Shown piece by piece: positions 1 through 64,000 of a stretch of DNA of 64,000 nucleotides. The notes beneath the pieces were generated by a model. It did no database searches, was not told the origin of the DNA, and saw nothing but the letters and a program-made list of their open reading frames with translations. Both the position numbers and the translations under genes were made by a program. How positions within the stretch are numbered: the first letter of the stretch is position 1; the number at the start of each line of letters is the position of its first letter. The stretch covers positions 762,883 through 826,882 of the forward strand of contig NZ_CADFDK010000003.1 in NCBI RefSeq assembly GCF_902832885.1, read 5' to 3'. This stretch comes from Burkholderia seminalis DSM 23518. GTDB lineage: Bacteria; Pseudomonadota; Gammaproteobacteria; Burkholderiales; Burkholderiaceae.

Positions 1-2
1 TC

Positions 3-1241
3 GACTACGAAGGCTTCATGCAGCTGACCACCGCATCGTCGCCGTCGATCGGCCACTGCAATACCATGGGCACGGCGCTGTCGATGAATAGCCTGGCCGA
101 GGCGCTCGGCATGTCGCTGCCGGGGTGTGCGAGCATCCCCGCCGCCTATCGCGAACGCGGTCAGATGGCTTACGCCACCGGCAAGCGCGCCGTCGAGCTC
201 GTGCGCGAAGATCTGCGCCCGTCGCGGATCATGACGCGCGCGGCGTTCGAGAATGCCATCGTGGTCGCCTCCGCGCTCGGCGCATCGACCAACTGCCCGC
301 CACATCTGATCGCGATTGCGCGGCACATGGGCGTGGAACTGAGCCTCGATGACTGGCAGCGCTTCGGCGAATCCGTGCCGCTGCTCGTCAACTGCATGCC
401 GGCCGGCGAATACCTGGGGGAGAGCTTCCATCGCGCCGGCGGCGTGCCCGCCGTGCTGCGCCAGCTCGATTCGGCCGGTCTGCTGCGGCGCGACTGCCTG
501 ACCGTGTCCGGCCGCGCGATCGGCGAGATCGCCGACGCGGCGCAGGACGCCGATCGCGACGTGATCCGTACGCCCGAAGCGCCGCTCAAACACGGCGCCG
601 GCTTCATGGTGCTGTCAGGCAATTTCTTCGACAGCGCCATCATGAAGATGTCGGTGATCGGCGAAGCCTTCCGTCAAACCTACCTTGCCGAGCCGGGCGC
701 GGAGAACACCTTCGAGGCACGCGCGATCGTCTTCGACGGCCCCGAGGACTATCACGCCCGCATCAACGACCCGCAGCTGAACATCGACGAGCGCTGCATC
801 CTGGTGATCCGGGGCTGCGGTACGGTCGGCTATCCGGGCAGTTCGGAAGTCGTGAACATGGCCCCGCCTGCCGACCTCGTGAAGCGCGGCGTGACGTCGC
901 TGCCATGCCTGGGCGACGGACGCCAGAGCGGCACGTCGGCCAGCCCGTCGATCCTGAACGTGTCGCCGGAGGCTGCGGTCGGCGGTGGCCTGGCCCTGCT
1001 GCGCACGAACGACCGCGTCCGCGTGGATCTGAATCGCCGCAGCGTCGACGTGCTCGTCGACGAAGAGGAACTCGCACGCCGCCGCGAAACTGCCCGCTTC
1101 ACCGTCCCGCAGGCGCAGACGCCCTGGCAGGAACTCTATCGCCGGTTCGTGGGCCAGTTGTCCACCGGCGGCTGCCTCGAACCGGCCACGCTGTACCTGA
1201 AGGTCATCGAGCAGCGCGGCAACCCGCGCCACTCCCACTGA
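3..1241 (+). CDS. IlvD/EDD-family sugar-acid dehydratase (5' truncated by window)
   Basis: The reading frame is open from the first bases of the window, so the start lies upstream; about 413 residues remain of a family that is usually 570-600 long. The visible part has family hallmarks: GHCNTMGTA with a cluster-ligand cysteine, ALGASTNCPPHL, and the C-terminal RGCGTVGYPGSSEVV and DGRQSGTSASPS blocks. These enzymes dehydrate dihydroxy acids (branched-chain precursors) or aldonic acids. The SIGHCNTMGTA...YRERGQMAY stretch and the FAH-family gene 50 bp downstream favour a pentonate dehydratase (arabinonate/xylonate type) giving a 2-keto-3-deoxy acid. Substrate is inferred, family is clear. Confidence 0.9.
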   Translation, partial: DYEGFMQLTTASSPSIGHCNTMGTALSMNSLAEALGMSLPGCASIPAAYRERGQMAYATGKRAVELVREDLRPSRIMTRAAFENAIVVASALGASTNCPPHLIAIARHMGVELSLDDWQRFGESVPLLVNCMPAGEYLGESFHRAGGVPAVLRQLDSAGLLRRDCLTVSGRAIGEIADAAQDADRDVIRTPEAPLKHGAGFMVLSGNFFDSAIMKMSVIGEAFRQTYLAEPGAENTFEARAIVFDGPEDYHARINDPQLNIDERCILVIRGCGTVGYPGSSEVVNMAPPADLVKRGVTSLPCLGDGRQSGTSASPSILNVSPEAAVGGGLALLRTNDRVRVDLNRRSVDVLVDEEELARRRETARFTVPQAQTPWQELYRRFVGQLSTGGCLEPATLYLKVIEQRGNPRHSH

Positions 1242-1291
1242 TCTCGTTGATCCCGCCGATCCAACCGTCCACGACTCCCACCGAGCTGACC

Positions 1292-2473
1292 ATGCGTACA
1301 CTTTCCGTTTCCGACTGCCTGCCGCACGACCTCGCACACGCGCTGCTGATCGGCCGCGTCTGGCGGCACGATGGCGCCCACGCGGGCCCGAGCGTCGTTG
1401 CCGTGCGCGGCGGCGAGATGTTCGACATCACGCGCACCGTGCCGACCACCGCGGACCTGTTCGACTGCCCCGACGCAGTCGCCATCGCGCGCGCGGCCCC
1501 CGGCGAATCGCTGGGCCGCGTCGAGCCGCTGCTGCAGGCGGCACTGGACGGCACGTCCGGCGCCACGCACCTGCTCGCACCGTGCGACGTGCAGGCCATC
1601 AAGGCTTGCGGCGTCACCTTCGCCGTCAGCCTGATCGAACGCGTCATCGAGGAACAAGCCGGCGGCGATCCGGCCAAGGCGCGGGACGTGCGCGACACCC
1701 TGACCGCGACCATCGGCACCGATCTGTCGAGGATCGTTCCCGGTTCGGAAGCCGCCATGCGCCTGAAGGCCGAACTCGAGCGCCGCGGCGCGTGGTCGCA
1801 ATACATGGAAGTCGGAATCGGCCCGGACGCCGAGGTGTTCTCCAAATCGCAGCCGATGTCCGCGGTGGGCTTCGGCGCGGAGGTGGGCCTGCTGCCCGTG
1901 TCGGTGTGGAACAACCCGGAGCCCGAGATCGTGCTCGCGGTCAGCAGCGCCGGCGCGCCGGTCGGCGCCACGCTCGGCAACGACGTGAACCTGCGCGACA
2001 TCGAAGGCCGCTCGGCGCTGTTGCTTGGCAAGTGCAAGGACAACAACGGCTCGTGCGCGATCGGCCCGTTCGTGCGGCTGTTCGACGACGGCTTCACGCT
2101 GGACAGCGTGCGGCAGGCCAGCGTGTCGCTGCGCGTCGAAGGCGCGGACGACGGTTTCGTCCTCGACGGCATCAGCCACATGCGCGAGATCAGCCGCGAC
2201 CCCGCCGACCTCGTCGCGCAAACCTGCGGCGCGCATCACCAGTATCCGGACGGCTTCATGCTGTTCCTGGGCACGATGTTCTCGCCGATCCAGGACCGCG
2301 ACGCGCCCGGCGGCGGGTTCACGCATCACCTGGGCGATCGCGTCACCATCTCGACGCCCACGCTCGGCGCACTCGTCAATACCGTACAGCTTTGCACGAC
2401 GATTGCCCCCTGGACCTTCGGCGTGCGCGCCCTGTACGCCAATCTGGCCGCACGCGGCCTGCTCGGCGCCTGA
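1292..2473 (+). CDS. Fumarylacetoacetate hydrolase-family protein, XylX-like (2-keto-3-deoxypentonate dehydratase candidate)
   Basis: 393 residues from the ATG 50 bp after the dehydratase stop; an upstream extension of the frame lies inside the preceding gene and is ignored. The second half is a FAH fold with the acidic metal-binding region NPEPEIVLAV and a GNDVNLRDIEG block; the ~390-aa length fits XylX-type proteins rather than short FAH hydrolases. Coupled to an IlvD/EDD dehydratase, the likely role is dehydration of 2-keto-3-deoxy-pentonate to alpha-ketoglutarate semialdehyde (Weimberg-type pathway). Alternative: another C-C hydrolase or decarboxylase of the family. Cytoplasmic; probably same operon as the upstream gene. 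Confidence 0.85.
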   Translation: MRTLSVSDCLPHDLAHALLIGRVWRHDGAHAGPSVVAVRGGEMFDITRTVPTTADLFDCPDAVAIARAAPGESLGRVEPLLQAALDGTSGATHLLAPCDVQAIKACGVTFAVSLIERVIEEQAGGDPAKARDVRDTLTATIGTDLSRIVPGSEAAMRLKAELERRGAWSQYMEVGIGPDAEVFSKSQPMSAVGFGAEVGLLPVSVWNNPEPEIVLAVSSAGAPVGATLGNDVNLRDIEGRSALLLGKCKDNNGSCAIGPFVRLFDDGFTLDSVRQASVSLRVEGADDGFVLDGISHMREISRDPADLVAQTCGAHHQYPDGFMLFLGTMFSPIQDRDAPGGGFTHHLGDRVTISTPTLGALVNTVQLCTTIAPWTFGVRALYANLAARGLLGA

Positions 2474-2619
2474 CGCAGCGAAACTCGACGGCGCGCGGCC
2501 GCGCGAAAGCGTACGCGAACCCGATCGACGGGCAGCAGGGCAACGGCAAGACCGCGGCCCCGCCACCTCGGTGCGCGGCGCCCGGTCGCGGTCGGCCCCG
2601 ACAAGTCAGCACCGCGTCC

Positions 2620-3810
2620 CTACCGCCCCAGGACCCGCTCCACCAACCTCACGAAATAACTCGCCCCCACCGGCAGCAACGCATCGTTGAAATCGTAACT
2701 GGCGTTATGCAGCAGGCAAGGCCCGCCGCCGTGCCCATGCACGCGATGATCGCCCGCGCCATTCCCGAGGAATGCATAACAACCCGGCTTCTCGCGCAGC
2801 ATGAACGAGAAATCCTCCGCCGCCATGGTCGGATCGACGGCGGCGTTCACATGCGCGTCGCCCACCAGTTCACGCATCACCGCCACCGCCACCGCCGTCT
2901 GCTCGGCATCGTTCACGGTAGCCGGATACTGGCGCTGGAAATCCACCTCGCTTTCGCAATCGAAGGCCGCGGCCGTCGCAGCCACCACGGCGCGCATGCG
3001 CGTTTCGATCAGGTCGAGCGTCGCATCGGAGAAGGTCCGCACCGTGCCGCCGAGCCAGGCGTCGGTCGGCACCACGTTCATCGCTTCGCCCGCATGCACC
3101 TGGGTGACCGACAGCACCGCGCCGTCGACCGGATTTCGGTTGCGCGTGACGATTCCCTGCAGCGCGCTCAGCACCTGCCCCGCCGCGAACACCGGATCGC
3201 GGCCCAGGTGCGGCATGGCCGCGTGGCAGCCGGCACCGCGCAAGTTGATCCGGAACAGGCTGGTCGAGGCCATCAGCGGCCCCGGCCGCACCGCGAAATC
3301 GCCCGCCGCGATGCCGGGCCAGTTGTGCAGCCCGAACACGGCATCCACCGGGAAACGCTCGAACAGGCCGTCCTCGATCATCGCGCGCGCGCCGCCGCCC
3401 GCCTCCTCGGCCGGCTGGAAAAACAGCTGCACGGTGCCGTCGAACTCGCCATGCCGCGCCAGATGGCGCGCGGCCCCCAGTAGCATGGCGGTGTGCCCGT
3501 CGTGGCCGCAGGCATGCATCGCGCCGGGCACCGTCGAACGATGCGCGAAGGTGTTGGCCTCCTGCACGGGCAGCGCATCCATGTCCGCGCGCAGGCCGAT
3601 CGCGCGCGCGCTGCCGCCGCGCTTCAAGGTGCCGACCACGCCGGTGCGGCCGACACCGCGCGTGACGGCATAACCCCATTGCTCGAGCCGCTCGGCGACG
3701 AGTTCGGCGGTGCGGAACACGTCGTAGCCCACCTCGGGATGGGCATGGATGTCGCGGCGTATCGCCGTCAGTTCGTCGGTATGCGCGACGATGGAATCGA
3801 TCAATTTCAT
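2620..3810 (-). CDS. M20-family amidohydrolase (hippurate hydrolase/aminoacylase type)
   Basis: 396 residues starting at MKLIDSIVAH; a 44-residue in-frame upstream extension is arginine-rich shadow and rejected. The di-metal motifs HACGHDGH (residues 99-106) and the catalytic EE pair in PAEEAGGG (135-136) are present, with the M20D dimerisation region in the middle. Such enzymes hydrolyse N-acyl amino acids, hippurate or indole-amino-acid conjugates. Last gene of the minus-strand operon beginning at the dehydrogenase at 7715, about 80 bp after the DUF3100 gene, which suggests that the membrane protein imports the amide substrate. Specific substrate not determinable. Confidence 0.9.
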   Translation of the reverse strand: MKLIDSIVAHTDELTAIRRDIHAHPEVGYDVFRTAELVAERLEQWGYAVTRGVGRTGVVGTLKRGGSARAIGLRADMDALPVQEANTFAHRSTVPGAMHACGHDGHTAMLLGAARHLARHGEFDGTVQLFFQPAEEAGGGARAMIEDGLFERFPVDAVFGLHNWPGIAAGDFAVRPGPLMASTSLFRINLRGAGCHAAMPHLGRDPVFAAGQVLSALQGIVTRNRNPVDGAVLSVTQVHAGEAMNVVPTDAWLGGTVRTFSDATLDLIETRMRAVVAATAAAFDCESEVDFQRQYPATVNDAEQTAVAVAVMRELVGDAHVNAAVDPTMAAEDFSFMLREKPGCYAFLGNGAGDHRVHGHGGGPCLLHNASYDFNDALLPVGASYFVRLVERVLGR

Positions 3811-3889
3811 GCAGATGGGTACGTGCTTGTCGGTCGTCGCGGCTTGGCGGCGGGCTGGTCCATGGCGCCCGCCGCCACGCCGCGAGGCA

Positions 3890-5224
3890 TCAGATATGGA
3901 ACAGCTGCGCCACCAGGGTCGCGCCGATGAAGGTGCCGGCATTCGCCACGAAGGACACCAGCACGATACGCCAGCCGAGCCGGCGGAAGGCCGGGATGTC
4001 CTTGGCGATCGACAGCCCCGCGAACACCAGCATCGGCGTGGTCACCCCGAGGAAATCGTTGTGCGAGCCGAGCGCGGCGATCTGCGAAGCCCACGGGCAC
4101 CACGGCGAGGTCAGGAACATCGCCACCACCGATACCCAGCAGACGGCCGGAATCCGTCGCCCCGTCACGCGCGCCAGCGCATCGCCGACGATCGTCGCGC
4201 ACACCATGATCGCCATTCCCGGCAGTCCCACCAGCGGTGTGGTGCCGTGCGCGATCCAGTCGCACACCAGCGCCATCGCGGCCGTCACGATCCAGGCGAG
4301 CAGCTTGCCGCCGTAGCCGAGCGCGGGCGCCTCGGTCCGCACTTCGCCCAGCGACGGGCTGGCCGCCTCGGGCTGTGCCGAAGCCTTGGTGGTGCGGCCG
4401 ATCAGCGGCTCCAGCACGCGATAGCCCCAGACCGCGAGCGGCAGCGAGATGAACAGCGTGAAGTAGGTACCGATGGTGGTGGTGATCAGGTTGCTGGCCG
4501 CGGCGAAGGCGAGCACCGATTTCGCCGTCTCCGGGTCCTGCTGCGCGGCGATCGCGCCCGAGGCGGCCGCCATCATGCTGCCCGAGCCGACGCCCGAGCC
4601 CATCGCCAGCGCAAGCGGATCGAAGATGCCGAGGCTGCTCACGAAACCCGCGAACACGGCGATGAACACCGCACCGAACACGGTGCCGGTCAGGTACTCG
4701 GCCAGCACGCCGCGGCCCTCGGCCGAATCCATGCCGTACTTCTCGCCGATGATCGCCAGGCTCGGCTCGCGGCCCACCGAGAAGGTCGCGCCGATCGCTT
4801 CGCGCTTGATGCCGAGCAGCAATGCGAGCGGCAGGCCGAGCAGGATGGTGCCGACGAAGTGGCCGAATTCCTGGAAGGCCAGCGCCCATCCCGCCGAAGC
4901 CAGCTTGGGCAGCGCGCTGCCCACCATCAGCCCGAGCTTGGAGACGAACAGCAGCAGCGCCGGCTGCAGGATCGCGGCCGCGAAGAACTGGTCCGGCACG
5001 CTCAGGCGCGCGCTGCTGTTCCAGCGCGCACTGGCCAGCCCCACCGCGGCGCCGAGCAGCAGCGCCCAGATCATCGGCAGCAGCACGACCTTGCCCGGTC
5101 CGAGCTTGAACGTGAACGAGCCGATCCATTCGGCGATCAGCAGGATGCCGGCCGCATAAAGCAGGACCTTGGCGGTGGCCGCGCCGCCCAGCTCGCGGCG
5201 TTCGATACCCAGTGCGTGTTCCAT
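3890..5224 (-). CDS. DUF3100-family multi-pass membrane protein, putative transporter
   Basis: 444 residues, strongly hydrophobic with roughly ten predicted membrane segments starting near residue 18, and a glycine/serine-rich loop (MGSGVGSGSMMAAASG) like a substrate-path re-entrant region. I recognise the DUF3100 pattern; the family has no established biochemical function that I know. Its place between an aldehyde dehydrogenase and an M20 amidohydrolase suggests uptake of the amide or acid degraded by this operon. Start codon follows a purine-rich AAGGGGAGA ribosome site. Confidence 0.8.
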   Translation of the reverse strand: MEHALGIERRELGGAATAKVLLYAAGILLIAEWIGSFTFKLGPGKVVLLPMIWALLLGAAVGLASARWNSSARLSVPDQFFAAAILQPALLLFVSKLGLMVGSALPKLASAGWALAFQEFGHFVGTILLGLPLALLLGIKREAIGATFSVGREPSLAIIGEKYGMDSAEGRGVLAEYLTGTVFGAVFIAVFAGFVSSLGIFDPLALAMGSGVGSGSMMAAASGAIAAQQDPETAKSVLAFAAASNLITTTIGTYFTLFISLPLAVWGYRVLEPLIGRTTKASAQPEAASPSLGEVRTEAPALGYGGKLLAWIVTAAMALVCDWIAHGTTPLVGLPGMAIMVCATIVGDALARVTGRRIPAVCWVSVVAMFLTSPWCPWASQIAALGSHNDFLGVTTPMLVFAGLSIAKDIPAFRRLGWRIVLVSFVANAGTFIGATLVAQLFHI

Positions 5225-5272
5225 GACGAATCTCCCCTTGAAGCCCGGCTGCCGTCGAATGCGGGCCGGTAG

Positions 5273-6790
5273 TTACAGATAACCGAACGCGGTGGGCGGC
5301 GCTTCGGCCGTCTCGACCCACACGCTCTTGGTCTGCGTGTATTCGTACAGCGCCTCGACCCCGCTCGAGCGGCCGTAGCCGCTCATGCCGTAGCCGCCGA
5401 ACGGGGAGGCCACGTTGATGGTCTTGTAGCCGTTGACCCAGAAGGTGCCGGCATTCACCTGCGCGGCCACGCGATGCGCGCGCGCCACGTCGGTGGTCCA
5501 GGCCGCGCCGGCCAGGCCGAAGTCGGTGTCGTTGGCGATCGCGATCGCCTCGTCCTCGGTGTCGAACGGGATGGCGGCCACCACCGGCCCGAAGATCTCG
5601 GTGCGCGCCACCTCCATCGCGTTCGACACGCCGGCCAGCACGGTGGGCGCCACGAAGTAGCCGCCGCGACCCGCCTCGACGCGCTCGGCCGAGCCGCTGG
5701 CGAGCGTGGCGCCCGCCGCCACGCCGCGCGCGATCATCGACATCACATGGTCGTACTGCTTGCGATTGTTGATCGGGCCCACCTCGGTCGCGTCGTCGAG
5801 CGGCGCGCCGACGCGGATCTTCTTCGCGCCGGCAGCCACCATCGCAACGAATTCGTCGTAGACGGCGCGCTGCACCAGCAGGCGCGAGCCGGCCACGCAA
5901 CTCTGGCCCGCGCCGGCGAATATCGCCGCCTGCGCGGTCAGCGCGGCGCGCTTGAGGTCGGCATCGGCGAACACGATATTGGCCGACTTGCCGCCCAGCT
6001 CCAGCACGCAGGGCAGCACACGGCGCGCGGCGGCCTCGGCAATGCGCGCGCCGGTGGCCGGCGAGCCGACGAACACCACCTTGCTCACCACGCGATGCGC
6101 GATCGCGGCCTGCCCGACGGTGTGACCGAAACCGGCCAGCACGTTGACCAGACCGCGCGGCAGCCCGGCCCGCTCGCCGAGCCGGGCAACCGCCAGCGAG
6201 GTGAAGGGCGTCAGTTCCGACGGCTTGAGCAGCACGCCATTGCCCATCGCCACCGCGGGCGCCACTTGCCAGCCGCAGGTGAACACCGGCGCGTTCCAGG
6301 GCGTGATCTGCAGCACGACACCGGCCGGCTCGCGGCGCGTGTAGTTGAGGTGCGAGGTCGGCACCGGGATCACGCTGCCGTAGAACTTGTCGGTCCAGCC
6401 CGCGTAGTACTCGAACATCTCGGCGACCTTCGCCACCTCGCCGCGGCAGTCGCGGATCGGCTTGCCCGAGCCCAGCGCCTCCAGCCGCGCGATCGCCTCG
6501 GCCTCGGCGCGGATCGCACGCGCCACCTCCTGCATCACGCGGCCGCGCGCGGCATGCGTGAGCGCCCACCATTCGCGCTGCGCGCGGCGCGCGCTTTCGG
6601 CGGCATGGTCGATCACGGCCGCGCCGGCGTCGCGATAGGCGAGCGTGGCCTCGCCCGTCGCCGCATCGTAAAGCTGGATCGTGTCGCCCTGGCCGGCGAC
6701 GAGTTCGCCGTCGATATACGAGCCGATCGTGGCGGCACCGGGGAAGAAATGCGCGAAGGCGGCGAGCAACTGGTCTGCGTGCTGGGTCAT
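5273..6790 (-). CDS. NAD(P)-dependent aldehyde dehydrogenase
   Basis: 505 residues, full length for the family. Conserved features: TPWNAP with the catalytic asparagine (N166), KPSE lysine (K189), LELGGKS general-base glutamate (E264) and GQSCVAG catalytic cysteine (C298). It resembles betaine/gamma-aminobutyraldehyde-type dehydrogenases. The gene lies 48 bp upstream of the DUF3100 gene and 52 bp downstream of the dehydrogenase, so it is in the operon. It presumably oxidises an aldehyde intermediate of the compound taken up by this cluster. A role as alpha-ketoglutarate-semialdehyde dehydrogenase for the sugar-acid pair at the window start is possible but unsupported. Confidence 0.93.
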   Translation of the reverse strand: MTQHADQLLAAFAHFFPGAATIGSYIDGELVAGQGDTIQLYDAATGEATLAYRDAGAAVIDHAAESARRAQREWWALTHAARGRVMQEVARAIRAEAEAIARLEALGSGKPIRDCRGEVAKVAEMFEYYAGWTDKFYGSVIPVPTSHLNYTRREPAGVVLQITPWNAPVFTCGWQVAPAVAMGNGVLLKPSELTPFTSLAVARLGERAGLPRGLVNVLAGFGHTVGQAAIAHRVVSKVVFVGSPATGARIAEAAARRVLPCVLELGGKSANIVFADADLKRAALTAQAAIFAGAGQSCVAGSRLLVQRAVYDEFVAMVAAGAKKIRVGAPLDDATEVGPINNRKQYDHVMSMIARGVAAGATLASGSAERVEAGRGGYFVAPTVLAGVSNAMEVARTEIFGPVVAAIPFDTEDEAIAIANDTDFGLAGAAWTTDVARAHRVAAQVNAGTFWVNGYKTINVASPFGGYGMSGYGRSSGVEALYEYTQTKSVWVETAEAPPTAFGYL

Positions 6791-6842
6791 GTCAGGTTTC
6801 CGTATAGGGGTCGAGCGGGATCGCGGCGCGGGCTACCCGGCC

Positions 6843-7715
6843 TCAGGCAGGGTCGACGAAGTCGACGATGCGGTTGAAGTCCTCGCCGTCGGCGACGGCC
6901 ACCTCGCTGGCGGCCCACACACGCGCCGCCTCGCGCGCCACCGGCGCGACGCTGTCGAACTGGTCGAGCAGGCCCAGCGCGAGCCGCACGTCCTTGCGCA
7001 TCAGCTTCATGGTGAAACCGGAATCGAACTTGCCGTTGAAGATCCAGGTCGGGTAGTTGGTCAGCGTCGCGCTGTTGCGGCCGGAGCCGCCGTTGAGCGC
7101 CTCGACCAGCTTTTCCGGATCGACGCCGGCCGCGCGCGCGGTGCGCACCGCCTCGCTGGCGGCCAGCAGGTGCACGCCGGTCAGCAGATTGTTGAGCAGC
7201 TTGGTGACGTGGCCGGCGCCCACCGGGCCCACATGCACGCGCTTCGCGCTGATCGCCGCGAGGATCGGCTCGATGGCCGCGATGTCGCTGTCCGAGCCGC
7301 CCAGCACCATGGTCATGGTGGCGGTGGCCGCGCCCTTCGGGCCGCCGCTCACCGGGCCGTCGACGAAGCCGATGCCGCGCTCGGCCAGGGCCGCCGCCAC
7401 GCGCCGCGTGCTGTCCGGATCGGCCGTGGTGGTATCGATCACGATGCTGCCCGGCCTGGCGTTCTCGAGCACGCCGCCCGCGCCCAGCACCACCGCCTCG
7501 ACCACCGCCGAGGTCGGCAGCGACAGCAGCAGCACGTCGGCATCGCGCGCGATCTCGGCCACCGAATCGCGCGCCGACAGCACCGCCTGCCCGGCCAGCG
7601 CGAGCGCCACGCCAGGCGCCGCGTCGTAGCCGAGCACCGTGTAGCCGCCGCGCCGCAGCGAACCCGCCATGCCGCGCCCCATGTTGCCCAGACCGATCAC
7701 GCCCACCGTTTTCAT
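6843..7715 (-). CDS. NAD(P)-dependent beta-hydroxyacid dehydrogenase (3-hydroxyisobutyrate dehydrogenase family)
   Basis: 290 residues, family-typical. N-terminal Rossmann motif GLGNMG (8-13), substrate motif DGPVSGGPKGA around residue 119-129, and catalytic lysine K172 in GHVTKLLNN. It oxidises a beta-hydroxyacid (3-hydroxyisobutyrate, tartronate semialdehyde or similar) to the semialdehyde, a plausible partner for the aldehyde dehydrogenase next to it. First gene of the four-gene minus-strand operon, divergent from a LysR regulator across 143 bp. Confidence 0.92.
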   Translation of the reverse strand: MKTVGVIGLGNMGRGMAGSLRRGGYTVLGYDAAPGVALALAGQAVLSARDSVAEIARDADVLLLSLPTSAVVEAVVLGAGGVLENARPGSIVIDTTTADPDSTRRVAAALAERGIGFVDGPVSGGPKGAATATMTMVLGGSDSDIAAIEPILAAISAKRVHVGPVGAGHVTKLLNNLLTGVHLLAASEAVRTARAAGVDPEKLVEALNGGSGRNSATLTNYPTWIFNGKFDSGFTMKLMRKDVRLALGLLDQFDSVAPVAREAARVWAASEVAVADGEDFNRIVDFVDPA

Positions 7716-7819
7716 CCGACGACTCCTGATAGCTGTTGGTTCGAGGCCGGCGCGCCAGCGTGCGCCCGCCTTGCATGGCCACGATGTTCGGTCCGGCGAC
7801 CCGTATAATCAATCAACGC

Positions 7820-7833
7820 CAATATTGATATTG
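7820..7833. promoter_or_regulatory. Palindromic candidate operator in the LysR/operon divergent region
   Basis: CAATAT-TG-ATATTG is a perfect 14-bp inverted repeat in an A/T-rich patch between the dehydrogenase start and the LysR start, 26 bp before the latter. Position and symmetry fit a LysR-type operator that both autoregulates the regulator and activates the divergent operon. Inference from position; no binding data. Confidence 0.45.
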
Positions 7834-7858
7834 TTCTCTTTTTTAGAACACCTGGATC

Positions 7859-8767
7859 ATGAGCGACACCCTTACCGACAGCCGGATCGTCTATTTCTAC
7901 GAGGCCGTGCGCTGCGGCACGATCCGCGCCGCGGCCGACTGGCTCGACGTGGCGCCCTCGGCCGTGAGCCGCCAGATCGGGCTGCTGGAGAAGGAGCTCG
8001 ACGCCACCCTGGTGGAGCGCCACGCGCGCGGCGTGACGCCCACCGAGGCGGGACGCTGCGTGATCGAGTATTTCCGCGAGCAGCTCGCGCACCGCGACGA
8101 CCTGCTCTCGCGCCTGCAGGAACTGCGCGGCCTCAAGACCGGCGAGGTCAGCCTGGTGCTCGGCGAGGGCTTCGTCTCGGACCTGTTGGCCGGGCCGATG
8201 CAGCAGTTCTGCCGGCAGTTCCCCGGGATCCGCGTCAACCTCGACGTGGGCAGCACCAACGACGTGATCCGCAAGATCTCGAACGACGAGGGCGAGATCG
8301 GCCTGGTCTACAACCCACCCGCCGAGCCCAAGCTGGTGTCGCGCGCCTCGAAGCGGCAGCCGATGATGGCGATCGTCGGCCCCGACTTTCCGCGCCGCAC
8401 CCACAAGGTACTGACGGTGCAGCAGCTCGCCACCTACCCGCTGGCGGCCACGCACCCGTCCTACGGCACGCGGCAGATGATGGAGGCCGTGGAGTACGCC
8501 GAGCGCGTGCGGCTCGGACCGGTCGTCACCACCAATTCCTTCGCAATCCTCAAGGAGTTCGTGAAATCGGGACTCGGCATCTCGGTGATGCCCGCCTTCG
8601 CGGTGGCGGCCGAGCTGCAAGCCAAGGAGCTGTTCGCGATCGAGATCGCGCATCCGATCCTCGAGAACGCCGAGGCGCATATGGTCACGCGCGTGGGCCG
8701 CAAGCTCTCCGTGGCCGCCAACAAGATGCTGCAGATGATGATGGGGCAGATGCGGGCGTTCCGCTAG
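7859..8767 (+). CDS. LysR-family transcriptional regulator of the divergent catabolic operon
   Basis: 302 residues. The N-terminal winged HTH is clear (AAADWLDVAPSAVSRQIGLLEKEL) and is followed by a LysR substrate domain with the usual C-terminal GLGISVMP motif. It is transcribed away from the dehydrogenase/ALDH/DUF3100/M20 operon, the classical arrangement for a pathway-specific LysR activator. The inducer is unknown, presumably the operon's substrate or an intermediate. Confidence 0.92.
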   Translation: MSDTLTDSRIVYFYEAVRCGTIRAAADWLDVAPSAVSRQIGLLEKELDATLVERHARGVTPTEAGRCVIEYFREQLAHRDDLLSRLQELRGLKTGEVSLVLGEGFVSDLLAGPMQQFCRQFPGIRVNLDVGSTNDVIRKISNDEGEIGLVYNPPAEPKLVSRASKRQPMMAIVGPDFPRRTHKVLTVQQLATYPLAATHPSYGTRQMMEAVEYAERVRLGPVVTTNSFAILKEFVKSGLGISVMPAFAVAAELQAKELFAIEIAHPILENAEAHMVTRVGRKLSVAANKMLQMMMGQMRAFR

Positions 8768-8976
8768 TTGTGCAGCGTCACGAGGTTGTTTCTCGACGCA
8801 GGAAGTCCGGCCATCGGCGCAACGCCGCCGCGGTTACAGGACATACGCGTCCCCGTCCGATTCGATCGGCAACCTGTCGCCCAGGCAGTTCGCCCGCGCG
8901 CACGGTGCCAAGCAGCGGGTTTTTACCTCGGACTCCACGCCGGTTCGAACAAAAATAGGGGTACGTCATCCCGGCC

Positions 8977-10458
8977 TCAATCGGGCCGGGACTGAAAGGC
9001 AGCGACCTTGTTCCGGCCGGTTGCCTTCGCGTAGTACAGCGCCTCGTCCGCTGCCTTGATCACGGCGCCAGCCTCCCCTTCCTGCTCCGGTGTCCAGCTT
9101 GCCAGGCCAATACTGGCCGTGACGCGCCCGTATTCGCTGCCAGCATGCTCGAGCGCCAATTCATCGATGGCCGCACGAATGCGCTCGGCGATCTGCGCGG
9201 CGCCCGTTGGCGGCGTATCGGGCAACAGCACGACGAATTCTTCCCCACCGTAGCGAGCCGCGGTATCTGCCGGGCGGCGGATGTTGTCGCCGATGCAGCG
9301 GGCAACAGCCGCCAGCGCGTCGTCGCCCGCCTGATGGCCGTACGTGTCGTTGTACGCCTTGAAGCGGTCGACGTCGACAAACAGCAGGGAAAAAACGGAA
9401 TGAGCGCGGCGGGCGCGGCGCCATTCGCGGTCCAGCACTTCCCCGAAGCTGCGCCGATTGTTCAAGCCAGTGAGCCCGTCCGTGCGTGCCAGGAGCACCA
9501 GTTCGGACTCCGCCCGCATACGACGCCGCAGTTGTGCACCGAGCATGATCGACACGACGATAAAAGCGACGCCGAACGTGGCCACCAGCGCGCCGATCGT
9601 TACCGCGCGGTGCCGCCAGCCTGCATAGATGTCCTGTTCCGCCTCCGCGACCATGATGATCAGCGGCAGCTTCGGCAGGCGCTTGAAATAATAGAGACGA
9701 CGCACCCCGTCGATCGACGCCGTTTCGGAAAAAGAGCCCTCCGATGCCGTCTGGAAGCGCCGGAATGTCGCTGCCTTGCTGATGTCGCGGCCGATGAGGT
9801 GCACGTCGTACGGGTAACGCATCACCAATATGCCGTCTTTGCCGATCAGGGACATCGAGCCGTGCTGCCCGAGCGACAGCCCGGCAAACAGCTGCCGGAA
9901 GTACTCGAGGTTGATCGCAATCAGCGCGACGCCGCCAAACGAGCCGTCGGGGTTCGAGATTCGCCGCGACAGCACCATGCTGAGCAATCCGCCCCGCAAC
10001 CGCGATGCGAATGGGTCACTGACGTAAAGCCCTGCATTGGGATTGTCGCGATGGACGGCGAAGTACTTGCGATCCGCAAAATTTCCCTGGCGCGGCACGT
10101 CGTTGGCGGAATCCAGGACGATGTTTCCGCCAGCGTCGAGCACCAGCATCGAGCCAAGAAATTGCGCAGTCATCGCATGATCGAACAGCACGGCGCGGCG
10201 CAGGCTCGCGGAAGAATTCATCACGTCCGTGCGCTGCAGACCGTGAAGCACCGCCTGCAACGAAAGGTCGTAGAGTTCGACGTTGCGCTCGATGTCGCGT
10301 TCGGCCATCAGGCCCAGATTGCGGGAGGTTTCGCGGGCCCGGTCGAGTGCATCATTACGGCTCTGCAACAACTGCAGCACGCACAGGCCCATCAACGCGC
10401 AGGCGATCACGATACCAATAACGACGACAGTATAGGGAGCAGTCGACCTGGATTGCAT
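8977..10458 (-). CDS. Membrane diguanylate cyclase with extracytoplasmic Cache-type sensor
   Basis: 493 residues from MQSRSTAP; a 43-residue upstream extension is less likely. A membrane segment at about residues 8-30, a periplasmic double-Cache-like sensor to about 280 (PRQGNFADRKYF and DPFASRLRGG patterns), a second membrane segment, then a GGDEF domain. The active site reads GGEEF (404-408) and a consensus RxxD inhibitory site (RPAD, 395-398) lies exactly five residues before it, so the enzyme should make cyclic di-GMP and be product-inhibited. No EAL domain. Ligand unknown. Monocistronic. Confidence 0.92.
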   Translation of the reverse strand: MQSRSTAPYTVVVIGIVIACALMGLCVLQLLQSRNDALDRARETSRNLGLMAERDIERNVELYDLSLQAVLHGLQRTDVMNSSASLRRAVLFDHAMTAQFLGSMLVLDAGGNIVLDSANDVPRQGNFADRKYFAVHRDNPNAGLYVSDPFASRLRGGLLSMVLSRRISNPDGSFGGVALIAINLEYFRQLFAGLSLGQHGSMSLIGKDGILVMRYPYDVHLIGRDISKAATFRRFQTASEGSFSETASIDGVRRLYYFKRLPKLPLIIMVAEAEQDIYAGWRHRAVTIGALVATFGVAFIVVSIMLGAQLRRRMRAESELVLLARTDGLTGLNNRRSFGEVLDREWRRARRAHSVFSLLFVDVDRFKAYNDTYGHQAGDDALAAVARCIGDNIRRPADTAARYGGEEFVVLLPDTPPTGAAQIAERIRAAIDELALEHAGSEYGRVTASIGLASWTPEQEGEAGAVIKAADEALYYAKATGRNKVAAFQSRPD

Positions 10459-10668
10459 TGAGGCCCTCGGAAGTGGTTTGGGCGCACGTGCGGGCGCGTT
10501 TCCCTCATAGTAAAAAACGGATGGGGGCACATCAAGCCCGCGATGACCCGGGTGGATCGCCTTTTTCGACGGGAGCGCGACGGACACTCGTCAGGCGCGC
10601 ACCGCGGTGCACGCCCGCGGCGTTTACACTGTCCGACTTCCGATTCCACACGACGCAAGGAGACCGGC

Positions 10669-11313
10669 ATGCTGACGGTATGGGGACGACGCAACGCGTT
10701 CAACGTCCAGAAGGTGATGTGGCTCGTCGACGAACTCGCGCTCGCGCATCGGCACGTGCCGGCCGGCGGCCGGTTCGGCGTGCTCGACACGCCCCAGTTT
10801 CTCGCGATGAATCCGCATGGACGCGTGCCGTTGATCGACGACGAAGGGTCCGTCGTATGGGAATCGCACAGCATCCTGCGCTACCTCGCCGCGCGTTACG
10901 GGCGCCCCGGCTTCTGGCACGACGACCCGGCCGAACAGTCGCGCGCCGACCGCTGGATGGACTGGGCGCAGACGACGCTGCAGCCCACGTTCCTCAACGG
11001 CGTGTTCCGCGGCTACTTCCGGACGCCGCCCGAACAGCGCGACACCGCGCGCGTCGAGCAGAGCATCGCGCAATGCGCGCAGTATTTCCGGCTGCTCGAC
11101 GCGGTGCTGGCCGGGCAGCCGTTTCTCGCCGGCGACACGATCACGCTCGCCGACATCGCGGCGGGCACGCATCTGTATCGCTACTTCGAACTCGACATCG
11201 CGCGGCCGGACATCCCGCACGTGCAAGCGTGGTACGAACGCCTGAAGGCGCGGCCCGCGTATCGCACGCACGTGATGATTCCGTTCGACGACCTGCGCGG
11301 GAAACTCGACTGA
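10669..11313 (+). CDS. Glutathione S-transferase family protein
   Basis: 214 residues; the start MLTVWGRRNAFNVQKVMW has an AAGGAGA ribosome site a few bases upstream and gives the usual length, unlike the 42-residue longer frame. N-terminal thioredoxin-fold domain with the cis-proline VPLIDD and glutathione-binding ESHSILRYL motifs, and an all-helical C-terminal domain with the FLAGDTITLADIAAG N-capping motif. Cytoplasmic detoxification or isomerase role; substrate unknown. Confidence 0.92.
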   Translation: MLTVWGRRNAFNVQKVMWLVDELALAHRHVPAGGRFGVLDTPQFLAMNPHGRVPLIDDEGSVVWESHSILRYLAARYGRPGFWHDDPAEQSRADRWMDWAQTTLQPTFLNGVFRGYFRTPPEQRDTARVEQSIAQCAQYFRLLDAVLAGQPFLAGDTITLADIAAGTHLYRYFELDIARPDIPHVQAWYERLKARPAYRTHVMIPFDDLRGKLD

Positions 11314-11467
11314 CCGGGTACCGCACCAGCGGTAAAACGGCTTGTTGGAAGGTTGTAAGCACAACGGCGTAGGGTACGGATCTGTACGCCCGCCGGATGC
11401 GCACGTGTCGTCGCGACAACGATCGTCGTCAGGCGGGTCATGACGGACCAACCACGCAGGCGAGGCG

Positions 11468-12625
11468 ATGAGCGCTCACGACGTTCCGGTCAACCTGGCG
11501 TTTCAGCAAGACGGGGCAGTTGCCGTGCATCGAAATGCCGGCCTCGACGCACTGCGGGCCTGCCTGACGTTGCTGGTGGTCTTTCACCACTGCGCGATCA
11601 CGTACGGCGCACTCGGCGGGTGGTACTACCACGAAGTGGCCGCCGGGCCGTCGGTCGAATCCGCGCTGTTGACGCTCTTCTGCGCGATCAACCAGGCATT
11701 TTTCATGGGCCTGTTCTTCTTCCTGGCGGGCTATTACACGCCGCCGTCGATCGCGCGCAAGGGCACCGTCCGTTTCCTGGCCGACCGGTTTCTCCGGCTC
11801 GGGCTGCCGTTGCTGATATACGGCGTCCTGATCGGCCCCGTAACGATCGCCCTCGCACAGTCTGGCGCGGGCCACCCGTTCGCGAAGACGCTGGAACATC
11901 TGTGGCGAACCGGCACGTTCGAGAACGGACCGATGTGGTTCGCCGAGGCGTTGCTGATTTTCAGCGTGGCGGCGGCCCTGCTGTACCCCCCCTTCCCGCG
12001 CGCTGTCGCACACGATATGAACCGCTCCGCCCGCGGCCCTTCCGACAGGACGCTGGCCATCGCAGCGTGGTTCACGGGTATCGCGGCACTGGCGCTGCGG
12101 TCCCGGTGGCCGATAGGTACCAACGTATGGGGACTGCAACTCGGCTACTTCGCGAGCTACGTCGTGTTGTACGCGGCCGGTTGCCGGGCAGCGCGCGTGC
12201 ACTGGATCGCGCATCTGCCGGCACGGCAGGTCCGGCTGTGGTCGCGCATCGCGCTGCTGGCGCTGCCCGTGCTGCCGCTCGCCTACCTGCTCGCGAAACA
12301 CGTTCCCGCGTGGCGCGGCCGCCCTCAGGCGGTGATCTACGCGTTCTGGGAACCGCTGGTCGCATGGGGGGCGATCCTGTTTCTCGTCGACCGCTTTCAG
12401 CGGTGCTTCGACCGGCTGACGGGCGCATGGCGGCCACTGTCGCGACGCGCGTATGCCATCTACATCATCCATCCGCCCGTGCTGGTCGGTGTCGCCCTCG
12501 CGTGGCGGCACGTGCCCGCGAACCCGTTCCTGAAATTCACCGTGACCGGCAGCGTCGCCTGCGTCGCGTGCTACCTGGTTGCCGGTCTCCTGCTTCGCGT
12601 GCCCCGGTTCGCGTCGATCCTGTAA
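11468..12625 (+). CDS. Acyltransferase-3 family integral membrane protein
   Basis: 385 residues with about ten hydrophobic segments. The opening RNAGLDALRACLTLLVVFHHC is the family signature with the catalytic-type histidines; MFFFLAGYY and the late YAIYIIHPPVLV are also typical (OpgC/YeiB-like group). These proteins O-acylate extracytoplasmic glycans or other carriers using cytoplasmic acyl donors. No glycan-synthesis genes are adjacent, so the acceptor is unknown. Confidence 0.88.
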   Translation: MSAHDVPVNLAFQQDGAVAVHRNAGLDALRACLTLLVVFHHCAITYGALGGWYYHEVAAGPSVESALLTLFCAINQAFFMGLFFFLAGYYTPPSIARKGTVRFLADRFLRLGLPLLIYGVLIGPVTIALAQSGAGHPFAKTLEHLWRTGTFENGPMWFAEALLIFSVAAALLYPPFPRAVAHDMNRSARGPSDRTLAIAAWFTGIAALALRSRWPIGTNVWGLQLGYFASYVVLYAAGCRAARVHWIAHLPARQVRLWSRIALLALPVLPLAYLLAKHVPAWRGRPQAVIYAFWEPLVAWGAILFLVDRFQRCFDRLTGAWRPLSRRAYAIYIIHPPVLVGVALAWRHVPANPFLKFTVTGSVACVACYLVAGLLLRVPRFASIL

Positions 12626-12747
12626 GCGCCTCGGTCGTCTCGCGCGGAGCGGAATACCGCACCGCGCTCCCGGCTACTACACTGATTTCAGGGTTGTCCG
12701 CGTCGCTTCGTCGATCGATACCGGCTGTCCCGCACGGGAGCACGAAC

Positions 12748-13302
12748 ATGGCACATCTGCGGTGGTCGCAGCACAGGATGGCTACTGTCTGGGTACTGGC
12801 GTCGCTGATGCTTGCGACTCCGCACATGGCGCTGGCCAGTGACGAATCGGACGCCAGCGTCGGCAAGAGCGCGTCCGAACCGCAACCGAAGGTCACCTGG
12901 GCTGACCGCATTCGCGCAGCAGACGTGCACGAGCACGAACCGATCGTCCTGATCGTGCACGCGGCAAAGGATTGCGTTTATTGCCAGCGGTGGGCAGGTT
13001 CATTGGGCGGAAAAGGCGAATTCGAATCCTGGGCCAACGCGCACCCGGACGTGCATCTTTTCATCGTGGAACGCGATACCATTGCGTCCGCCGAAACGGT
13101 CGACGACTATCCGCCGATCGTCCGATGGTTGTTCGAGCGGCGACAGCGCCTCGAAAAATTGTCGCCACCGACGCCCACGTTCGAAATTTTCGTCAAACGG
13201 AAAATACTGTGGCAGTCGTACGGCCTTGGTTCATGGGACCGCAGCGTCTTTCCGGCACTGAAGGACCTGGACAGTCGCCGCACACCGTCCAGGGTCGAAT
13301 AG
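12748..13302 (+). CDS. Exported thioredoxin-like protein with CVYC motif
   Basis: 184 residues from an ATG 122 bp after the acyltransferase; longer in-frame extensions overlap that gene. A Sec signal peptide (hydrophobic segment about 10-28, cleavage near AMALAS) is followed by a thioredoxin-like fold with a redox CVYC (C76, C79) after a beta strand (PIVLIVHAAKD) and a cis-Pro-like TPTFEIF. Likely a periplasmic thiol reductase or isomerase, or a heme/cytochrome-maturation-type thioredoxin; partners are not visible. Confidence 0.75.
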   Translation: MAHLRWSQHRMATVWVLASLMLATPHMALASDESDASVGKSASEPQPKVTWADRIRAADVHEHEPIVLIVHAAKDCVYCQRWAGSLGGKGEFESWANAHPDVHLFIVERDTIASAETVDDYPPIVRWLFERRQRLEKLSPPTPTFEIFVKRKILWQSYGLGSWDRSVFPALKDLDSRRTPSRVE

Positions 13303-13328
13303 GCATCGCGACACCGGTCAATCGCCGT

Positions 13329-13793
13329 CTAATGTCGTCGCATGCCGCCCGATCCGCGAGTCGCACCGACCGGAAACGAGCCATGGCGGAACCCCGCGCC
13401 CATCGGGGCGCCGAAGCGGCGATGCTCGATCGGATTGAAGTGATCGACGTGATCGAAGTGGTGGAAACGCCGGAAACGATCGACGAAGATGAAGCTCACG
13501 CCCGCTCCGACGAACAGCGGCGGCCCCCAGTACCACGGATCGGCATAGGGGTAGGCCGCCGCCGGATACCACAGCACGCTGCCGTCGGGGCTTTGCACGA
13601 TCTGCCACGTACCGTCGCCTTGCAGGCACGCGCGCCCCACGATCTGCTGCCGCGTGCCGTCGATGTCCGCCTGCGCGACGATCGCACGGCAGTTCGCGCC
13701 GTTCTCCGCCGGATCGTCAGCCATTTGCGCGAAGACGGACGCGGCAAGGCCGAGACAGACGATGCCTGTCGCGGATCGAAACAGGTTGCACAT
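13329..13793 (-). CDS. Small exported protein, RT0821/Lpp0805 surface-protein-like
   Basis: 154 residues with a short signal peptide (cleavage likely after VFA, residue 22). The mature part has CRAIVAQADIDGTRQQIVGRAC and GDGTWQIV, resembling the C-terminal module of RT0821/Lpp0805-type surface antigens, followed by an aromatic, histidine- and phenylalanine-rich tail (HHFDHVDHF). Convergent with the thioredoxin-like gene with only 26 bp between stops. Envelope location likely; function unknown. Confidence 0.7.
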   Translation of the reverse strand: MCNLFRSATGIVCLGLAASVFAQMADDPAENGANCRAIVAQADIDGTRQQIVGRACLQGDGTWQIVQSPDGSVLWYPAAAYPYADPWYWGPPLFVGAGVSFIFVDRFRRFHHFDHVDHFNPIEHRRFGAPMGAGFRHGSFPVGATRGSGGMRRH

Positions 13794-14017
13794 GATCGGC
13801 TCCTACGTTGCCCCCGACCATTTGATCCCGAGCGTCGCCAACGACGCCCGACACACCGTTTTGCTTGCGCACGATTCGTCGCGCGGCGATCACCGCTCGC
13901 CGCTACTTCGCTTCGCACCGCGGTCTCCTGACGGCTAAACGACACGGCGCGCCAGGTTATTCCAGGGGTCGGGATACGGATGACGGGGGCAGGCACCCTC
14001 GGCAATCGATGCCGGGG

Positions 14018-14569
14018 TCAGCGACCCGTCTCGCGCCGGGCGACGCAGTAGACTGCCGCAGCCGTGACCCCGAATACCAGATGAGCGATCAGCGTGATCG
14101 CGCCGCGAACCGGAATGAACCACGGGAAGATTGCCGTGAAGGCGTACAGGTTGACGCCGTACAGGACGAGGCCGAATGCGCCGCCGGCAAGCGGCGTGGC
14201 GCGAAGCGACAAGCCGTAGGCCAGCCGTGCCAGCACGGCCGCATAGACCAGCGAAAGCGCCGCATGCACGAGCGTCGCCACGCCCATGACCAGCGGATCG
14301 AAGCCGCCGGACGAACCGAGCACGCTGCACCCCATCACGATCGCGGCCGTGAGGCGTGCGTCGCGCAACAGATTCCGGACGGCATCGTCACCGGCAATTG
14401 CCCACAGCAGCAACTCGATGACGGTCGATCCGACGGCCGCGCCGAAGGCTGCCCAGAGAATCGGGACCGGACTGATTTGCTTCAATGGTCGTCCACCATG
14501 GCAAGCGGCGGATGCGTCGCGCCGCCGTGCAACCTTACAGCGCGCGGTCGCAATCCGACCAGTATGCAA
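14018..14569 (-). CDS. Small integral membrane protein of unknown function
   Basis: Up to 183 residues; four hydrophobic segments in the last ~150 residues (VPILWAAFGAAVGSTVIELLLWA, TAAIVMGCSV, LSLVYAAVLARLAYG, ALTLIAHLVFGVTAAAVYCVA-like). The first 28 residues are hydrophilic and overlap the 3' end of the upstream gene; a TTG at about 14485 is an alternative start giving ~155 residues. No family recognised; DUF-type membrane protein. Confidence 0.6.
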   Translation of the reverse strand: MHTGRIATARCKVARRRDASAACHGGRPLKQISPVPILWAAFGAAVGSTVIELLLWAIAGDDAVRNLLRDARLTAAIVMGCSVLGSSGGFDPLVMGVATLVHAALSLVYAAVLARLAYGLSLRATPLAGGAFGLVLYGVNLYAFTAIFPWFIPVRGAITLIAHLVFGVTAAAVYCVARRETGR

Positions 14570-15206
14570 ACGGGTCGCGATGTTTCGGATAGTGCTCGTC
14601 GAGCCACTTCAGCAACGTCGCGCGGGCGTTGTCCATGTCGGCCTTCAGCGACGACGTCGTCAGTTCGTGCACCTCGACGGACTTTTCGCGGTCGATCACG
14701 AAGCAGTTCCAGTCGGGACCGTCCAGATCCGGATCGTCGGACGCCTTCGACGACTTGCTCCAGCCGAAACGCTTGCGTGCATCGATGTAGTAGCGCGGGT
14801 GCACCTTCAGATACGACATCTCGCCGCCCTGCAGGCTGCTCTCGGCGCGCAGCACGTCGTGTTCGTCGACGATCTGCGTGACTTCCGGAAGGCGGCGCGA
14901 GCGCCATCCGGCCGGCAGCGTCGCCACGGCCCGGATGCTGTCGTACGTCCCCCATTCCAGCCCCCACGCTTCGGCCATGCGCTTCATGAACGCGTCGGCG
15001 CTCGGATAGCCGCGCAGCTGGATTCGGGTCGACAGCGTGACTTCGACGCGGCCACGGCCGCCGGATGCACTGGACACCTCGTCGTCCGCCGCCTCGAACG
15101 GATTGCCGGGGCGCGGCGAAGTACGCGTCGCGTCCGCGGGCGCCATGCCCGAAAACAGCTGGTCCAGCGCCGCACGCGCTTTCGACGACTTGTCTGGTCT
15201 ATTCAT
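14535..15206 (-). CDS. Conserved hypothetical protein, soluble
   Basis: 223 residues starting at MNRPDKSSKAR, chosen because a GGGAACC ribosome site sits just upstream. No signal or membrane segment. The N-terminus is low complexity; the rest is a mixed alpha/beta sequence with WGLEWGTYDSIRAVATLPAGW and a tryptophan-rich end. I do not recognise the family. Its 3' end may overlap the start of the downstream membrane protein by 35 bp, suggesting translational coupling if the long start is used. Confidence 0.65.
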   Translation of the reverse strand: MNRPDKSSKARAALDQLFSGMAPADATRTSPRPGNPFEAADDEVSSASGGRGRVEVTLSTRIQLRGYPSADAFMKRMAEAWGLEWGTYDSIRAVATLPAGWRSRRLPEVTQIVDEHDVLRAESSLQGGEMSYLKVHPRYYIDARKRFGWSKSSKASDDPDLDGPDWNCFVIDREKSVEVHELTTSSLKADMDNARATLLKWLDEHYPKHRDPFAYWSDCDRAL

Positions 15207-15401
15207 CGGTTCCCTTTTCAACAGATTTGAACCCGTACTGCAATGATTGAAGAGTGGCCCGCCACCGGCCGAAGGCACGATTCTGCCTCACCGTGGCGAT
15301 CTCACCGTATTCCGCGGCTGCATTGTAACGATCTGGCGACGACGGTCGAGCTGGCAGAAATGGCACCGCACGGTCGATCGCATCCACGGCAAGGCGCGTG
15401 C

Positions 15402-16379
15402 CTACCCCAACGCCTTCACCATCCGCTCCATCAACGCCAGCACCTCCGGCCGACTCTCGCCCTTCGCATGCACGAAGTGATACCTGAGCTGCGAATCGAC
15501 TTCATGCCGGCTGACGCGAACAAGCGCGCTGCGCGTCAGGTACGTATCCGCGAGCGGGGTCCGCGCCAGCGCCACGCCGAGGCCCGCTTCGGCCGCCGCG
15601 AGGACGAGGTTGTAATCCTCGAACCGGCGATCCTGCACCCGCGGCTTGAACGGAATGCCCAGCCCGTCGAACCAGGTGCGCCAGCCCGTCACGTCGGAAT
15701 CGTGCAGCAACGGCATGTCGAGCAGCGCGGCGTCCCCCGCCCGGCGGCGCGCCTTCGCCAGCTGCTCGGCAAGCCGCGGATGCGCCACCGGGTACAGCCG
15801 TTCCGGCATGAACGCACGGGTTTCGAGCTGACGCCAGTTGCCGCGCCCGTACCGAATCGACAGATCGGCTTCACCGCCGGCGATATCGACGTTGCGCAGT
15901 TCGATGCCGAGCTCGATACGCAGCGCGGGGGCTTCGCTTTCGAGCGCATGCTGCCGCTCGAACAGCCAGAGCTGCGCGAACGCCGGCACGACGCTCATCC
16001 GGACCAGCCGCGGCGTACGCGGCGAGCGCCATTGATCGGCCGCGCCGTCGATGATCGCGAACGCCTGCTCGATCCGGCCGACGAAGCGCTGCCCGTCCGG
16101 CGTCAGGCGCACGCCGCGCGCATGCCGCTCGAACAGCGCCATCCCGAGCCAGTTTTCGACGGCGGCCACCCGCCGGCTGATCGCACCGTGCGTGACGCCG
16201 GAAACATCGGCGGCCGCGAGAAACGAACCCTCGCGGGCCACCGTGCAGACGGTCTCCAGGCTCGCGAGCGGCGGCCGCGGGCCGGGCGCCGACGCGGCAA
16301 CCGGCAGCACGTCCACGACCGGACGCGCACGCGCCAGATCGTCAGCCCGACGCGAACCCGAGCTGTGAACCATATTCAT
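15402..16379 (-). CDS. LysR-family regulator divergent from a DMT transporter
   Basis: 325 residues; a second in-frame ATG two codons later is an equally good start. About 35 variable residues precede the HTH (GSFLAAADVSGVTHGAISRRVAAVENWLG), and the substrate domain ends in AEAGLGVALARTPL. The GcvA-like pattern (small downstream wing, 'GHGAISR') is visible. It lies 57 bp from and divergent to the EamA transporter, which it probably regulates. Confidence 0.9.
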   Translation of the reverse strand: MNMVHSSGSRRADDLARARPVVDVLPVAASAPGPRPPLASLETVCTVAREGSFLAAADVSGVTHGAISRRVAAVENWLGMALFERHARGVRLTPDGQRFVGRIEQAFAIIDGAADQWRSPRTPRLVRMSVVPAFAQLWLFERQHALESEAPALRIELGIELRNVDIAGGEADLSIRYGRGNWRQLETRAFMPERLYPVAHPRLAEQLAKARRRAGDAALLDMPLLHDSDVTGWRTWFDGLGIPFKPRVQDRRFEDYNLVLAAAEAGLGVALARTPLADTYLTRSALVRVSRHEVDSQLRYHFVHAKGESRPEVLALMERMVKALG

Positions 16380-16436
16380 ATCCGCGTGTTGATCTGTGCG
16401 CTAGCTTAACATCTCGCGACGCCGCACCATGGCTGC

Positions 16437-17336
16437 ATGAATACCCTTTCCTCATCGACGTCGCGCGGCACGCGACAACCGCTCGTCGCGGCAGGCGCGG
16501 TCGCGTTCACGATCGTCTCGTGGGCATCCGCATTCCCGTTCATCCGGATCGGCCTGCACGGCCTCGCACCGCTGCAGCTCGCGTCGGCACGTTTCGCGAC
16601 CGCGGCGCTGCTGGTGATCGCGTGGCTCGCGTGGCGGCGGCCGCCGCTGCCGGCGAAAGGCGACGCATTGCGCTTCGTCGCGTGCGGTTTTCTCGGCATC
16701 GCGCTGTACAACGCGCTGCTCAATACCGGCGAGCAGACCGTGTCGGCCGGCGCGGCGAGTTTCATCGTGAATACGCTGCCGATCTTCACCGCGCTGCTGG
16801 CCGCCGTGTTTCTGCGCGAGCGCTTCAACCGCTGGGGATGGCTCGGTTCGCTGGTCAGCCTCGCCGGCATCGCGGTGATCGCGCAAGGGCAGCCGGGCGG
16901 CCTCGTGCTCGGCTCGGGCAGCACGCTGATCCTCGGCGCGGCGCTGTGTTCCGCCAGCTATTTCGTGTTGCAGCGGCGGCTGATTCCCGTGTACGGCGCA
17001 CTGGCCTGCACGGCATACACGCTGCTGGCCGGCGCGGTGCTGCTCACGCCCTGGCTGCCCGGCGCGCTCGGGTCGCTCGCCGGCGGGTCCCGCGACACGG
17101 CGCTGGCCGTCGTGGTGCTCGGCGTGTTCCCCGCCGCGCTGGGGTATGCGACCTGGACCTTCGCACTCGGCTACTTCGGCGCGGCCCGCGCGGCCAACTT
17201 CCTCTACCTGACGCCGGCGGTCGCGACGCTGCTGTCGATGGTACTGACGGGCGAGCGGCCCGGCATCGCGACGGCCTGCGGCGGCCTGCTGGCCATCGCA
17301 GGCGTGGTCTTCGTCGCACTGCGCGGGCGTTCGTAG
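16437..17336 (+). CDS. EamA/DMT-superfamily transporter
   Basis: 299 residues, ten predicted membrane segments in two EamA repeats (first ending near residue 145, second to the C-terminus). Typical motifs: WASAFPFIRIGL in the first helix and FLRERFNRWGWLGSLVSLAGI at the end of repeat one. These are metabolite or amino-acid exporters. The paired LysR suggests inducible export of a small metabolite. Confidence 0.9.
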   Translation: MNTLSSSTSRGTRQPLVAAGAVAFTIVSWASAFPFIRIGLHGLAPLQLASARFATAALLVIAWLAWRRPPLPAKGDALRFVACGFLGIALYNALLNTGEQTVSAGAASFIVNTLPIFTALLAAVFLRERFNRWGWLGSLVSLAGIAVIAQGQPGGLVLGSGSTLILGAALCSASYFVLQRRLIPVYGALACTAYTLLAGAVLLTPWLPGALGSLAGGSRDTALAVVVLGVFPAALGYATWTFALGYFGAARAANFLYLTPAVATLLSMVLTGERPGIATACGGLLAIAGVVFVALRGRS

Positions 17337-17974
17337 ATCGCCACCGCTTCGGTTGGCCGTGCCGGCCCGTCGATGCGGCAGCAGGCGGACCGAAACGCAC
17401 CCCAGCTTCTGCGAAGCGGAATGGATCGTCCCGGGCAGGTGGTCGACACCCATTCGCCGACACAGGCGGGCTTGACCGTTAGTTGCATTAAGACGAACAC
17501 CACCGTTGATGAAAGCCAGCCGACGAAACCGGATAGGCGATCGCAAGTGCCCAAACTGTGCAGACAAATCGACCGAACAGTTCCGGATTGACCGCGCGTC
17601 AGTGTCCATGGCTTCGCCCCGTCGCCCGGCCGAATAATGGATGCATCCGTAAGGACATCGACAGCGAACCGCAGCCGGTGGCCCGCCGCAGCGCACGATT
17701 TCCGGCATCCGGAGGCTTCGACATCCGGGCGTCCGCCCTTGCCGCGCGAGCCGCTACGCGATTCGCCGCGGCGCGCAAAATCGCCTTCGTATATATTCAT
17801 ACGAATTGCATGACGGCCGGCGACGATTCGCCCGCTCGTCCGGGCGAGCCCGTCATACCGCCGGACGCCATGCAAGTGACGCCCATGATGGGTATGGAGA
17901 CTCGTCCGACCGCCCCGGCGCCTCGCCGGCCGGTCGAGACGTCAATAGAAAGACATTCAATTCGGAGATGGCAG
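17337..17974. other. Intergenic region before the orphan binding-protein gene
   Basis: About 640 bp between the EamA transporter and the binding-protein start without a convincing coding sequence: short frames lack ribosome sites and family resemblance. The only structured element I see is the 20-bp inverted repeat at 17786-17805. Transcription of the downstream gene presumably starts in its second half. Confidence 0.55.
17786..17805. promoter_or_regulatory. 20-bp inverted repeat, candidate operator upstream of the binding-protein gene
   Basis: Arms TTCGTAT and ATACGAA are perfect complements separated by ATATTC, in an A/T-rich stretch about 170 bp before the next start. A TATATT sequence inside it could double as a -10 element. 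Symmetry suggests a dimeric repressor site; the regulator is unknown. Confidence 0.45.
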
Positions 17975-19129
17975 ATGGAACGAAGCACTGTCGGCATGCG
18001 CTGCAAACCCCTGATCACCGTTGCACTGGCTGCCGCCGCATTCGCGGCCGCGTCGACGGCAATGGCCGACCAGGTCGTGAAGATCGGCAGCGTCGAACCG
18101 ACGACGGGCGGCATCTCGCACCTCGGCAAGGACAACGAGAACGGTGCACGCCTCGCGGTCGAGGAAATCAACGCCAAGGGCCTGACGATCGGCGGCAAGA
18201 AGATCACGCTGCAGCTCGACGCGCAGGATGACGCGGCCGACCCGCGGCAGGCCACGCAGGTTGCGCAGAAGCTCGTCGACGACAAGGTCGTCGCCGTCAT
18301 CGGCCACCTGAACTCGGGTACGTCGATCCCGGCGTCGAAGATCTACAGCGACGCGGGCATCGTGCAGATCTCGCCGTCGGCCACCAACCCGACCTACACG
18401 CAGCAAGGCTTCAAGACGACCTACCGCGTCGTCGCGACCGATGCGCAGCAGGGCCCCGCGCTCGCGAGCTACGCGCAGGCGAAGGGGGTGAAGAGCGTCG
18501 CGGTGATCGACGATTCGACCGCGTACGGCCAGGGCCTCGCGAACGAGTTCGAGAAGAAGGCGAAGGCGCTCGGCCTGAAGGTGCTGTCGCACGACGCGAC
18601 CAACGACAAGGCGGTCGACTTCCGCGCGATCCTGACGAAGGTCAAGGGCGAGAATCCCGACGCGATCATGTACGGCGGCATGGACGCGACCGGCGGCCCG
18701 CTCGCGAAGCAGGCGAAGCAACTCGGCCTGCGCGCGAAGATCCTGTCCGGCGACGGCGTATGCACCGACTCGCTGGCCGAACTGGCCGGCCCGGCGGCCG
18801 ACAACGTGCTGTGCTCGCAGGCCGGCGCGGCGCTCGAGAAGATGCCGGGCGGCGCGGACTTCCTCGCGAAGTACCAGAAGCGCTTCAACCAGGGCATCAA
18901 GTTCGATGCGCCGTTCGCGTACGACGCGGTCTACATCGCGGTCGATGCGATGAAGCGCGCGAACTCGACCGACCCCGCCAAGATCCTCGCCGCGATGCCG
19001 TCGACGAAGTACAACGGCGTGATCGGCACGACGACGTTCGACGCGAAGGGCGACCTGACGCACGGGATCATCTCGATCTACGGCTACAAGAGCGGCAAGA
19101 AGACCTTCCTCGATCAGGTGAAGATGTAA
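17975..19129 (+). CDS. ABC transporter substrate-binding protein, branched-chain amino acid (LivJ/LivK) type
   Basis: 384 residues; the ATG has a GGAG at the right distance (a second ATG seven codons later is also possible). Signal peptide with cleavage after STAMA (residue 31), then a type I periplasmic binding fold starting VVKIGSVEPTTGGISHLG, with the GVCTDSLAEL and PFAYDAVY patterns of Leu/Ile/Val-binding proteins. No permease or ATPase genes are adjacent, so it is an orphan that either uses a remote LivHMGF system or is a sensor. A small HTH gene follows by 81 bp. Confidence 0.9.
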   Translation: MERSTVGMRCKPLITVALAAAAFAAASTAMADQVVKIGSVEPTTGGISHLGKDNENGARLAVEEINAKGLTIGGKKITLQLDAQDDAADPRQATQVAQKLVDDKVVAVIGHLNSGTSIPASKIYSDAGIVQISPSATNPTYTQQGFKTTYRVVATDAQQGPALASYAQAKGVKSVAVIDDSTAYGQGLANEFEKKAKALGLKVLSHDATNDKAVDFRAILTKVKGENPDAIMYGGMDATGGPLAKQAKQLGLRAKILSGDGVCTDSLAELAGPAADNVLCSQAGAALEKMPGGADFLAKYQKRFNQGIKFDAPFAYDAVYIAVDAMKRANSTDPAKILAAMPSTKYNGVIGTTTFDAKGDLTHGIISIYGYKSGKKTFLDQVKM

Positions 19130-19210
19130 CCCGCCGCGGCGCCGGCACGACGGGAACGCCACCCGTCGGCGCCGGGCGGGTCGAATGCCGATTCACGGAG
19201 ACGAAGCATC

Positions 19211-19513
19211 ATGTGTGCAATGGCGTATGCCGAATTCCAACAGGAGCTGAAGAAAGCGCAGTTGACGGCGCGCGAGTTCGCCCGCCTGATCCGGATGAAC
19301 GAAAGTTCGATCACGAACTATTCGAGCAAGGGCACCGTCCCGTCCCACCTCGCGGTCATCGCGAAACTGATCGGCACGCTGGCCGCGCACGAGATCGATT
19401 TCCGGCGCGTGATCCGGCAGATGCGGATCGAGCCGAAACGCCCGCGCGGCGGCGGCGTGTTTCCCGCGGCGGAAAAGCCGCGCGCGCGGAAGGCCGCGAA
19501 AGCCGACGCCTGA
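19211..19513 (+). CDS. Small helix-turn-helix DNA-binding protein
   Basis: 100 residues. The core reads as a Cro/XRE-like HTH (TAREFARLIRMNESSITNYSSKG) and the C-terminal 30 residues are basic and proline/alanine-rich (PKRPRGGG...KPRARKAAKADA), which suggests nonspecific DNA contact. It has a good GGAG ribosome site and follows the binding-protein gene. Target unknown. Confidence 0.75.
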   Translation: MCAMAYAEFQQELKKAQLTAREFARLIRMNESSITNYSSKGTVPSHLAVIAKLIGTLAAHEIDFRRVIRQMRIEPKRPRGGGVFPAAEKPRARKAAKADA

Positions 19514-19607
19514 ACCGCGGCATGCGTCGCATGCGGCAACGCAGAGGGCCGCTCGATGCATCGATCGATGCCCCCTTGCGCGCCGCGCAAACCGCGCCGC
19601 CCGATCG

Positions 19608-22600
19608 TTACCCCGCCGCCCGCACGTGATCGAGCAGCGCCTGCAACGGATGGCGCACCTGCTTCGACGACAAGCGCTTCACCTGGCTGCGACATGAATA
19701 CCCGGTCGCCAGCGCCTCGCCTTCGTCCGCGGGCCCGTCGACGCGCGCCGCCCACGACTGCGCATAGATCGTCCTCGACGTCGCGAGATTGCGCGCCTCG
19801 TGCCCGTACGTGCCCGACATCCCGCAGCATCCGGTCGACTCGACCTTCAATCGCAAACCGCGCCGCGCGAATACCTGCATCCATTGCTTGCCGCTGTCGG
19901 GCGCATTGGTCTTCTCGGTACAGTGCGGCAGCAACCGGTACGAACCGGTCACGCCGCTCGCGCCGGCTTCCGGCAGTGCCTGCAGCAGCCACTCCTGCGG
20001 CAGCGCAACTTTCGGTACCTCGGCGAGCCCCGTCACCTTCAGGTATTCCTGCCGATACGTGAGCGTCATCGCCGGATCGAGGCCGACCAGCGATACGCCC
20101 GAACGCGCCAGCGCGGCCAGTTGCGTCGCATTGCGGATCGCGGCCTTCTCGAACGCGTGCAGAAAGCCCTGCACGTGCAGCGCCTTGCCGTTCGGTGCAA
20201 GCGGCGCGAGCCAGACCTGAAAGCCCGTACGCGCCGCCAGCTCGATCAGCGTCGCCAGCTGCTCGGTATCGAAATAGCGCGTGAACGTGTCCTGCACGAT
20301 GACGACGCTGCGAACGCGCTGCGCGTCGCTCAGCGCGGCAAGCGCGCGCGGGTCGGCCGGCTTCACGCTCCATTGCCGGATCACGGCCGCGAGATCGAAG
20401 CGGCTCAGCAGCGGGCTGTCGACCATGCCGACCTGCCGTTCGAGCAGCGTGCGTACCCATCCCGCACGCATCAGCCCGTTGTACAGCGCCGGCACGCGCG
20501 CCATCCACGGCATCGTGACTTCGAGCGAGCCGATCAGGTAGTCGCGCAGCGGCCGCAGGTAGCGCTGGTGATACAGCTCGAGAAAGCGCGAACGGAACTC
20601 GGGCACGTTGACCTTCACGGGGCACTGCCCCGCGCACGACTTGCACGCGAGGCATCCGGCCATCGCGTCGTACACCTCGTGCGAGAAATCGGCGTCGCCG
20701 CCGCGCGCCGCGCGACTGTTGCGCCAGCGGGCGGCCAGGCCGCGCAGGAACGGCTGCCGCGCACGCGCCGCCGCGACGACGTCGATGCCGGCCTGTCCTT
20801 GCAGGCGCAACCATTCGCGCATCAGCGACGCGCGCCCCTTCGGCGACTGCACGCGTTCGCGCGTCGCCTTCCACGACGGGCACATCGCGTCGTCCGGATC
20901 GAAGTTGTAGCACGCGCCGTTGCCGTTGCAGTGCATCGCGGTGCCGTAGGCCTGCCACACGCGCTCGTCGATCTGCCGGTCGTGGTCGCCGCGCGTCGGC
21001 ACTTCGTCGATCTTCAGCAGCCGCATCGTATTGTCCGGCGGCGTCGCGATCTTGCCCGGGTTGAACTGGTTGTGCGGATCGAACGCGGCCTTCAGTTGCT
21101 GCAGCGACGGATACAGCTCGCCGAAAAACGCCGGCGCGTACTCGGAGCGCACGCCCTTGCCGTGCTCGCCCCACAGCAGGCCGCCATGACGCTGCGTGAG
21201 TTCGGCCACTGCGTCCGACACGGGCCGCACCAGCGCGGCCTGCTTCGGGTCCTTCATGTCGAGCGCCGGCCGTACATGCAGCACGCCCGCGTCGACGTGA
21301 CCGAACATCCCGTACTGCAGCCCGTGGCCGTCGAGCAGCGCGCGGAATTCGGCAATGTACGCGGCGAGGTTCTCGGGCGGCACCGCGGTGTCCTCGACGA
21401 ACGGCTGCGGACGCGCCTCGCCCTGCACGTTGCCGAGCAAGCCGACCGCGCGCTTGCGCATCGCATACACGCGCTTCACCGCATCGTCGCCGGCCGCGAG
21501 CGTATGGCCGAGGCGCTCCACGCTCGTATCGGTGCGCAGATGCTCGACGAACGCACGCACGCGCGCATCGACGTCGTCCGCATCGTCGCCGCTGAATTCG
21601 ACCAGGTTGATGCCAAGTGTCGGCCGCCGGTCGTCCTGCGGGAAATACTCGGCCACGCTGCTCCACACGAAATCCTTCATCGCGAGCATCAGTACCGTCG
21701 AGTCGACGGTCTCGATCGACAACGGCCGGTGCCCGAGCAGCGCGCGCGTCACGCAACGCATCCATGAAGCCCGCATAGCGCACGTTGACCAGCACCGAAT
21801 ACTTCGGGATCGGCAACACGTTGAGCTGCGCCTCGACGACGAAGCCGAGCGAACCCTCCGCGCCGCACAGCACGCTGTTCAGGTTGAAGCGGCCGTCGGG
21901 TTCGCGCAGGTGCGCGAGGTCGTAGCCGGTCAGGCAGCGGTTGAGCTTCGGAAGCTTCGCGTCGATCAGCGCGGCCTGGTCGTCGCTGATGCGGCGCGCG
22001 GTGCGATAGACCTTGCCGATGCGGTCCTGCCGCGCGCAACGGCGCGCCAGCTCGTCGTCGTCGAGCGCATCGCTGTGCAGCCGCTCGCCGCCCATCAGCA
22101 CGAAATCGAGTGCGAGCACGTGATCGCGCGTCTTGCCGTACGTGCAGCTGCCCTGCCCGCTCGCGTCGGTATTGATCATCCCGCCGACGGTCGCGCGGTT
22201 CGACGTCGACAGCTCCGGCGCGAAAAACAGTCCGTGCGGCTTCAGCGCCGCATTGAGCTGATCCTTGACGACGCCCGCCTGCACGCGCACCCAGCGCTGC
22301 TCGACGTCGATTTCGAGGATCCGGTTCATGTTGCGCGACAGGTCGACGACGACGCCGTCGGTCAGCGACTGCCCGTTGGTGCCCGCGCCGCCGCCGCGCG
22401 CGGCCACCGCGACGTCGCGGTGCGCGGGTTCGGCCAGCAGCCGCGCCAGCAGCCGGACGTCGTCCGCATGCGCGGGGCAGATCACCGCCTGCGGCAGACG
22501 CTGGTAGATCGAGTTGTCGGTGGCCTGCACCGTCCGGTTCGCGTGGTCCGCGTGAATCTCCCCGGCGAATCCCGCCGCTTGCAGCGCGGCGAGGAAATCG

Positions 22601-22653
22601 CGGTAAACGTTCGCGGGCGGGCTGGCGGGACGGGGCAACGGGGCGATCGACAT
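19608..22653 (-). pseudogene. YdiJ-type FAD/Fe-S oxidoreductase (D-2-hydroxyacid dehydrogenase family), frameshifted
   Basis: Homologous sequence continues from the start MSIAPLPRPASPP to TGYSCRSQVKRL...HVRAAG, about 1015 residues if the frame is restored, the family's usual length. The N-terminal third has the FAD-binding PCMH domain (ARGGGAGTNGQSL, GGMINTDASGQGS), then the FAD-oxidase C domain, an Fe-S region (CLACKSCAGQCP) and a CCG domain (STGCCGMSGTYGHE). Between FMDALRDAR and ALLGHRPLSIE, near 21750-21765, the frame changes within a GCGCGCGC run; loss of one GC (or gain of one base) explains it. Untreated, the upstream frame runs on without a stop as unrelated residues. Could be sequencing error, true inactivation or slippage. 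Divergent from a LysR. Confidence 0.8.
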
Positions 22654-22805
22654 GGGTAAAAACGCAGTGTGGGTGGAGCCGGCCGGCTCGCGCGCACCGA
22701 AACATGATTTTTTAGCAAGTTTCCGCGCGACCGGGAATTCCAGTATCTTTGGATATTCCGCGAGAAACAAACGAATTCTTGCCCGGCGAATATTGCATAA
22801 AACTC

Positions 22806-23696
22806 ATGAATTACCGTCGCCTGACCCCGTCGATGTCATTGCTGCTCGTGTTCGAGGCCGCCGCGCGGCATGAAAGCTACACGCGCGCGGCCGAGGAGCT
22901 GTCGCTGAGCCAGAGCGCGATCAGCCGGCAGGTCCAGACGCTCGAGGACCAGCTCGGCGTGCCGCTGTTCCGGCGCGAAGGCCGCTCGGTGAAGCTAACC
23001 GAAGTCGGCCGCCGCTATTTCGCCGAACTGAGCGGCGCGCTCGGGCGCATCCGCGGCGCGACGCTGCAGGCGATGTCGCACCAGGCGGGCGCCGGCACGC
23101 TGCGGCTCGCCACCTTGCCGACGTTCGGCTCGAAATGGCTGCTGCCGCACCTGCACGACTTCTACGCCGCGCATCCGGGCGTGACCGTGCACCTTCATTC
23201 ACGGATCGGCACGATCGATTTCCTCAACGACGACCTCGACGCGGCCATCACCGTCGGCGCGGGCGACTGGCCCGGCCTGCACGCGCACCGGTTGTACAAC
23301 GAGTTCCTGATCGCGATCGCGCCGCCCGAGGCGGGCCGCGGCCGCAAGGCCGACGCGCGCACGCCGGCATGGGCCGCGAAGCAGACGCTGCTGGGCGTGA
23401 CGAGCAACCAGCAGGCATGGGCCGAATGGTTCTCGCACTATCGGCTCGACCATCGCCAGATGCGTATCGGCCCGAGCTTCGAGCTGACGTCCCACCTCAT
23501 CCAGGCCGTGCGCGCCGGGATGGGGATCGGGCTGGTGCCGAAGGTACTGGTGGAGGATGAATTGAGCCGCGGCGAACTCGTGTCGATCGGCGACGCGATC
23601 ACGAGCCAGCGCAGCTACTACCTCGTCTATCCGCCCGGCAACGAGACGCTGCCGTCGCTCGCCGCGTTCCGTGAATGGCTGCTGGCGTCGTGCTGA
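22806..23696 (+). CDS. LysR-family regulator, GcvA-like, divergent from the YdiJ-type gene
   Basis: 296 residues from MNYRRLTPSMSLLLVFEAAAR; a 19-residue upstream extension is possible but less family-like. HTH TRAAEELSLSQSAISRQVQTLEDQLG and effector domain ending in GMGIGLVPKVLVEDEL. Starts lie about 150 bp apart, so it probably controls the oxidoreductase and itself. Confidence 0.92.
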   Translation: MNYRRLTPSMSLLLVFEAAARHESYTRAAEELSLSQSAISRQVQTLEDQLGVPLFRREGRSVKLTEVGRRYFAELSGALGRIRGATLQAMSHQAGAGTLRLATLPTFGSKWLLPHLHDFYAAHPGVTVHLHSRIGTIDFLNDDLDAAITVGAGDWPGLHAHRLYNEFLIAIAPPEAGRGRKADARTPAWAAKQTLLGVTSNQQAWAEWFSHYRLDHRQMRIGPSFELTSHLIQAVRAGMGIGLVPKVLVEDELSRGELVSIGDAITSQRSYYLVYPPGNETLPSLAAFREWLLASC

Positions 23697-23717
23697 CGCG
23701 CGCCGGCCGCCGGCCGG

Positions 23718-24569
23718 TCAGGTGCGCCATTCGCCGAGAATCTGCTCGGCCAGGTAATCGCACGGCGGGCGCGCCGACTGCGCGCTGCGCGCGAGCACGA
23801 CCTCGATCTCGCCCAGCGGCGGCAGCCCGTGGCTTTCCGAAAGCTGCACGAGGTGATCCGGAATGCAGCAGCGCGCCAGCGGCGCGACCGCGAGCCCGGC
23901 CTCCACCATGCTCAGTATCCCGAGGTGGCTCGGGCTTTCGTACGACATCCGGTACGGGATCTTCCGCCGGTTCAGCGCCTTGACCGCGTGATCGCGCGCC
24001 ATGCTGCCGCCGTGCGTGAAAAACGCCACCGGCAGCGGCCGCTCCTTCCACACGTCGCGTTTCGGCGACCCGACCCAGACGAGCGGCTCCATCCGGATCA
24101 GCTCGCCGGTCACGCCCTTGATCCGCGTGAGACACGCGAGGTCGACCGTGTTGTCCTTGAGCATCGGCACGAGCGCGCTGCTCGGCTGGCCGATCACGCG
24201 CACTTCGACGCGCGGATGCATCGCGGCGAATTTGCCGAGCACCTGCGGCAGCAGCGACGAAATGTAGTCGTCCGGCACGCCGATCGTCACGCGGCCGCGG
24301 ATCTCCGGGCGCACCACCGACGCCCATGCCTCGTCGCGCAGCGCGAGCATCCGGCGGCCGTAGTCGGCGAGCATCGTGCCGTCGTCGGTGGCCGTCACGT
24401 TGCGCGTGTCGCGGATGAACAGCGGCTTGCCGAGCGCGTCTTCCAGCGCCTTGATCTGCATGCTCACCGCCGACGGCGACCGGTGCACGGCCTGCGCGCC
24501 CTGCGCGAACGAGCCGGTGTCGGCGACGGCCACCACCATCGCGAGTACGTCGAGGTCGAGCTTTTTCAT
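23718..24569 (-). CDS. LysR-family regulator divergent from a LysE exporter
   Basis: 283 residues. HTH SFAQGAQAVHRSPSAVSMQIKALEDALG and a compact substrate domain (VTIGVPDDYISSLLPQVLGKF, VEAGLAVAPLARCC). It converges on the previous LysR with 21 bp between stops and is divergent from the LysE-type exporter by 110 bp, consistent with ArgP/LysG-style control of amino-acid export. Confidence 0.92.
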   Translation of the reverse strand: MKKLDLDVLAMVVAVADTGSFAQGAQAVHRSPSAVSMQIKALEDALGKPLFIRDTRNVTATDDGTMLADYGRRMLALRDEAWASVVRPEIRGRVTIGVPDDYISSLLPQVLGKFAAMHPRVEVRVIGQPSSALVPMLKDNTVDLACLTRIKGVTGELIRMEPLVWVGSPKRDVWKERPLPVAFFTHGGSMARDHAVKALNRRKIPYRMSYESPSHLGILSMVEAGLAVAPLARCCIPDHLVQLSESHGLPPLGEIEVVLARSAQSARPPCDYLAEQILGEWRT

Positions 24570-24584
24570 GTCGATTCAGGAAAT

Positions 24585-24601
24585 CTGATCAATCGATTCA
24601 G
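24585..24601. promoter_or_regulatory. CTGA-N9-TCAG inverted repeat, candidate LysR box
   Basis: In the 110-bp LysR/LysE divergent region, CTGATCAATCGATTCAG has complementary 4-bp ends around a 9-bp A/T-rich centre, 15 bp upstream of the LysR start. It resembles the interrupted dyad of LysR sites. Short arms, so only tentative. Confidence 0.3.
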
Positions 24602-24679
24602 TTTATCCCGTTTTACTGCTCTCCTCCACGGCCGGACAATGAATCCCGTCAGCACTCACTCGATGCAGGAAGCGGAAAA

Positions 24680-25327
24680 ATGCACACGTCCGGATCGCTC
24701 TACGGATTTCTCGCCATCGGCGGCATGCTCGCGGTCACGCCCGGGCCGAACATGGTCTACGTGATGTCGCGCTCGATCGCGCAAGGCCGCACGGCCGGAC
24801 TCATTTCGCTGGCCGGCGTGATGATCGGCTACCTGTTCTACATGTTCGGCGCGGCATTCGGCATCACGACGCTGTTCATGAGCGTGCCCTATGCGGGCAG
24901 CGTGCTGGGCGCGGTCGGGGCGGTCTACCTGCTGTATCTGGCATGGCAGGCGGTGCGGCCCGGCGGCCGCTCGCCGTTCGAGGTGCAGGCGTTGCCGAAC
25001 GAGCAGCCGATGCGCCTGCTCGCGATGGGTGCGACGACGAGCGTGCTGAACCCGAAACTCGCGATGCTGTTCGTGTCGCTGCTGCCGCAGTTCATCGACT
25101 ACCGGCAGGGCAGCGTGTTCGGCCAGTCGCTGTTTCTCGGCTCGCTGCTGATCGCCGCGTTCGCGTCGGCCAACGGGCTGGTGGCGATCTGCTCGAGCGG
25201 CATCGCGAAATTCCTGCGCGGGCGCCCGACGCTGCTGCTCGCGCAGCGCTGGGCGATGGGGCTCGTGCTTGGCGGCCTCGGCGTGCAGATGGTCCGGGAA
25301 GCATCGAAGCTGGCGGGCGTGGCGTGA
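24680..25327 (+). CDS. LysE/RhtB-family exporter
   Basis: 215 residues, six hydrophobic segments, with the family opening FLAIGGMLAVTPGPNMVYVM and the conserved GATTSVLNPKLAMLFVSLLPQF. These proteins export amino acids (lysine, arginine, homoserine, threonine) or related compounds. Divergent LysR suggests induction by the exported amino acid. Confidence 0.92.
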   Translation: MHTSGSLYGFLAIGGMLAVTPGPNMVYVMSRSIAQGRTAGLISLAGVMIGYLFYMFGAAFGITTLFMSVPYAGSVLGAVGAVYLLYLAWQAVRPGGRSPFEVQALPNEQPMRLLAMGATTSVLNPKLAMLFVSLLPQFIDYRQGSVFGQSLFLGSLLIAAFASANGLVAICSSGIAKFLRGRPTLLLAQRWAMGLVLGGLGVQMVREASKLAGVA

Positions 25328-25460
25328 CGGCGGCGCGCGGGTAACGACATCCGCCTGCCGACGCGCGCGTGATGCCGTACAGCACGCACCGGCGCGCGTT
25401 GCGTCACTTCGCCGGCAGGTCGGCCGCCAGTTCGCGCAAGCGTGGGGGAAACCGGACGCG

Positions 25461-25486
25461 CAGCGAACGGCAGCTTCCGTTCGCTG
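25461..25486. terminator. 10-bp stem hairpin between convergent lysE-type gene and sfnG
   Basis: CAGCGAACGG and CCGTTCGCTG are perfect complements around a six-base loop, in the 352-bp gap between two convergent stops. No T-tract on either side, so it may be a transcript-stabilising or rho-assisted end rather than a classical terminator. A short palindrome GGCACATGTGCC follows at 25496. Otherwise the gap holds nothing recognisable. Confidence 0.45.
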
Positions 25487-25679
25487 TCGCGCGACGGCAC
25501 ATGTGCCACGAGCCGCGCCGCGACGCGGTGTGCGACCTCGATCGCTTCCGCATCGGAACCGATGAATCGATCGACGGATCCCCCAGGCATCCGTCGCCCC
25601 CTGTTTCGCTATACGAAGCGTCAGATCGGAACGGCCCGCGACAGCCGTCGCAGGCAACCTGCCTCGATCGGCCGGCGCG

Positions 25680-26783
25680 TCACGCCGCGATCGCCTGCCG
25701 CTGCGCCTCGAGTTCGCGCACGAGCGGCAGCACCTTCTTGCCGAAGTACTCGACTTCCTCGATGAAATGCAGGAACCCGGCCAGCACCAGATCGACGCCG
25801 ATCGCCTTCAGCGCGACAATGCGCTCCGCGATCTGCCGCGGCGTGCCGATCAGGTTCGTGCGGAAGCCGTCGTTGTACTGCACGAGATCCTCGAACGTCG
25901 ATTTCGCCCAGTTGCCCTCGCCTTCCGGCGACGCCTTGCCCGCCTGCTTCACCGCGTCGCCGAACGCATTGACCGCCTCGACGTGCGCGTGCGCAATGAT
26001 GTCGTCGAGCACGGCCTTCGCCTCTTCCTCGGTGTCGCGCGCGATCACGAACGCGTTCACGCCGATCCGTACGCGATGGTTGTTCGCGGCCGCCTTGGCA
26101 CGAATATCGTCGATCTGCGCCTTGAGGTTCTCCGGCGTGTTGCCGTTGGTGAAATACCAGTCCGACACGCTCGCCGCGTTGTCGCGCGCCGCCCGCGAGC
26201 TGCCGCCCTGGAAGATTTCCGGGTGCGGCTTCTGCACCGGCTTCGGGCTCAGCGTGTAATCGTTGAAGCGGTAGAAGTCGCCCTTGAACGTGAAGTTGTC
26301 CTGGGTCCAGATGCCCTTGAGCGCCTGGATGAATTCCTTCGAGCGCCGATAGCGTTCGTCGTGCTCAAGCCACGGCTCGCCGATCGCGGTGAATTCGCCC
26401 TTGAACCAACCGCTCACGACGTTGATCGCGATGCGCCCGTTCGAAATGTGGTCGATCGTCGCGAGCTGCTTCGCGACCACCGCCGGATGCCACGGCCCCG
26501 GCAGGATCGCGGCGAGCACCTTGAGCTTCGTCGTCGCATGCAGCAGCGCCTGGCTGAACGACACCGACTCGTGCTGGTATTCGGCGCCGTAGCCGGCCGT
26601 GAAGCGGATCTGGCTCAGCGCGTAGTCGAAGCCGGCCGCCTCGGCCGTGCGTGCGAGCTGCTGGTTGTATTCAAGGCTCCAGTCGGTACGCTGCTCGATC
26701 GTGCTGACGACGAGGCCGCCGCTGACGTTCGGCACCCAGTACGCGAATTTGACGCCGTCGGCGGAAGGGTCGTGAAGGCTCAT
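25680..26783 (-). CDS. sfnG: FMNH2-dependent dimethyl sulfone monooxygenase SfnG
   Basis: 367 residues of the bacterial luciferase-like fold: KFAYWVPNVSGGLVVSTIEQRT at the N-terminus, SNGRIAINVVSGWFKGEF, and NAFVIARDTEEEAKAVLDDI in the second half are characteristic of SfnG rather than SsuD. It converts dimethyl sulfone to methanesulfinate using reduced FMN and oxygen. The FMN reductase gene is 35 bp upstream in the same operon and the sigma-54 activator sfnR is divergent, giving a complete dimethyl-sulfone scavenging module. Confidence 0.93.
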   Translation of the reverse strand: MSLHDPSADGVKFAYWVPNVSGGLVVSTIEQRTDWSLEYNQQLARTAEAAGFDYALSQIRFTAGYGAEYQHESVSFSQALLHATTKLKVLAAILPGPWHPAVVAKQLATIDHISNGRIAINVVSGWFKGEFTAIGEPWLEHDERYRRSKEFIQALKGIWTQDNFTFKGDFYRFNDYTLSPKPVQKPHPEIFQGGSSRAARDNAASVSDWYFTNGNTPENLKAQIDDIRAKAAANNHRVRIGVNAFVIARDTEEEAKAVLDDIIAHAHVEAVNAFGDAVKQAGKASPEGEGNWAKSTFEDLVQYNDGFRTNLIGTPRQIAERIVALKAIGVDLVLAGFLHFIEEVEYFGKKVLPLVRELEAQRQAIAA

Positions 26784-26818
26784 GGAGGTGTCCTGGTCGA
26801 AGGGGAAACGGAAGCGGC

Positions 26819-27379
26819 CTACGCGGCCGCGGCGGAGAATGCGTGCGCACGCAACTGCGGTACCGCGCGATCCACGGCGAGCGCGATGCGCTCGCGCAGC
26901 GCCGGGTTCGCGATCCGGTACGCGTCGAAATCGCTTTCGGACGCGGACACGCCGACCGGCAGCGTGCGCGTCTGAAAGAAGCTGAACAACGGCCGCAGTT
27001 GATGGTCGATCACGAGCGCATGACGTTCGCTGCCGCCGGTGGCCGCGAGCAGCACGGGCACGTCGACGAGCGCGTCATGGCGCACGAGGTCGAACAGGTG
27101 CTTGAACAGGCCCGTATACGACGCGCGATAGACCGGGCTCGCGACGACGAGCGCATCGGCCGTCTCGATCGCGCGGATCAGCGCCTCGAGATCGGCCGGC
27201 ACCTGCGCGCGCGTCAGCGCACCGGCCAGCCGGCTGCCGATCTCGCCGAGTTCGATCAGTCGCGGCTCGATCGGCAGCGCGGCGCCGAGTGCCGCGACGA
27301 TCTCGTTGGTCAGCGCCAGCGTACGCGACGGTCGTTGCAGGCTGCCCGATATCGCGACCACGTTGAGGGTGTTGCTCAT
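26819..27379 (-). CDS. msuE: NAD(P)H-dependent FMN reductase, MsuE-like
   Basis: 186 residues from MSNTLNVVAISGS; the frame extends upstream without homology. Flavodoxin-like fold with the phosphate loop GSLQRPSRT (about 11-19) and ASPVYRASYTGLFKHLFDLV, typical of MsuE/SsuE reductases. It supplies FMNH2 to the adjacent monooxygenase. First gene of the operon and preceded by a consensus sigma-54 promoter. Confidence 0.9.
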   Translation of the reverse strand: MSNTLNVVAISGSLQRPSRTLALTNEIVAALGAALPIEPRLIELGEIGSRLAGALTRAQVPADLEALIRAIETADALVVASPVYRASYTGLFKHLFDLVRHDALVDVPVLLAATGGSERHALVIDHQLRPLFSFFQTRTLPVGVSASESDFDAYRIANPALRERIALAVDRAVPQLRAHAFSAAAA

Positions 27380-27434
27380 GCGATGCGTTTCCGTTGTCGA
27401 GCCGCGTGTCGATGCGGCGATACCGCTTCGGATC

Positions 27435-27450
27435 AGCAAGGAGCGTGCCA
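27435..27450 (-). promoter_or_regulatory. Sigma-54 (-24/-12) promoter of msuE-sfnG
   Basis: On the minus strand the sequence TGGCACG-CTCC-TTGCT matches the RpoN consensus exactly, with the invariant GG and GC separated by ten bases. It ends 56 bp upstream of the msuE start, leaving a leader of about 45 bases. A sigma-54-dependent activator is encoded next door, so the assignment is strong. Confidence 0.85.
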
Positions 27451-27563
27451 TTCGGGCGGCCGGGTCGCGTCGCGATCGTCTGCATCGCGAAGTTTCGTGC
27501 GTTCGTCCGCCTGGCACGGGATTCGCACAAATGCGCGAGCGCGGCAAGCGTTCCGCCGCGCGT

Positions 27564-27589
27564 ATCACATCGATATTCCACGACGTGAT
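27564..27589. promoter_or_regulatory. Candidate upstream activator site for SfnR
   Basis: ATCACATCG and CGACGTGAT form an inverted repeat (eight of nine pairs) around eight bases, about 115-130 bp upstream of the -24 element, where enhancer-binding proteins usually bind. Assignment to SfnR is positional inference. Confidence 0.4.
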
Positions 27590-27854
27590 GAACCGGGCGA
27601 AGCGACCGTGCTGGCGAACTGCTGCCCAGGAAGCAGCGCGGCGCGCGATGGCATCGAATTCGACGCCCTGACGTCGGGGCAACCCCGCTCGCCCGCACCA
27701 TTGCAGGTTTCTCAGCAATCGCGCTTTGGTTATCAGAAATCGATGCTTTTCGCGCGCGGCGAAACATTGAACACTCTGCTGACCACGCAGCAGCCGGACC
27801 CCGGCGCTTGTCGGCACGGGTCCGTCTCGCCCGGCCATCCAACGGTTCATCGCC

Positions 27855-29009
<1,155 letters not shown>

Positions 29010-29235
29010 TCTCGCCCAACGGCGCGATCGCGCCGCAATCCGTGCATTGACGTCCGAACCTGATGTATCGTGGCGCGACGCTCGTGCTTCGTTGCCGCTC
29101 GCGCATCCGGTCATCCGTCATGCGACCGGCTGCCCCCGGCGACCGGGCACCCGCACGATTCTCCGCAATACGAAGCCGACCGACGCCCATGCAGGCCCGG
29201 CCGCGCCCCCGTTCACCCGTCCGGAATCCGTCGCC

Positions 29236-30936
29236 ATGAAAAAGCTTGTGAATCGTCCGTCCGATGTCGTGCGAGAAATGCTGGAAGGCATCGCGCGGCA
29301 GTCGCCGCATCTCGCGATCCTCGGCGACGAGCACGTGCTCGTCCGCCAGCCGCTGCCCGAACCGTCTCGACGCCCCGTCGCGATCCTGTCCGGCGGCGGC
29401 AGCGGCCACGAGCCCGCGCACGGCGGCTACGTCGGCGAAGGGATGCTGAGCGCGGCCGTGTGCGGCGAAGTGTTCACGTCGCCGTCCACCGACGCCGTGC
29501 TTGCCGCGATCCGCGCGAGCGCCGGCCCCAACGGCGCGCTGCTGATCGTGAAGAACTACACCGGCGACCGGCTCAATTTCGGGCTCGCCGCCGAGCTTGC
29601 GCGCGCGGAAGGCATTCCGGTCGAGACGGTCGTCGTCGCCGACGACGTATCGCTGCGCGGCCGTGTCGACCGTGGCCAGCGGCGCGGGATCGCCGGCACC
29701 GTGCTGATCCACAAGCTCGCCGGCGCGGCCGCCGCGCGCGGGCTGACGCTTGCCCGTGTTGCAGCCATCGCGCGCGACGCGGCGGCCGAGCTCGGCACGA
29801 TGGGCGTCGCGTTCGACGGCTGCACGATCCCGGGCGCCGACAAATCGGGCTTCAGCCTCGGCGATCAGGAGATCGAGCTCGGCCTCGGCATTCACGGCGA
29901 GAAAGGCGTCGAACGTCGCGCGCCGCTGCCGGCCGACGCGCTGGTCGACACGCTGCTGTCGAGCATCGCCGCCGATCTCGTGCTCGACCGCGGCGAACGC
30001 GTCGCGCTGTTCGTCAACGGTCTCGGCGCGACGCCGGACATGGAACTCGCGATCGTGCTGCGTGCCGCGTACGACAATCTGACCCGGCGCGGCATCGTCG
30101 TCGCGCGCGCGTGGGCCGGCACATTCCTGTCCGCGCTGAACATGCCCGGCTGCTCGATCTCGGTGCTGCGGCTGAACGACGAACGCGCATCGCTGCTCGA
30201 CGCACCGACGCAGGCGCGCGCCTGGCCGGGCGGCGGCGCCGTGAATGCACGGATCCGCGTAGCCGCGGCCGCGTCGCCGGACGCACCACTGCCGCCGCTC
30301 GACGCGGCCGGCCGCGCCTGGGCCGCGCGCCTGCAGCCGGCGCTGCACGCGGTCGCGCAGACGCTGATCGATCACGAGCAGACGCTGACGGACCTCGACG
30401 CGGCGGCCGGCGACGGCGACCTCGGTGCGAGCATGCTGCGCGCCGCGCACGCGATCCTCGCGTTGCCCGATACCGCGTACGCCACGCCGGCCGGCGCACT
30501 CGCGGCGCTCGGCGCGGCGTTGCGCCGCGCGATCGCCGGCAGTTCCGGGCCGTTCTATGCAACCGCGCTGCTGCGCGCATCGCGCCGGCTGGCCGACCTT
30601 GCCGAACCCTCGGCGCGCGACTGGGCGGCGGCATTCCGCGCGGCAGTGGATTCAATCAGCGAACTGGGGGGCGCGCATGCCGGCGACCGGACGATGCTCG
30701 ATGCACTGGTGCCGGCCGTCGAGGCATTCAGCCGCGCGCTCGACAGCGATCGCGACAACGCAAGTGCATGGACGGCGGCCGTGGAAGCGGCCGTGGAAGG
30801 CGCGGAAGCCACCGCGCACATGACGCCGCGCGCAGGGCGGGCGAGCTATCTCGGCGAGCGCGCGATCGGCACGCCGGATGGCGGCGCGGTAGCCGTGTCG
30901 TACTGGTTGCGCGCGTTGCAGCCTCACGTGCGCTGA
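29236..30936 (+). CDS. Dihydroxyacetone kinase, fused DhaK-DhaL (ATP-dependent type)
   Basis: 566 residues from MKKLVNRPSDVVREML (the frame opens earlier but without homology). DhaK domain about 1-330 with SGGGSGHEPAHGGYVG and GLGIHGEKG, linked to a DhaL domain with DGDLGASM and the GSSGPFYAT and MTPRAGRASYLGERAIG nucleotide-site motifs. The fusion is the ATP-using form, phosphorylating dihydroxyacetone (or a related ketose/aldehyde) to the phosphate. No PTS DhaM is present. It stands alone, 226 bp after sfnR. Confidence 0.93.
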   Translation: MKKLVNRPSDVVREMLEGIARQSPHLAILGDEHVLVRQPLPEPSRRPVAILSGGGSGHEPAHGGYVGEGMLSAAVCGEVFTSPSTDAVLAAIRASAGPNGALLIVKNYTGDRLNFGLAAELARAEGIPVETVVVADDVSLRGRVDRGQRRGIAGTVLIHKLAGAAAARGLTLARVAAIARDAAAELGTMGVAFDGCTIPGADKSGFSLGDQEIELGLGIHGEKGVERRAPLPADALVDTLLSSIAADLVLDRGERVALFVNGLGATPDMELAIVLRAAYDNLTRRGIVVARAWAGTFLSALNMPGCSISVLRLNDERASLLDAPTQARAWPGGGAVNARIRVAAAASPDAPLPPLDAAGRAWAARLQPALHAVAQTLIDHEQTLTDLDAAAGDGDLGASMLRAAHAILALPDTAYATPAGALAALGAALRRAIAGSSGPFYATALLRASRRLADLAEPSARDWAAAFRAAVDSISELGGAHAGDRTMLDALVPAVEAFSRALDSDRDNASAWTAAVEAAVEGAEATAHMTPRAGRASYLGERAIGTPDGGAVAVSYWLRALQPHVR

Positions 30937-30981
30937 ACGGCAACGCGCGGGATGCGGGTGGGCGGCCGCGCCGCCCGCCTC

Positions 30982-31143
30982 TCAGCCTGCGTTCATCCGC
31001 CCGGGCGACAGCATCGCGCCGACGCGCAACACTGTGGTGAACATCGCGGCGAGACGACGCTGCACGCCGGCGGCGAGCAGCGTGATGGCCGCGCGGCCCA
31101 TCGGCGGACGGACGGGCGCGGGGGAAGATGTCATCGCAAACAT
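30982..31143 (-). CDS. Possible small protein (53 aa), unrecognised
   Basis: ATG-to-TGA frame of 53 codons reading MFAMTSSPAPVRPPMGRAAI... with a mildly hydrophobic centre (AITLLAAGVQRRLAAMFTTVL). It fills the gap between the kinase and the DUF1330 gene. No family is recognised and no strong ribosome site is visible, so this may be chance in a G+C-rich region. Confidence 0.25.
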   Translation of the reverse strand: MFAMTSSPAPVRPPMGRAAITLLAAGVQRRLAAMFTTVLRVGAMLSPGRMNAG

Positions 31144-31194
31144 GACAACGTCAATCACGACATCGCGTCGCGGTGAACGGCAGAAACGCCGCGC

Positions 31195-31482
31195 TCAAAC
31201 ACCTTCGACCAGCACGGCACGATAGCGCGCGCCCTTGAACCGGTGCTGCACGACGGCCTGGTATTCGGGGCCGTGATACCACGCATGTGCGGCCTCCTTC
31301 GACGGAAACTCGACGATCACCACGCCTTCCGGTCCTTCGCCTTCCAGCGTTTCCTGAGCGCCGTAAGCCGCGAGCACCTTCACCGGATGACCAGCGAGCG
31401 TCGCGCCAACCTTGCTCGCGTAGGTATCGAGTTCGTGCTGATCCTGCGTGCTTTCCCGTGTAAAAACGATGTAAGTTGCCAA
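31195..31482 (-). CDS. DUF1330-family protein
   Basis: 95 residues, full length for this dimeric alpha-beta-barrel (ferredoxin-like) family: the pattern VVIVEFPSKEAAHAWYHGPEYQAV is diagnostic. Biochemical role unsettled; small dimeric proteins related to YCII/monooxygenase folds. Monocistronic. Confidence 0.88.
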   Translation of the reverse strand: MATYIVFTRESTQDQHELDTYASKVGATLAGHPVKVLAAYGAQETLEGEGPEGVVIVEFPSKEAAHAWYHGPEYQAVVQHRFKGARYRAVLVEGV

Positions 31483-32107
31483 GATGCGTGCCCCTTTGTC
31501 CGGTGGATGGAAATCGCGCGCGTATCGCTGCTTTCCGACGATCGCGCCGCCCCCGGCCGCGTGCAGTGCGAACGGGTGTGCGGATTATAGGCGGTCGCGG
31601 CGCAAGCCGCCGCGACGCTGAAAAAACCGATCCCCACATCGTCCGATCACATCGGGCATCGCAAATTGGCGGGATGACTTGCCCGGCGTGCGACGTGTCG
31701 ACACCGCTGTTCGGCGGTACCGTTCCGATCGCCAACGACCGGTTGATCGGCGAGACCGGCAACGCGCTGATTCCCGCGTATCACATGCTGGCCGCTGCGC
31801 AACCGGGCTGATCCGCGCGCCGGCGGCGCCCGGCTTTCCATCAACGGCATCCATTGCATCGCCCGCCGTCCGGCGACGGACAGCGGGCGACGCAGGTCGG
31901 GCGGCTGAAGCCGCGGCGGGATTGTTGTCGCCCGGACAACACGATGTGCACACGTGCGGCGCTGTTGGCGTGTATCGGCCGTCACTACAATCGCTGACAC
32001 GCTCGACCGGAATCCGGGCGAACCGAAGCGCGCGACCTTCACGATCGCGCTCGCGAACCGCGCCGCGCCGCGCGGCTCAATCCATTCGACGAACAGGACT
32101 ACTGAAC
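31483..32107. other. 625-bp region without a supported gene
   Basis: Holds the promoter of the DUF1330 gene at its left end and presumably that of the metallo-hydrolase at its right end. A 45-codon plus-strand frame from about 31674 (MTCPACDVSTPLFGG...) has a CxxC pair and could be a remnant, but nothing supports expression. No repeats seen. Confidence 0.4.
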
Positions 32108-33040
32108 ATGAACGCACCACTCCGCAACGTCCAGCCGGTTATCGACCGCCTGGGAAAAGAAGGTTCGGGCGAGCTCGTTCCCTCCCGCTACGCCGTGCGC
32201 ATCGGCGATGTCGATGTCGTGCTGATCAGCGACGGCGTGCTGCCGCTGCCGACTTCCACCATGTCCACCAACGTGAGCGAGGCGGAGCGCAACGCCTGGT
32301 TCGACGGGCGTTTCCTGCAACGCGACCGATTCGACTGGGCGCTCAACATCGCGCTCGTGCGCAGCGCCGATCGTCTGATCCTGATCGATTCGGGCGTGGG
32401 TGACGGCTTCGAATACTTTACGCGCGCCGGGCGATCGGTGATGCGTCTGGAATCGGCCGGTATCGACCTGGCCGCGATCACCGACATCGTGATAACGCAC
32501 ATGCACATGGATCACGTCGGCGGGCTGAACACCGACGGCGTCAAGGCCCGGCTGCGCCCCGACGTACGCATTCACGTATCGGCCGCCGAAATGGCGTTCT
32601 GGAAGAATCCGGACTTCAGCAAGACGGTGATGCCGGAAACCGTACCGCCCGCACTGCGCAAGGCGGCGGCCAGGTTCGTGACGCTCTACGGCGAAAACAT
32701 CGTGACGTTCGATCGGACCGTGGAAGTCGCAGCCGGCGTGACGGCGCGCGTGACGGGCGGACATACGCCCGGGCACTGCGTGGTCGACGTCGCGTCGAAC
32801 GGGGAAAAGCTGACGTTCGCGGGCGACGCGATCTTCGAAGTCAACTTCGACCATCCCGACTGGCAAAACGGCTTCGAGCACGATCCCGAAGCGGCTGTCG
32901 ACGTGCGCATCGCATTGTTCAACGAAGCCGCCGACACCGGTGCGCTGCTGGCCGCCGCACATGTCGCGTTCCCTTCCATCGGCCATGTTGCGAGGGACGG
33001 CAGCGGCTTCCGCTTCGTTCCCATCGTGTGGGACTACTGA
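32108..33040 (+). CDS. MBL-fold metallo-hydrolase
   Basis: 310 residues. The zinc motif THMHMDH (H131, H133, D135, H136), GHTPGHCVV and FAGDAIFE match the metallo-beta-lactamase superfamily, closest in style to quorum-quenching lactonase/hydrolase-like members with an N-terminal extension. No signal peptide. Substrate unknown; could be a lactone, thioester or phosphotriester-like compound. Confidence 0.88.
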   Translation: MNAPLRNVQPVIDRLGKEGSGELVPSRYAVRIGDVDVVLISDGVLPLPTSTMSTNVSEAERNAWFDGRFLQRDRFDWALNIALVRSADRLILIDSGVGDGFEYFTRAGRSVMRLESAGIDLAAITDIVITHMHMDHVGGLNTDGVKARLRPDVRIHVSAAEMAFWKNPDFSKTVMPETVPPALRKAAARFVTLYGENIVTFDRTVEVAAGVTARVTGGHTPGHCVVDVASNGEKLTFAGDAIFEVNFDHPDWQNGFEHDPEAAVDVRIALFNEAADTGALLAAAHVAFPSIGHVARDGSGFRFVPIVWDY

Positions 33041-33106
33041 TCGAGGATCGGCGGCCGGTGCGTGCTGCGGCAACGCATCGGCGGTCCTCCCGAACGGCAC
33101 CACCAT

Positions 33107-33137
33107 AAAAAAGCGCCGCCGCATTTCATGCGGCGGC
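33107..33137 (-). terminator. Rho-independent terminator on the minus strand
   Basis: GCCGCCGCAT and ATGCGGCGGC pair in a 10-bp stem with a 3-base loop; on the minus strand it is followed by GC and six T residues. It ends the minus-strand unit coming from the hydratase gene and the decayed frame at 33178. It may also act weakly on the metallo-hydrolase transcript from the other side. Confidence 0.8.
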
Positions 33138-33177
33138 ATCACGTCACGCGCCAAAGCGCATCACGACCGCCCGAACC

Positions 33178-33560
33178 TCACGCGAGCGCCGACATGTTCC
33201 GCTCCGCGACCTCGTCCGCCGCCTCCTTCACGATACCGACGCTCTCGTCGGCTTCCGCACGCGTCACGAGCCGCTTGTCTCTCGACTCGATGCCGGGCAC
33301 CGCGCCGATCGCGTCGCGCCAGCCCGCCGATACCTCGGTCTTTCCCGTCTCGATGTCTCCGTCGTGACATCCGCCTCGTCGCTCGGCAAGACACCCTGAA
33401 AATATTGTCCCGGTGGAATCGCGCACGTCAGCAGGGCGCTGCGGGTCGAGTCGATGCGGACGGTCAGGCCACCGGCGCGCACGGCATGTGCCGTGTCTTC
33501 GAGGTCCCCGGCACATCGGTCGGAATCGCGTCGCAACGCAGTTGCGGCGGGACCGTCGCG
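33178..33560 (-). pseudogene. Probable gene remnant with a frameshift, family unrecognised
   Basis: The last ~64 codons (DIETGKTEVSAGWRDAIGAV... ending ERNMSALA) have G/C-rich third positions and look coding, but lack a credible start. About 60 further coding-like codons (LEDTAHAVRAGGLTVRIDS, PPGQYFQGVLPSDEADVTT) lie upstream in another frame; joining them needs one indel near 33370. A strong terminator lies 40 bp downstream. I read this as a decayed gene downstream of the hydratase, or a sequencing error in a real small gene. Confidence 0.4.
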
Positions 33561-33638
33561 AGCGTGAGACCGCGACCGGGAACCGCGTTCGTCGTGGGTT
33601 GTGGAAACGAAATCGGGTCGCGCCGTTCGCGCGGCGCG

Positions 33639-34499
33639 TCAAGCCAGCGTCGCCGTCGCCTGCATCGTCAGCCAGCCATCGCGATCCTTCGCCCACAGCT
33701 CGATCGTACTGCCGTCGTCCGACGGCTTGCCGCACAGCGTGAACGGCTCCCCGTCGAAGGTCGGGCGCACCGCGCGAAACGCAAAGCTCGCGAGCACCGC
33801 GTCCGGCCGTTCGCGATGCACGAGATCGACGAGCAGCGTCGCGATCAGCGGGCCGTGCACGACGAGCCCCGGATAGCCTTCTTCCTGCGTCACGTAGCTG
33901 CGGTCGTAGTGGATACGGTGACCATTGAAGGTCAGCGCCGAATAGCGGAACAGCATCACGGCGTCGGCCGTGACGGTGCGCGCCCACGTTTCACCCGTGG
34001 GCGCCGCGACCGGCTTCTGCGCCGGCGCGCCCGGCTGCTGCGCGTCTCGATAGACGATGTCGTGCTCTTCCTCGATACACGGCACCCCATCGGATTCGAT
34101 GCGGTGCTGCACCGTCACGAACACGAGCCGGCCGCTGCGGCCCGTCTTGTCCTCGATGTTCGCGATCGTCGATTCGCGCGTCGCGCGCCGCCCCGCGCGC
34201 AGCGGCGCGTGAAACGTCAGCCGGCCGCCGGCCCACATGCGGCGCGGCAGCGGCACGGGCGGCAGGAAGCCGCCGCGCTTCGGGTGGCCGTCGGGGCCGA
34301 CTTCGGCCAGCGGCGCGATGGGCAGGAAATAGAGCCAGTGCCACATCGGCGGGACGACGTCGCCGGGCGACGGGCGGTCGAGCGTGGCGGCCAGCGCGTT
34401 GAGCGGGAACGCGGTGATGTCGTCGCCAAGCGTTTCGGTCTTGCCGAGCCACGCGTCGAGTGACGCGGGTGCGGCGGGCTGCGAGGATGAGTTCGACAC
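33639..34499 (-). CDS. MaoC/FAS1-dehydratase-like acyl-CoA hydratase (3-methylfumaryl-CoA hydratase type)
   Basis: 286 residues from a GTG with GGAG nine bases upstream; the frame continues far upstream but overlaps the divergent promoter region and the marR gene. PPMWHWLYFLPIAPL, PLPRRMWAGGRL and the hot-dog HIHYDRSYVTQEEGYPGLVVHGPL motifs are those of mesaconyl-C4-CoA/3-methylfumaryl-CoA hydratases. It probably hydrates a branched enoyl-CoA. No other genes of that pathway are adjacent. Confidence 0.85.
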   Translation of the reverse strand: MSNSSSQPAAPASLDAWLGKTETLGDDITAFPLNALAATLDRPSPGDVVPPMWHWLYFLPIAPLAEVGPDGHPKRGGFLPPVPLPRRMWAGGRLTFHAPLRAGRRATRESTIANIEDKTGRSGRLVFVTVQHRIESDGVPCIEEEHDIVYRDAQQPGAPAQKPVAAPTGETWARTVTADAVMLFRYSALTFNGHRIHYDRSYVTQEEGYPGLVVHGPLIATLLVDLVHRERPDAVLASFAFRAVRPTFDGEPFTLCGKPSDDGSTIELWAKDRDGWLTMQATATLA

Positions 34500-34793
34500 T
34501 GATGGAGTCTCCGGTGCGTTGGCCAGGGCCCAAATATGCGCGCCGCACGGCGTTTCGCGAAGTCGGCATTCCCGAACCCGGGCTTCGAATTTGCTCGACC
34601 CCTGCGGCCCTGCCGGTCCTGCGCGACGATTTTCGTCTGACCATTCGATACATTCGACAATATAGCCGCCTCGCGTGCCGCGTGCGATTCCTGGCGCGGA
34701 CCTTACAGCTTGACCACCGCCGGCACGCTGCCTAAATTGGTTCTGACGGACCGGCCGCGCGACGAGCGACATGTCATCCGGGTGACAAGAAAA

Positions 34794-34809
34794 CGATAGT
34801 TTGCTATCG
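34794..34809. promoter_or_regulatory. CGATAG-TTTG-CTATCG palindrome, candidate MarR operator
   Basis: Perfect 6-bp arms with a 4-bp centre, 26 bp before the marR start. It lies in the 336-bp divergent region toward the hydratase. MarR repressors typically bind such a site near the start of their own operon. A second dyad, TGTCA-N6-TGACA, lies about 20 bp upstream. Confidence 0.6.
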
Positions 34810-34835
34810 AATGTTTTTACCCTATCATCTCGGCC

Positions 34836-35315
34836 ATGACCAATCTGCACGACCTCCGCCTCGCCGTCAGCAGCCTGCTCGTGCTGTCCGCGCGCAAGTG
34901 GCGCCGCACCAGTGACGGTGTGCTGAACACGTACAACGTGTCCGAGGCCTGCGCGACGCCGCTCCTGATCGCCGGCCGGCTCGGCGAAGGTGTACGGCAG
35001 GGCACGCTCGCCGAACACGTCGGGATCGAAGGGCCGTCGCTCGTGCGCCTGCTCGACCAGCTGTGCGCGGCCGGCCTTGCGCGCCGCGACGAGGATCCGC
35101 ACGATCGTCGCGCGAAAACGATCTCGCTGACGGCCGCCGGCCGCGCCGTCACCGCGAGGATGGAAGAAGACCTGCGCACGCTGCGCGCTCAGGTGCTCAA
35201 GGGCGTGACGCGCACCGATCTCGAAACGACGCTGCGCGTGCTCGAAGCGTTCAACGCGTCCGAGTCGCACCCGCCCGCCTCGCGTATCTCCCCCGCCGAC
35301 GACACCGCGTCATGA
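34836..35315 (+). CDS. MarR-family repressor of the efflux operon
   Basis: 159 residues. Winged-helix core RQGTLAEHVGIEGPSLVRLLDQLCAAGLARRDEDPHDRRAKTISLT is a typical MarR recognition helix and wing. Its stop overlaps the start of the FUSC gene by four bases (ATGA), so it is the first gene of the efflux operon. It probably responds to an aromatic or phenolic compound. Confidence 0.93.
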   Translation: MTNLHDLRLAVSSLLVLSARKWRRTSDGVLNTYNVSEACATPLLIAGRLGEGVRQGTLAEHVGIEGPSLVRLLDQLCAAGLARRDEDPHDRRAKTISLTAAGRAVTARMEEDLRTLRAQVLKGVTRTDLETTLRVLEAFNASESHPPASRISPADDTAS

Positions 35316-37429
35316 CCTATCCGAGCCTCCGCGACTGGCTGTTCTCGGGCAAGACGTTCGCCGCGTCGATGCTGGCGCTGTACCTCGGCCTGTATTTCCA
35401 GCTGCCGCGCCCGTACTGGGCGATGGCGAGCGTCTACATCGTGTCGAACCCGTTCGTCGGCGCGACGCGCTCGAAGGCGCTGTACCGCGCGCTCGGCACC
35501 GCGCTCGGCGCAGCCGCCGCGATCTTCTTCGTGCCGCCATTCGTCGAGACGCCGCTCCTGTTCAGCATCATCGTCGCGACCTGGTGCGGCACGCTGCTCT
35601 ATCTCGCGATCTCCGACCGCACCGCGCGCAGCTACGTGTTCATGCTCGCCGGCTATACGATGCCGCTGATCGCGCTGCCGACCGTGACCGACCCGTCCAC
35701 CGTGTTCGACGTCGCGATCGCGCGAACCGAGGAAATCGTGCTCGGCATCGTCTGCGCGAGCGTGGTCGGCAGCACCGTGTTTCCGAACCGGCTCGCGCCG
35801 ACGCTGATCGAACGCACCGACGCGTGGTTCAAGGACGCCGCGTTCTACGGTCGCGAGACTCTGTCCGGGCAAATCGCCGGCAAGGCGTTGTCGGCATGCC
35901 GCCAACGGCTCGCCGCGACGATCACCGGCCTCGAATTCCTGCTGAGCCAGCTGAGTTACGACCATGCGCACCCGCGCATCCTTGCCCGCGCGCAGGCGCT
36001 CGCGGGCCGCATGCAGTTGTTCCTGCCGCTGATGTCATCGCTCGCCGATCCCTTGATCGCGCTGATGCGCGACCTGCACGTGCGCCCGCCCGCTCTCGAT
36101 GCGCTGCTGGCCGATGCCGCGAAATGGTTCGACGCACCGCTGCCGTCCGTGAAGGCCGACGGCGACATGGCCCACGACGCGGTCGCGGACAACCTGCGCG
36201 AGCGCATCGCCGCGCTGCAGCCCGCCGACAGCGCCCTGGCGAGCTGGGAGGGCGCACTGCTGTCGAACGCGCTGTGGCGGCTGCGCCAGGTCGTCGACAT
36301 CTGGCAGGACTGCCGTTCGCTGCGTGCGCTGATCGCGAACGAATCGGGTGTGTGGCAGCCGCGCTACCGGCACTGGCGGCTCGGCGGCACCGAACGCTTC
36401 TTCGATCGCGGGATGATGCTGTTCTCGACGCTGACCGTCGTGTTCGCGATCGTGTTCGCGTGCTGGCTGTGGATCTCGTCCGGCTGGCACGACGGTGCGG
36501 CGGCCGTCACGCTCGTGGCCGTGTCGTGCAGCTTCTTCGCCGCGCTCGACGAGCCGGCGCCGCTGGTGTTCAAGTTCTTCCTGTCGACCGCCGCGAGCGT
36601 CGTGTTCGCGGGCCTGTACCTGTTCGTCGTGCTGCCGCACGTGCACGATTTCGCGATGCTCGTGCTGATGTTCGCGGGCCCGTTCATCCTGATCGGCACG
36701 CTGCTGCCGCGCCCGCAGTTCAACATGGTGACGATGCTCGTCGCCGTGAACACGGCGACCTTCATCAGCATCCAGAGCGCGTACGAAGCCGATTTCTTCG
36801 TGTTCCTGAACAGCAACCTCGCGGGTGTCGCCGGGCTGCTGTTCGCGTACGTGTGGACGCGGGCGACGCGGCCGTTCGGCGCGGAGCTCGCGGTGCGGCG
36901 CCTGTTGCGCTCGGGCTGGGAAGACGTCGCGCGCTCCGCGTCGACGCAGCCGCTCGACGACCAGCGCAACCACGCATCGCGGATGCTCGACCGCGTCACG
37001 CAGCTGCTGCCGCGCCTGGGCGCATCCGACGATCACCGCCACCCGTCGATCGAGAGCTTCCGCGACCTGCGCATCGCACTGAACGCGCTCGACCTGCGCC
37101 GCTCGCGCCGTCGCCTGTCGGGCGACGTACCCGACGCGATCGATCGCGTCCTCGCCGGCGTCACCGATCACTACGCGCGCTGCGCGGCCGCGAACGCGCG
37201 CCAGCCGGCACCGCCCGCGCTGCTCGCGACGATCGACGACGCACTGCACCGCGTGGGCAGCGGCGGCCTGCCGGGTGCCGCGCCGGCCGAGGGCGGCACC
37301 GCGCCTGCCGCCCCTGCCACGCACCGCCGGCTGCGCGACACGCTGCACGCGCTCGTCGGGCTGCGTCTGTCGCTCTATCCGGCCGCTGCCGGCCAGGCGC
37401 CTCGGGCCTCGGACGGAGCACGCGCATGA
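35312..37429 (+). CDS. FUSC-family inner-membrane efflux protein (AaeB-like)
   Basis: 705 residues with two hydrophobic blocks, about residues 10-150 and 365-525, each of several membrane segments, separated and followed by cytoplasmic regions, the FUSC layout. YWAMASVYIVSNPFVGATRSKALYRALGT is the family signature in the first block. With the DUF1656, HlyD and outer-membrane genes that follow, it forms a tripartite pump for aromatic carboxylic acids or similar compounds. Confidence 0.93.
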   Translation: MTYPSLRDWLFSGKTFAASMLALYLGLYFQLPRPYWAMASVYIVSNPFVGATRSKALYRALGTALGAAAAIFFVPPFVETPLLFSIIVATWCGTLLYLAISDRTARSYVFMLAGYTMPLIALPTVTDPSTVFDVAIARTEEIVLGIVCASVVGSTVFPNRLAPTLIERTDAWFKDAAFYGRETLSGQIAGKALSACRQRLAATITGLEFLLSQLSYDHAHPRILARAQALAGRMQLFLPLMSSLADPLIALMRDLHVRPPALDALLADAAKWFDAPLPSVKADGDMAHDAVADNLRERIAALQPADSALASWEGALLSNALWRLRQVVDIWQDCRSLRALIANESGVWQPRYRHWRLGGTERFFDRGMMLFSTLTVVFAIVFACWLWISSGWHDGAAAVTLVAVSCSFFAALDEPAPLVFKFFLSTAASVVFAGLYLFVVLPHVHDFAMLVLMFAGPFILIGTLLPRPQFNMVTMLVAVNTATFISIQSAYEADFFVFLNSNLAGVAGLLFAYVWTRATRPFGAELAVRRLLRSGWEDVARSASTQPLDDQRNHASRMLDRVTQLLPRLGASDDHRHPSIESFRDLRIALNALDLRRSRRRLSGDVPDAIDRVLAGVTDHYARCAAANARQPAPPALLATIDDALHRVGSGGLPGAAPAEGGTAPAAPATHRRLRDTLHALVGLRLSLYPAAAGQAPRASDGARA

Positions 37430-37463
37430 TCCGGCTTTCCAACCCGTCCTTCCGACCGCGACC

Positions 37464-37676
37464 ATGATCGGCGAAATCGACATCTTCGGCGTATTCGTGC
37501 CGGCCCCGCTCGTGCTGATGCTGATCGCCTACCTGATCAACATCGTCGTGCGCGCCGTGCTCGAGCGCGTCGGCTTCTACCGCCTCGTCTGGCACCGTTC
37601 GATCTTCGACCTCGGCATCTACGTGTTCGTGCTTGCCGCCGTCGTCATCGCTTCCCACCATCTCGTGGCTTCCTAA
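37464..37676 (+). CDS. DUF1656 small membrane protein (AaeX-like)
   Basis: 70 residues with two hydrophobic segments (VFVPAPLVLMLIAYLINIVV, LGIYVFVLAAVVIAS). This family lies next to FUSC/HlyD pump genes; its role is unproven but likely an accessory of the complex. One base separates its stop from the next start. Confidence 0.9.
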   Translation: MIGEIDIFGVFVPAPLVLMLIAYLINIVVRAVLERVGFYRLVWHRSIFDLGIYVFVLAAVVIASHHLVAS

Positions 37677-37677
37677 C

Positions 37678-38661
37678 GTGAAAAAAACCTGGCTCTCGGC
37701 AGGGCAAATCCTGCTCACCCTGATCGTCGTCGTCGTGGCCGGCCTCGTGCTGTGGCGGATCATCAACTACTACATGTTCTCGCCGTGGACACGCGACGGG
37801 CACGTGCGCGCCGACGTGATCCAGGTCGCGCCGGACGTGGCGGGCCTCATCACGTCGGTGCAGGTCGCCGACAACCAGGAGGTCAAGCGCGGCCAGGTGC
37901 TGTTCGTGATCGACCAGGCGCGCTACACGCTCGCGGAACGGCTCGCCGAAGCGACGCTCGCGCAGCGCCGCGCGACACTGGCCCAGGCGAAGCGCGAATA
38001 CGCGCGCAACCTGCAGCTCGGCAACCTGGTCGCGAGCGAGCAGGTCGAGGAAAGCCGCACGCGCGTCGAACAAGGCGAAGCCAGCGTCGCCGACGCACAG
38101 GTATCGCTCGACACCGCGAAGCTGAACCTGCAGCGCACGACGATCGTGAGTCCCGTGGACGGCTACCTGAACGACCGCGCGCCGCGTGTCGGCGAATACG
38201 TGCCGGCCGGCCGCGCGGTCCTGTCGGTCGTGGACCGCCATTCGTTCCGTGTCGACGGCTACTTCGAGGAAACCAAGCTGCGCGGCATCCATATCGGCCA
38301 GCCGGTCGACATCATCGTGATGGGCGAGCAGCATGCGCTGCGCGGCCACGTGCAAAGCATCGTCGCCGCGATCGAGGATCGCGACCGCACGCAGGGCGCG
38401 AACCTGCTGCCGAACGTGAACCCGGCGTTCAGCTGGGTGCGGCTCGCACAGCGCGTGCCGGTGCGCGTCGTACTCGACGAAGTGCCCGACGATTTCCGGA
38501 TGATCGCCGGCCGTACCGCGACCGTGTCGATGCGCGACGCCGACACGCGCCGAAACGACAACACAAAACCGGCTGCCGGTGCCGGCTCGGCCCCGGCACC
38601 GGTCACCGCGGCGTCCGGGGCGTCCGGGGCCGCCGCCAGCGCGGCGGGAGCATCGCAATGA
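37678..38661 (+). CDS. HlyD-family periplasmic adaptor of the efflux pump
   Basis: 327 residues from a GTG start (VKKTWLSAGQ) directly after the DUF1656 stop; an upstream in-frame extension overlaps that gene. N-terminal membrane anchor (about 8-27), then a barrel-sandwich domain (VQVADNQEVKRGQVLFVID), coiled-coil hairpin, and beta-barrel. Links the FUSC pump to the outer-membrane factor. Ends in a low-complexity alanine/proline/glycine tail. Confidence 0.92.
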   Translation: MKKTWLSAGQILLTLIVVVVAGLVLWRIINYYMFSPWTRDGHVRADVIQVAPDVAGLITSVQVADNQEVKRGQVLFVIDQARYTLAERLAEATLAQRRATLAQAKREYARNLQLGNLVASEQVEESRTRVEQGEASVADAQVSLDTAKLNLQRTTIVSPVDGYLNDRAPRVGEYVPAGRAVLSVVDRHSFRVDGYFEETKLRGIHIGQPVDIIVMGEQHALRGHVQSIVAAIEDRDRTQGANLLPNVNPAFSWVRLAQRVPVRVVLDEVPDDFRMIAGRTATVSMRDADTRRNDNTKPAAGAGSAPAPVTAASGASGAAASAAGASQ

Positions 38662-40166
38662 ACCGGCACGGTCTGCGCGTCGCGGCCGCACTCGCGCCGC
38701 TTGCGCTCGCACTCGGCGCATGCAAATCCGTCGGCCCCGATTACACGCTGCCGCAGCAGGCGTACGTGAATGCGCCGCTCGCGAACCATGCGCTCGACGA
38801 CGCGAACGGAACGCTCGTGTCGCGCGACGCGGTGCCCGGCAACTGGTGGCAGCTGTACGACGATCCCGTGCTCGACGCACTGGTGCGCGATGCGCTGAAG
38901 TCGAACACCGACCTGCGCGTCGCCGCGGCCAACCTCGCGCGGTCGCGCGCGGCGCTGGAAGTCGCGAGCCAGCAGGGCGGCTTCTCGGGCGGCGCCGAAG
39001 CCGCGGTGCAGCGCGCGCAGGAATCGGCCGAGCAATACCTGCTCGAGAACAAGCTGCCGGTCGTCAACGAAGGCGCGGTCGGCATCAACGTGTCGTACGA
39101 GATCGACCTGTTCGGCAAGCTGCGGCGCGGCGTCGAAGCCGCACGCGCGGACAGCGAGGCCGTCAAGGCGGCCGGCGACCTGGCGCGCATCACCGTCGTC
39201 GCCGACGTCGTGCGCGCGTACGTCGAATCGTGCTCAGCCGGCGACGAGCTGGCGATCGCGAGGCAGTCGCTCGCGCTGCAGAAGCAGCGCGTCGCGCTGT
39301 CGCAGCGGCTGCGCGATGCCGGGCGCGGCAACCAAACCGACGTGACGCGCGGCGTGACGCAGGTGCGCACGCTCGCGGCCGACATCCCGCGCTTCGAAGG
39401 GCGCCGCAAGGTCGCGCAATACCAGCTCGCCGCACTGCTCGCGCGCGCGCCGGCCGACCTGCCGAAGGCCGTCGTCGAATGCGAACGGCTGCCGAAGCTG
39501 CGTCAGCCGATTCCGATCGGCGACGGTGCCGCGCTGCTGCGCCGCCGCCCCGACGTACGCGAAGCCGAGCGGCAGCTCGCCGCCGCGACCGCGCGGATCG
39601 GCGTCGCGACCGCGGCGCTGTATCCGTCGATCAGCATCGGTGCGTCGGCCGGCTCGGTCGGCGTCGCCGCCGACCTGTTCTCGTCCACCACGAATCGCTG
39701 GTCGTTCGGCCCGCTGATCAGCTGGTCGTTCCCCGTCAACGGCCAGCGCGCCCGCGTGCGCGAAGCCGAGGCGTCGACGGGCGGCGCGCTCGCGCATTTC
39801 GACGGCGTCGTGCTGAACGCGCTGCGCGAAACACAGTCGAGCCTCGCGACCTATGCGGCCGACGTGCAACGTACGGACGCCTTGCGCACCGCGTACGAAT
39901 CGGCCCGCAATTCCGCCGACGAAACCCATCGTCTCTATGCGGCCGGCCGCGAGTCGTTCATCTCCGATCTCGACGCGACGCGCACGCTGACGAGCGTGAA
40001 GGCGCAGGTTGCGGCGGCCGAAGGCCAGGTCGCGGCCGATCAGGTGCGGCTCTTCCTCGCGCTGGGCGGCGGGTGGGACGGCGACGGTACGGCGGCCGCG
40101 CGCGGCAGCGCCGCCGCCGCCGCGCGTGCCGCCGCAACGATCAAGGACGGCGAGTCGCCACGGTAG
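38658..40166 (+). CDS. NodT-family outer-membrane efflux lipoprotein
   Basis: 502 residues; ATGA overlap with the adaptor. Lipobox with acylated cysteine C22 (LALGAC), then two OEP repeats with WWQLYDDPVLDALV and DVREAERQLAAATARIGVATAALYPSISI. It provides the outer-membrane channel of the pump. A low-complexity alanine-rich tail closes the protein. Last gene of the operon. Confidence 0.93.
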   Translation: MNRHGLRVAAALAPLALALGACKSVGPDYTLPQQAYVNAPLANHALDDANGTLVSRDAVPGNWWQLYDDPVLDALVRDALKSNTDLRVAAANLARSRAALEVASQQGGFSGGAEAAVQRAQESAEQYLLENKLPVVNEGAVGINVSYEIDLFGKLRRGVEAARADSEAVKAAGDLARITVVADVVRAYVESCSAGDELAIARQSLALQKQRVALSQRLRDAGRGNQTDVTRGVTQVRTLAADIPRFEGRRKVAQYQLAALLARAPADLPKAVVECERLPKLRQPIPIGDGAALLRRRPDVREAERQLAAATARIGVATAALYPSISIGASAGSVGVAADLFSSTTNRWSFGPLISWSFPVNGQRARVREAEASTGGALAHFDGVVLNALRETQSSLATYAADVQRTDALRTAYESARNSADETHRLYAAGRESFISDLDATRTLTSVKAQVAAAEGQVAADQVRLFLALGGGWDGDGTAAARGSAAAAARAAATIKDGESPR

Positions 40167-40346
40167 CGTCATCGCCTTCAATACATCACACCGGTGCGGC
40201 AAAACGCACAGCGGTGGCGGGTTTTACTGATTCGCGCCATAGCATCCGGATGGCGACGCGTCCCTGCGTTGACGGTAGACTGGGCGATGCATTTCCATTC
40301 ATCCGCGGCTGCCGATCCGGCAGCCGCCTTCATTCGGAGCGTCATC

Positions 40347-40772
40347 ATGCGAACCAGTGCCCGCAACCATTTCGCCGGCCAGGTCGGCGCCGTCAAGCCC
40401 GGTGCCGTCAACGACGAAATCACGCTGCACACGCAGGACGGCCTCGACATCGTCGCCGTGATCACCCACGGCAGCGCGGCTTCGCTGGGCCTCGCGGCGG
40501 GCACGAAGGCGTTCGCGCTCGTCAAGGCATCGTCGGTCATCGTGATGGTCGACGTCGACAGCAGCAAGGTATCGGCGCGTAACTGCGTCGCGGGCACCGT
40601 CGCGACGGTCACGAAGGGCGCGGTCAATTCGGAAGTCGTGATCAAGGCCGCGGGCGGCGCCGAAATCGTCGCGATCGTCACCAATGACAGCGTCGATCGC
40701 CTCGGCCTCGCGAGCGGCTCGGCCGCATCCGCGATCTTCAAGGCATCGAGCGTGATCGTCGGCGTCGAGTGA
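40347..40772 (+). CDS. Di-Mop molybdate-binding protein (TOBE pair)
   Basis: 141 residues made of two Mop/TOBE repeats (about 3-70 and 75-140): SARNHFAGQVGAVKPGAVNDE and SARNCVAGTVATVTKGAVNSE are nearly superposable, each ending in (F/I)KASSVIV. Such molbindins store or buffer molybdate/tungstate oxyanions in the cytoplasm. The NifQ-like gene follows by 75 bp, supporting a molybdenum-handling unit. Confidence 0.92.
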   Translation: MRTSARNHFAGQVGAVKPGAVNDEITLHTQDGLDIVAVITHGSAASLGLAAGTKAFALVKASSVIVMVDVDSSKVSARNCVAGTVATVTKGAVNSEVVIKAAGGAEIVAIVTNDSVDRLGLASGSAASAIFKASSVIVGVE

Positions 40773-40847
40773 GCGCGTGACGGTCGCGACGGAGCACCGC
40801 CCAGTGCCGCGCGTTCGCGCGGCCCGGCTGCCATCCGGCGGCACGCG

Positions 40848-41432
40848 ATGACAGCCGCGCTCGATCCCGCGCGGGAAAGCGCGCTGCACGCGCTCCGATC
40901 GGCGGCCGCGCATGCCGACACGCCCGACGCACGGCTGTTCGGCGCGCTCGTCGCGGCTCGCGCGTGCCGCAACGAACTCTCGCTGCTGGGGCTGTCCCCC
41001 GGCCAGTTCGCCGGCTTGCTCGCCCGGCAGTTTCCGTATCTGGCGCCCGGCGCTGCACTGATGCCAATGGTCACGTTGGCAGTGTTACCAGCCAACCATT
41101 CTGCGTTCGTCGCGACGCTGCGCTCGCGGCTGATGGACGACGCGAATCCCAGCGTCGCCCGCGACGATGCCGACTGCCTCGCGTCGATCATCGCGCATGC
41201 GTGCCTGCGCCCCGACCATCTCTGGCGCGATCTCGGGCTCGACGGGCGCGACGCGGTATCCGCGATGCTCGATCGTTATTTCCCCGCGCTGGCCGCGCGC
41301 AACGTCACCCACCTGCGCTGGAAGAAATTCCTCGCACTGGAAGTGGCGGCCTCGCTCGGCGCGCCGCCGGGCCCCGCACCGGGGTGCCCGGGCTGCGAAG
41401 ATTTCGGTTTCTGCTTTCCTCACGCGCGATAG
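40848..41432 (+). CDS. NifQ-like protein with incomplete cysteine motif
   Basis: 194 residues. The ending NVTHLRWKKFLALEVA ... CPGCEDFGFCFPH is the NifQ pattern, where a C-x4-C-x2-C-x5-C motif carries an iron-sulfur/Mo-Fe-S cluster used to donate molybdenum for cofactor assembly. Here only C180, C183 and C189 remain; the position of the first cysteine is glycine (G175). No nif structural or assembly genes are in the window. Coupled to the di-Mop gene, it may handle molybdenum outside nitrogen fixation. Confidence 0.8.
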   Translation: MTAALDPARESALHALRSAAAHADTPDARLFGALVAARACRNELSLLGLSPGQFAGLLARQFPYLAPGAALMPMVTLAVLPANHSAFVATLRSRLMDDANPSVARDDADCLASIIAHACLRPDHLWRDLGLDGRDAVSAMLDRYFPALAARNVTHLRWKKFLALEVAASLGAPPGPAPGCPGCEDFGFCFPHAR

Positions 41433-41547
41433 CCATCGCGTCGACCAGCCTGTCCACTTGCGTCATCGACGTCATGGACCAGTGCGCGACACGCATCCCA
41501 TAAACGGTCACCTGGCGGCGCATGTTGTCCGCCGTCCATGACCGCGG

Positions 41548-42609
41548 TCAATGTCGATGCCGGTGATGAATGTCCGGAAAGTGCGCGTGACTGTGCGTGA
41601 TCGGCAAATGCACGTGCGAATGCGAGTGCGGCTCGTTGCCGTCGTACGCAAAATCGTGCGTGTGCTGGTGATGTTCGTCGTGCCGGTGCCGGTGCGCATG
41701 CTCGAGCCGCTCGTGCTCGTGCATGTGCTCATGCCGCTCGCGCACGTGCAGCAAGATACCGAATGCCATCAATGCGGCGGCGACCCAGAACGTTGCCGGC
41801 GGCAGCGCAGGCCAGATCAGCAGCGACAGCACGACGCCGAACAGCGGCGCGATCGAGAAATACGCACCGGTCCGCGCGCTGCCGAGATGGCGCAGCGCGA
41901 CGACGAACAACACCAGGCTGATCCCGTAGCCGCCGAGCCCCGTCAGCATCGCAGCAGCCGTGACCGGTACGGCAGGCAGCGGCGCGCCGGTCGCCAGCGC
42001 AATGCCGATGTTCACGGGCCCCGCGATCAGCCCCTTGACGCACGCGATGACCATCGCGTCGTTCGCGGCGACCTTGCGGGTCAGGTTGTTGTCGATCGCC
42101 CAGCACAGGCAGGCGCCGACGATCAGCAACGCACCGACCGGCACGCCGGCCCGACCCGGCACCCACGACAGCAGCGTGCCGCCGGCGACGATCGCGACCA
42201 TGCCGAGAAACACCTGCGTATCCACGTTCTCGCGAAACACGACCCATGCGATGACGGCCGTCAGTACGCCTTCGAGATTGAGCAGCAGCGCACTGGTCGC
42301 CGCCGGCGTGCTCGACAGCCCGAGCATCAGCAACGCCGGGCCGGCCACACCGCCCGCCACGATCGCACCGGCCAGCCACGGCAGGTCGGCGCGCTGCAGC
42401 GGCGCGGCATCCGCGGCCGGTGCGCGGCGGTTGTGCAGCCTGCGCAGCAGGATCCCGATGCCGAGCCCGACCCCGCTGCCAAGATAGAACAGGCCGGCGA
42501 CCATGAACGGCGACATCGCGCCGATCAGCGCCTTGGCGAGCGGTGTTGCCGCGCCGAACAGCGCGGCGGCCGTGAGCGCGACCAGAATCGCGGAATGTCT
42601 CGGGTTCAT
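41548..42609 (-). CDS. EamA/DMT transporter with a histidine-rich C-terminal tail
   Basis: 353 residues from MNPRHSAILVALTAA (the longer frame adds unrelated residues). Ten predicted membrane segments in two EamA repeats to about residue 290, then a ~61-residue cytosolic or exposed tail with about 23 histidines (HEHMHEHE, HRHRHDEHHQHTH, HSHSHVH, HHRHRH). Such tails bind Ni, Zn, Co or Cu, so a metal or metal-complex exporter is plausible. Convergent with the nifQ-like gene. Confidence 0.88.
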   Translation of the reverse strand: MNPRHSAILVALTAAALFGAATPLAKALIGAMSPFMVAGLFYLGSGVGLGIGILLRRLHNRRAPAADAAPLQRADLPWLAGAIVAGGVAGPALLMLGLSSTPAATSALLLNLEGVLTAVIAWVVFRENVDTQVFLGMVAIVAGGTLLSWVPGRAGVPVGALLIVGACLCWAIDNNLTRKVAANDAMVIACVKGLIAGPVNIGIALATGAPLPAVPVTAAAMLTGLGGYGISLVLFVVALRHLGSARTGAYFSIAPLFGVVLSLLIWPALPPATFWVAAALMAFGILLHVRERHEHMHEHERLEHAHRHRHDEHHQHTHDFAYDGNEPHSHSHVHLPITHSHAHFPDIHHRHRH

Positions 42610-43068
42610 GATCCGGTTTGAATGGACGTTGAAAATCGGTGGACGCGACTCCGGATCGCTTGGGCGCGGGTTTCCCGCACCTTTCGAAATGCAAGCTGCG
42701 TCGTGCAATCAGGAGCCTGTCGGGATTATCGCGCGTCGCCCTGTCGCGATGCGCCCGACCAGATCGCTCACGTCCCGGCCGGCGATTCCGATATTACTAT
42801 TTCAGGAAACCGAATTATCAAGCGACGACGCCGATAAATTAAGGTATGCAAATCGTTTTCCTGGAAATGGAAAAGCATGCAGTCCCGATTGACGAGCGTG
42901 CCTCGTCCGGTTGCATTGCCTGGTTGACGCGGGATAGGTAGGTGCTGGCCGGCAAGCGCCGGGGGAGGCAGTCCTGACCTGCCTCCGTCGAGGCAGGTCA
43001 GTCCGTCGTGTCATGCGCCGCGTGCGACATGCATGCGGGTACGCGCCGTGCGGCGGACGGCGGTGGCG
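42610..43068. other. 460-bp region between transporter start and proQ-like 3' end
   Basis: Contains the transporter promoter in an A/T-rich stretch (about 42780-42860) and near its right end a 12-bp-stem hairpin (42974-43001). Short frames here have no support. Confidence 0.4.
42974..43001 (-). terminator. Strong hairpin downstream of the proQ-like gene
   Basis: CTGACCTGCCTC and GAGGCAGGTCAG pair perfectly over 12 bp with loop CGTC, 68 bp past the proQ-like stop. No T-tract follows on either strand. Probably a transcript end or 3' stabiliser. Confidence 0.5.
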
Positions 43069-43749
43069 TTACTCGTTGCCGGCCACTTGCTGCTCGACCT
43101 GCGGCGTGGCGTCGGTCTGAACTTCTGCTGCATCCGCCGCCTGCGGTGCGGTCGCGGCCTCGGCCTGCTGCTCGGCCTTCGGCGGCTGCTGTGCGCCCTT
43201 GGCCACTTGCGCGGCGCCCTTGCCGGGACGGCGCGACTTCAGCCGGCGTGCCCGTGCCGCGTCGTCATGCGTGACGCGCCCTGCTTCGTTACCCTGCAGG
43301 TCAACGCGCACCGCGTCTTCGACGAGGCACGACCAGTAACGGTTGCCGCGGCACCACGTCGACATGGCTTCGCGCAGCTCGGCCTCGGTGAGGCCAACGG
43401 CCTGAGCTTCGCGCGCCAGGTCGTCCCAGATGCCGACCTTGAGCGGCACTTTGGGGGCCGGATTCTTCGGGAACGCGCTCGGAAACTTCCGCTGCAGTTT
43501 GCCGATCGCGACGATGACCGGATCGACCGGTGCCGACGGCTTGGCCGAAGCGGGCTTCGCGCGATGCGGTGCCTTCGCACCGGCCCCGGCCTTGGCGCCA
43601 GCGCCCGGTTTGGCACCGCGGGACGGCCGGTCGCCCGACGTCGGCTTTGCGCCGGTGTCCGCCGGTGCTGCCGGCCGCTTCGCGTTGCGCTCCTGCTTGG
43701 CCTTCGCTGCGAGCTGCGCCCGCAATTCGGCAAGTTGTTCAAAACCCAT
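43069..43749 (-). CDS. ProQ/FinO-domain RNA-binding protein
   Basis: 226 residues from MGFEQLAELRAQLAAKAKQ; a 74-residue upstream extension is low-quality and rejected. A basic alanine/proline/glycine-rich linker (about 20-75) precedes the FinO core (DPVIVAIGKLQRKFPSAFP, LREAMSTWCRGNRYWSCL, GNEAGRV), then an alanine/glutamine-rich tail. These proteins bind structured RNAs and assist sRNA/mRNA pairing. The target set is unknown. Confidence 0.88.
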   Translation of the reverse strand: MGFEQLAELRAQLAAKAKQERNAKRPAAPADTGAKPTSGDRPSRGAKPGAGAKAGAGAKAPHRAKPASAKPSAPVDPVIVAIGKLQRKFPSAFPKNPAPKVPLKVGIWDDLAREAQAVGLTEAELREAMSTWCRGNRYWSCLVEDAVRVDLQGNEAGRVTHDDAARARRLKSRRPGKGAAQVAKGAQQPPKAEQQAEAATAPQAADAAEVQTDATPQVEQQVAGNE

Positions 43750-44374
43750 AAATTCAATCCACCAGGAATATAAGGTGTGGTTCGTGCGGCCATGCCGCGC
43801 GGCTCGAAAGCTCGCCGCCGTGCGGGCGGCCCGTCTGCCGCCGATGCGGGACACTATGGGGCCGCATCGCGCACGCCACGCTGTTTTCAGGCACCCGGCC
43901 ACGATGCCGGACAAGGCAGGGGTGGAAGTATACCGGTACGCGCGGTGGCCGGTTGACTCGCCGGTCTGCATTTGCCCGCCCCCGGAGGCCGGAAAGGCGT
44001 CCGCGCGGTCATGTTGCGCATTATATGGATACGCTCCCGGATGTCACGCCATTCGAGGACGTCGCGGAAATCGGGCCGAAGCCCGGCCCGGCTTCGGCAG
44101 CGGCCCGCCTCTCCCGTGCGGCATTCCGCGTGACGCGCGTCCTGTCAACGTCACGCGACAGGCCGTCCGACAGCCCACCGCCGCACCGGACGCCCCCTCG
44201 ATTCGTTGCGTTCGCATCGATCTCGTCGTGTACGAAGATGCCGGAAAATGCGTAGTATGGCCGGATTGACGTCGTCGGCAGCGCATCTCGGTCCGTTTCG
44301 CTGCACGCCCGATCAACCGGCGATGTTCTCCTTTGCCTGCGAAAAGAACCGGTTGTACGAAACGGAGCGGATAC
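43750..44374. other. 625-bp divergent region without a supported gene
   Basis: Lies between the proQ-like start and the DUF2889 start and should hold both promoters; an A/T-rich GCGCATTATATGG near 44014 is a candidate -10 region. No repeat or credible frame recognised. Confidence 0.4.
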
Positions 44375-44959
44375 ATGGTTCCCCGACACGACATCGCGCA
44401 CGACGGCATCACGCGCGAGGAAATTCACCATCGGCACATCGACATGCGCGGCTATCGGCGCAGCGACGGCCTGTTCGAAGTGACGGCCTGCCTCGCGGAC
44501 CGCAAGACCAGCGATTTCACGCCACCGGGCGGTACGCGAACGGTCGCGGCGCTGTCGCCGATCCACGACCTCGGCGTGACGCTCGTCTTCGACGCCGACA
44601 TGGTCGTTCGCGCGGTATCCACGTTCATTCGCTCGCATCCCTATGCGCAGTGTCCGGGCGGCGGCGACTCGCTGCAGGCGCTCGTCGGCCTGAGCATCGG
44701 CGCCGGCTGGAACAGCGAGGTTCGCAAGCGCCTGCCGTCCTGCGACACGTGCACGCACTTGAAGGAATTGCTCGGCCCGATCGCCACCACCGCCTATCAG
44801 ACGATGGTCGGCATGCGGCGCTCGTCGCTGGACTACCGCGACAGCGAAGGAAAGCCGCTCAAGATCGACAGCTGCCACGCGTACAGCGCCTCGCGCGATC
44901 TCGTGAAACGTCTTTGGCCCGAATACCATCGGCCTTCGTCAACGGCAAAAGACGGCTAG
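44375..44959 (+). CDS. DUF2889-family protein
   Basis: 194 residues; GGAGCGG ribosome site before the ATG. The pattern REEIHHRHIDMRGYRRSDGLFEVTACLADRK and CDTCTHLKELLGPIATTAYQTM is diagnostic of DUF2889. No enzymatic function is established that I know. Convergent with the flavodoxin gene, 68 bp between stops. Confidence 0.88.
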   Translation: MVPRHDIAHDGITREEIHHRHIDMRGYRRSDGLFEVTACLADRKTSDFTPPGGTRTVAALSPIHDLGVTLVFDADMVVRAVSTFIRSHPYAQCPGGGDSLQALVGLSIGAGWNSEVRKRLPSCDTCTHLKELLGPIATTAYQTMVGMRRSSLDYRDSEGKPLKIDSCHAYSASRDLVKRLWPEYHRPSSTAKDG

Positions 44960-45027
44960 GGTTTCGGTATTCGACCGGTTGTACGTCCGCACGACCCGCG
45001 CCGCAAATCGCCACAACCACAACGCCG

Positions 45028-45519
45028 TCAAAAGACGCCCAGCGCGAGTCCCGCGGCAAGACCCGCACCCAGTTCCGCGCAGCGTGCGAGATCGTCGCCG
45101 TCGATCGTCTTCGCCGCGAGGATGCGCTCCGTTGTCTGCGCGTGGGTACAGACGATCAGGCCGGGCGCCACGTTCTTCAGCCGCCATCCGGTCGCGATCC
45201 GGTCGATCTGGCGCAACGCGTTCTGTCCGTCGCTTCCCGCGCAGATCATTGCCGCATACGGACGGCCGTTCACGCGATCGAGCGCCGCGTAGTAGCAGCG
45301 GTCGAAGAAGTCCTTCATCAGCCCGGACATCGCCGCGAGATTCTCCGGCGTCGCGAACAGGTATGCGTCGGCGGCCAGCACGTCATCCGCGCTCGTCGCA
45401 TCCGCGCGCTGCAGCCTGACGTCGATGCCGGGTTGCTCGCGCGCCGCGCCGGCAGCCGCTTCGGCCATCTGTTGCGTGCCCCCGGTCATCGTGTGATAGA
45501 CGATCAACAGCGTCTTCAT
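45028..45519 (-). CDS. Flavodoxin-family protein
   Basis: 163 residues from MKTLLIVYHTMTGGTQQMAEA; the FMN phosphate loop HTMTGGTQQM is clear, and YLFATPENLAAMSGLMKDFFDRCYY resembles WrbA/NADPH-dependent FMN reductase-like flavodoxins. It follows the tetR gene by 67 bp on the same strand and is probably co-transcribed with it. Confidence 0.88.
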   Translation of the reverse strand: MKTLLIVYHTMTGGTQQMAEAAAGAAREQPGIDVRLQRADATSADDVLAADAYLFATPENLAAMSGLMKDFFDRCYYAALDRVNGRPYAAMICAGSDGQNALRQIDRIATGWRLKNVAPGLIVCTHAQTTERILAAKTIDGDDLARCAELGAGLAAGLALGVF

Positions 45520-45586
45520 GGGTAGTTGCTCGCGTTCGGCTTCAGGTGCGCCGGCTTCGCTGTGCGCAGGGCATCCCGACGCACGG

Positions 45587-46240
45587 TCAGTCCGGTGTGG
45601 CGCGCACGGCATCGCCGTCATCCGGCCGCGTGTAGTACGCGAGAAACATGTCGGCCGCGGACTCCGCGACTTTCCGCTGCTCCTGCGCCGTGAGCGGCGG
45701 CTGACCCATCGTGATCTGCGGCCAGAACGCAAATGCCTTCACGACGCCATGCAACTGGTGCGCGGCGAACACCGGATCGGTGACCGACAGGCGGCCGGCC
45801 GCCGCGGCCGCACGCACCCAGACCGTCACGTCTTCCTCGCGCTCGCCGAGACGCTCGACCATGTCGCGCGCGCGATCCGGCGAATGGATCGCCGCCCCGA
45901 TCGCCACGCGCGCGAGTGCGAGAAACGCTTCATCGTTCAGCAAGCGCAACTTGCGGTCCAGCAACGCGAGCAGTTGCTCGCGCAGCGGCACGTCGGCGCG
46001 ATAGGTCGGCGAGCCGCCGGTCTGCGTCGCTTCCCACAGCTTGTGCAGGATCGCCGCGAACAGCGTTTCCTTGCCCGGGAAGTGGTTGTAGACCGTGCGC
46101 TTCGAGACGTCCGCGCGCGCAGCGATACGATCCATGCTGGTCGCGTCGTAGCCTGCCGCGAGAAATTCCTCGATCGCCGCATCGACGATGGCCGCGCGCT
46201 TTCGATCGGTCAGGCGCAAGGGGGGAGTGCTGGTTTCCAT
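45587..46240 (-). CDS. TetR-family repressor
   Basis: 217 residues. N-terminal HTH AGYDATSMDRIAARADVSKRTVYNHFPGKETLF is typical TetR/AcrR. The C-terminal domain is of AefR-like type. It is divergent from a metallo-hydrolase gene across 83 bp holding two dyads, which it presumably binds to control both directions. Confidence 0.92.
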   Translation of the reverse strand: METSTPPLRLTDRKRAAIVDAAIEEFLAAGYDATSMDRIAARADVSKRTVYNHFPGKETLFAAILHKLWEATQTGGSPTYRADVPLREQLLALLDRKLRLLNDEAFLALARVAIGAAIHSPDRARDMVERLGEREEDVTVWVRAAAAAGRLSVTDPVFAAHQLHGVVKAFAFWPQITMGQPPLTAQEQRKVAESAADMFLAYYTRPDDGDAVRATPD

Positions 46241-46260
46241 ACGAAAATTTTACACCGGGC

Positions 46261-46300
46261 AGTTTACTTATCCAAAAAATAAACTACACTGTTTAGTGTA
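46261..46300. promoter_or_regulatory. Two overlapping dyads, candidate TetR operators
   Basis: TACACT-GTTT-AGTGTA (46285-46300) is a perfect 16-bp palindrome; AGTTTA (46261) and TAAACT (46280) form a second, wider dyad sharing its edge. They lie between the tetR start and the metallo-hydrolase start, 23 bp from the latter. A single repressor controlling both promoters is the simple reading. Confidence 0.65.
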
Positions 46301-46323
46301 CTTTATTCTCCGGACGCCCCGAC

Positions 46324-47448
46324 ATGGCATCGCCTCTCGTTTTGATTCACCGTATTCTGGGTTTCGCCGCCGCCCGGCGCGGCCGCGCGCTGTCCGGCGG
46401 GTCGCCGCAGCACAACGGCGAGCGTTTCACCAATGTCGCGCCGCGTCCTGTCGAAGGATTCAGCAAGACACTCGGGATCGCGTGGAACATGCTGGTCAAC
46501 AAGCCGCGCGACACCGTACCCACCGGCCCCGTGCCCGTCGATACGCTGACTCGCGCGACGCTCGATGCCGCCCCCGATCGCAGCCTGTACCGGCTCGGCC
46601 ATTCGACGCTGCTGCTCAAGCTGCGCGGCGAATTCTGGCTGACCGATCCCGTATTCGCCGAGCGTGCGTCGCCGTTCCGACGCATCGGCCCCAAGCGCTT
46701 CCATGCCCCGCCGATCGCGCTTGACGATCTCCCGCCGCTGCGCGGTGTGATCCTCTCGCATGATCACTACGATCACCTCGACCGCGATACGGTGCTGGCG
46801 CTTGCCGCAACCACCGATGTGTTCGTGACCACGCTGGGCGTCGGCGACCGCCTGATCGAATGGGGCATCGACGCAAAGAAAGTTCGTCAGCTCGACTGGT
46901 GGCAGAGTGTCGATGTGGCCGGCCTGACGTTGACGGCGACACCCGCGCAGCACTTTTCCGGGCGCAGCCTGTTCGACGGCAACAGCACGCTGTGGGCGTC
47001 GTGGGTCATCGTCGACGACGACCTGCGCATGTTCTTCAGCGGCGACACCGGTTACTTCGACGGGTTCCGGACGATCGGCGAGCGCCTCGGACCGTTCGAC
47101 GTGACGCTGATCGAAACGGGCGCCTATGATGCGCAATGGCCGTACGTGCACATGCAGCCGGAAGAAACCGTGCAGGCGCATATCGATTTGCGCGGACGCT
47201 GGCTGGTCCCGATCCATAACGGCACGTTCGATCTTGCAATGCATCGCTGGCAGGAACCGTTCGAGCGGGTCACGGCGCTGGCGCTCGTGCGTGGCATCGA
47301 GTTGTCAACGCCCAGGATCGGTGAGCGCCTCGATCTCGACGCACCGCATCGCGGCGAGCGGTGGTGGCGCACGGTCGACGAGCATGCGACGGCGCCGGCA
47401 ACGAAATCACGCCGCTGGCAACTTTGCGCGTCGCAGGCGACGAAGTAG
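46324..47448 (+). CDS. MBL-fold metallo-hydrolase (NAPE-PLD/UlaG-like)
   Basis: 374 residues. HDHYDHLD (H146, H148, D150, H151), GHSTLLLKLRG, WLTDPVFAERASP and FFSGDTGYFDGF fit the NAPE-PLD/UlaG-like branch; a short hydrophobic N-terminus may anchor it to the membrane. Controlled by the divergent TetR. Lipid or lactone substrate possible. Confidence 0.88.
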   Translation: MASPLVLIHRILGFAAARRGRALSGGSPQHNGERFTNVAPRPVEGFSKTLGIAWNMLVNKPRDTVPTGPVPVDTLTRATLDAAPDRSLYRLGHSTLLLKLRGEFWLTDPVFAERASPFRRIGPKRFHAPPIALDDLPPLRGVILSHDHYDHLDRDTVLALAATTDVFVTTLGVGDRLIEWGIDAKKVRQLDWWQSVDVAGLTLTATPAQHFSGRSLFDGNSTLWASWVIVDDDLRMFFSGDTGYFDGFRTIGERLGPFDVTLIETGAYDAQWPYVHMQPEETVQAHIDLRGRWLVPIHNGTFDLAMHRWQEPFERVTALALVRGIELSTPRIGERLDLDAPHRGERWWRTVDEHATAPATKSRRWQLCASQATK

Positions 47449-47675
47449 CCGCTCCACCGATCGTTGCGCTTTCCGGCAATGCGGCCATGCCGCGATTCCG
47501 GATGGCGCATGCGTTGCCGGAGCATCTGCATATCGGCGGCCTGCCCGCCCCCGATTACCTGAATAGAGAAGTCATGCATCCGGCACCCGTCCAATATACC
47601 CCCGGCCAACGAGACGACGACGTCGCCGTCGCTGCATTCGACGGTGCAGATCAACGACCAGCCGGCCGCAGCCCC

Positions 47676-48590
47676 ATGTGCGCTCTGCGGCAAACGCTCG
47701 CGGCACGTGTCGCGAAGTGGACCGAAGGCGCCGACCACGTCACCACGCCCATTCCGAACCTGAGCTTCCACCGCCGGGAAGCGCCGACTCAGCCGATGGA
47801 CTGCATGGTCGAGCCGAGCTTCGGTCTTGTCGTTCAGGGCACGAAGCGGGTCATTCAGAGCGGCGACGCCTACATCTACGACGCCAACCGCTTTCTGATC
47901 ACGTCGCTCGATTTGCCTGGTTCGACCCAGGTCATCGAGGCCAGCCACGAGAAGCCGTTTCTCGGGATCGGTCTCAAGCTCGATTTCCGTGTCCTGACGG
48001 AATTGATGATGCAGGTCGCACCAGATCGCGACGAAGCCCCCGTGGGCCGCGGCCTTGTCGTCGGCGACATGACCGAATCGCTGTACGATGCACTGAACCG
48101 TTTGCTGGCGTTACTGGACGACCCGAACGCCATTCCCGTTCTCGCCCCGTATGTCGAGCGGGAAATCTACTATCGCCTGCTGACGAGCGACCAGGGCGTT
48201 CGTCTGCGTCAGATCGCGTCTGCCGGCAGCCAGGGCAACCGCGTGTCACGTGCGATCCGGTGGTTGCGTGCCCACTATGACGAGTCGCTACGAGTCGACG
48301 ATCTCGCAGCGCAAGTCCAGATGAGCAGTTCGACGTTCCATCACCACTTCCGCCAGCTCACGGGCATGAGTCCGCTGCAGTACCAGAAATGGATTCGGCT
48401 CAACGAGGCACGTCGGCTGATGCTGTCCGAGCGTCTCGACGCTGCATCGGCATCGTTCAGGGTCGGGTATGCGAGCCCGACCCAGTTCAATCGGGAATAC
48501 AGCCGGTTGTTCGGCAATTCACCACGGCGAGATATCGATAACCTGCGGGGCGGGATGGATGTCGTTCTGTCGATCGCAGCAAGTTATTGA
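47676..48590 (+). CDS. AraC-family regulator (AraC_N/YqhC type)
   Basis: 304 residues from MCALRQTLAARVAKWTEG; the frame is open about 315 bp further upstream, overlapping the metallo-hydrolase, but homology begins here. N-terminal cupin-like AraC_N domain (MDCMVEPSFGLVVQGTKRVI) and C-terminal double HTH (DDLAAQVQMSSSTFHHHFRQLTGMSPLQYQKWIRL). Targets unknown; related regulators control aldehyde-detoxifying reductases. Confidence 0.9.
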   Translation: MCALRQTLAARVAKWTEGADHVTTPIPNLSFHRREAPTQPMDCMVEPSFGLVVQGTKRVIQSGDAYIYDANRFLITSLDLPGSTQVIEASHEKPFLGIGLKLDFRVLTELMMQVAPDRDEAPVGRGLVVGDMTESLYDALNRLLALLDDPNAIPVLAPYVEREIYYRLLTSDQGVRLRQIASAGSQGNRVSRAIRWLRAHYDESLRVDDLAAQVQMSSSTFHHHFRQLTGMSPLQYQKWIRLNEARRLMLSERLDAASASFRVGYASPTQFNREYSRLFGNSPRRDIDNLRGGMDVVLSIAASY

Positions 48591-48996
48591 TCGCGGGCAA
48601 TGATGGGGAGAGAGGCGTGTGCTCCGTTTTGGCCGAATCCGCAGAACACCAGTATCGGCTTCACCCGTATTTGATCGAGCCGGTTGAATCGGGGGAGCGC
48701 GACAGAATGCGCGCGTCGTGCCCACTCAGGATCAAATTGCTCAACATCTGTCCGGGGAACTCCCTTGGCTGTCTTGCGCGTGACAACGATCGCGCTCGCG
48801 GGAGCGCGCATCCTGCACCCATAGCCGGACCCGTGGCGGACTGGCGGGCCCTCCCCCCTTCCTGAAGGTATCTGGGCTTCCCCCTCCCAACAACCGCGGT
48901 GCCTGTTTCAGCATTCTGGTCCTTGGGCGCATATGCCCATCTATCGACTTCTATCGAGGCGCCACGCATCACCAAATCGTGCGACTGACATGACGC

Positions 48997-49012
48997 GTTG
49001 TCACGTGACAAC
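48997..49012. repeat. parS: parS site 1 (perfect)
   Basis: GTTGTCACGTGACAAC, a perfect 16-bp palindrome and the presumed ParB nucleation site. It is the outermost copy, 747 bp from the next. Confidence 0.88.
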
Positions 49013-49743
49013 TCGCGTTGAATATCAGCACTGCGCGTCGGGCCAGAGTGTCGACATGATCTCAAGCTGACCACGACTAGCAACGAATTCGCCGCCCGCA
49101 GGCCTGGGTCACCCAAAAGCATTTCATTAACCACAAATTACGTATCAAAAGATACATTCTGTATCGATCATCTGTGCATCGATGGCAACGGCAGACGGAA
49201 ACGCCATGCGCCCCCATTTCCACGAGTCATTTCGCTCATTTTGCGTGAAACAACATGAAGAATGTGGCGCAAGCCATTGCCAGACAAGGATTTCCAAGAA
49301 TACCCCATTTCTCGAAAATGTTTCACGACACGATCCGCCTGCGTTGTCACGCGCCGTTTGGCGCGTGAATTCTCACCTATTCAGCCGGTTTCTCGGTGTC
49401 GCGGTCGCAGATGCGCGCCGGGATGCATCGATGGCAACATCGGCGTTCGACGAGACCACACCCCTCCCCTGCCGACTGGCGGACGAAATGAAACCACGGA
49501 GAGTCCCCAAATAAATAGGGACACATCACCGACATTCGATACACCTGCAACGGATCCATATTATTCCAGGCAGTCCCAAGGACTCATGCAAGGGCAAGTG
49601 CGCGCTTGAGCAGGGAGTCAGCAGCGGTTCGTTCAGAGCGATAAGCCGCTCTCCATAACTCGCCATCCTCAGGCGCTTGCTCACGGTGATACCCGAGCGG
49701 CTTCTCTCGATCAATCCATCAAGCGGCCAAGTCAGGAGTTTTG

Positions 49744-49759
49744 GTTGTCACGTGACAAC
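49744..49759. repeat. parS: parS site 2 (perfect)
   Basis: Identical 16-bp palindrome GTTGTCACGTGACAAC. First of four more closely spaced copies (170, 152 and 237 bp apart) leading to parA. Confidence 0.88.
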
Positions 49760-49913
49760 TCACCAGCTTACCGTGCAGCGAGCCACATCGAGAGGTTAAC
49801 CACCGCCTGTGAAAATCCGCCTTGGTAGACAACGCCTAAGTATCCCGATGCTGTTCGCTTCACTGCTCCAGGAAGATGCCGCGAAGGCACTCCAGGCGCA
49901 TCTCAACAACTCG

Positions 49914-49929
49914 TTTGTCACGTGACAAC
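49914..49929. repeat. parS: parS site 3 (one mismatch)
   Basis: TTTGTCACGTGACAAC; only the outermost base of the left arm differs from the perfect palindrome. Confidence 0.85.
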
Positions 49930-50065
49930 TCGCCTCATCAGATAGTCGAGCAAGGTCAAGAGCCGAATATCGGATACAAAAATGGAATAGTCGAGGGTCG
50001 ACACCAGGGCCTGGTCAGAAACCTCCTGGCGATGTACCGCGATGCCCGGGACCGATTTCCAGCGA

Positions 50066-50081
50066 CTTGTCACGTGACAAC
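50066..50081. repeat. parS: parS site 4 (one mismatch)
   Basis: CTTGTCACGTGACAAC; the same outer position is altered (C), the 14-bp core TTGTCACGTGACAA is intact. Confidence 0.85.
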
Positions 50082-50249
50082 TGGAGCTTCTTCGATATCC
50101 AAGATCCTAACCAATCGAAATCGCTACGAGTAAAGCGAGAGATGGAGATCTGTCGCGGCAGCCGGTTTTCACGCTGCGTCTTATCGTCGACATGAAACCG
50201 AGCAAATCTTTTCCTGGCTCTAGTGATCGCATTGGTGAAGCGATCGAAA

Positions 50250-50286
50250 GTTATATTTTTACTGTAATATTTTTGTTGATAACAAA
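50250..50286. promoter_or_regulatory. A/T-rich parA upstream element with a TTTGTT-GAT-AACAAA dyad
   Basis: About 35 bp almost free of G+C, unusual here, ending in a perfect 6-bp-arm dyad (50272-50286). It may carry the parAB promoter or an operator for ParA or a host factor such as IHF. Confidence 0.45.
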
Positions 50287-50302
50287 TAGACCATTTGGCC
50301 TA

Positions 50303-50318
50303 CTTGTCACGTGACAAC
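50303..50318. repeat. parS: parS site 5 (one mismatch), next to parA promoter
   Basis: CTTGTCACGTGACAAC, 96 bp before the parA start. Its nearness to the promoter could couple ParB binding to parAB expression. Confidence 0.85.
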
Positions 50319-50413
50319 CACATAGACCGTCAAGATATGCATTGCATAGAATGCTTTTCTGGACATTTTTCCAATAACTACATATATTACGCAAAACTCC
50401 TTGGAGGAATTTA

Positions 50414-51109
50414 ATGGCTTTCAAGATCGCCGTCAGTAATCAAAAAGGTGGAACTGGGAAGACAACCATCTCCGTCAACATCGCGGCCGCGTTCGAGGCC
50501 GGCGGCAACAAAGTCGCGTTGATCGATGCCGACCCTCAAGGCACATCTGTCCGCTGGGTCACGAGTGGCGAGAACACCCTGCCGATGACGGTCCTTTCGC
50601 TGGCGCCCGCCGGCCGCGGCATTGGTGGCGAGATCAAGAAGCAGGATGCGAACTTCGACGTGATCGTCGTCGACTGTCCCGGCAACCTCGAAGATCCGCG
50701 CATCGCATCCGTCCTTGAAGTCGCCGACTTTTGCCTGGTGCCGCTGTCGCCGTCGCCGGCCGACCTGTACAGCACCGTCGCGATGATCCGTATGATCGAA
50801 TCGATGCGCGCCGTTCGAAACCCTAATCTTTCTTCCGCATTAATGCTGAATAGCGTCAATGGAAAAACTAAAATGCGTGAAGAAATTTTAAAAATTCTAA
50901 GGGCTGAAGAAATAGGGGAGCATCTGCTCGACAGCCAGATCGCGCAACGCGAGGTCTATCGTCAGACATTCGCGCTCGGCACCACGATCCACCACCACAA
51001 TCGATACCTGAAGGGCCTGAAAGAGGCCCGCGCGGAAATCGAAAAGCTGGTCACGGAAATGGCCCAATACATCGCGTCGACGCGCGCTACCGGAGCCGCC
51101 CATGGCTAA
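50414..51109 (+). CDS. parA: ParA-family partition ATPase (short form)
   Basis: 231 residues. Deviant Walker A KGGTGKTT (11-18) with the signature lysine, A' motif LIDADPQGT, Walker B VIVVDCP (83-89). It lacks the ~100-residue N-terminal HTH of plasmid-P1-type ParA. An AGGAGG-like ribosome site precedes the ATG. It overlaps parB by 8 bp. ATP-dependent nucleoid binding moves ParB-parS complexes. Odd: codons in about 50813-50920 are A/T-rich (39 G+C of 108 by my count), unlike the rest of the gene. Confidence 0.95.
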   Translation: MAFKIAVSNQKGGTGKTTISVNIAAAFEAGGNKVALIDADPQGTSVRWVTSGENTLPMTVLSLAPAGRGIGGEIKKQDANFDVIVVDCPGNLEDPRIASVLEVADFCLVPLSPSPADLYSTVAMIRMIESMRAVRNPNLSSALMLNSVNGKTKMREEILKILRAEEIGEHLLDSQIAQREVYRQTFALGTTIHHHNRYLKGLKEARAEIEKLVTEMAQYIASTRATGAAHG

Positions 51110-52133
51110 GGACACTTCGAAAGACAAGAAACCCACCGGCAACCTGCACCTCGCTGCCGGCCTGTTGCGCGGACTCGCGCAGGAAAATGCGGCCCTCGAA
51201 ACGCGGCTGCCCGAACCCGCGGCCGTTACAAATGTTGCCGCCGAGGCGACGCCTGCTGGCACGCCCCCCGCAGTCACGCCCGCCGGGACGCCGGATCTTG
51301 GCGCACCTCAGAAGGTGCTGGTCAAGGACTGCATCCCGAATCCGTTCAACCCGCGCGTGTTCTACTCGGAGTCGAGCCTGCACGAACTCGCGCTGACGTT
51401 GAAACGGGAAGGGCAGATCGAGCCGATCAAGGTCACGCGGCTTCCCGAGTTTCCCGGCAAGCTCGTCGTGATCGACGGGCAACGCCGGCTGCGGGCGACG
51501 AGCATCAACGGCGACGAGACCATCAACGCCACGTTCCGCACGGACCACACGCCCGAGCAGCTCTATACGATCGCGTACCGCGCGAACCACGACCACGAAC
51601 GCCAGACGATCTTCGACGACGCGGTTGCGTGGAAGCGCCTCCTCGACGAAAAGGTCTTTTCCGACCAGAACACGCTGGCAGAAAAGATCGGCAAGGACAA
51701 GGCATCGATCAGCAAGACGCTGTCGCTCAACGCACTGCCCAACACGCTGCTGGAGCGGATGGCCGGCGCGAACGACGTGGTCGGCCTGCAGGCGGCGTAC
51801 TTTCTGAAGCTGATTTTCGAACGCCTGGGCGAACCGACGGCCGACCGGCTGCTGACGGCCGTGATCGACCGGAAAAAATCGGTCCGCGATCTCGAGAATT
51901 TCCTGCGTGCGCAGAGCGACGGCAACAAGAAAACGGGCCGCACGCGCTACAGCGTCCGTCACGACTTCGCGCTCGAATCGCGCGCGATCGGCCAGTTGAA
52001 GACCTACCCGGACGGCCGTCTCGATCTGCAGCTCAAGGGCGTCGACGCGTCCCATCAGGAGGCGCTTGCCGACCAGCTCAAGATCGTCATCGATGCTTAC
52101 GTCGCCGAGCTGGCGACGGCCGCGCAAAAGTAA
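51102..52133 (+). CDS. parB: ParB centromere-binding protein
   Basis: 343 residues. A low-complexity N-terminus (about 1-70) precedes the ParB N-domain (DCIPNPFNPRVFYSESSLHELALTLKREG, DGQRRLRAT CTP-binding region about 125-132) and an HTH (TLAEKIGKDKASISKTLSL). Expected to load on the parS sites upstream of parA and slide as a CTP-dependent clamp. Translation is coupled to parA by the overlap. Confidence 0.95.
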   Translation: MAKDTSKDKKPTGNLHLAAGLLRGLAQENAALETRLPEPAAVTNVAAEATPAGTPPAVTPAGTPDLGAPQKVLVKDCIPNPFNPRVFYSESSLHELALTLKREGQIEPIKVTRLPEFPGKLVVIDGQRRLRATSINGDETINATFRTDHTPEQLYTIAYRANHDHERQTIFDDAVAWKRLLDEKVFSDQNTLAEKIGKDKASISKTLSLNALPNTLLERMAGANDVVGLQAAYFLKLIFERLGEPTADRLLTAVIDRKKSVRDLENFLRAQSDGNKKTGRTRYSVRHDFALESRAIGQLKTYPDGRLDLQLKGVDASHQEALADQLKIVIDAYVAELATAAQK

Positions 52134-52152
52134 CTAACGCGCCCAAAGCAGA

Positions 52153-52230
52153 AGGCCTCGCATCCGCCTTGCACCGCGAAGCCGGACGACCGCAAAGTCC
52201 GGCGCGCGATGCAGCTCGGCTGCGAGGCCT
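52153..52230. terminator. Nested inverted repeats between convergent parB and repA
   Basis: Outer arms AGGCCTCGCA (52153-52162) and TGCGAGGCCT (52221-52230) are perfect complements. Inside lies GCCGGAC/GTCCGGC (52181-52203) with a nine-base loop. The element fills the 100-bp gap between the two stops, so it is a likely bidirectional transcription end, though no T-tract is present. Confidence 0.5.
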
Positions 52231-52233
52231 GGA

Positions 52234-53550
52234 TCAGTTGCCTGCGAGACTGCTTTTGAGCAGGAATTCCAGCAGGTCGTCCGAGGTCGGTTCGCCCCAG
52301 GTATCCAGTGCCAGCCATCGGAAGAAGCTGGTCTGCGCGAGCTTGCTCGCCTTCTTCTTCGGCGACAGCGTCAGGTCCTTCGAGCCCACTACCGTCTCGT
52401 TGTAGCGTTCGAGCAGCTTGGTCTGGTCATCGATCTCCAGTTCGCGGAAATACGCGCCAGCTTCCTCGACCTTCGCCGCCAGATACTTGTCGCGAATCTG
52501 CTCCTGCTTGCTCTGCGCGGATTCCTTCGCCGGTGCGACCGCCTCGGTTCCCTGCCCGTCAGCCAGCGTATAGCCGTGCGTCAGCGCCTTGCGGAAATAC
52601 GCGGCCACGTTGTCGACCGGCGCCGCATTCTTCTTCGTTGTCCGATTGAGCGTATAGGCGATCGCCGCCTTGATGCGCTGCACGCCGTATTGCGTGATCA
52701 GCCGGCGCGCTTCCGAACGCGGAATGCCGAACTTGGCGACTTCCTCGACCAGCGCTTCGTTCTTGACGTCGCCGTCTTCCACCGTATCGGCGCTCTGCTT
52801 GCGCGTCACCTTGAACTGCACGGCTTCCACGCTGCGGCCGGACTTGTGTTCGATCAGCTCGAGCGTGTGATCCGATACTTCGTTCACCTCCTGAATGCAC
52901 GGCACCAGGACCTTGCTCTTGAACAGCTTGTATTCCTTGTACGACTGCGACGCCTTGTCCTGGCCGAGAATGAGGTCACGGAATTTCGGCAGCGGGATCT
53001 TTGCGGTGATGCCGATCCCTTCGTAGCGCACCGTGTTTTCCCACAGGGCGAGCGAGTGCGACCGCCGGAATTCGCGAGCGATCCGCATATCGATCAGCGC
53101 GTAGATTTCGGGGTTCAGCAGTTCGCTGCGAATCTGGTCCGAGAAACTGTACTTCAGCACCGATTGCTCGAGCTCCGCGCCGGCGAGCAGGCCCGACGCT
53201 TTCCAGACCGTCGAACGGTCCGCGGCCAGGTAGTCCCAGTTGACGACGGTACTGATCAGCGAGTTGACCGTGTCCTTCACGTACTTCGTGTTGTTGCTGT
53301 TCAGCCCGCTTTCGTGCGAAAGCGACGCGATCGAGATCGAGAAGCTGGTCCGGCCAGGCTCGAACGCCTCCTGCCGAAGTGCGTTCTTGATCAGCGAGCT
53401 GAACATCTTGCGCTGCTGCAGCCCGATCTTTCCGGACTTGGGCGCGATATGGATCGCCTGGACCGCCTTGCGCAGCAAGTCGGGAGGCTCGGGTGTCTGA
53501 AACAGTGAAACCTGTTTGTCTGAGCCTTTGCTTGCGGGCTTGCGCGGCAT
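52234..53550 (-). CDS. repA: RepA replication initiator (Rep_3-like, iteron binding)
   Basis: 438 residues. Central part resembles winged-helix initiators (IGLQQRKMFSSLIKNALRQ, LALWENTVRYEGIGITAKIPLPKFRDLILG, RSVEAVQFKVTRK). The C-terminal third is charged with RWLALDTWGEPTSDDLLEFLL at the end. It is transcribed from the iteron region toward parB. Iterons beginning 150 bp upstream are its expected targets. The typical secondary-replicon initiator of Burkholderia is of this kind. Confidence 0.9.
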   Translation of the reverse strand: MPRKPASKGSDKQVSLFQTPEPPDLLRKAVQAIHIAPKSGKIGLQQRKMFSSLIKNALRQEAFEPGRTSFSISIASLSHESGLNSNNTKYVKDTVNSLISTVVNWDYLAADRSTVWKASGLLAGAELEQSVLKYSFSDQIRSELLNPEIYALIDMRIAREFRRSHSLALWENTVRYEGIGITAKIPLPKFRDLILGQDKASQSYKEYKLFKSKVLVPCIQEVNEVSDHTLELIEHKSGRSVEAVQFKVTRKQSADTVEDGDVKNEALVEEVAKFGIPRSEARRLITQYGVQRIKAAIAYTLNRTTKKNAAPVDNVAAYFRKALTHGYTLADGQGTEAVAPAKESAQSKQEQIRDKYLAAKVEEAGAYFRELEIDDQTKLLERYNETVVGSKDLTLSPKKKASKLAQTSFFRWLALDTWGEPTSDDLLEFLLKSSLAGN

Positions 53551-53584
53551 CGTGATGTCCGGATAAGGTGACCTTGTTGATAGC

Positions 53585-53660
53585 AGACTTTATACCTTTT
53601 CTCGTCCGGGAGCAACGTCATTGCTCCAGTATCACTTTCACTATCACGTCTAACTATCAG
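53585..53660 (-). promoter_or_regulatory. repA promoter/operator region
   Basis: Minus-strand TATAAAG (around 53590) is a plausible -10. Upstream of it GGAGCAA-CGTCA-TTGCTCC (53609-53627) is a perfect 7-bp dyad, followed by three phased copies of TATCAC/G at 53630, 53642 and 53655. The layout suggests repA autoregulation or a host-factor site. Inference from position. Confidence 0.5.
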
Positions 53661-53700
53661 ATAAAAAAGGGGAAATTTCGATTATTTGGTTTGCAAGGAG
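53661..53700. other. A/T-rich segment between operator and iterons
   Basis: About 40 bp dominated by A and T (ATAAAAAAGGGGAAATTTCG onwards), next to the first iteron. Candidate DNA-unwinding element of the origin. Confidence 0.4.
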
Positions 53701-54505
53701 CCCCATATCCATCTACCTTTGGAAAAAAATGCTTCCCAAAAGCCGCTACCTTTCGTGTCCGGACACCGAAACCCGGCACGAGATTTGCCCCCACGAAGGT
53801 AACCATCCATGGGAGACAATCGACCGCAATCGAGATCGTCGGCGGAATTCGTGGTGCCCTGCAGCACAGCACGTTTTTCCTCCCATAACTTGCTACCTTC
53901 ATCGATTCCCACAGGAGGGTACCTTTCAGCGTCATCGATTTCATTGTTTTCGATCCCGCCCGCGGAAATCGCTCCCATAAATGGCAACCTGCCATTTCCC
54001 CCATAGCAGGTAACCTTTATGCTCCAACGATCCAGTCCATGGGAAAGGTTTCCGGAACACCACGGTGAATTTCAGCCAATCGGCCCGAGCAGGTTCCCAT
54101 AAAAAGGTACCTTCGAGATACCCCATAACTGGCTACCCAAAGAAAATCGCTGTGCCTTGAGGGACTCATGGATCGAGAAAAACGCCCCATAAAAGGCTAC
54201 CCTCAAGCATCCCCATAGACGACTACCCAGCGCGATTTACGACCGATTTCCCATAACCGGGTACGCTCGCCCCATATCCACAACCCCCAAACCCCACAAC
54301 TCGGTACCCCATTCCCCAAATCCACAGACCTGAAACCCCAGACCCTTCCACCTGTGCTCCCATAAATGGGTACCGAACACCGCTCAAACCCTTGTGGCAC
54401 AAGGCTGTGAGCCGTCTAAAAGTAGTTAAAGAAGTAAACGTGGTTTACAAAAGATGTAAACACACGTGTGCTCCCACAGAAAGACGAACCCCATAAACCG
54501 CTACC
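53701..54505 (+). repeat. Iteron array of the replication origin (about 16 direct copies)
   Basis: Sixteen imperfect copies of CCCATAAnnGGnTACC in one orientation, beginning at 53702, 53735, 53789, 53882, 53908, 53974, 54000, 54096, 54122, 54186, 54212, 54250, 54271, 54293, 54359 and 54490. The best match the consensus fully (54122, 54186, 54359); 53789 and 54271 are the weakest. Four successive doublets have an exact 26-bp start-to-start offset (53882/53908, 53974/54000, 54096/54122, 54186/54212). Presumed RepA binding sites and origin core. The copy at 54271 contains a DnaA-box-like TATCCACA. Confidence 0.88.
54434..54470. repeat. GTAAAC/GTTTAC dyad and CACACGTGTG palindrome
   Basis: GTAAAC-GTG-GTTTAC (54434-54448), another GTAAAC at 54456, and the perfect palindrome CACACGTGTG (54461-54470), in an A/T-rich stretch between the last two forward iterons. 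Possible second unwinding or protein-binding element of the origin. Confidence 0.45.
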
Positions 54506-54648
54506 TACGGTAGCCGTCTGTGGTACGGAAAACGCGCGGAACGACTGATCCAGCCGTGCAGAACCTGAGATTGGGCCCCTGTCCTGCGAGGGTTTCAGGC
54601 CCGACAAGGCTTTCCGGAGGGGTGAGTGCCTACTCACAAACGCCGAAA

Positions 54649-54716
54649 CGTAGAAACCTATGGGAGGAAACCACGAGGAAATCCCCCGATTCGGCGTACA
54701 GGTTCCCGTTTATGGG
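54649..54716 (-). repeat. Inverted iteron copies
   Basis: Read on the minus strand, 54701-54716 is CCCATAAACGGGAACC (good match) and 54649-54664 is a poor match (CCCATAGGTTTCTACG). They face the direct array and could pair with it through RepA. Confidence 0.6.
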
Positions 54717-55900
54717 ATCGACGAATCCACTTCCTGATCACCCGCGCGCTTGCGTTTGGCCGACAGAGCAGGTCCACGGCCACCGCGGTGGCCGTCTTCG
54801 GAATCGCCGGCAGCAGTTCGAAATCATCGTGGATTGCAGGCGAGTGGATTTTTGTCCTCGTGATCCCGCGTCCGTGGACAACTTTTTACCGGTCGCCAAC
54901 CGGCATGTTTCGAACAAATTCAGCCTGTGGACTGTGCGCAGAGGCAATCGTCCCGGACTGCGTGTCCACGCGGCGGCCTCCCGATTTTCTACCTTTGGAC
55001 CAACCGAGCCGTCGCACTGTGGCTCTGGCAAGCCGCCAAAAGCCGCACGACCGACCGCGAGCGATCGTCATGGCGAACTACCTTCTGCACAGGTCGCCGG
55101 CTCCAGGACCGATCCGAAGATCGTTCCGATCCGACGTGAAAATCCGGTCTATGACGAAGCTCACCGTCGCCAAATCGCAAGTGGCTCCCGGAAAGGCTCT
55201 CACCTTTCGGTACCGCACTGGGTTCGGCAAACCGTGTCGATCGCGATACCGCTCAACGGGCAGGCCACCTGAGCGATCAAATAAAAAGTCTGTGGCAAAG
55301 CTCACGGTGTGATGTATCCGCAAGCACAGTCACTTGCGCTTTCTCGACGCATGCGTGAAGTGACGCCGATCGACGTCTTCACCACACAGTGTTCGGCTTT
55401 TCGTCATACGTACCCGTCAATGACGACCTTCACCTCGACAGGTCACCCAAGCCACAGGTGACTGCCAACATCACGGCGCGGCGACTCGACGCGATCGTCC
55501 TGATCGCCGGAGGAACCGAATCGTGACCGTTTATGGGAGGAACCGTCGCTCGAGCCGCGTCGAATGGCAACGTGACGCACAGATCGACTGCTGCTGCGGG
55601 GATCATGGATGAGCATGTCGACATCACCACCTGTGAAACAGCGGCCTATCGTGCGTGCCCAATCCGTCGCCGTTCCCGAACCGGGCGATAAGCGTCGCGG
55701 TCTCTAGCACATGACGCCTGTGCGGAGCCCCATCTTCTCCCATACATGTATCCCGATTCCGTCATCACGTTCACGCCACATTTTTCGCGACACGGTTATG
55801 ATGCACAGGTCCTGATCGCGACATGACAACCGATCAGGACAGGGGCGGTATCTCGATGGTTGTTCAATCCGTGATAGTCATCAAAAAAGAGAGTTCAGCG
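54717..55900. other. Origin-flanking region without a supported gene
   Basis: 1.2 kb of non-coding sequence. Frames crossing it have irregular third-position composition and no family resemblance. One further inverted iteron lies at 55522. Some short imperfect repeats (AAGCTCACCGT near 55157 and AAGCTCACGGT near 55300) occur. The right end holds the promoter of the DUF4148 gene. Confidence 0.5.
55522..55537 (-). repeat. Distant inverted iteron copy
   Basis: Minus strand CCCATAAACGGTCACG, matching the iteron consensus at most positions, 1 kb beyond the array. It could be a remote RepA site; chance is possible given one isolated copy. Confidence 0.4.
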
Positions 55901-56215
55901 ATGCAAATCCAGATCAGAAAACTCGCGCTGGCTGCTACCGCAGCCGCTTTCCTGTTCGGCTCGGCAGCTCCCGCGTTTGCACAGACCGACGCCGCCAGCG
56001 CGCCTGCCGCACAGGATGCGAAGGCAGCGAAGAGCGAAGCACGCAAGGCGGCCAGGGCCAAACGCAAGGCCGAGCGCAAGGCTGCTCGTGCGAAGAACAC
56101 CGCCGAGCTGAAGAAACTCGAAGATGCCGGTTACAAGCCGGCGGCCAATGATCCGAACTATCCGCAGAACCTGCAGAACGCGGAGAAGAAAGCCGGCGCT
56201 GCAGCAAGCCAGTAA
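55901..56215 (+). CDS. Exported DUF4148-like protein
   Basis: 104 residues from MQIQIRKLALAATAAAFLFG (an earlier in-frame ATG gives 26 extra residues ahead of the signal). Signal peptide cleaved after APAFA, then a lysine/alanine-rich helix (KAARAKRKAERKAARAKNTAELKKLEDAGY) and NDPNYPQNLQNAEKKA, the DUF4148 ending. Small periplasmic protein common in Burkholderia; function unknown. Confidence 0.8.
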   Translation: MQIQIRKLALAATAAAFLFGSAAPAFAQTDAASAPAAQDAKAAKSEARKAARAKRKAERKAARAKNTAELKKLEDAGYKPAANDPNYPQNLQNAEKKAGAAASQ

Positions 56216-56225
56216 GCGTCGTCCG

Positions 56226-56259
56226 ACGGCAAGGCGCGGTGTGAGCCGCGCCTTGCCGT
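56226..56259 (+). terminator. 14-bp stem hairpin after the DUF4148 gene
   Basis: ACGGCAAGGCGCGG and CCGCGCCTTGCCGT pair perfectly around six bases, starting 10 bp after the stop. G+C-rich with no clear T-tract, but position and strength argue for a transcription end. Confidence 0.65.
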
Positions 56260-56367
56260 GTGCATCACGATCACGCGGTGCACGCCTGAAATCACGTTCC
56301 GTGCATTTCCGTTGTTTGATTCGGAATCCTGCCTTTCTCGTTACGCACGACCGACTCCTCGACGCGG

Positions 56368-57273
56368 TCAGTGCCGTCCGTCCCGCGCGGTCGCGTTCCC
56401 CGTCGTTTTCAGCCAGTCCTTGAATGCACGCACGGCATCGTCGTTTGCCCGCGCGGACGCGACGTACGTGAAGTAGCGCCACGGCGGCAGCGCCGGTTCG
56501 CTGAACGGCTGCACGAGCCGCCCTTCGGCGATATCGTCGGCGACGAGCGCGATCGGCCCCATGGCGACGCCCAGCCCGTCGAGCGCGCCTTGCAGCGTCA
56601 GGTAGAAATGCTCGAGCGTGAGCGAGTGCCGCGGTGCAAGATTCGGATGCCCGGCCGCCGCGAGCCACTCGGGCCACATGCCGGGATAGGTGGCCGCGTG
56701 CAGCAGCGTGAAGCCCGCGAGATCGGCCGGCGTGTCCAGCGGCCGTCCCTCCAGCAGCTTCGGCGCACACACAGGCAGCCGAACTTCCGACAGGAATTCC
56801 TCGGCAACGTAACCGTCGATGGCTTGCGGGCCGCCGCGAACGATCAGGTCGACCTTGTCGCGCAATTTCTCGATCGGCTCGTTCGACGTCGACAACCGCA
56901 CCTCGATGGCCGGATGGGCGACCTGGAACGATGACAGCTTCGGCACGAGCCAGCGTAGCGAAAACGTCGCGGGCGCGCTGACGCGCAGCACGCGCTGCTG
57001 CGCGTGACCGAAGTGCTGCGCGGTGGCGAGCGCGATCCGGTCGAACGATGCGCCGACCTCGGCGAGATACGCACGGCCGGCGTCGGTCAGTTCGACGCGC
57101 CGGTTGTGGCGTTCGAACAGCGGCCGCCCGAGCCACGCCTCCAGTTGCTGCACGTGCCGGCTGATCGCGCCGTGCGTCACGCACAGCTCGTCGGCGGCCA
57201 GCGTGAAACTGCCGAGCCGCGCGGCGGCTTCGAACGCGCGCAGCGAATTCAACGGGGGAAGTCGTCGGGCCAT
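56368..57273 (-). CDS. LysR-family regulator, GcvA-like, divergent from purA paralog
   Basis: 301 residues. MARRLPPLNSLRAFEAAARLGSF opening and HTH ADELCVTHGAISRHVQQLEAWLG are GcvA-type; the effector domain has GGPQAIDGYVAEEFL. Separated by 140 bp from the divergent adenylosuccinate synthetase gene, which it may control. Confidence 0.92.
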   Translation of the reverse strand: MARRLPPLNSLRAFEAAARLGSFTLAADELCVTHGAISRHVQQLEAWLGRPLFERHNRRVELTDAGRAYLAEVGASFDRIALATAQHFGHAQQRVLRVSAPATFSLRWLVPKLSSFQVAHPAIEVRLSTSNEPIEKLRDKVDLIVRGGPQAIDGYVAEEFLSEVRLPVCAPKLLEGRPLDTPADLAGFTLLHAATYPGMWPEWLAAAGHPNLAPRHSLTLEHFYLTLQGALDGLGVAMGPIALVADDIAEGRLVQPFSEPALPPWRYFTYVASARANDDAVRAFKDWLKTTGNATARDGRH

Positions 57274-57286
57274 TGCTTCGTTTCGC

Positions 57287-57301
57287 GTGATTTTTACTCA
57301 C
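57287..57301. promoter_or_regulatory. GTGA-N7-TCAC dyad, candidate LysR box
   Basis: GTGATTTTTACTCAC fits the T-N11-A LysR pattern with symmetric ends. It lies 13 bp upstream of the lysR start in the lysR/purA divergent region. Confidence 0.45.
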
Positions 57302-57413
57302 ACGAATGTTCAGGTTTAATCGTTTGATCGGGCGATCGAGCTCCTCCAATATGGCACACAAACGGCCGGCACGGCCGAACGAGTGTCTGAATTTCTCACA
57401 TGGAGTGCGGAGC

Positions 57414-58712
57414 ATGCCGAACGTGGTGGTAGTAGGCGCCCAATGGGGCGACGAGGGCAAGGGGCGCGTCGTGGACTGGCTGGCGGCCCAAGCCGATCTC
57501 GTTGCGCGCTACAACGGCGGCCACAACGCGGGCCATACGCTGGTCGTCGGCGACAAGACGTACAAGCTCGCGCTGCTGCCGAGCGGCATCGTGCGCGGCA
57601 AGCGCGGCGTGATCGGCAACGGCGTCGCGCTCGATCCGGAAGCGCTGCTCGCGGAAATCGGGCGGATGGCCAGGCTCGGGCTGTCGGTGACACTGGACAA
57701 TCTGTCGATCGCCGAGAACGCGACGCTGGTGTTGCCGATTCACCGCGCAATCGACCAGGTGCAGGAGCGCCAGCGCCGCGAACCAATCGGCACCACGCTG
57801 CGCGGGATCGGGCCGGCCTACGAGGACAAGGTCGGGCGCCGCGGTCTGCGCGTCGGCGATCTCGCGGAGCCTGGCCGGCTTGCCGCCAAGCTCGACGTGC
57901 TCGTCGATCATCACAACGCGTGGTTCCGGGGCCTGGGGCTCGACGAATACGACCGCGACGCGATGCTGGCGACGCTGGTCGGCCTCGCGCCGAAGATCCT
58001 GCCGTTCGTGCGCCCCGTCTGGGCCGATCTGAACGACGCGACCGATCGCGGCGAGCGCATCCTGTTCGAGGGTTCGCAGGCCGTGATGCTGGATATCGAC
58101 TGGGGCACGTACCCGTTCGTGACGTCGTCGGGCACCGTGGCGTCGGCCGCCGCGGCCGGCACCGGCCTGGGCGCGTCGAAGCTCGGCCATGTGCTGGGCG
58201 TGACCAAGGCGTATGCGACGCGTGTCGGCGGCGGCCCGTTCCTCACGGAGCTGAACGACGTCACCGGCGAAGCGCTGCGCGCGCGCGGGCAGGAATTCGG
58301 TGTCAATACCGGCCGGCCGCGACGCTGCGGCTGGCTCGATGCCGCACAACTGCGTCAGGCCGTCAGGATCTCGGGCATCGATTCGCTCGCAATCACGAAG
58401 CTCGACGTGCTCGACGGCTTCGAGTCCATCGCGCTGTGCGTCGGTTACGAACTCGACGGTGCGCGTGTCGACCATCTGCCTGCGAGTCTCGATGCGCAGG
58501 CGCGCGCGAAGCCTGTATACGAAAGATTCGACGGCTGGCATGGCACCGTGAAGGGCGTGCGCGAGCGCGCGGCGCTGCCGCGCGCCGCTCAGGATTTCAT
58601 CGCGCGCGTCGAAGCGGTCGCGGGCGCACCGGTGTCGATGATCACGACCGGTGCGGAGCGTGACGACACGATCGTGTTGCGCAATCCTTTCGACGTGGCG
58701 GCCGCTGCGTGA
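57414..58712 (+). CDS. purA: Adenylosuccinate synthetase (probable second copy)
   Basis: 432 residues from MPNVVVVGAQWGDEGKG with GGAG upstream. Key residues fall at canonical numbers: D13 in GDEGKG and H41 in NAGHT; FEGSQAVMLDIDWGTYPFVTSS and VNTGRPRRCGWLD also match. Converts IMP, aspartate and GTP to adenylosuccinate. Presence of D13 argues against the phage PurZ variant. A housekeeping purA normally lies on the main chromosome with hisZ/hflC, so this copy beside the origin with its own LysR is likely a paralog. Confidence 0.9.
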   Translation: MPNVVVVGAQWGDEGKGRVVDWLAAQADLVARYNGGHNAGHTLVVGDKTYKLALLPSGIVRGKRGVIGNGVALDPEALLAEIGRMARLGLSVTLDNLSIAENATLVLPIHRAIDQVQERQRREPIGTTLRGIGPAYEDKVGRRGLRVGDLAEPGRLAAKLDVLVDHHNAWFRGLGLDEYDRDAMLATLVGLAPKILPFVRPVWADLNDATDRGERILFEGSQAVMLDIDWGTYPFVTSSGTVASAAAAGTGLGASKLGHVLGVTKAYATRVGGGPFLTELNDVTGEALRARGQEFGVNTGRPRRCGWLDAAQLRQAVRISGIDSLAITKLDVLDGFESIALCVGYELDGARVDHLPASLDAQARAKPVYERFDGWHGTVKGVRERAALPRAAQDFIARVEAVAGAPVSMITTGAERDDTIVLRNPFDVAAAA

Positions 58713-59013
58713 CGCGCGAAACGGGGAGGGCGTAAATTGCGCCGCGGCATCGCGGCCGGCGGGGCGTTTTTGCCGGCCCGATGCCCAATGCCCGTTGATG
58801 CTCGGGTGCGTGCACGCGCGGCCCGGATGCCATGCGACAAGCGATTCCACGGCACGATTCGGCATCCGGATTACGCCGCGTACGGCGAACTGGACACGCC
58901 TGCAGCGCTGCTGTACTGTTCCGCACAATTCGCGCCAGACCGGCCTGTGCCGGAGCCGCCGGCACCCAGGCCGCACGGCGGCGCGACGTGATCTCAATCC
59001 CGGGGACAGGTCG
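58713..59013. other. 300-bp intergenic region
   Basis: Between purA and the next lysR on the same strand. No hairpin, repeat or credible frame recognised; presumably carries the lysR promoter. Confidence 0.35.
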
Positions 59014-59964
59014 ATGGACACGTTACAGATGATGCGCATTTTCGTCCGGGTTGCGGAGGAGGGCAGTTTCACGAGCGCGGCCCATCGCCTGGACATCACG
59101 ACGGCCTACGCATCGCGTTCGGTCGCACAACTCGAAACGCATCTGCGCACGCGCCTGCTCAACCGCAGCACGCGCCGCATTGCGCTGACCGACGCCGGGC
59201 AGCGCTATCTCGACCGCTGCCAGCGGATCCTCGGCTATATCGACGAAGCGGAAGCCGAGGCGGCCGACGCACAGGCGAAACCGTCGGGGCGGCTGCACGT
59301 TCACGCGACGACGAGTTTCGGCCAGTCCTACGTGGTGCCCGCGGTCGTGCGCTACCGTGAGCGTTATCCGTCGGTCGCGGTCGAGCTGACGCTGTCGCAG
59401 CACGTGCCCGACATCATCGACGAAGGCTACGACGTATCGCTGCAGTTGAGCACGACCGAACTGCCCGATTCAGGGCTCGTGTCGCAGCGGCTCGGTGACG
59501 TGGGCAGCGTGCTGTGCGCGTCACCCGCGTACCTGAAGGCGCGGGGTACGCCGCACACGGTGAGCGACCTCGAAGGTCATGCGTGCCTGCAGATCGTCAC
59601 GTCGCTCTTTCCGCGCGACCGCTGGCATCTCGACGGCCCCAATGGTCGTGAAACGTTCGAGCTGCCGTTGCCGGATTTCCAGGTAAACATCGCCGAAGCG
59701 CTTGGCGCCGCGCTGCGTGCCGGCCTCGGGATCGGCTCGCTGCCGATCCCGGCCGCCCTGCCCGGGCTCGCGAGCGGTGCGCTGGTGCGCGTGCTGCCCG
59801 AATACCGGTTGCAGAAGCTGACGGTCTATACGCTGTACGCGTCGCGTCAGTATCTCGACGCGAAGATCCGCACGTTCGTCGATTTCCTGCGCGAATGCGT
59901 GCCCGAGTTGCTGGCCGCCGACGAGGCTGCGGTGACCGCGTCCTGCGCGTCACGCAATTCCTGA
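59014..59964 (+). CDS. LysR-family regulator (DsdC/CrgA-like group)
   Basis: 316 residues from MDTLQMMRIFVRVAEEGSF (the frame is open further upstream, non-homologous). HTH TSAAHRLDITTAYASRSVAQLETHL and effector domain VPAVVRYRERYPSVAVELTLSQHVPDIIDEGYDVSLQL are of the CrgA-like LysR group that often regulates efflux or oxidoreductase genes. No divergent partner here. Confidence 0.92.
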   Translation: MDTLQMMRIFVRVAEEGSFTSAAHRLDITTAYASRSVAQLETHLRTRLLNRSTRRIALTDAGQRYLDRCQRILGYIDEAEAEAADAQAKPSGRLHVHATTSFGQSYVVPAVVRYRERYPSVAVELTLSQHVPDIIDEGYDVSLQLSTTELPDSGLVSQRLGDVGSVLCASPAYLKARGTPHTVSDLEGHACLQIVTSLFPRDRWHLDGPNGRETFELPLPDFQVNIAEALGAALRAGLGIGSLPIPAALPGLASGALVRVLPEYRLQKLTVYTLYASRQYLDAKIRTFVDFLRECVPELLAADEAAVTASCASRNS

Positions 59965-60227
59965 TTCAGGTACGGTGCGGTGCGCGAGCGCCGCATACCG
60001 ATCCTTACTAGCTTAAATAATACGTATTCCTATATTTACTGGCGGCGCTGGCTACTGGCGCACACCCTGCGCGCCACCTGTATCTTTTGTTTCGCGACAG
60101 TGTGGTGCCCACGTCGTCGGCCGAATACTTCGCCCGCTGCATCGACGAAGCCGTGCTGGCCGAGCGGGCGAATGAGAACGGGAAGAAGGGCGGGGCACGC
60201 ACGCGCATCCGGCCCGCGTGAAGCGGC

Positions 60228-61208
60228 TTATGGCGCGGCGCGCGACAGCGGCACCGCTTCGCCTCGCAGCCTCGCGACGTCGCGGCCCGGCGCGTCGCCG
60301 AACAGCCGCGCGTATTCGCGGCTGAACTGCGACGCGCTGACGTAGCCCACGCTGCGGCACGCCTGCCGCGCATCCATCGCCGACAGGCACATCAGGCGGC
60401 GCGCCTCCTGCAGTCGCAGTACCTTCTGGCATTGCAACGGGCTCATCGACGTGACCGCACGGAAGTGGTGATGAAAAGTCGACGGGCTCATGTCGACCTG
60501 CCGCGCGAGCGAGTCGACCGTCATCGGATCGCGGTAGTGGTCGCGAATCCACGCGACCGCGCGCGAAATGCGCTGCGCCGTCGAACCGGCCTCGCCAACC
60601 TGCGCGACGCGTGCACCCGACGGACCGCACAGCAGCCGAATGAGGATTTCGTCGACGATCAGCGGCGCGAGCAGGTCGAGCTCGACCGGTTGCGCCATCA
60701 ACTGCATCAGCCGCGCGACGGCGTCGACGATTTCCGGCGTCGCGTCGTGCGTGTCGAGCGCGCCGCAGTCGACGGTTTTCGGCAACCCGCGCGGGAACAC
60801 GCGTGGCGTGAGCGCGGCGATGCGCGCAGGATCGAGTTCGAGCTGCGCGTAAAGGAACGGCTCGGCGGGCGTTGCGCGCGTCACGCGGCCGGTGACGGGC
60901 ACGTCGGCCGTCGCGACCAGCATCCGCGCTTCGTCGATCGTGTAGGCGTCGTCGCCGACCCGCATCGACTTCGCGCCTTGCCCGACGATGCTCATGCACG
61001 CGTGGTGCACGCCGTGGTTCCACTGCGCCGGCGCGCCGGACGCGCGTGAGATGCGCATGCCGCGCACCGGGAGGTCGAACCACCCGTCGTGCGGCGCGTA
61101 GGCGGCGATCAACGCCGCGAGCCGGGCCGCGTGCGGCCGTGCCGGCGACCGCGGGGCGTGATCGGGCAGGGGGCGCGGTTGCGGTGGCGTTCGGGCGTCG
61201 GTTTCCAT
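60228..61208 (-). CDS. AraC-family regulator (AraC_N type)
   Basis: 326 residues from METDARTPPQPRP; the 70-residue upstream extension is shadow. AraC_N domain (RISRASGAPAQWNHGVHHACMSIVGQGAKSM) then two HTHs (DSLARQVDMSPSTFHHHFRAVTSMSPLQCQKVLRLQEARRLM). Same subgroup as the regulator at 47.7 kb. Convergent with the preceding lysR. Confidence 0.9.
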   Translation of the reverse strand: METDARTPPQPRPLPDHAPRSPARPHAARLAALIAAYAPHDGWFDLPVRGMRISRASGAPAQWNHGVHHACMSIVGQGAKSMRVGDDAYTIDEARMLVATADVPVTGRVTRATPAEPFLYAQLELDPARIAALTPRVFPRGLPKTVDCGALDTHDATPEIVDAVARLMQLMAQPVELDLLAPLIVDEILIRLLCGPSGARVAQVGEAGSTAQRISRAVAWIRDHYRDPMTVDSLARQVDMSPSTFHHHFRAVTSMSPLQCQKVLRLQEARRLMCLSAMDARQACRSVGYVSASQFSREYARLFGDAPGRDVARLRGEAVPLSRAAP

Positions 61209-61807
61209 GTTGCGTGAGCGGATGGCGGAGTGAGCGAGGCGAGGTGCGCGGCGGCGATTCCCCGTCGAGAAACAGGCAGGGGCGCCGGCACGGCGGTCAC
61301 ATCGTACGACCAGTTGCGTGCGCCGGATTGCCCAAACCTGTCGGAAATTAGCCCGATCATCCGGACCTGCATGGTCGGTGGTCGTATCGCCCGTCGTTGC
61401 GAGGTGTGCAGCGCACAAATTCGGAAATTAAGGCAAAACAATCGCAGGATCGGGCAAGCTATTTCCCGGTGGTTTTCATACCATTGCACCTGCTGAAAGA
61501 AATGTGTTCCAGTGCGTTCGTGTGACGCAGGCAAAACCGTCGCATGATCCGCGGCCGCTGCCGCACGTGTTGCCGCCGCGAATCGCTGGAAAAGACTCAG
61601 GACTGCTATCGAATGATCGTACATCGGGCCGGCCGAGGCTGGCTTGCGCCCGTTGTATGCCGGCTCGCGCCCGTCGCGAGCGTGCCGACCGGCCCGGCGT
61701 GGCCGGCGTCGGCGCCGCTGCATTGGCCGGGCTGATGCGGATCGGCACGCGACGTGCCGGCGGGTGCAGGTGGAACGGCAGCCGTCCGCGCAGGGGAATC
61801 CGGACAA
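61209..61807. other. 600-bp divergent AraC/LysR intergenic region
   Basis: No supported coding sequence; several frames of 60-120 codons lack homology signals and ribosome sites. Should contain both promoters. Confidence 0.4.
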
Positions 61808-62689
61808 ATGGACCAACTTCAATCGATTCGGGCATTCGTGACGGTGGCAAGAGAAGGCGGGTTCCGCCGCGCGGCGACGCGGCTGCGCGTGTCGACGGCG
61901 ATGGCGAGCCGGTTGGTCGATGCGCTCGAAACGCGGCTCGGCGCGCGCCTGCTTCAACGCAGCACCAGCCACCAGTCGCTGACGGAAATCGGCGAGCTGT
62001 ATCTCGCGCGCGTCGAGCGGATTCTGGGCGCGATCGACGAGATCGACGGCCGTTTCGTCGCGATGGGCAGCAAGCCGGAAGGGGCGTTGCGCGTGGCCGC
62101 GCCGGTCGCGTTCGGGCTCAGCCAGTTGAGCGCGTTGCTCGATCGTTTCGTGCACCTGTTTCCGGACGTGCGGCCGACCGTGACGCTGACCGATGCGTAC
62201 GTCGACCTGACTGCCGAGGACATCGACGTTGCATTCCTGATCGACGGTATGCCGGTATCCGGTGCGCACGCGCTGCATACGCTGGCCGCGTACGAATCCG
62301 TGCGCGTCGCGGCGCCGGGTTACGTCGCCGCACAGGGCGGCGCGGCGGCATCGGGCGGCTGGCCGGATCTCACGACCGTCCGGTTCGAACCGCCGGCGGC
62401 CGACGACGACCCTGCGGCCGCGATTCGACCGGGCTCGGCACCCGGCAATGCGGGCGTCGGCCATCTCGAGATGGCACGACGGCTGGCCGTGGCCGGCATG
62501 GGCGCGGCGGTGCTGCCCGCGTATCTCGTCGACGCCGATCTGGCGGCCGGCACGCTGGTGCGCATCGCACCGGTTCGCCCGCTCGCGCCCGTCACGCTGA
62601 AGCTCGCGCATGTGCGTGCCGCGCGTCTGTCGGCCGCCGCGCGCGCGTTCATCGAATTCGCCGGCGCCGCGTTCCGGCCCGCGCGCTAG
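61808..62689 (+). CDS. LysR-family regulator, upstream of RND efflux genes
   Basis: 293 residues from MDQLQSIRAFVTVAREGGF. HTH RRAATRLRVSTAMASRLVDALETRLG and a CrgA-like effector domain (RVAAPVAFGLSQLSALLDRFVHLFPDV). It precedes the RND adaptor by 230 bp on the same strand, a position seen for local regulators of RND pumps. Confidence 0.9.
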   Translation: MDQLQSIRAFVTVAREGGFRRAATRLRVSTAMASRLVDALETRLGARLLQRSTSHQSLTEIGELYLARVERILGAIDEIDGRFVAMGSKPEGALRVAAPVAFGLSQLSALLDRFVHLFPDVRPTVTLTDAYVDLTAEDIDVAFLIDGMPVSGAHALHTLAAYESVRVAAPGYVAAQGGAAASGGWPDLTTVRFEPPAADDDPAAAIRPGSAPGNAGVGHLEMARRLAVAGMGAAVLPAYLVDADLAAGTLVRIAPVRPLAPVTLKLAHVRAARLSAAARAFIEFAGAAFRPAR

Positions 62690-62918
62690 CGTCCCGGCTG
62701 GCCGCCGCGGCAACGCGTGCCCGTCGGGGCCGCGGGCTCGCCGTTCCTTTTTACGGAAGCAGTTCGGCAAACGAACGCTCCGCAGGGTGCACCGCACACC
62801 CGAAGCACGTGCCCGCATGCGTGTCGGACGGAAGCGAGAGCATTCCGCCCGCGCATGCAGGCCGCGAGGAGATCTGGTGATTCCCATTGAATGTCGTCTA
62901 TTTGTGAGAGGTCGCTCC

Positions 62919-64000
62919 ATGCGCGTCGAACGGGTTCCATACCGCTTGATCACTGTCGCGGCAGCCGCGGTTTTCCTGGCTGCCTGCGGAAAAAAAGAAT
63001 CGGCACCGCCGCCGCAAACACCTGAAGTCGGCGTCGTCACCGTCCAGCCGCAGGCCGTACCGGTCTTCACCGACCTGCCGGGCCGCACCAGCGCGTTCCT
63101 CGTCGCGCAGGTGCGCGCGCGGGTCGACGGCATCGTGCTGCGCCGTGAATTCACCGAAGGCAGCGACGTCAAGGCCGGTCAGCGTCTGTACAAGATCGAC
63201 CCGGCGCCGTACGTCGCCGCGCTGAACAGCGCGAAGGCGACGCTCGCGAAGGCGCAGGCGAACCTCGTCACGCAGAACGCGCTGGTCGCGCGCTACAAGG
63301 TGCTGGTGGCCGCGAACGCGGTCAGCAAGCAGGACTACGACAACGCGGTGGCCACGCAGGGCCAGGCCGCGGCGGACGTCGCGGCCGGCAAGGCGGCGGT
63401 CGACACCGCGCAGATCAACCTCGGCTATACGGATGTCGTGTCGCCGATCACGGGCCGCGTCGGCATCTCGCAAGTGACGCCGGGCGCGTACGTGCAGGCG
63501 AGCCAGGCGACGCTGATGTCGACCGTGCAGCAGCTCGATCCGGTGTACGTGGACCTCACGCAGTCGAGCCTCGAAGGGCTGAAGCTGCGCCAGGACGTGC
63601 AGAGCGGGCGCCTGAAGACGAGCGGCCCGGGCGCGGCGAAGGTGTCGCTGATCCTGGAAGACGGCAAGACCTATTCGGAAGCGGGCAAGCTGCAGTTCTC
63701 GGACGTGACGGTCGACCAGACCACCGGCTCGGTGACGATCCGCGCGGTGTTCCCGAACCCGGGCCGCGTGCTGCTGCCGGGGATGTTCGTGCGCGCGCGG
63801 ATCGAGGAGGGCGTGAACGAGAACGCGTTCCTGGTGCCGCAGATCGGCGTCACGCACGACCAGAAGGGGCAGGCGATCGCGCTGGTGGTGAACGCCAGCA
63901 ACAAGGTCGAGCCGCGTCCGCTGAAGACGACCGGCATGCAGGGTCAGAACTGGATCGTCGAAGGCGGTCTGCAGGCGGGCGATCACGTGATCGTGCAGGG
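62919..64000 (+). CDS. RND efflux periplasmic adaptor lipoprotein (AcrA/MexA type), 3' end outside window
   Basis: About 360 residues visible; the frame is open to the last base. Lipobox cysteine C23 (FLAACGKK), lipoyl halves VRARVDGIVLRREFTEGSDVKAGQRLYKID and YTDVVSPITGRVGISQV, coiled-coil between, and beta-barrel to VLLPGMFVRARIEEGV. It is the membrane-fusion subunit of a tripartite multidrug pump. The RND transporter and outer-membrane genes are expected just beyond the window. Confidence 0.93.
   Translation, partial: MRVERVPYRLITVAAAAVFLAACGKKESAPPPQTPEVGVVTVQPQAVPVFTDLPGRTSAFLVAQVRARVDGIVLRREFTEGSDVKAGQRLYKIDPAPYVAALNSAKATLAKAQANLVTQNALVARYKVLVAANAVSKQDYDNAVATQGQAAADVAAGKAAVDTAQINLGYTDVVSPITGRVGISQVTPGAYVQASQATLMSTVQQLDPVYVDLTQSSLEGLKLRQDVQSGRLKTSGPGAAKVSLILEDGKTYSEAGKLQFSDVTVDQTTGSVTIRAVFPNPGRVLLPGMFVRARIEEGVNENAFLVPQIGVTHDQKGQAIALVVNASNKVEPRPLKTTGMQGQNWIVEGGLQAGDHVIVQ

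Follow-up and report, generated by a model that had tools for sequence, protein, structure and literature searches.

The rep-par region and its iteron doublets

The window, by which we mean the whole stretch of 64,000 nucleotides analysed here, comes from the genome of Burkholderia seminalis DSM 23518, an assembly of 7,974,784 bases (7.97 Mb) in 55 contigs. It contains a gene for a parA-like partition ATPase at 50414-51109 (plus strand; Pfam AAA_31/CbiA), a gene for a parB-like partition protein at 51102-52133 (plus strand; Pfam ParB_N and HTH_ParB) and, on the minus strand at 52234-53550, repA, which encodes a 438-residue replication initiator of the Rep_3 family. Its two Rep_3 winged-helix domains are recognised as Rep3_N (residues 39-172; Pfam, 1.2e-10) and Rep3_C (residues 202-247; 3.4e-10). 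RepE, the initiator of plasmid F, is also a member of the Rep_3 family; in a single-sequence search RepE (1rep) matched the RepA of the window weakly (E 0.079), and seven chance-level matches, all to one unrelated protein, ranked above it (best E 0.0094). Relatives of RepA were found at 33 GTDB loci, and the nearest relatives of the window that carry a name are loci of the Burkholderia cepacia complex, two of them on chromosome 3 (B. anthina and Burkholderia sp. MS389). The GC skew switches sign between 54 and 56 kb, which matches the expectation for an origin. The origin in the window is an iteron-type origin of the third replicon of the B. cepacia complex, located in its rep-par region. We also observed an adenylosuccinate synthetase gene (Pfam PF00709; 57306-58712, plus strand) close to the origin on this third replicon.

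Upstream of repA, eight plus-strand iterons are arranged as four direct pairs, which together form the doublet domain (53882-54227). The iterons start at 53882 and 53908 in doublet D1 (53882-53923), at 53974 and 54000 in D2 (53974-54015), at 54096 and 54122 in D3 (54096-54137) and at 54186 and 54212 in D4 (54186-54227); each pair was recovered by iteron search, by comparison with close relatives and by a pattern search of the genome. All eight 16-mers of the original prediction are present where it had placed them, with within-pair offsets of 26, 26, 26 and 26 bp, and its pair-to-pair distances of 92, 122 and 90 bp were reproduced. At 10.5 bp per turn, 26 bp corresponds to 2.48 turns, or 171 degrees. 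The spacers of D1 to D4 read TTCATCGATT, TGCCATTTCC, TTCGAGATAC and CTCAAGCATC. They had been described as 10 bp of unrelated sequence; the letters do differ, but variation is lower in the opening one or two bases and in the final base than elsewhere. These less variable edges fit a longer iteron (tCCCATAAnnnnnTACCtt) and a free spacer of about 7 bp.

As a model of chance, 15 plus-strand sites were placed at random with at least 16 bp between starts. Under this model the window origin is expected to show at least four gaps of 26 bp with P = 7.5e-5, and at least four equal gaps of any value with P = 0.0022. For a single origin the case against chance is good, not overwhelming; it is the comparison with other origins that makes the doublets secure. 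When up to two mismatches were allowed, the doublet pattern matched five places in its own genome, four exactly and all at the origin, and one with two mismatches elsewhere, while a reversed control pattern matched two. A chance origin of the doublets is ruled out by the placement statistics, this pattern search and the lag scan described below. The idea of a 26-bp doublet elsewhere in the genome acting as a crtS-like element was set aside, given that the one match with two mismatches is the only candidate.

Offset and spacer in related origins

The closest comparison covers 35 origins: that of the window, 32 of the 33 GTDB loci, and two further loci of the same genus, L151 and L152. A path search that admitted within-pair offsets of 20-36 bp and pair-to-pair steps of 40-140 bp traced 140 offsets in these origins, and 138 of them are 26 bp. 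The first three pairs keep 26 bp in 35 of 35 origins and the fourth in 33 of 35; the two exceptions are L024, with 27 bp, and L025, in which the array is rearranged and the path shifted, so that its labels are not orthologous. Pair-to-pair steps range over 55-95, 66-99 and 64-81 bp, with extremes that stem partly from L025 and L151. Both of these origins have an extra site at a 26-bp spacing ahead of the array, and the first pair of L025 lacks one called member. Among 31 distinct origins (L024, L025 and L151 excluded, one duplicate removed), the mean pairwise difference is 0.038 in the iteron core, 0.277 in the iteron middle, 0.513 in the spacers and 0.49-0.54 between pairs. The spacers of close origins drift in sequence, not in length. 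The alignment therefore bears out the prediction that related origins would keep the 26-bp offset while their spacers diverge, and the freely varying offsets that were looked for in homologous origins (35 close and 53 related) were not found.

We also gathered origins from plasmids and genomes down to 34-43% RepA identity, and assigned them to groups A to J from RepA identity and iteron consensus. Unaided repeat finding (73 origins) and a motif-free lag scan (58 non-redundant origins) both show 26 bp and 21/22 bp. Over lags 14-74 in the 53 origins with a clade-type RepA, lag 26 ranks first with 108 matches, followed by 79 at 22 and 54 at 21, 72 and 51 at 43 and 44, 61, 49 and 44 at 64-66, and 35 at 38; all remaining lags have 4-26. 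Counting with group matrices, which were seeded with the common CC...ACC skeleton and omit group J (one origin, L146), we found at least one pair of 24-27 bp in 45 of the 53 non-redundant related origins.

The spacing is tightest near the window. Groups A, B and C, which comprise 19 close Burkholderia and Paraburkholderia-like origins, have 74 gaps of 26 bp, one of 25 and one of 27 (the fifth gap of L030 is a minus-strand 27, and two of the four gaps of L025 are chained); at least four pairs are present in 18 of the 19 origins, and L099 has three. The 14 Cupriavidus-like origins of group D have four offsets of 24 bp, 16 of 25, 13 of 26 and two of 27. Three related members of that group (L123, L126 and L127) repeat the order 24, 25, 26, 25, so an offset can be passed on together with its place in the series. 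The Cupriavidus-like offsets of 24 and 25 bp correspond, at 10.5 bp per turn, to about 103 and 137 degrees and are not strictly opposite-face. Nine offsets of 26 bp and two of 27 were called in the 14 origins of groups E, F and H, and nine of 26 bp in the six origins of group G. The claim of exactly 26 bp thus stands for the close origins and weakens with distance. Two calls deserve a qualification: the only pair of L142 sits in the array region and is doubtful, and L116 has a pair of 27 bp with a second at 29. The eight origins without a 24-27 bp pair (L140 in D; L040, L133, L137, L138, L139 and L141 in E, F and H; L044 in G) indicate that the element is dispensable in some relatives. One of them, the same-genus group F origin L137, has eight consecutive steps of 39-40 bp past its 22-bp array, a regular register like the 40-41 bp steps of P1 incA. 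In 11 distant Rep_3 loci (L053-L063; 26-34% identity, flanks of at most 1.5 kb), lag 26 was never the sole leader and had at most two matches among the six top lags of a flank, with its maxima in L054, where it tied with others, and L055.

The iteron consensus varies by group (CCCATAACCGGnTACC, CCCAAAnnnGTTCACC, ACCATAGACGTTCACC and CCCATAAATGGTGACC in the group matrices), and the offset persists down to RepA identities of 37-43%, so the spacing has outlived changes in the recognition sequence. The RepA tree, made by a quick method from 54 rows, unites groups A to H as a single clade (47 rows, support 100) with the chromosome-2 type outside; groups of at least two rows each lie on one side of a branch (C with support 36), except for two outgroup rows, and seven of the 53 origins (L014, L022, L023, L032, L033, L140 and L142) have no row in it and were assigned from RepA identity only. 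Doublets occur in the G branch and in A to E and are thinned in F and H, which are sisters in a branch that also holds E and in which four of ten origins have one pair and six have none. The simplest reading is that doublets were an ancestral trait of the A-H clade and were partly lost once. The chromosome 2-type origins of Burkholderia resemble the window in having a Rep_3 initiator and many same-strand iterons, with 22-bp steps in three of four origins; they differ in that a 24-27 bp pair occurs in 0 of 4 and in their RepA, which is 33-34% identical and lies outside the clade. Their matrix was seeded separately, and unaided repeat finding recovered a part of the array that it missed. According to the portion of PMC5450999 drawn on here, an independent analysis groups the ParB of c3 with that of B. 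vietnamiensis G4 plasmid 2 (family Bsr3); the RepA of the same plasmid (L037) falls in our group F. A RepA 63-65% identical to that of the window was found in 22 genomes of one related genus among 398 genomes searched. The non-redundant origins of group B (eight examined, from that genus) have the same doublet origin, which makes this replicon type common outside the cepacia complex.

Could the offset be a functionless relic of one doublet duplicated into four? Four similar units do stand in series, and the flanks of different pairs of the same origin have a similarity of 0.320, slightly above the 0.251 computed for spacer letters. The spacers tell otherwise: in groups A-C, letters 3-9 of spacers from the same origin are identical at 0.278 against 0.251 by chance, all 74 of 74 are distinct, and from origin to origin the spacers differ as much as the stretches that separate the pairs. 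A single recent tandem duplication is ruled out, the spacers being unrelated. Against inheritance alone also stand the persistence of the offset at such low RepA identity and the close origins, where pair-to-pair lengths have changed repeatedly and the offset almost never, a weak comparison given that four spacers make up 40 bp and the DNA between pairs about 178 bp. We find this account scarcely credible.

The core origin beside the doublets

Adjoining the doublets is a core origin (54250-54465) that had been overlooked in the original prediction, with repeats every 21/22 bp, a DnaA-box-like site and an AT-rich stretch. Its array (54250-54374, plus strand), recognised from the alignment of relatives and the group matrix, has six iteron or iteron-like repeats, at 54250, 54271, 54293, 54315, 54337 and 54359. 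The steps of 21, 22, 22, 22 and 22 bp are kept in relatives; the repeat at 54337 is weak, and the group matrix calls it in relatives only, not in the window. Regular iterons at about two helical turns are thus present in this origin, with the doublets as a second domain next to them, and the array is a better candidate than the doublets for the initiating iterons. Within its second repeat lies the DnaA-box-like ATATCCACA (54274-54282, plus strand), one mismatch from TTATCCACA, of which the window has five one-mismatch matches against 3.09 expected. The repeats at 54271 and 54315 both contain the DnaA-box-like core ATCCACA. In 18 aligned origins (12 close and six more distant) CCATATCCAC of the first of these is invariant, and the last A of the box is kept in 17. 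The AT-rich stretch (54417-54465, plus strand), a putative DNA unwinding element with repeated TAAA motifs, has an AT fraction of 0.63-0.73 in the 30-bp windows that begin at 54411-54441; the other windows compared have 0.37-0.50.

Past it follow a single iteron at 54490-54505 (plus strand), reached by a step of 131 or 132 bp in nine non-redundant close origins, and a single inverted iteron-like site at 54701-54716 (minus strand). Two more exact CCCATAAACGGTCAC sites off the array, at 41497-41511 (plus strand) and 55523-55537 (minus strand), are possible outlying RepA sites; the first, which overlaps the ends of two listed ORFs, is some 12 kb away from the origin. With up to two mismatches, CCCATAAACGGTCAC has three matches in the window, the third being the 54702 site, against 0.03 expected. 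We also note three imperfect 21-nt direct repeats of the GTCTATGACGAAGCTCACCGT type beyond the origin, at 55147, 55288 and 55416 (spacing 141 and 128 bp), and a palindrome CTTGTGGCACAAG at 54391-54403, between the array and the AT-rich stretch, which occurs in only two of the 18 aligned origins, the window included.

The doublet block lies between repA and the array and points at the array in groups A to D and F, is inverted as a whole in the G origins that show both, and faces the array in E. An autonomous element is indicated, since the offset survives both inversion of the module relative to repA and the facing arrangement of doublets and array; the offset is independent of iteron orientation as it is of iteron sequence. 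The unit under constraint seems to be the doublet and not the string of doublets. Doublet-to-doublet distances do give a Rayleigh P of 3e-8 at 10.5 bp on 82 distances, a value dominated by related origins, but distinct distances give P = 0.19 at 10.5 bp and, at 11.0 bp, P = 0.054; helical phasing between successive doublets is not supported.

In groups A-D and F the block stands between the core origin and repA, which might suggest that the doublets are operators through which repA is autoregulated. We consider this very improbable. The doublets lie some 330-680 bp upstream of the repA start; in the G origins showing both, it is the array that adjoins repA; a scan of 53500-55000 found 0 consensus promoters, with 1.3 expected by chance; and a separate pair of iteron-like sites lies nearer to repA. 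These two sites, at 53702 and 53735 (53702-53750, plus strand; iteron search and the first gap in relatives), are a possible repA operator, and their 33-bp distance recurs as the first gap in 22 of 32 Burkholderia loci, with 34 bp in one and none called in nine.

The step from the second iteron of D4 to the core array is 38 bp in the window and is kept in 34 of the 35 close origins; it is 35-39 bp in A, B, C, much of D and three F origins, and 49-68 bp in G where readable. The fixed step of 35-39 bp suggests a coupling of D4, at least, to the core. It also fits a positive part in the origin, in which RepA at the pairs, D4 above all, would help to bring RepA onto the core array, to stabilise it there or to load the helicase; without the pairs, replication would be poor. 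The constant order of doublets and array in A-D and F, inverted as a block in the G origins that show both, and the 64 bp (three array steps) between the first iteron of D4 and the first array iteron of the window, agree with such a part. In E, however, doublets and array face each other hundreds of bp apart, the step is longer in G, and the ten F and H origins have no pair or one, most of them with a clear 21/22-bp array. We regard a positive role as unlikely, although it is the strongest of the competing explanations.

Models for the doublet domain

On chromosome 3 of B. cenocepacia J2315, c3 iterons with the consensus tCCCATAAacggntACCtnt (S2 Fig legend) and mainly bidirectional replication have been reported [Du et al. 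2016, PMC4948915]. The replicon type is the same, the consensus fits the half-sites described here, and both origins have repA, parAB and an AT-rich region. The difference is that the paper describes typical clusters of 19-21 bp iterons (listed in its S1 Table), and in its passages on iterons, with which we compared, neither pairs nor an offset of 26 bp nor a core array at 21/22 bp is mentioned. Among the open-access PMC matches listed, judged by titles and the starts of abstracts, we found no paper on 26-bp iteron doublets or pair spacing, nor any work on binding, copy number or incompatibility of this origin. The c3 iterons were therefore already known, and the conserved 26-bp spacing of pairs is without mention in the literature searched.

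Better-studied origins show iterons in other registers. In P1 (annotation of AF234172) the steps are 22, 21, 21 and 21 bp in oriR and 31, 30, 31, 31, 31, 40, 41 and 31 bp in incA. P1 resembles the window in having a 21-22 bp core array and, apart from it, a further series of RepA-binding iterons that the annotation labels as incA, the incompatibility determinant; it differs in that the 30-31 and 40-41 bp steps are near whole turns, with no half-turn pairs, and in that incA lies beyond repA, whereas the window doublets lie between repA and the origin. In plasmid F (ori2/incC) two iteron groups flank the initiator gene, but their steps (21, 33, 22 and 22, 33, 91, 83 bp) include no 26-bp pairs, and the short ones are near whole turns. 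The view that the doublets are spaced unlike regular plasmid iterons is upheld by both plasmids. The Vibrio cholerae origin that is served by RctB offers a chromid origin divided into a regular array and a regulatory region (ori2-min and ori2-inc), as described in the portions of PMC6090056 used here. Its inhibitory 39-mers are unlike iterons, whereas both members of the window-type pairs follow the iteron consensus. Base frequencies are nearly equal in the two members of 74 pairs, so that both look like ordinary RepA sites, and a specialised first or second member was not seen.

The original prediction explained the spacing by cooperative RepA binding at each doublet, and as stated this is not supported: two iterons set half a helical turn apart lost Rep cooperativity elsewhere (PMC4980987, which cites Bowers et al. 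2007 for this in the part consulted). By analogy, a cooperative doublet, if real, probably uses another interface. The tightly kept half-turn offset suggests either such an interface or a geometry that keeps doublet sites out of the initiating assembly.

Another explanation is that each doublet is one composite site, occupied by a RepA dimer or by RepA together with a partner bound in the spacer (IHF, ParB or DnaA), which requires 26 bp. A rigid protein-protein unit would be expected to select just such a single tight distance and to leave the spacer sequence free. But a motif for a second protein is not shared by the 74 spacers of groups A-C, where no base exceeds 41% in columns 3-9; offsets of 24-27 bp are tolerated; and Rep_3 dimers are known for inverted half-sites, not for direct ones such as the doublets. 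We judge a composite site of this kind to be rather improbable.

We favour the hypothesis that the doublet domain is a RepA-binding control domain of out-of-phase geometry that works by titration or handcuffing, in analogy to P1 incA, and assign it a probability of roughly 0.5. That the offset varies by no more than one or two bases across many related plasmids, despite wholly changed spacers, suggests a distinct control element, as far as comparison of sequences can tell. The precedents are P1 incA, set in a register other than that of oriR, and the two-domain ori2-min/ori2-inc origin of Vibrio, as presented in the sections of PMC6090056 cited above. Of the features of an incA-type locus, the origin has further copies of its iteron away from the core array, as four doublets recognised by the same group matrix as the array, and lacks a spacing near whole turns. 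Since the known control loci are near whole turns (30-31 and 40-41 bp in P1, 22 and 33 bp in F), the analogy to incA fails on the spacing itself.

According to this control hypothesis, the origin would consist of two RepA-binding domains that share one iteron sequence in different helical registers. In the core (54250-54465), iterons every 21/22 bp would present one face of the helix, and RepA together with DnaA would open the DNA there. In the doublet domain (53882-54227) the two members of a pair, about 2.5 turns apart, would lie on opposite faces in solution; each doublet would bind two RepA molecules in a complex unable to extend into the same-face assembly of the core. The domain would then titrate RepA, or pair (handcuff) with the core array as incA does with P1 oriR, or both. 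The two domains, the conserved offset, its independence of iteron sequence and orientation, and the diverged spacers are observed; RepA binding to the doublets, the opposite-face geometry, the pairing and the negative sign of the effect are what we infer. More tentatively still, with the odds somewhat against it, we propose a phase code, in which the same iteron would mean 'initiate' when in phase (21/22 bp) and 'hold or sequester' as a half-turn doublet (26 bp). RepA would do so by means of another RepA-RepA interface, one that a clade of Burkholderiales chromids and plasmids would have maintained as the sequences of iterons and spacers changed.

The ability of an iteron initiator to distinguish initiating sites from control sites of the same sequence is usually ascribed to affinity, to methylation or to distinct site types (see also PMC6090056). 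In the origins described above, geometry alone may carry the difference, kept through large changes in RepA and DNA. The combination of 26-bp doublets with a 21/22-bp array is a sequence signature by which this replicon lineage can be recognised in assemblies, and the natural variants of 24, 25 and 26 bp are material for structural work. The origin also offers a testable case for how the copy number of a chromid is held low.
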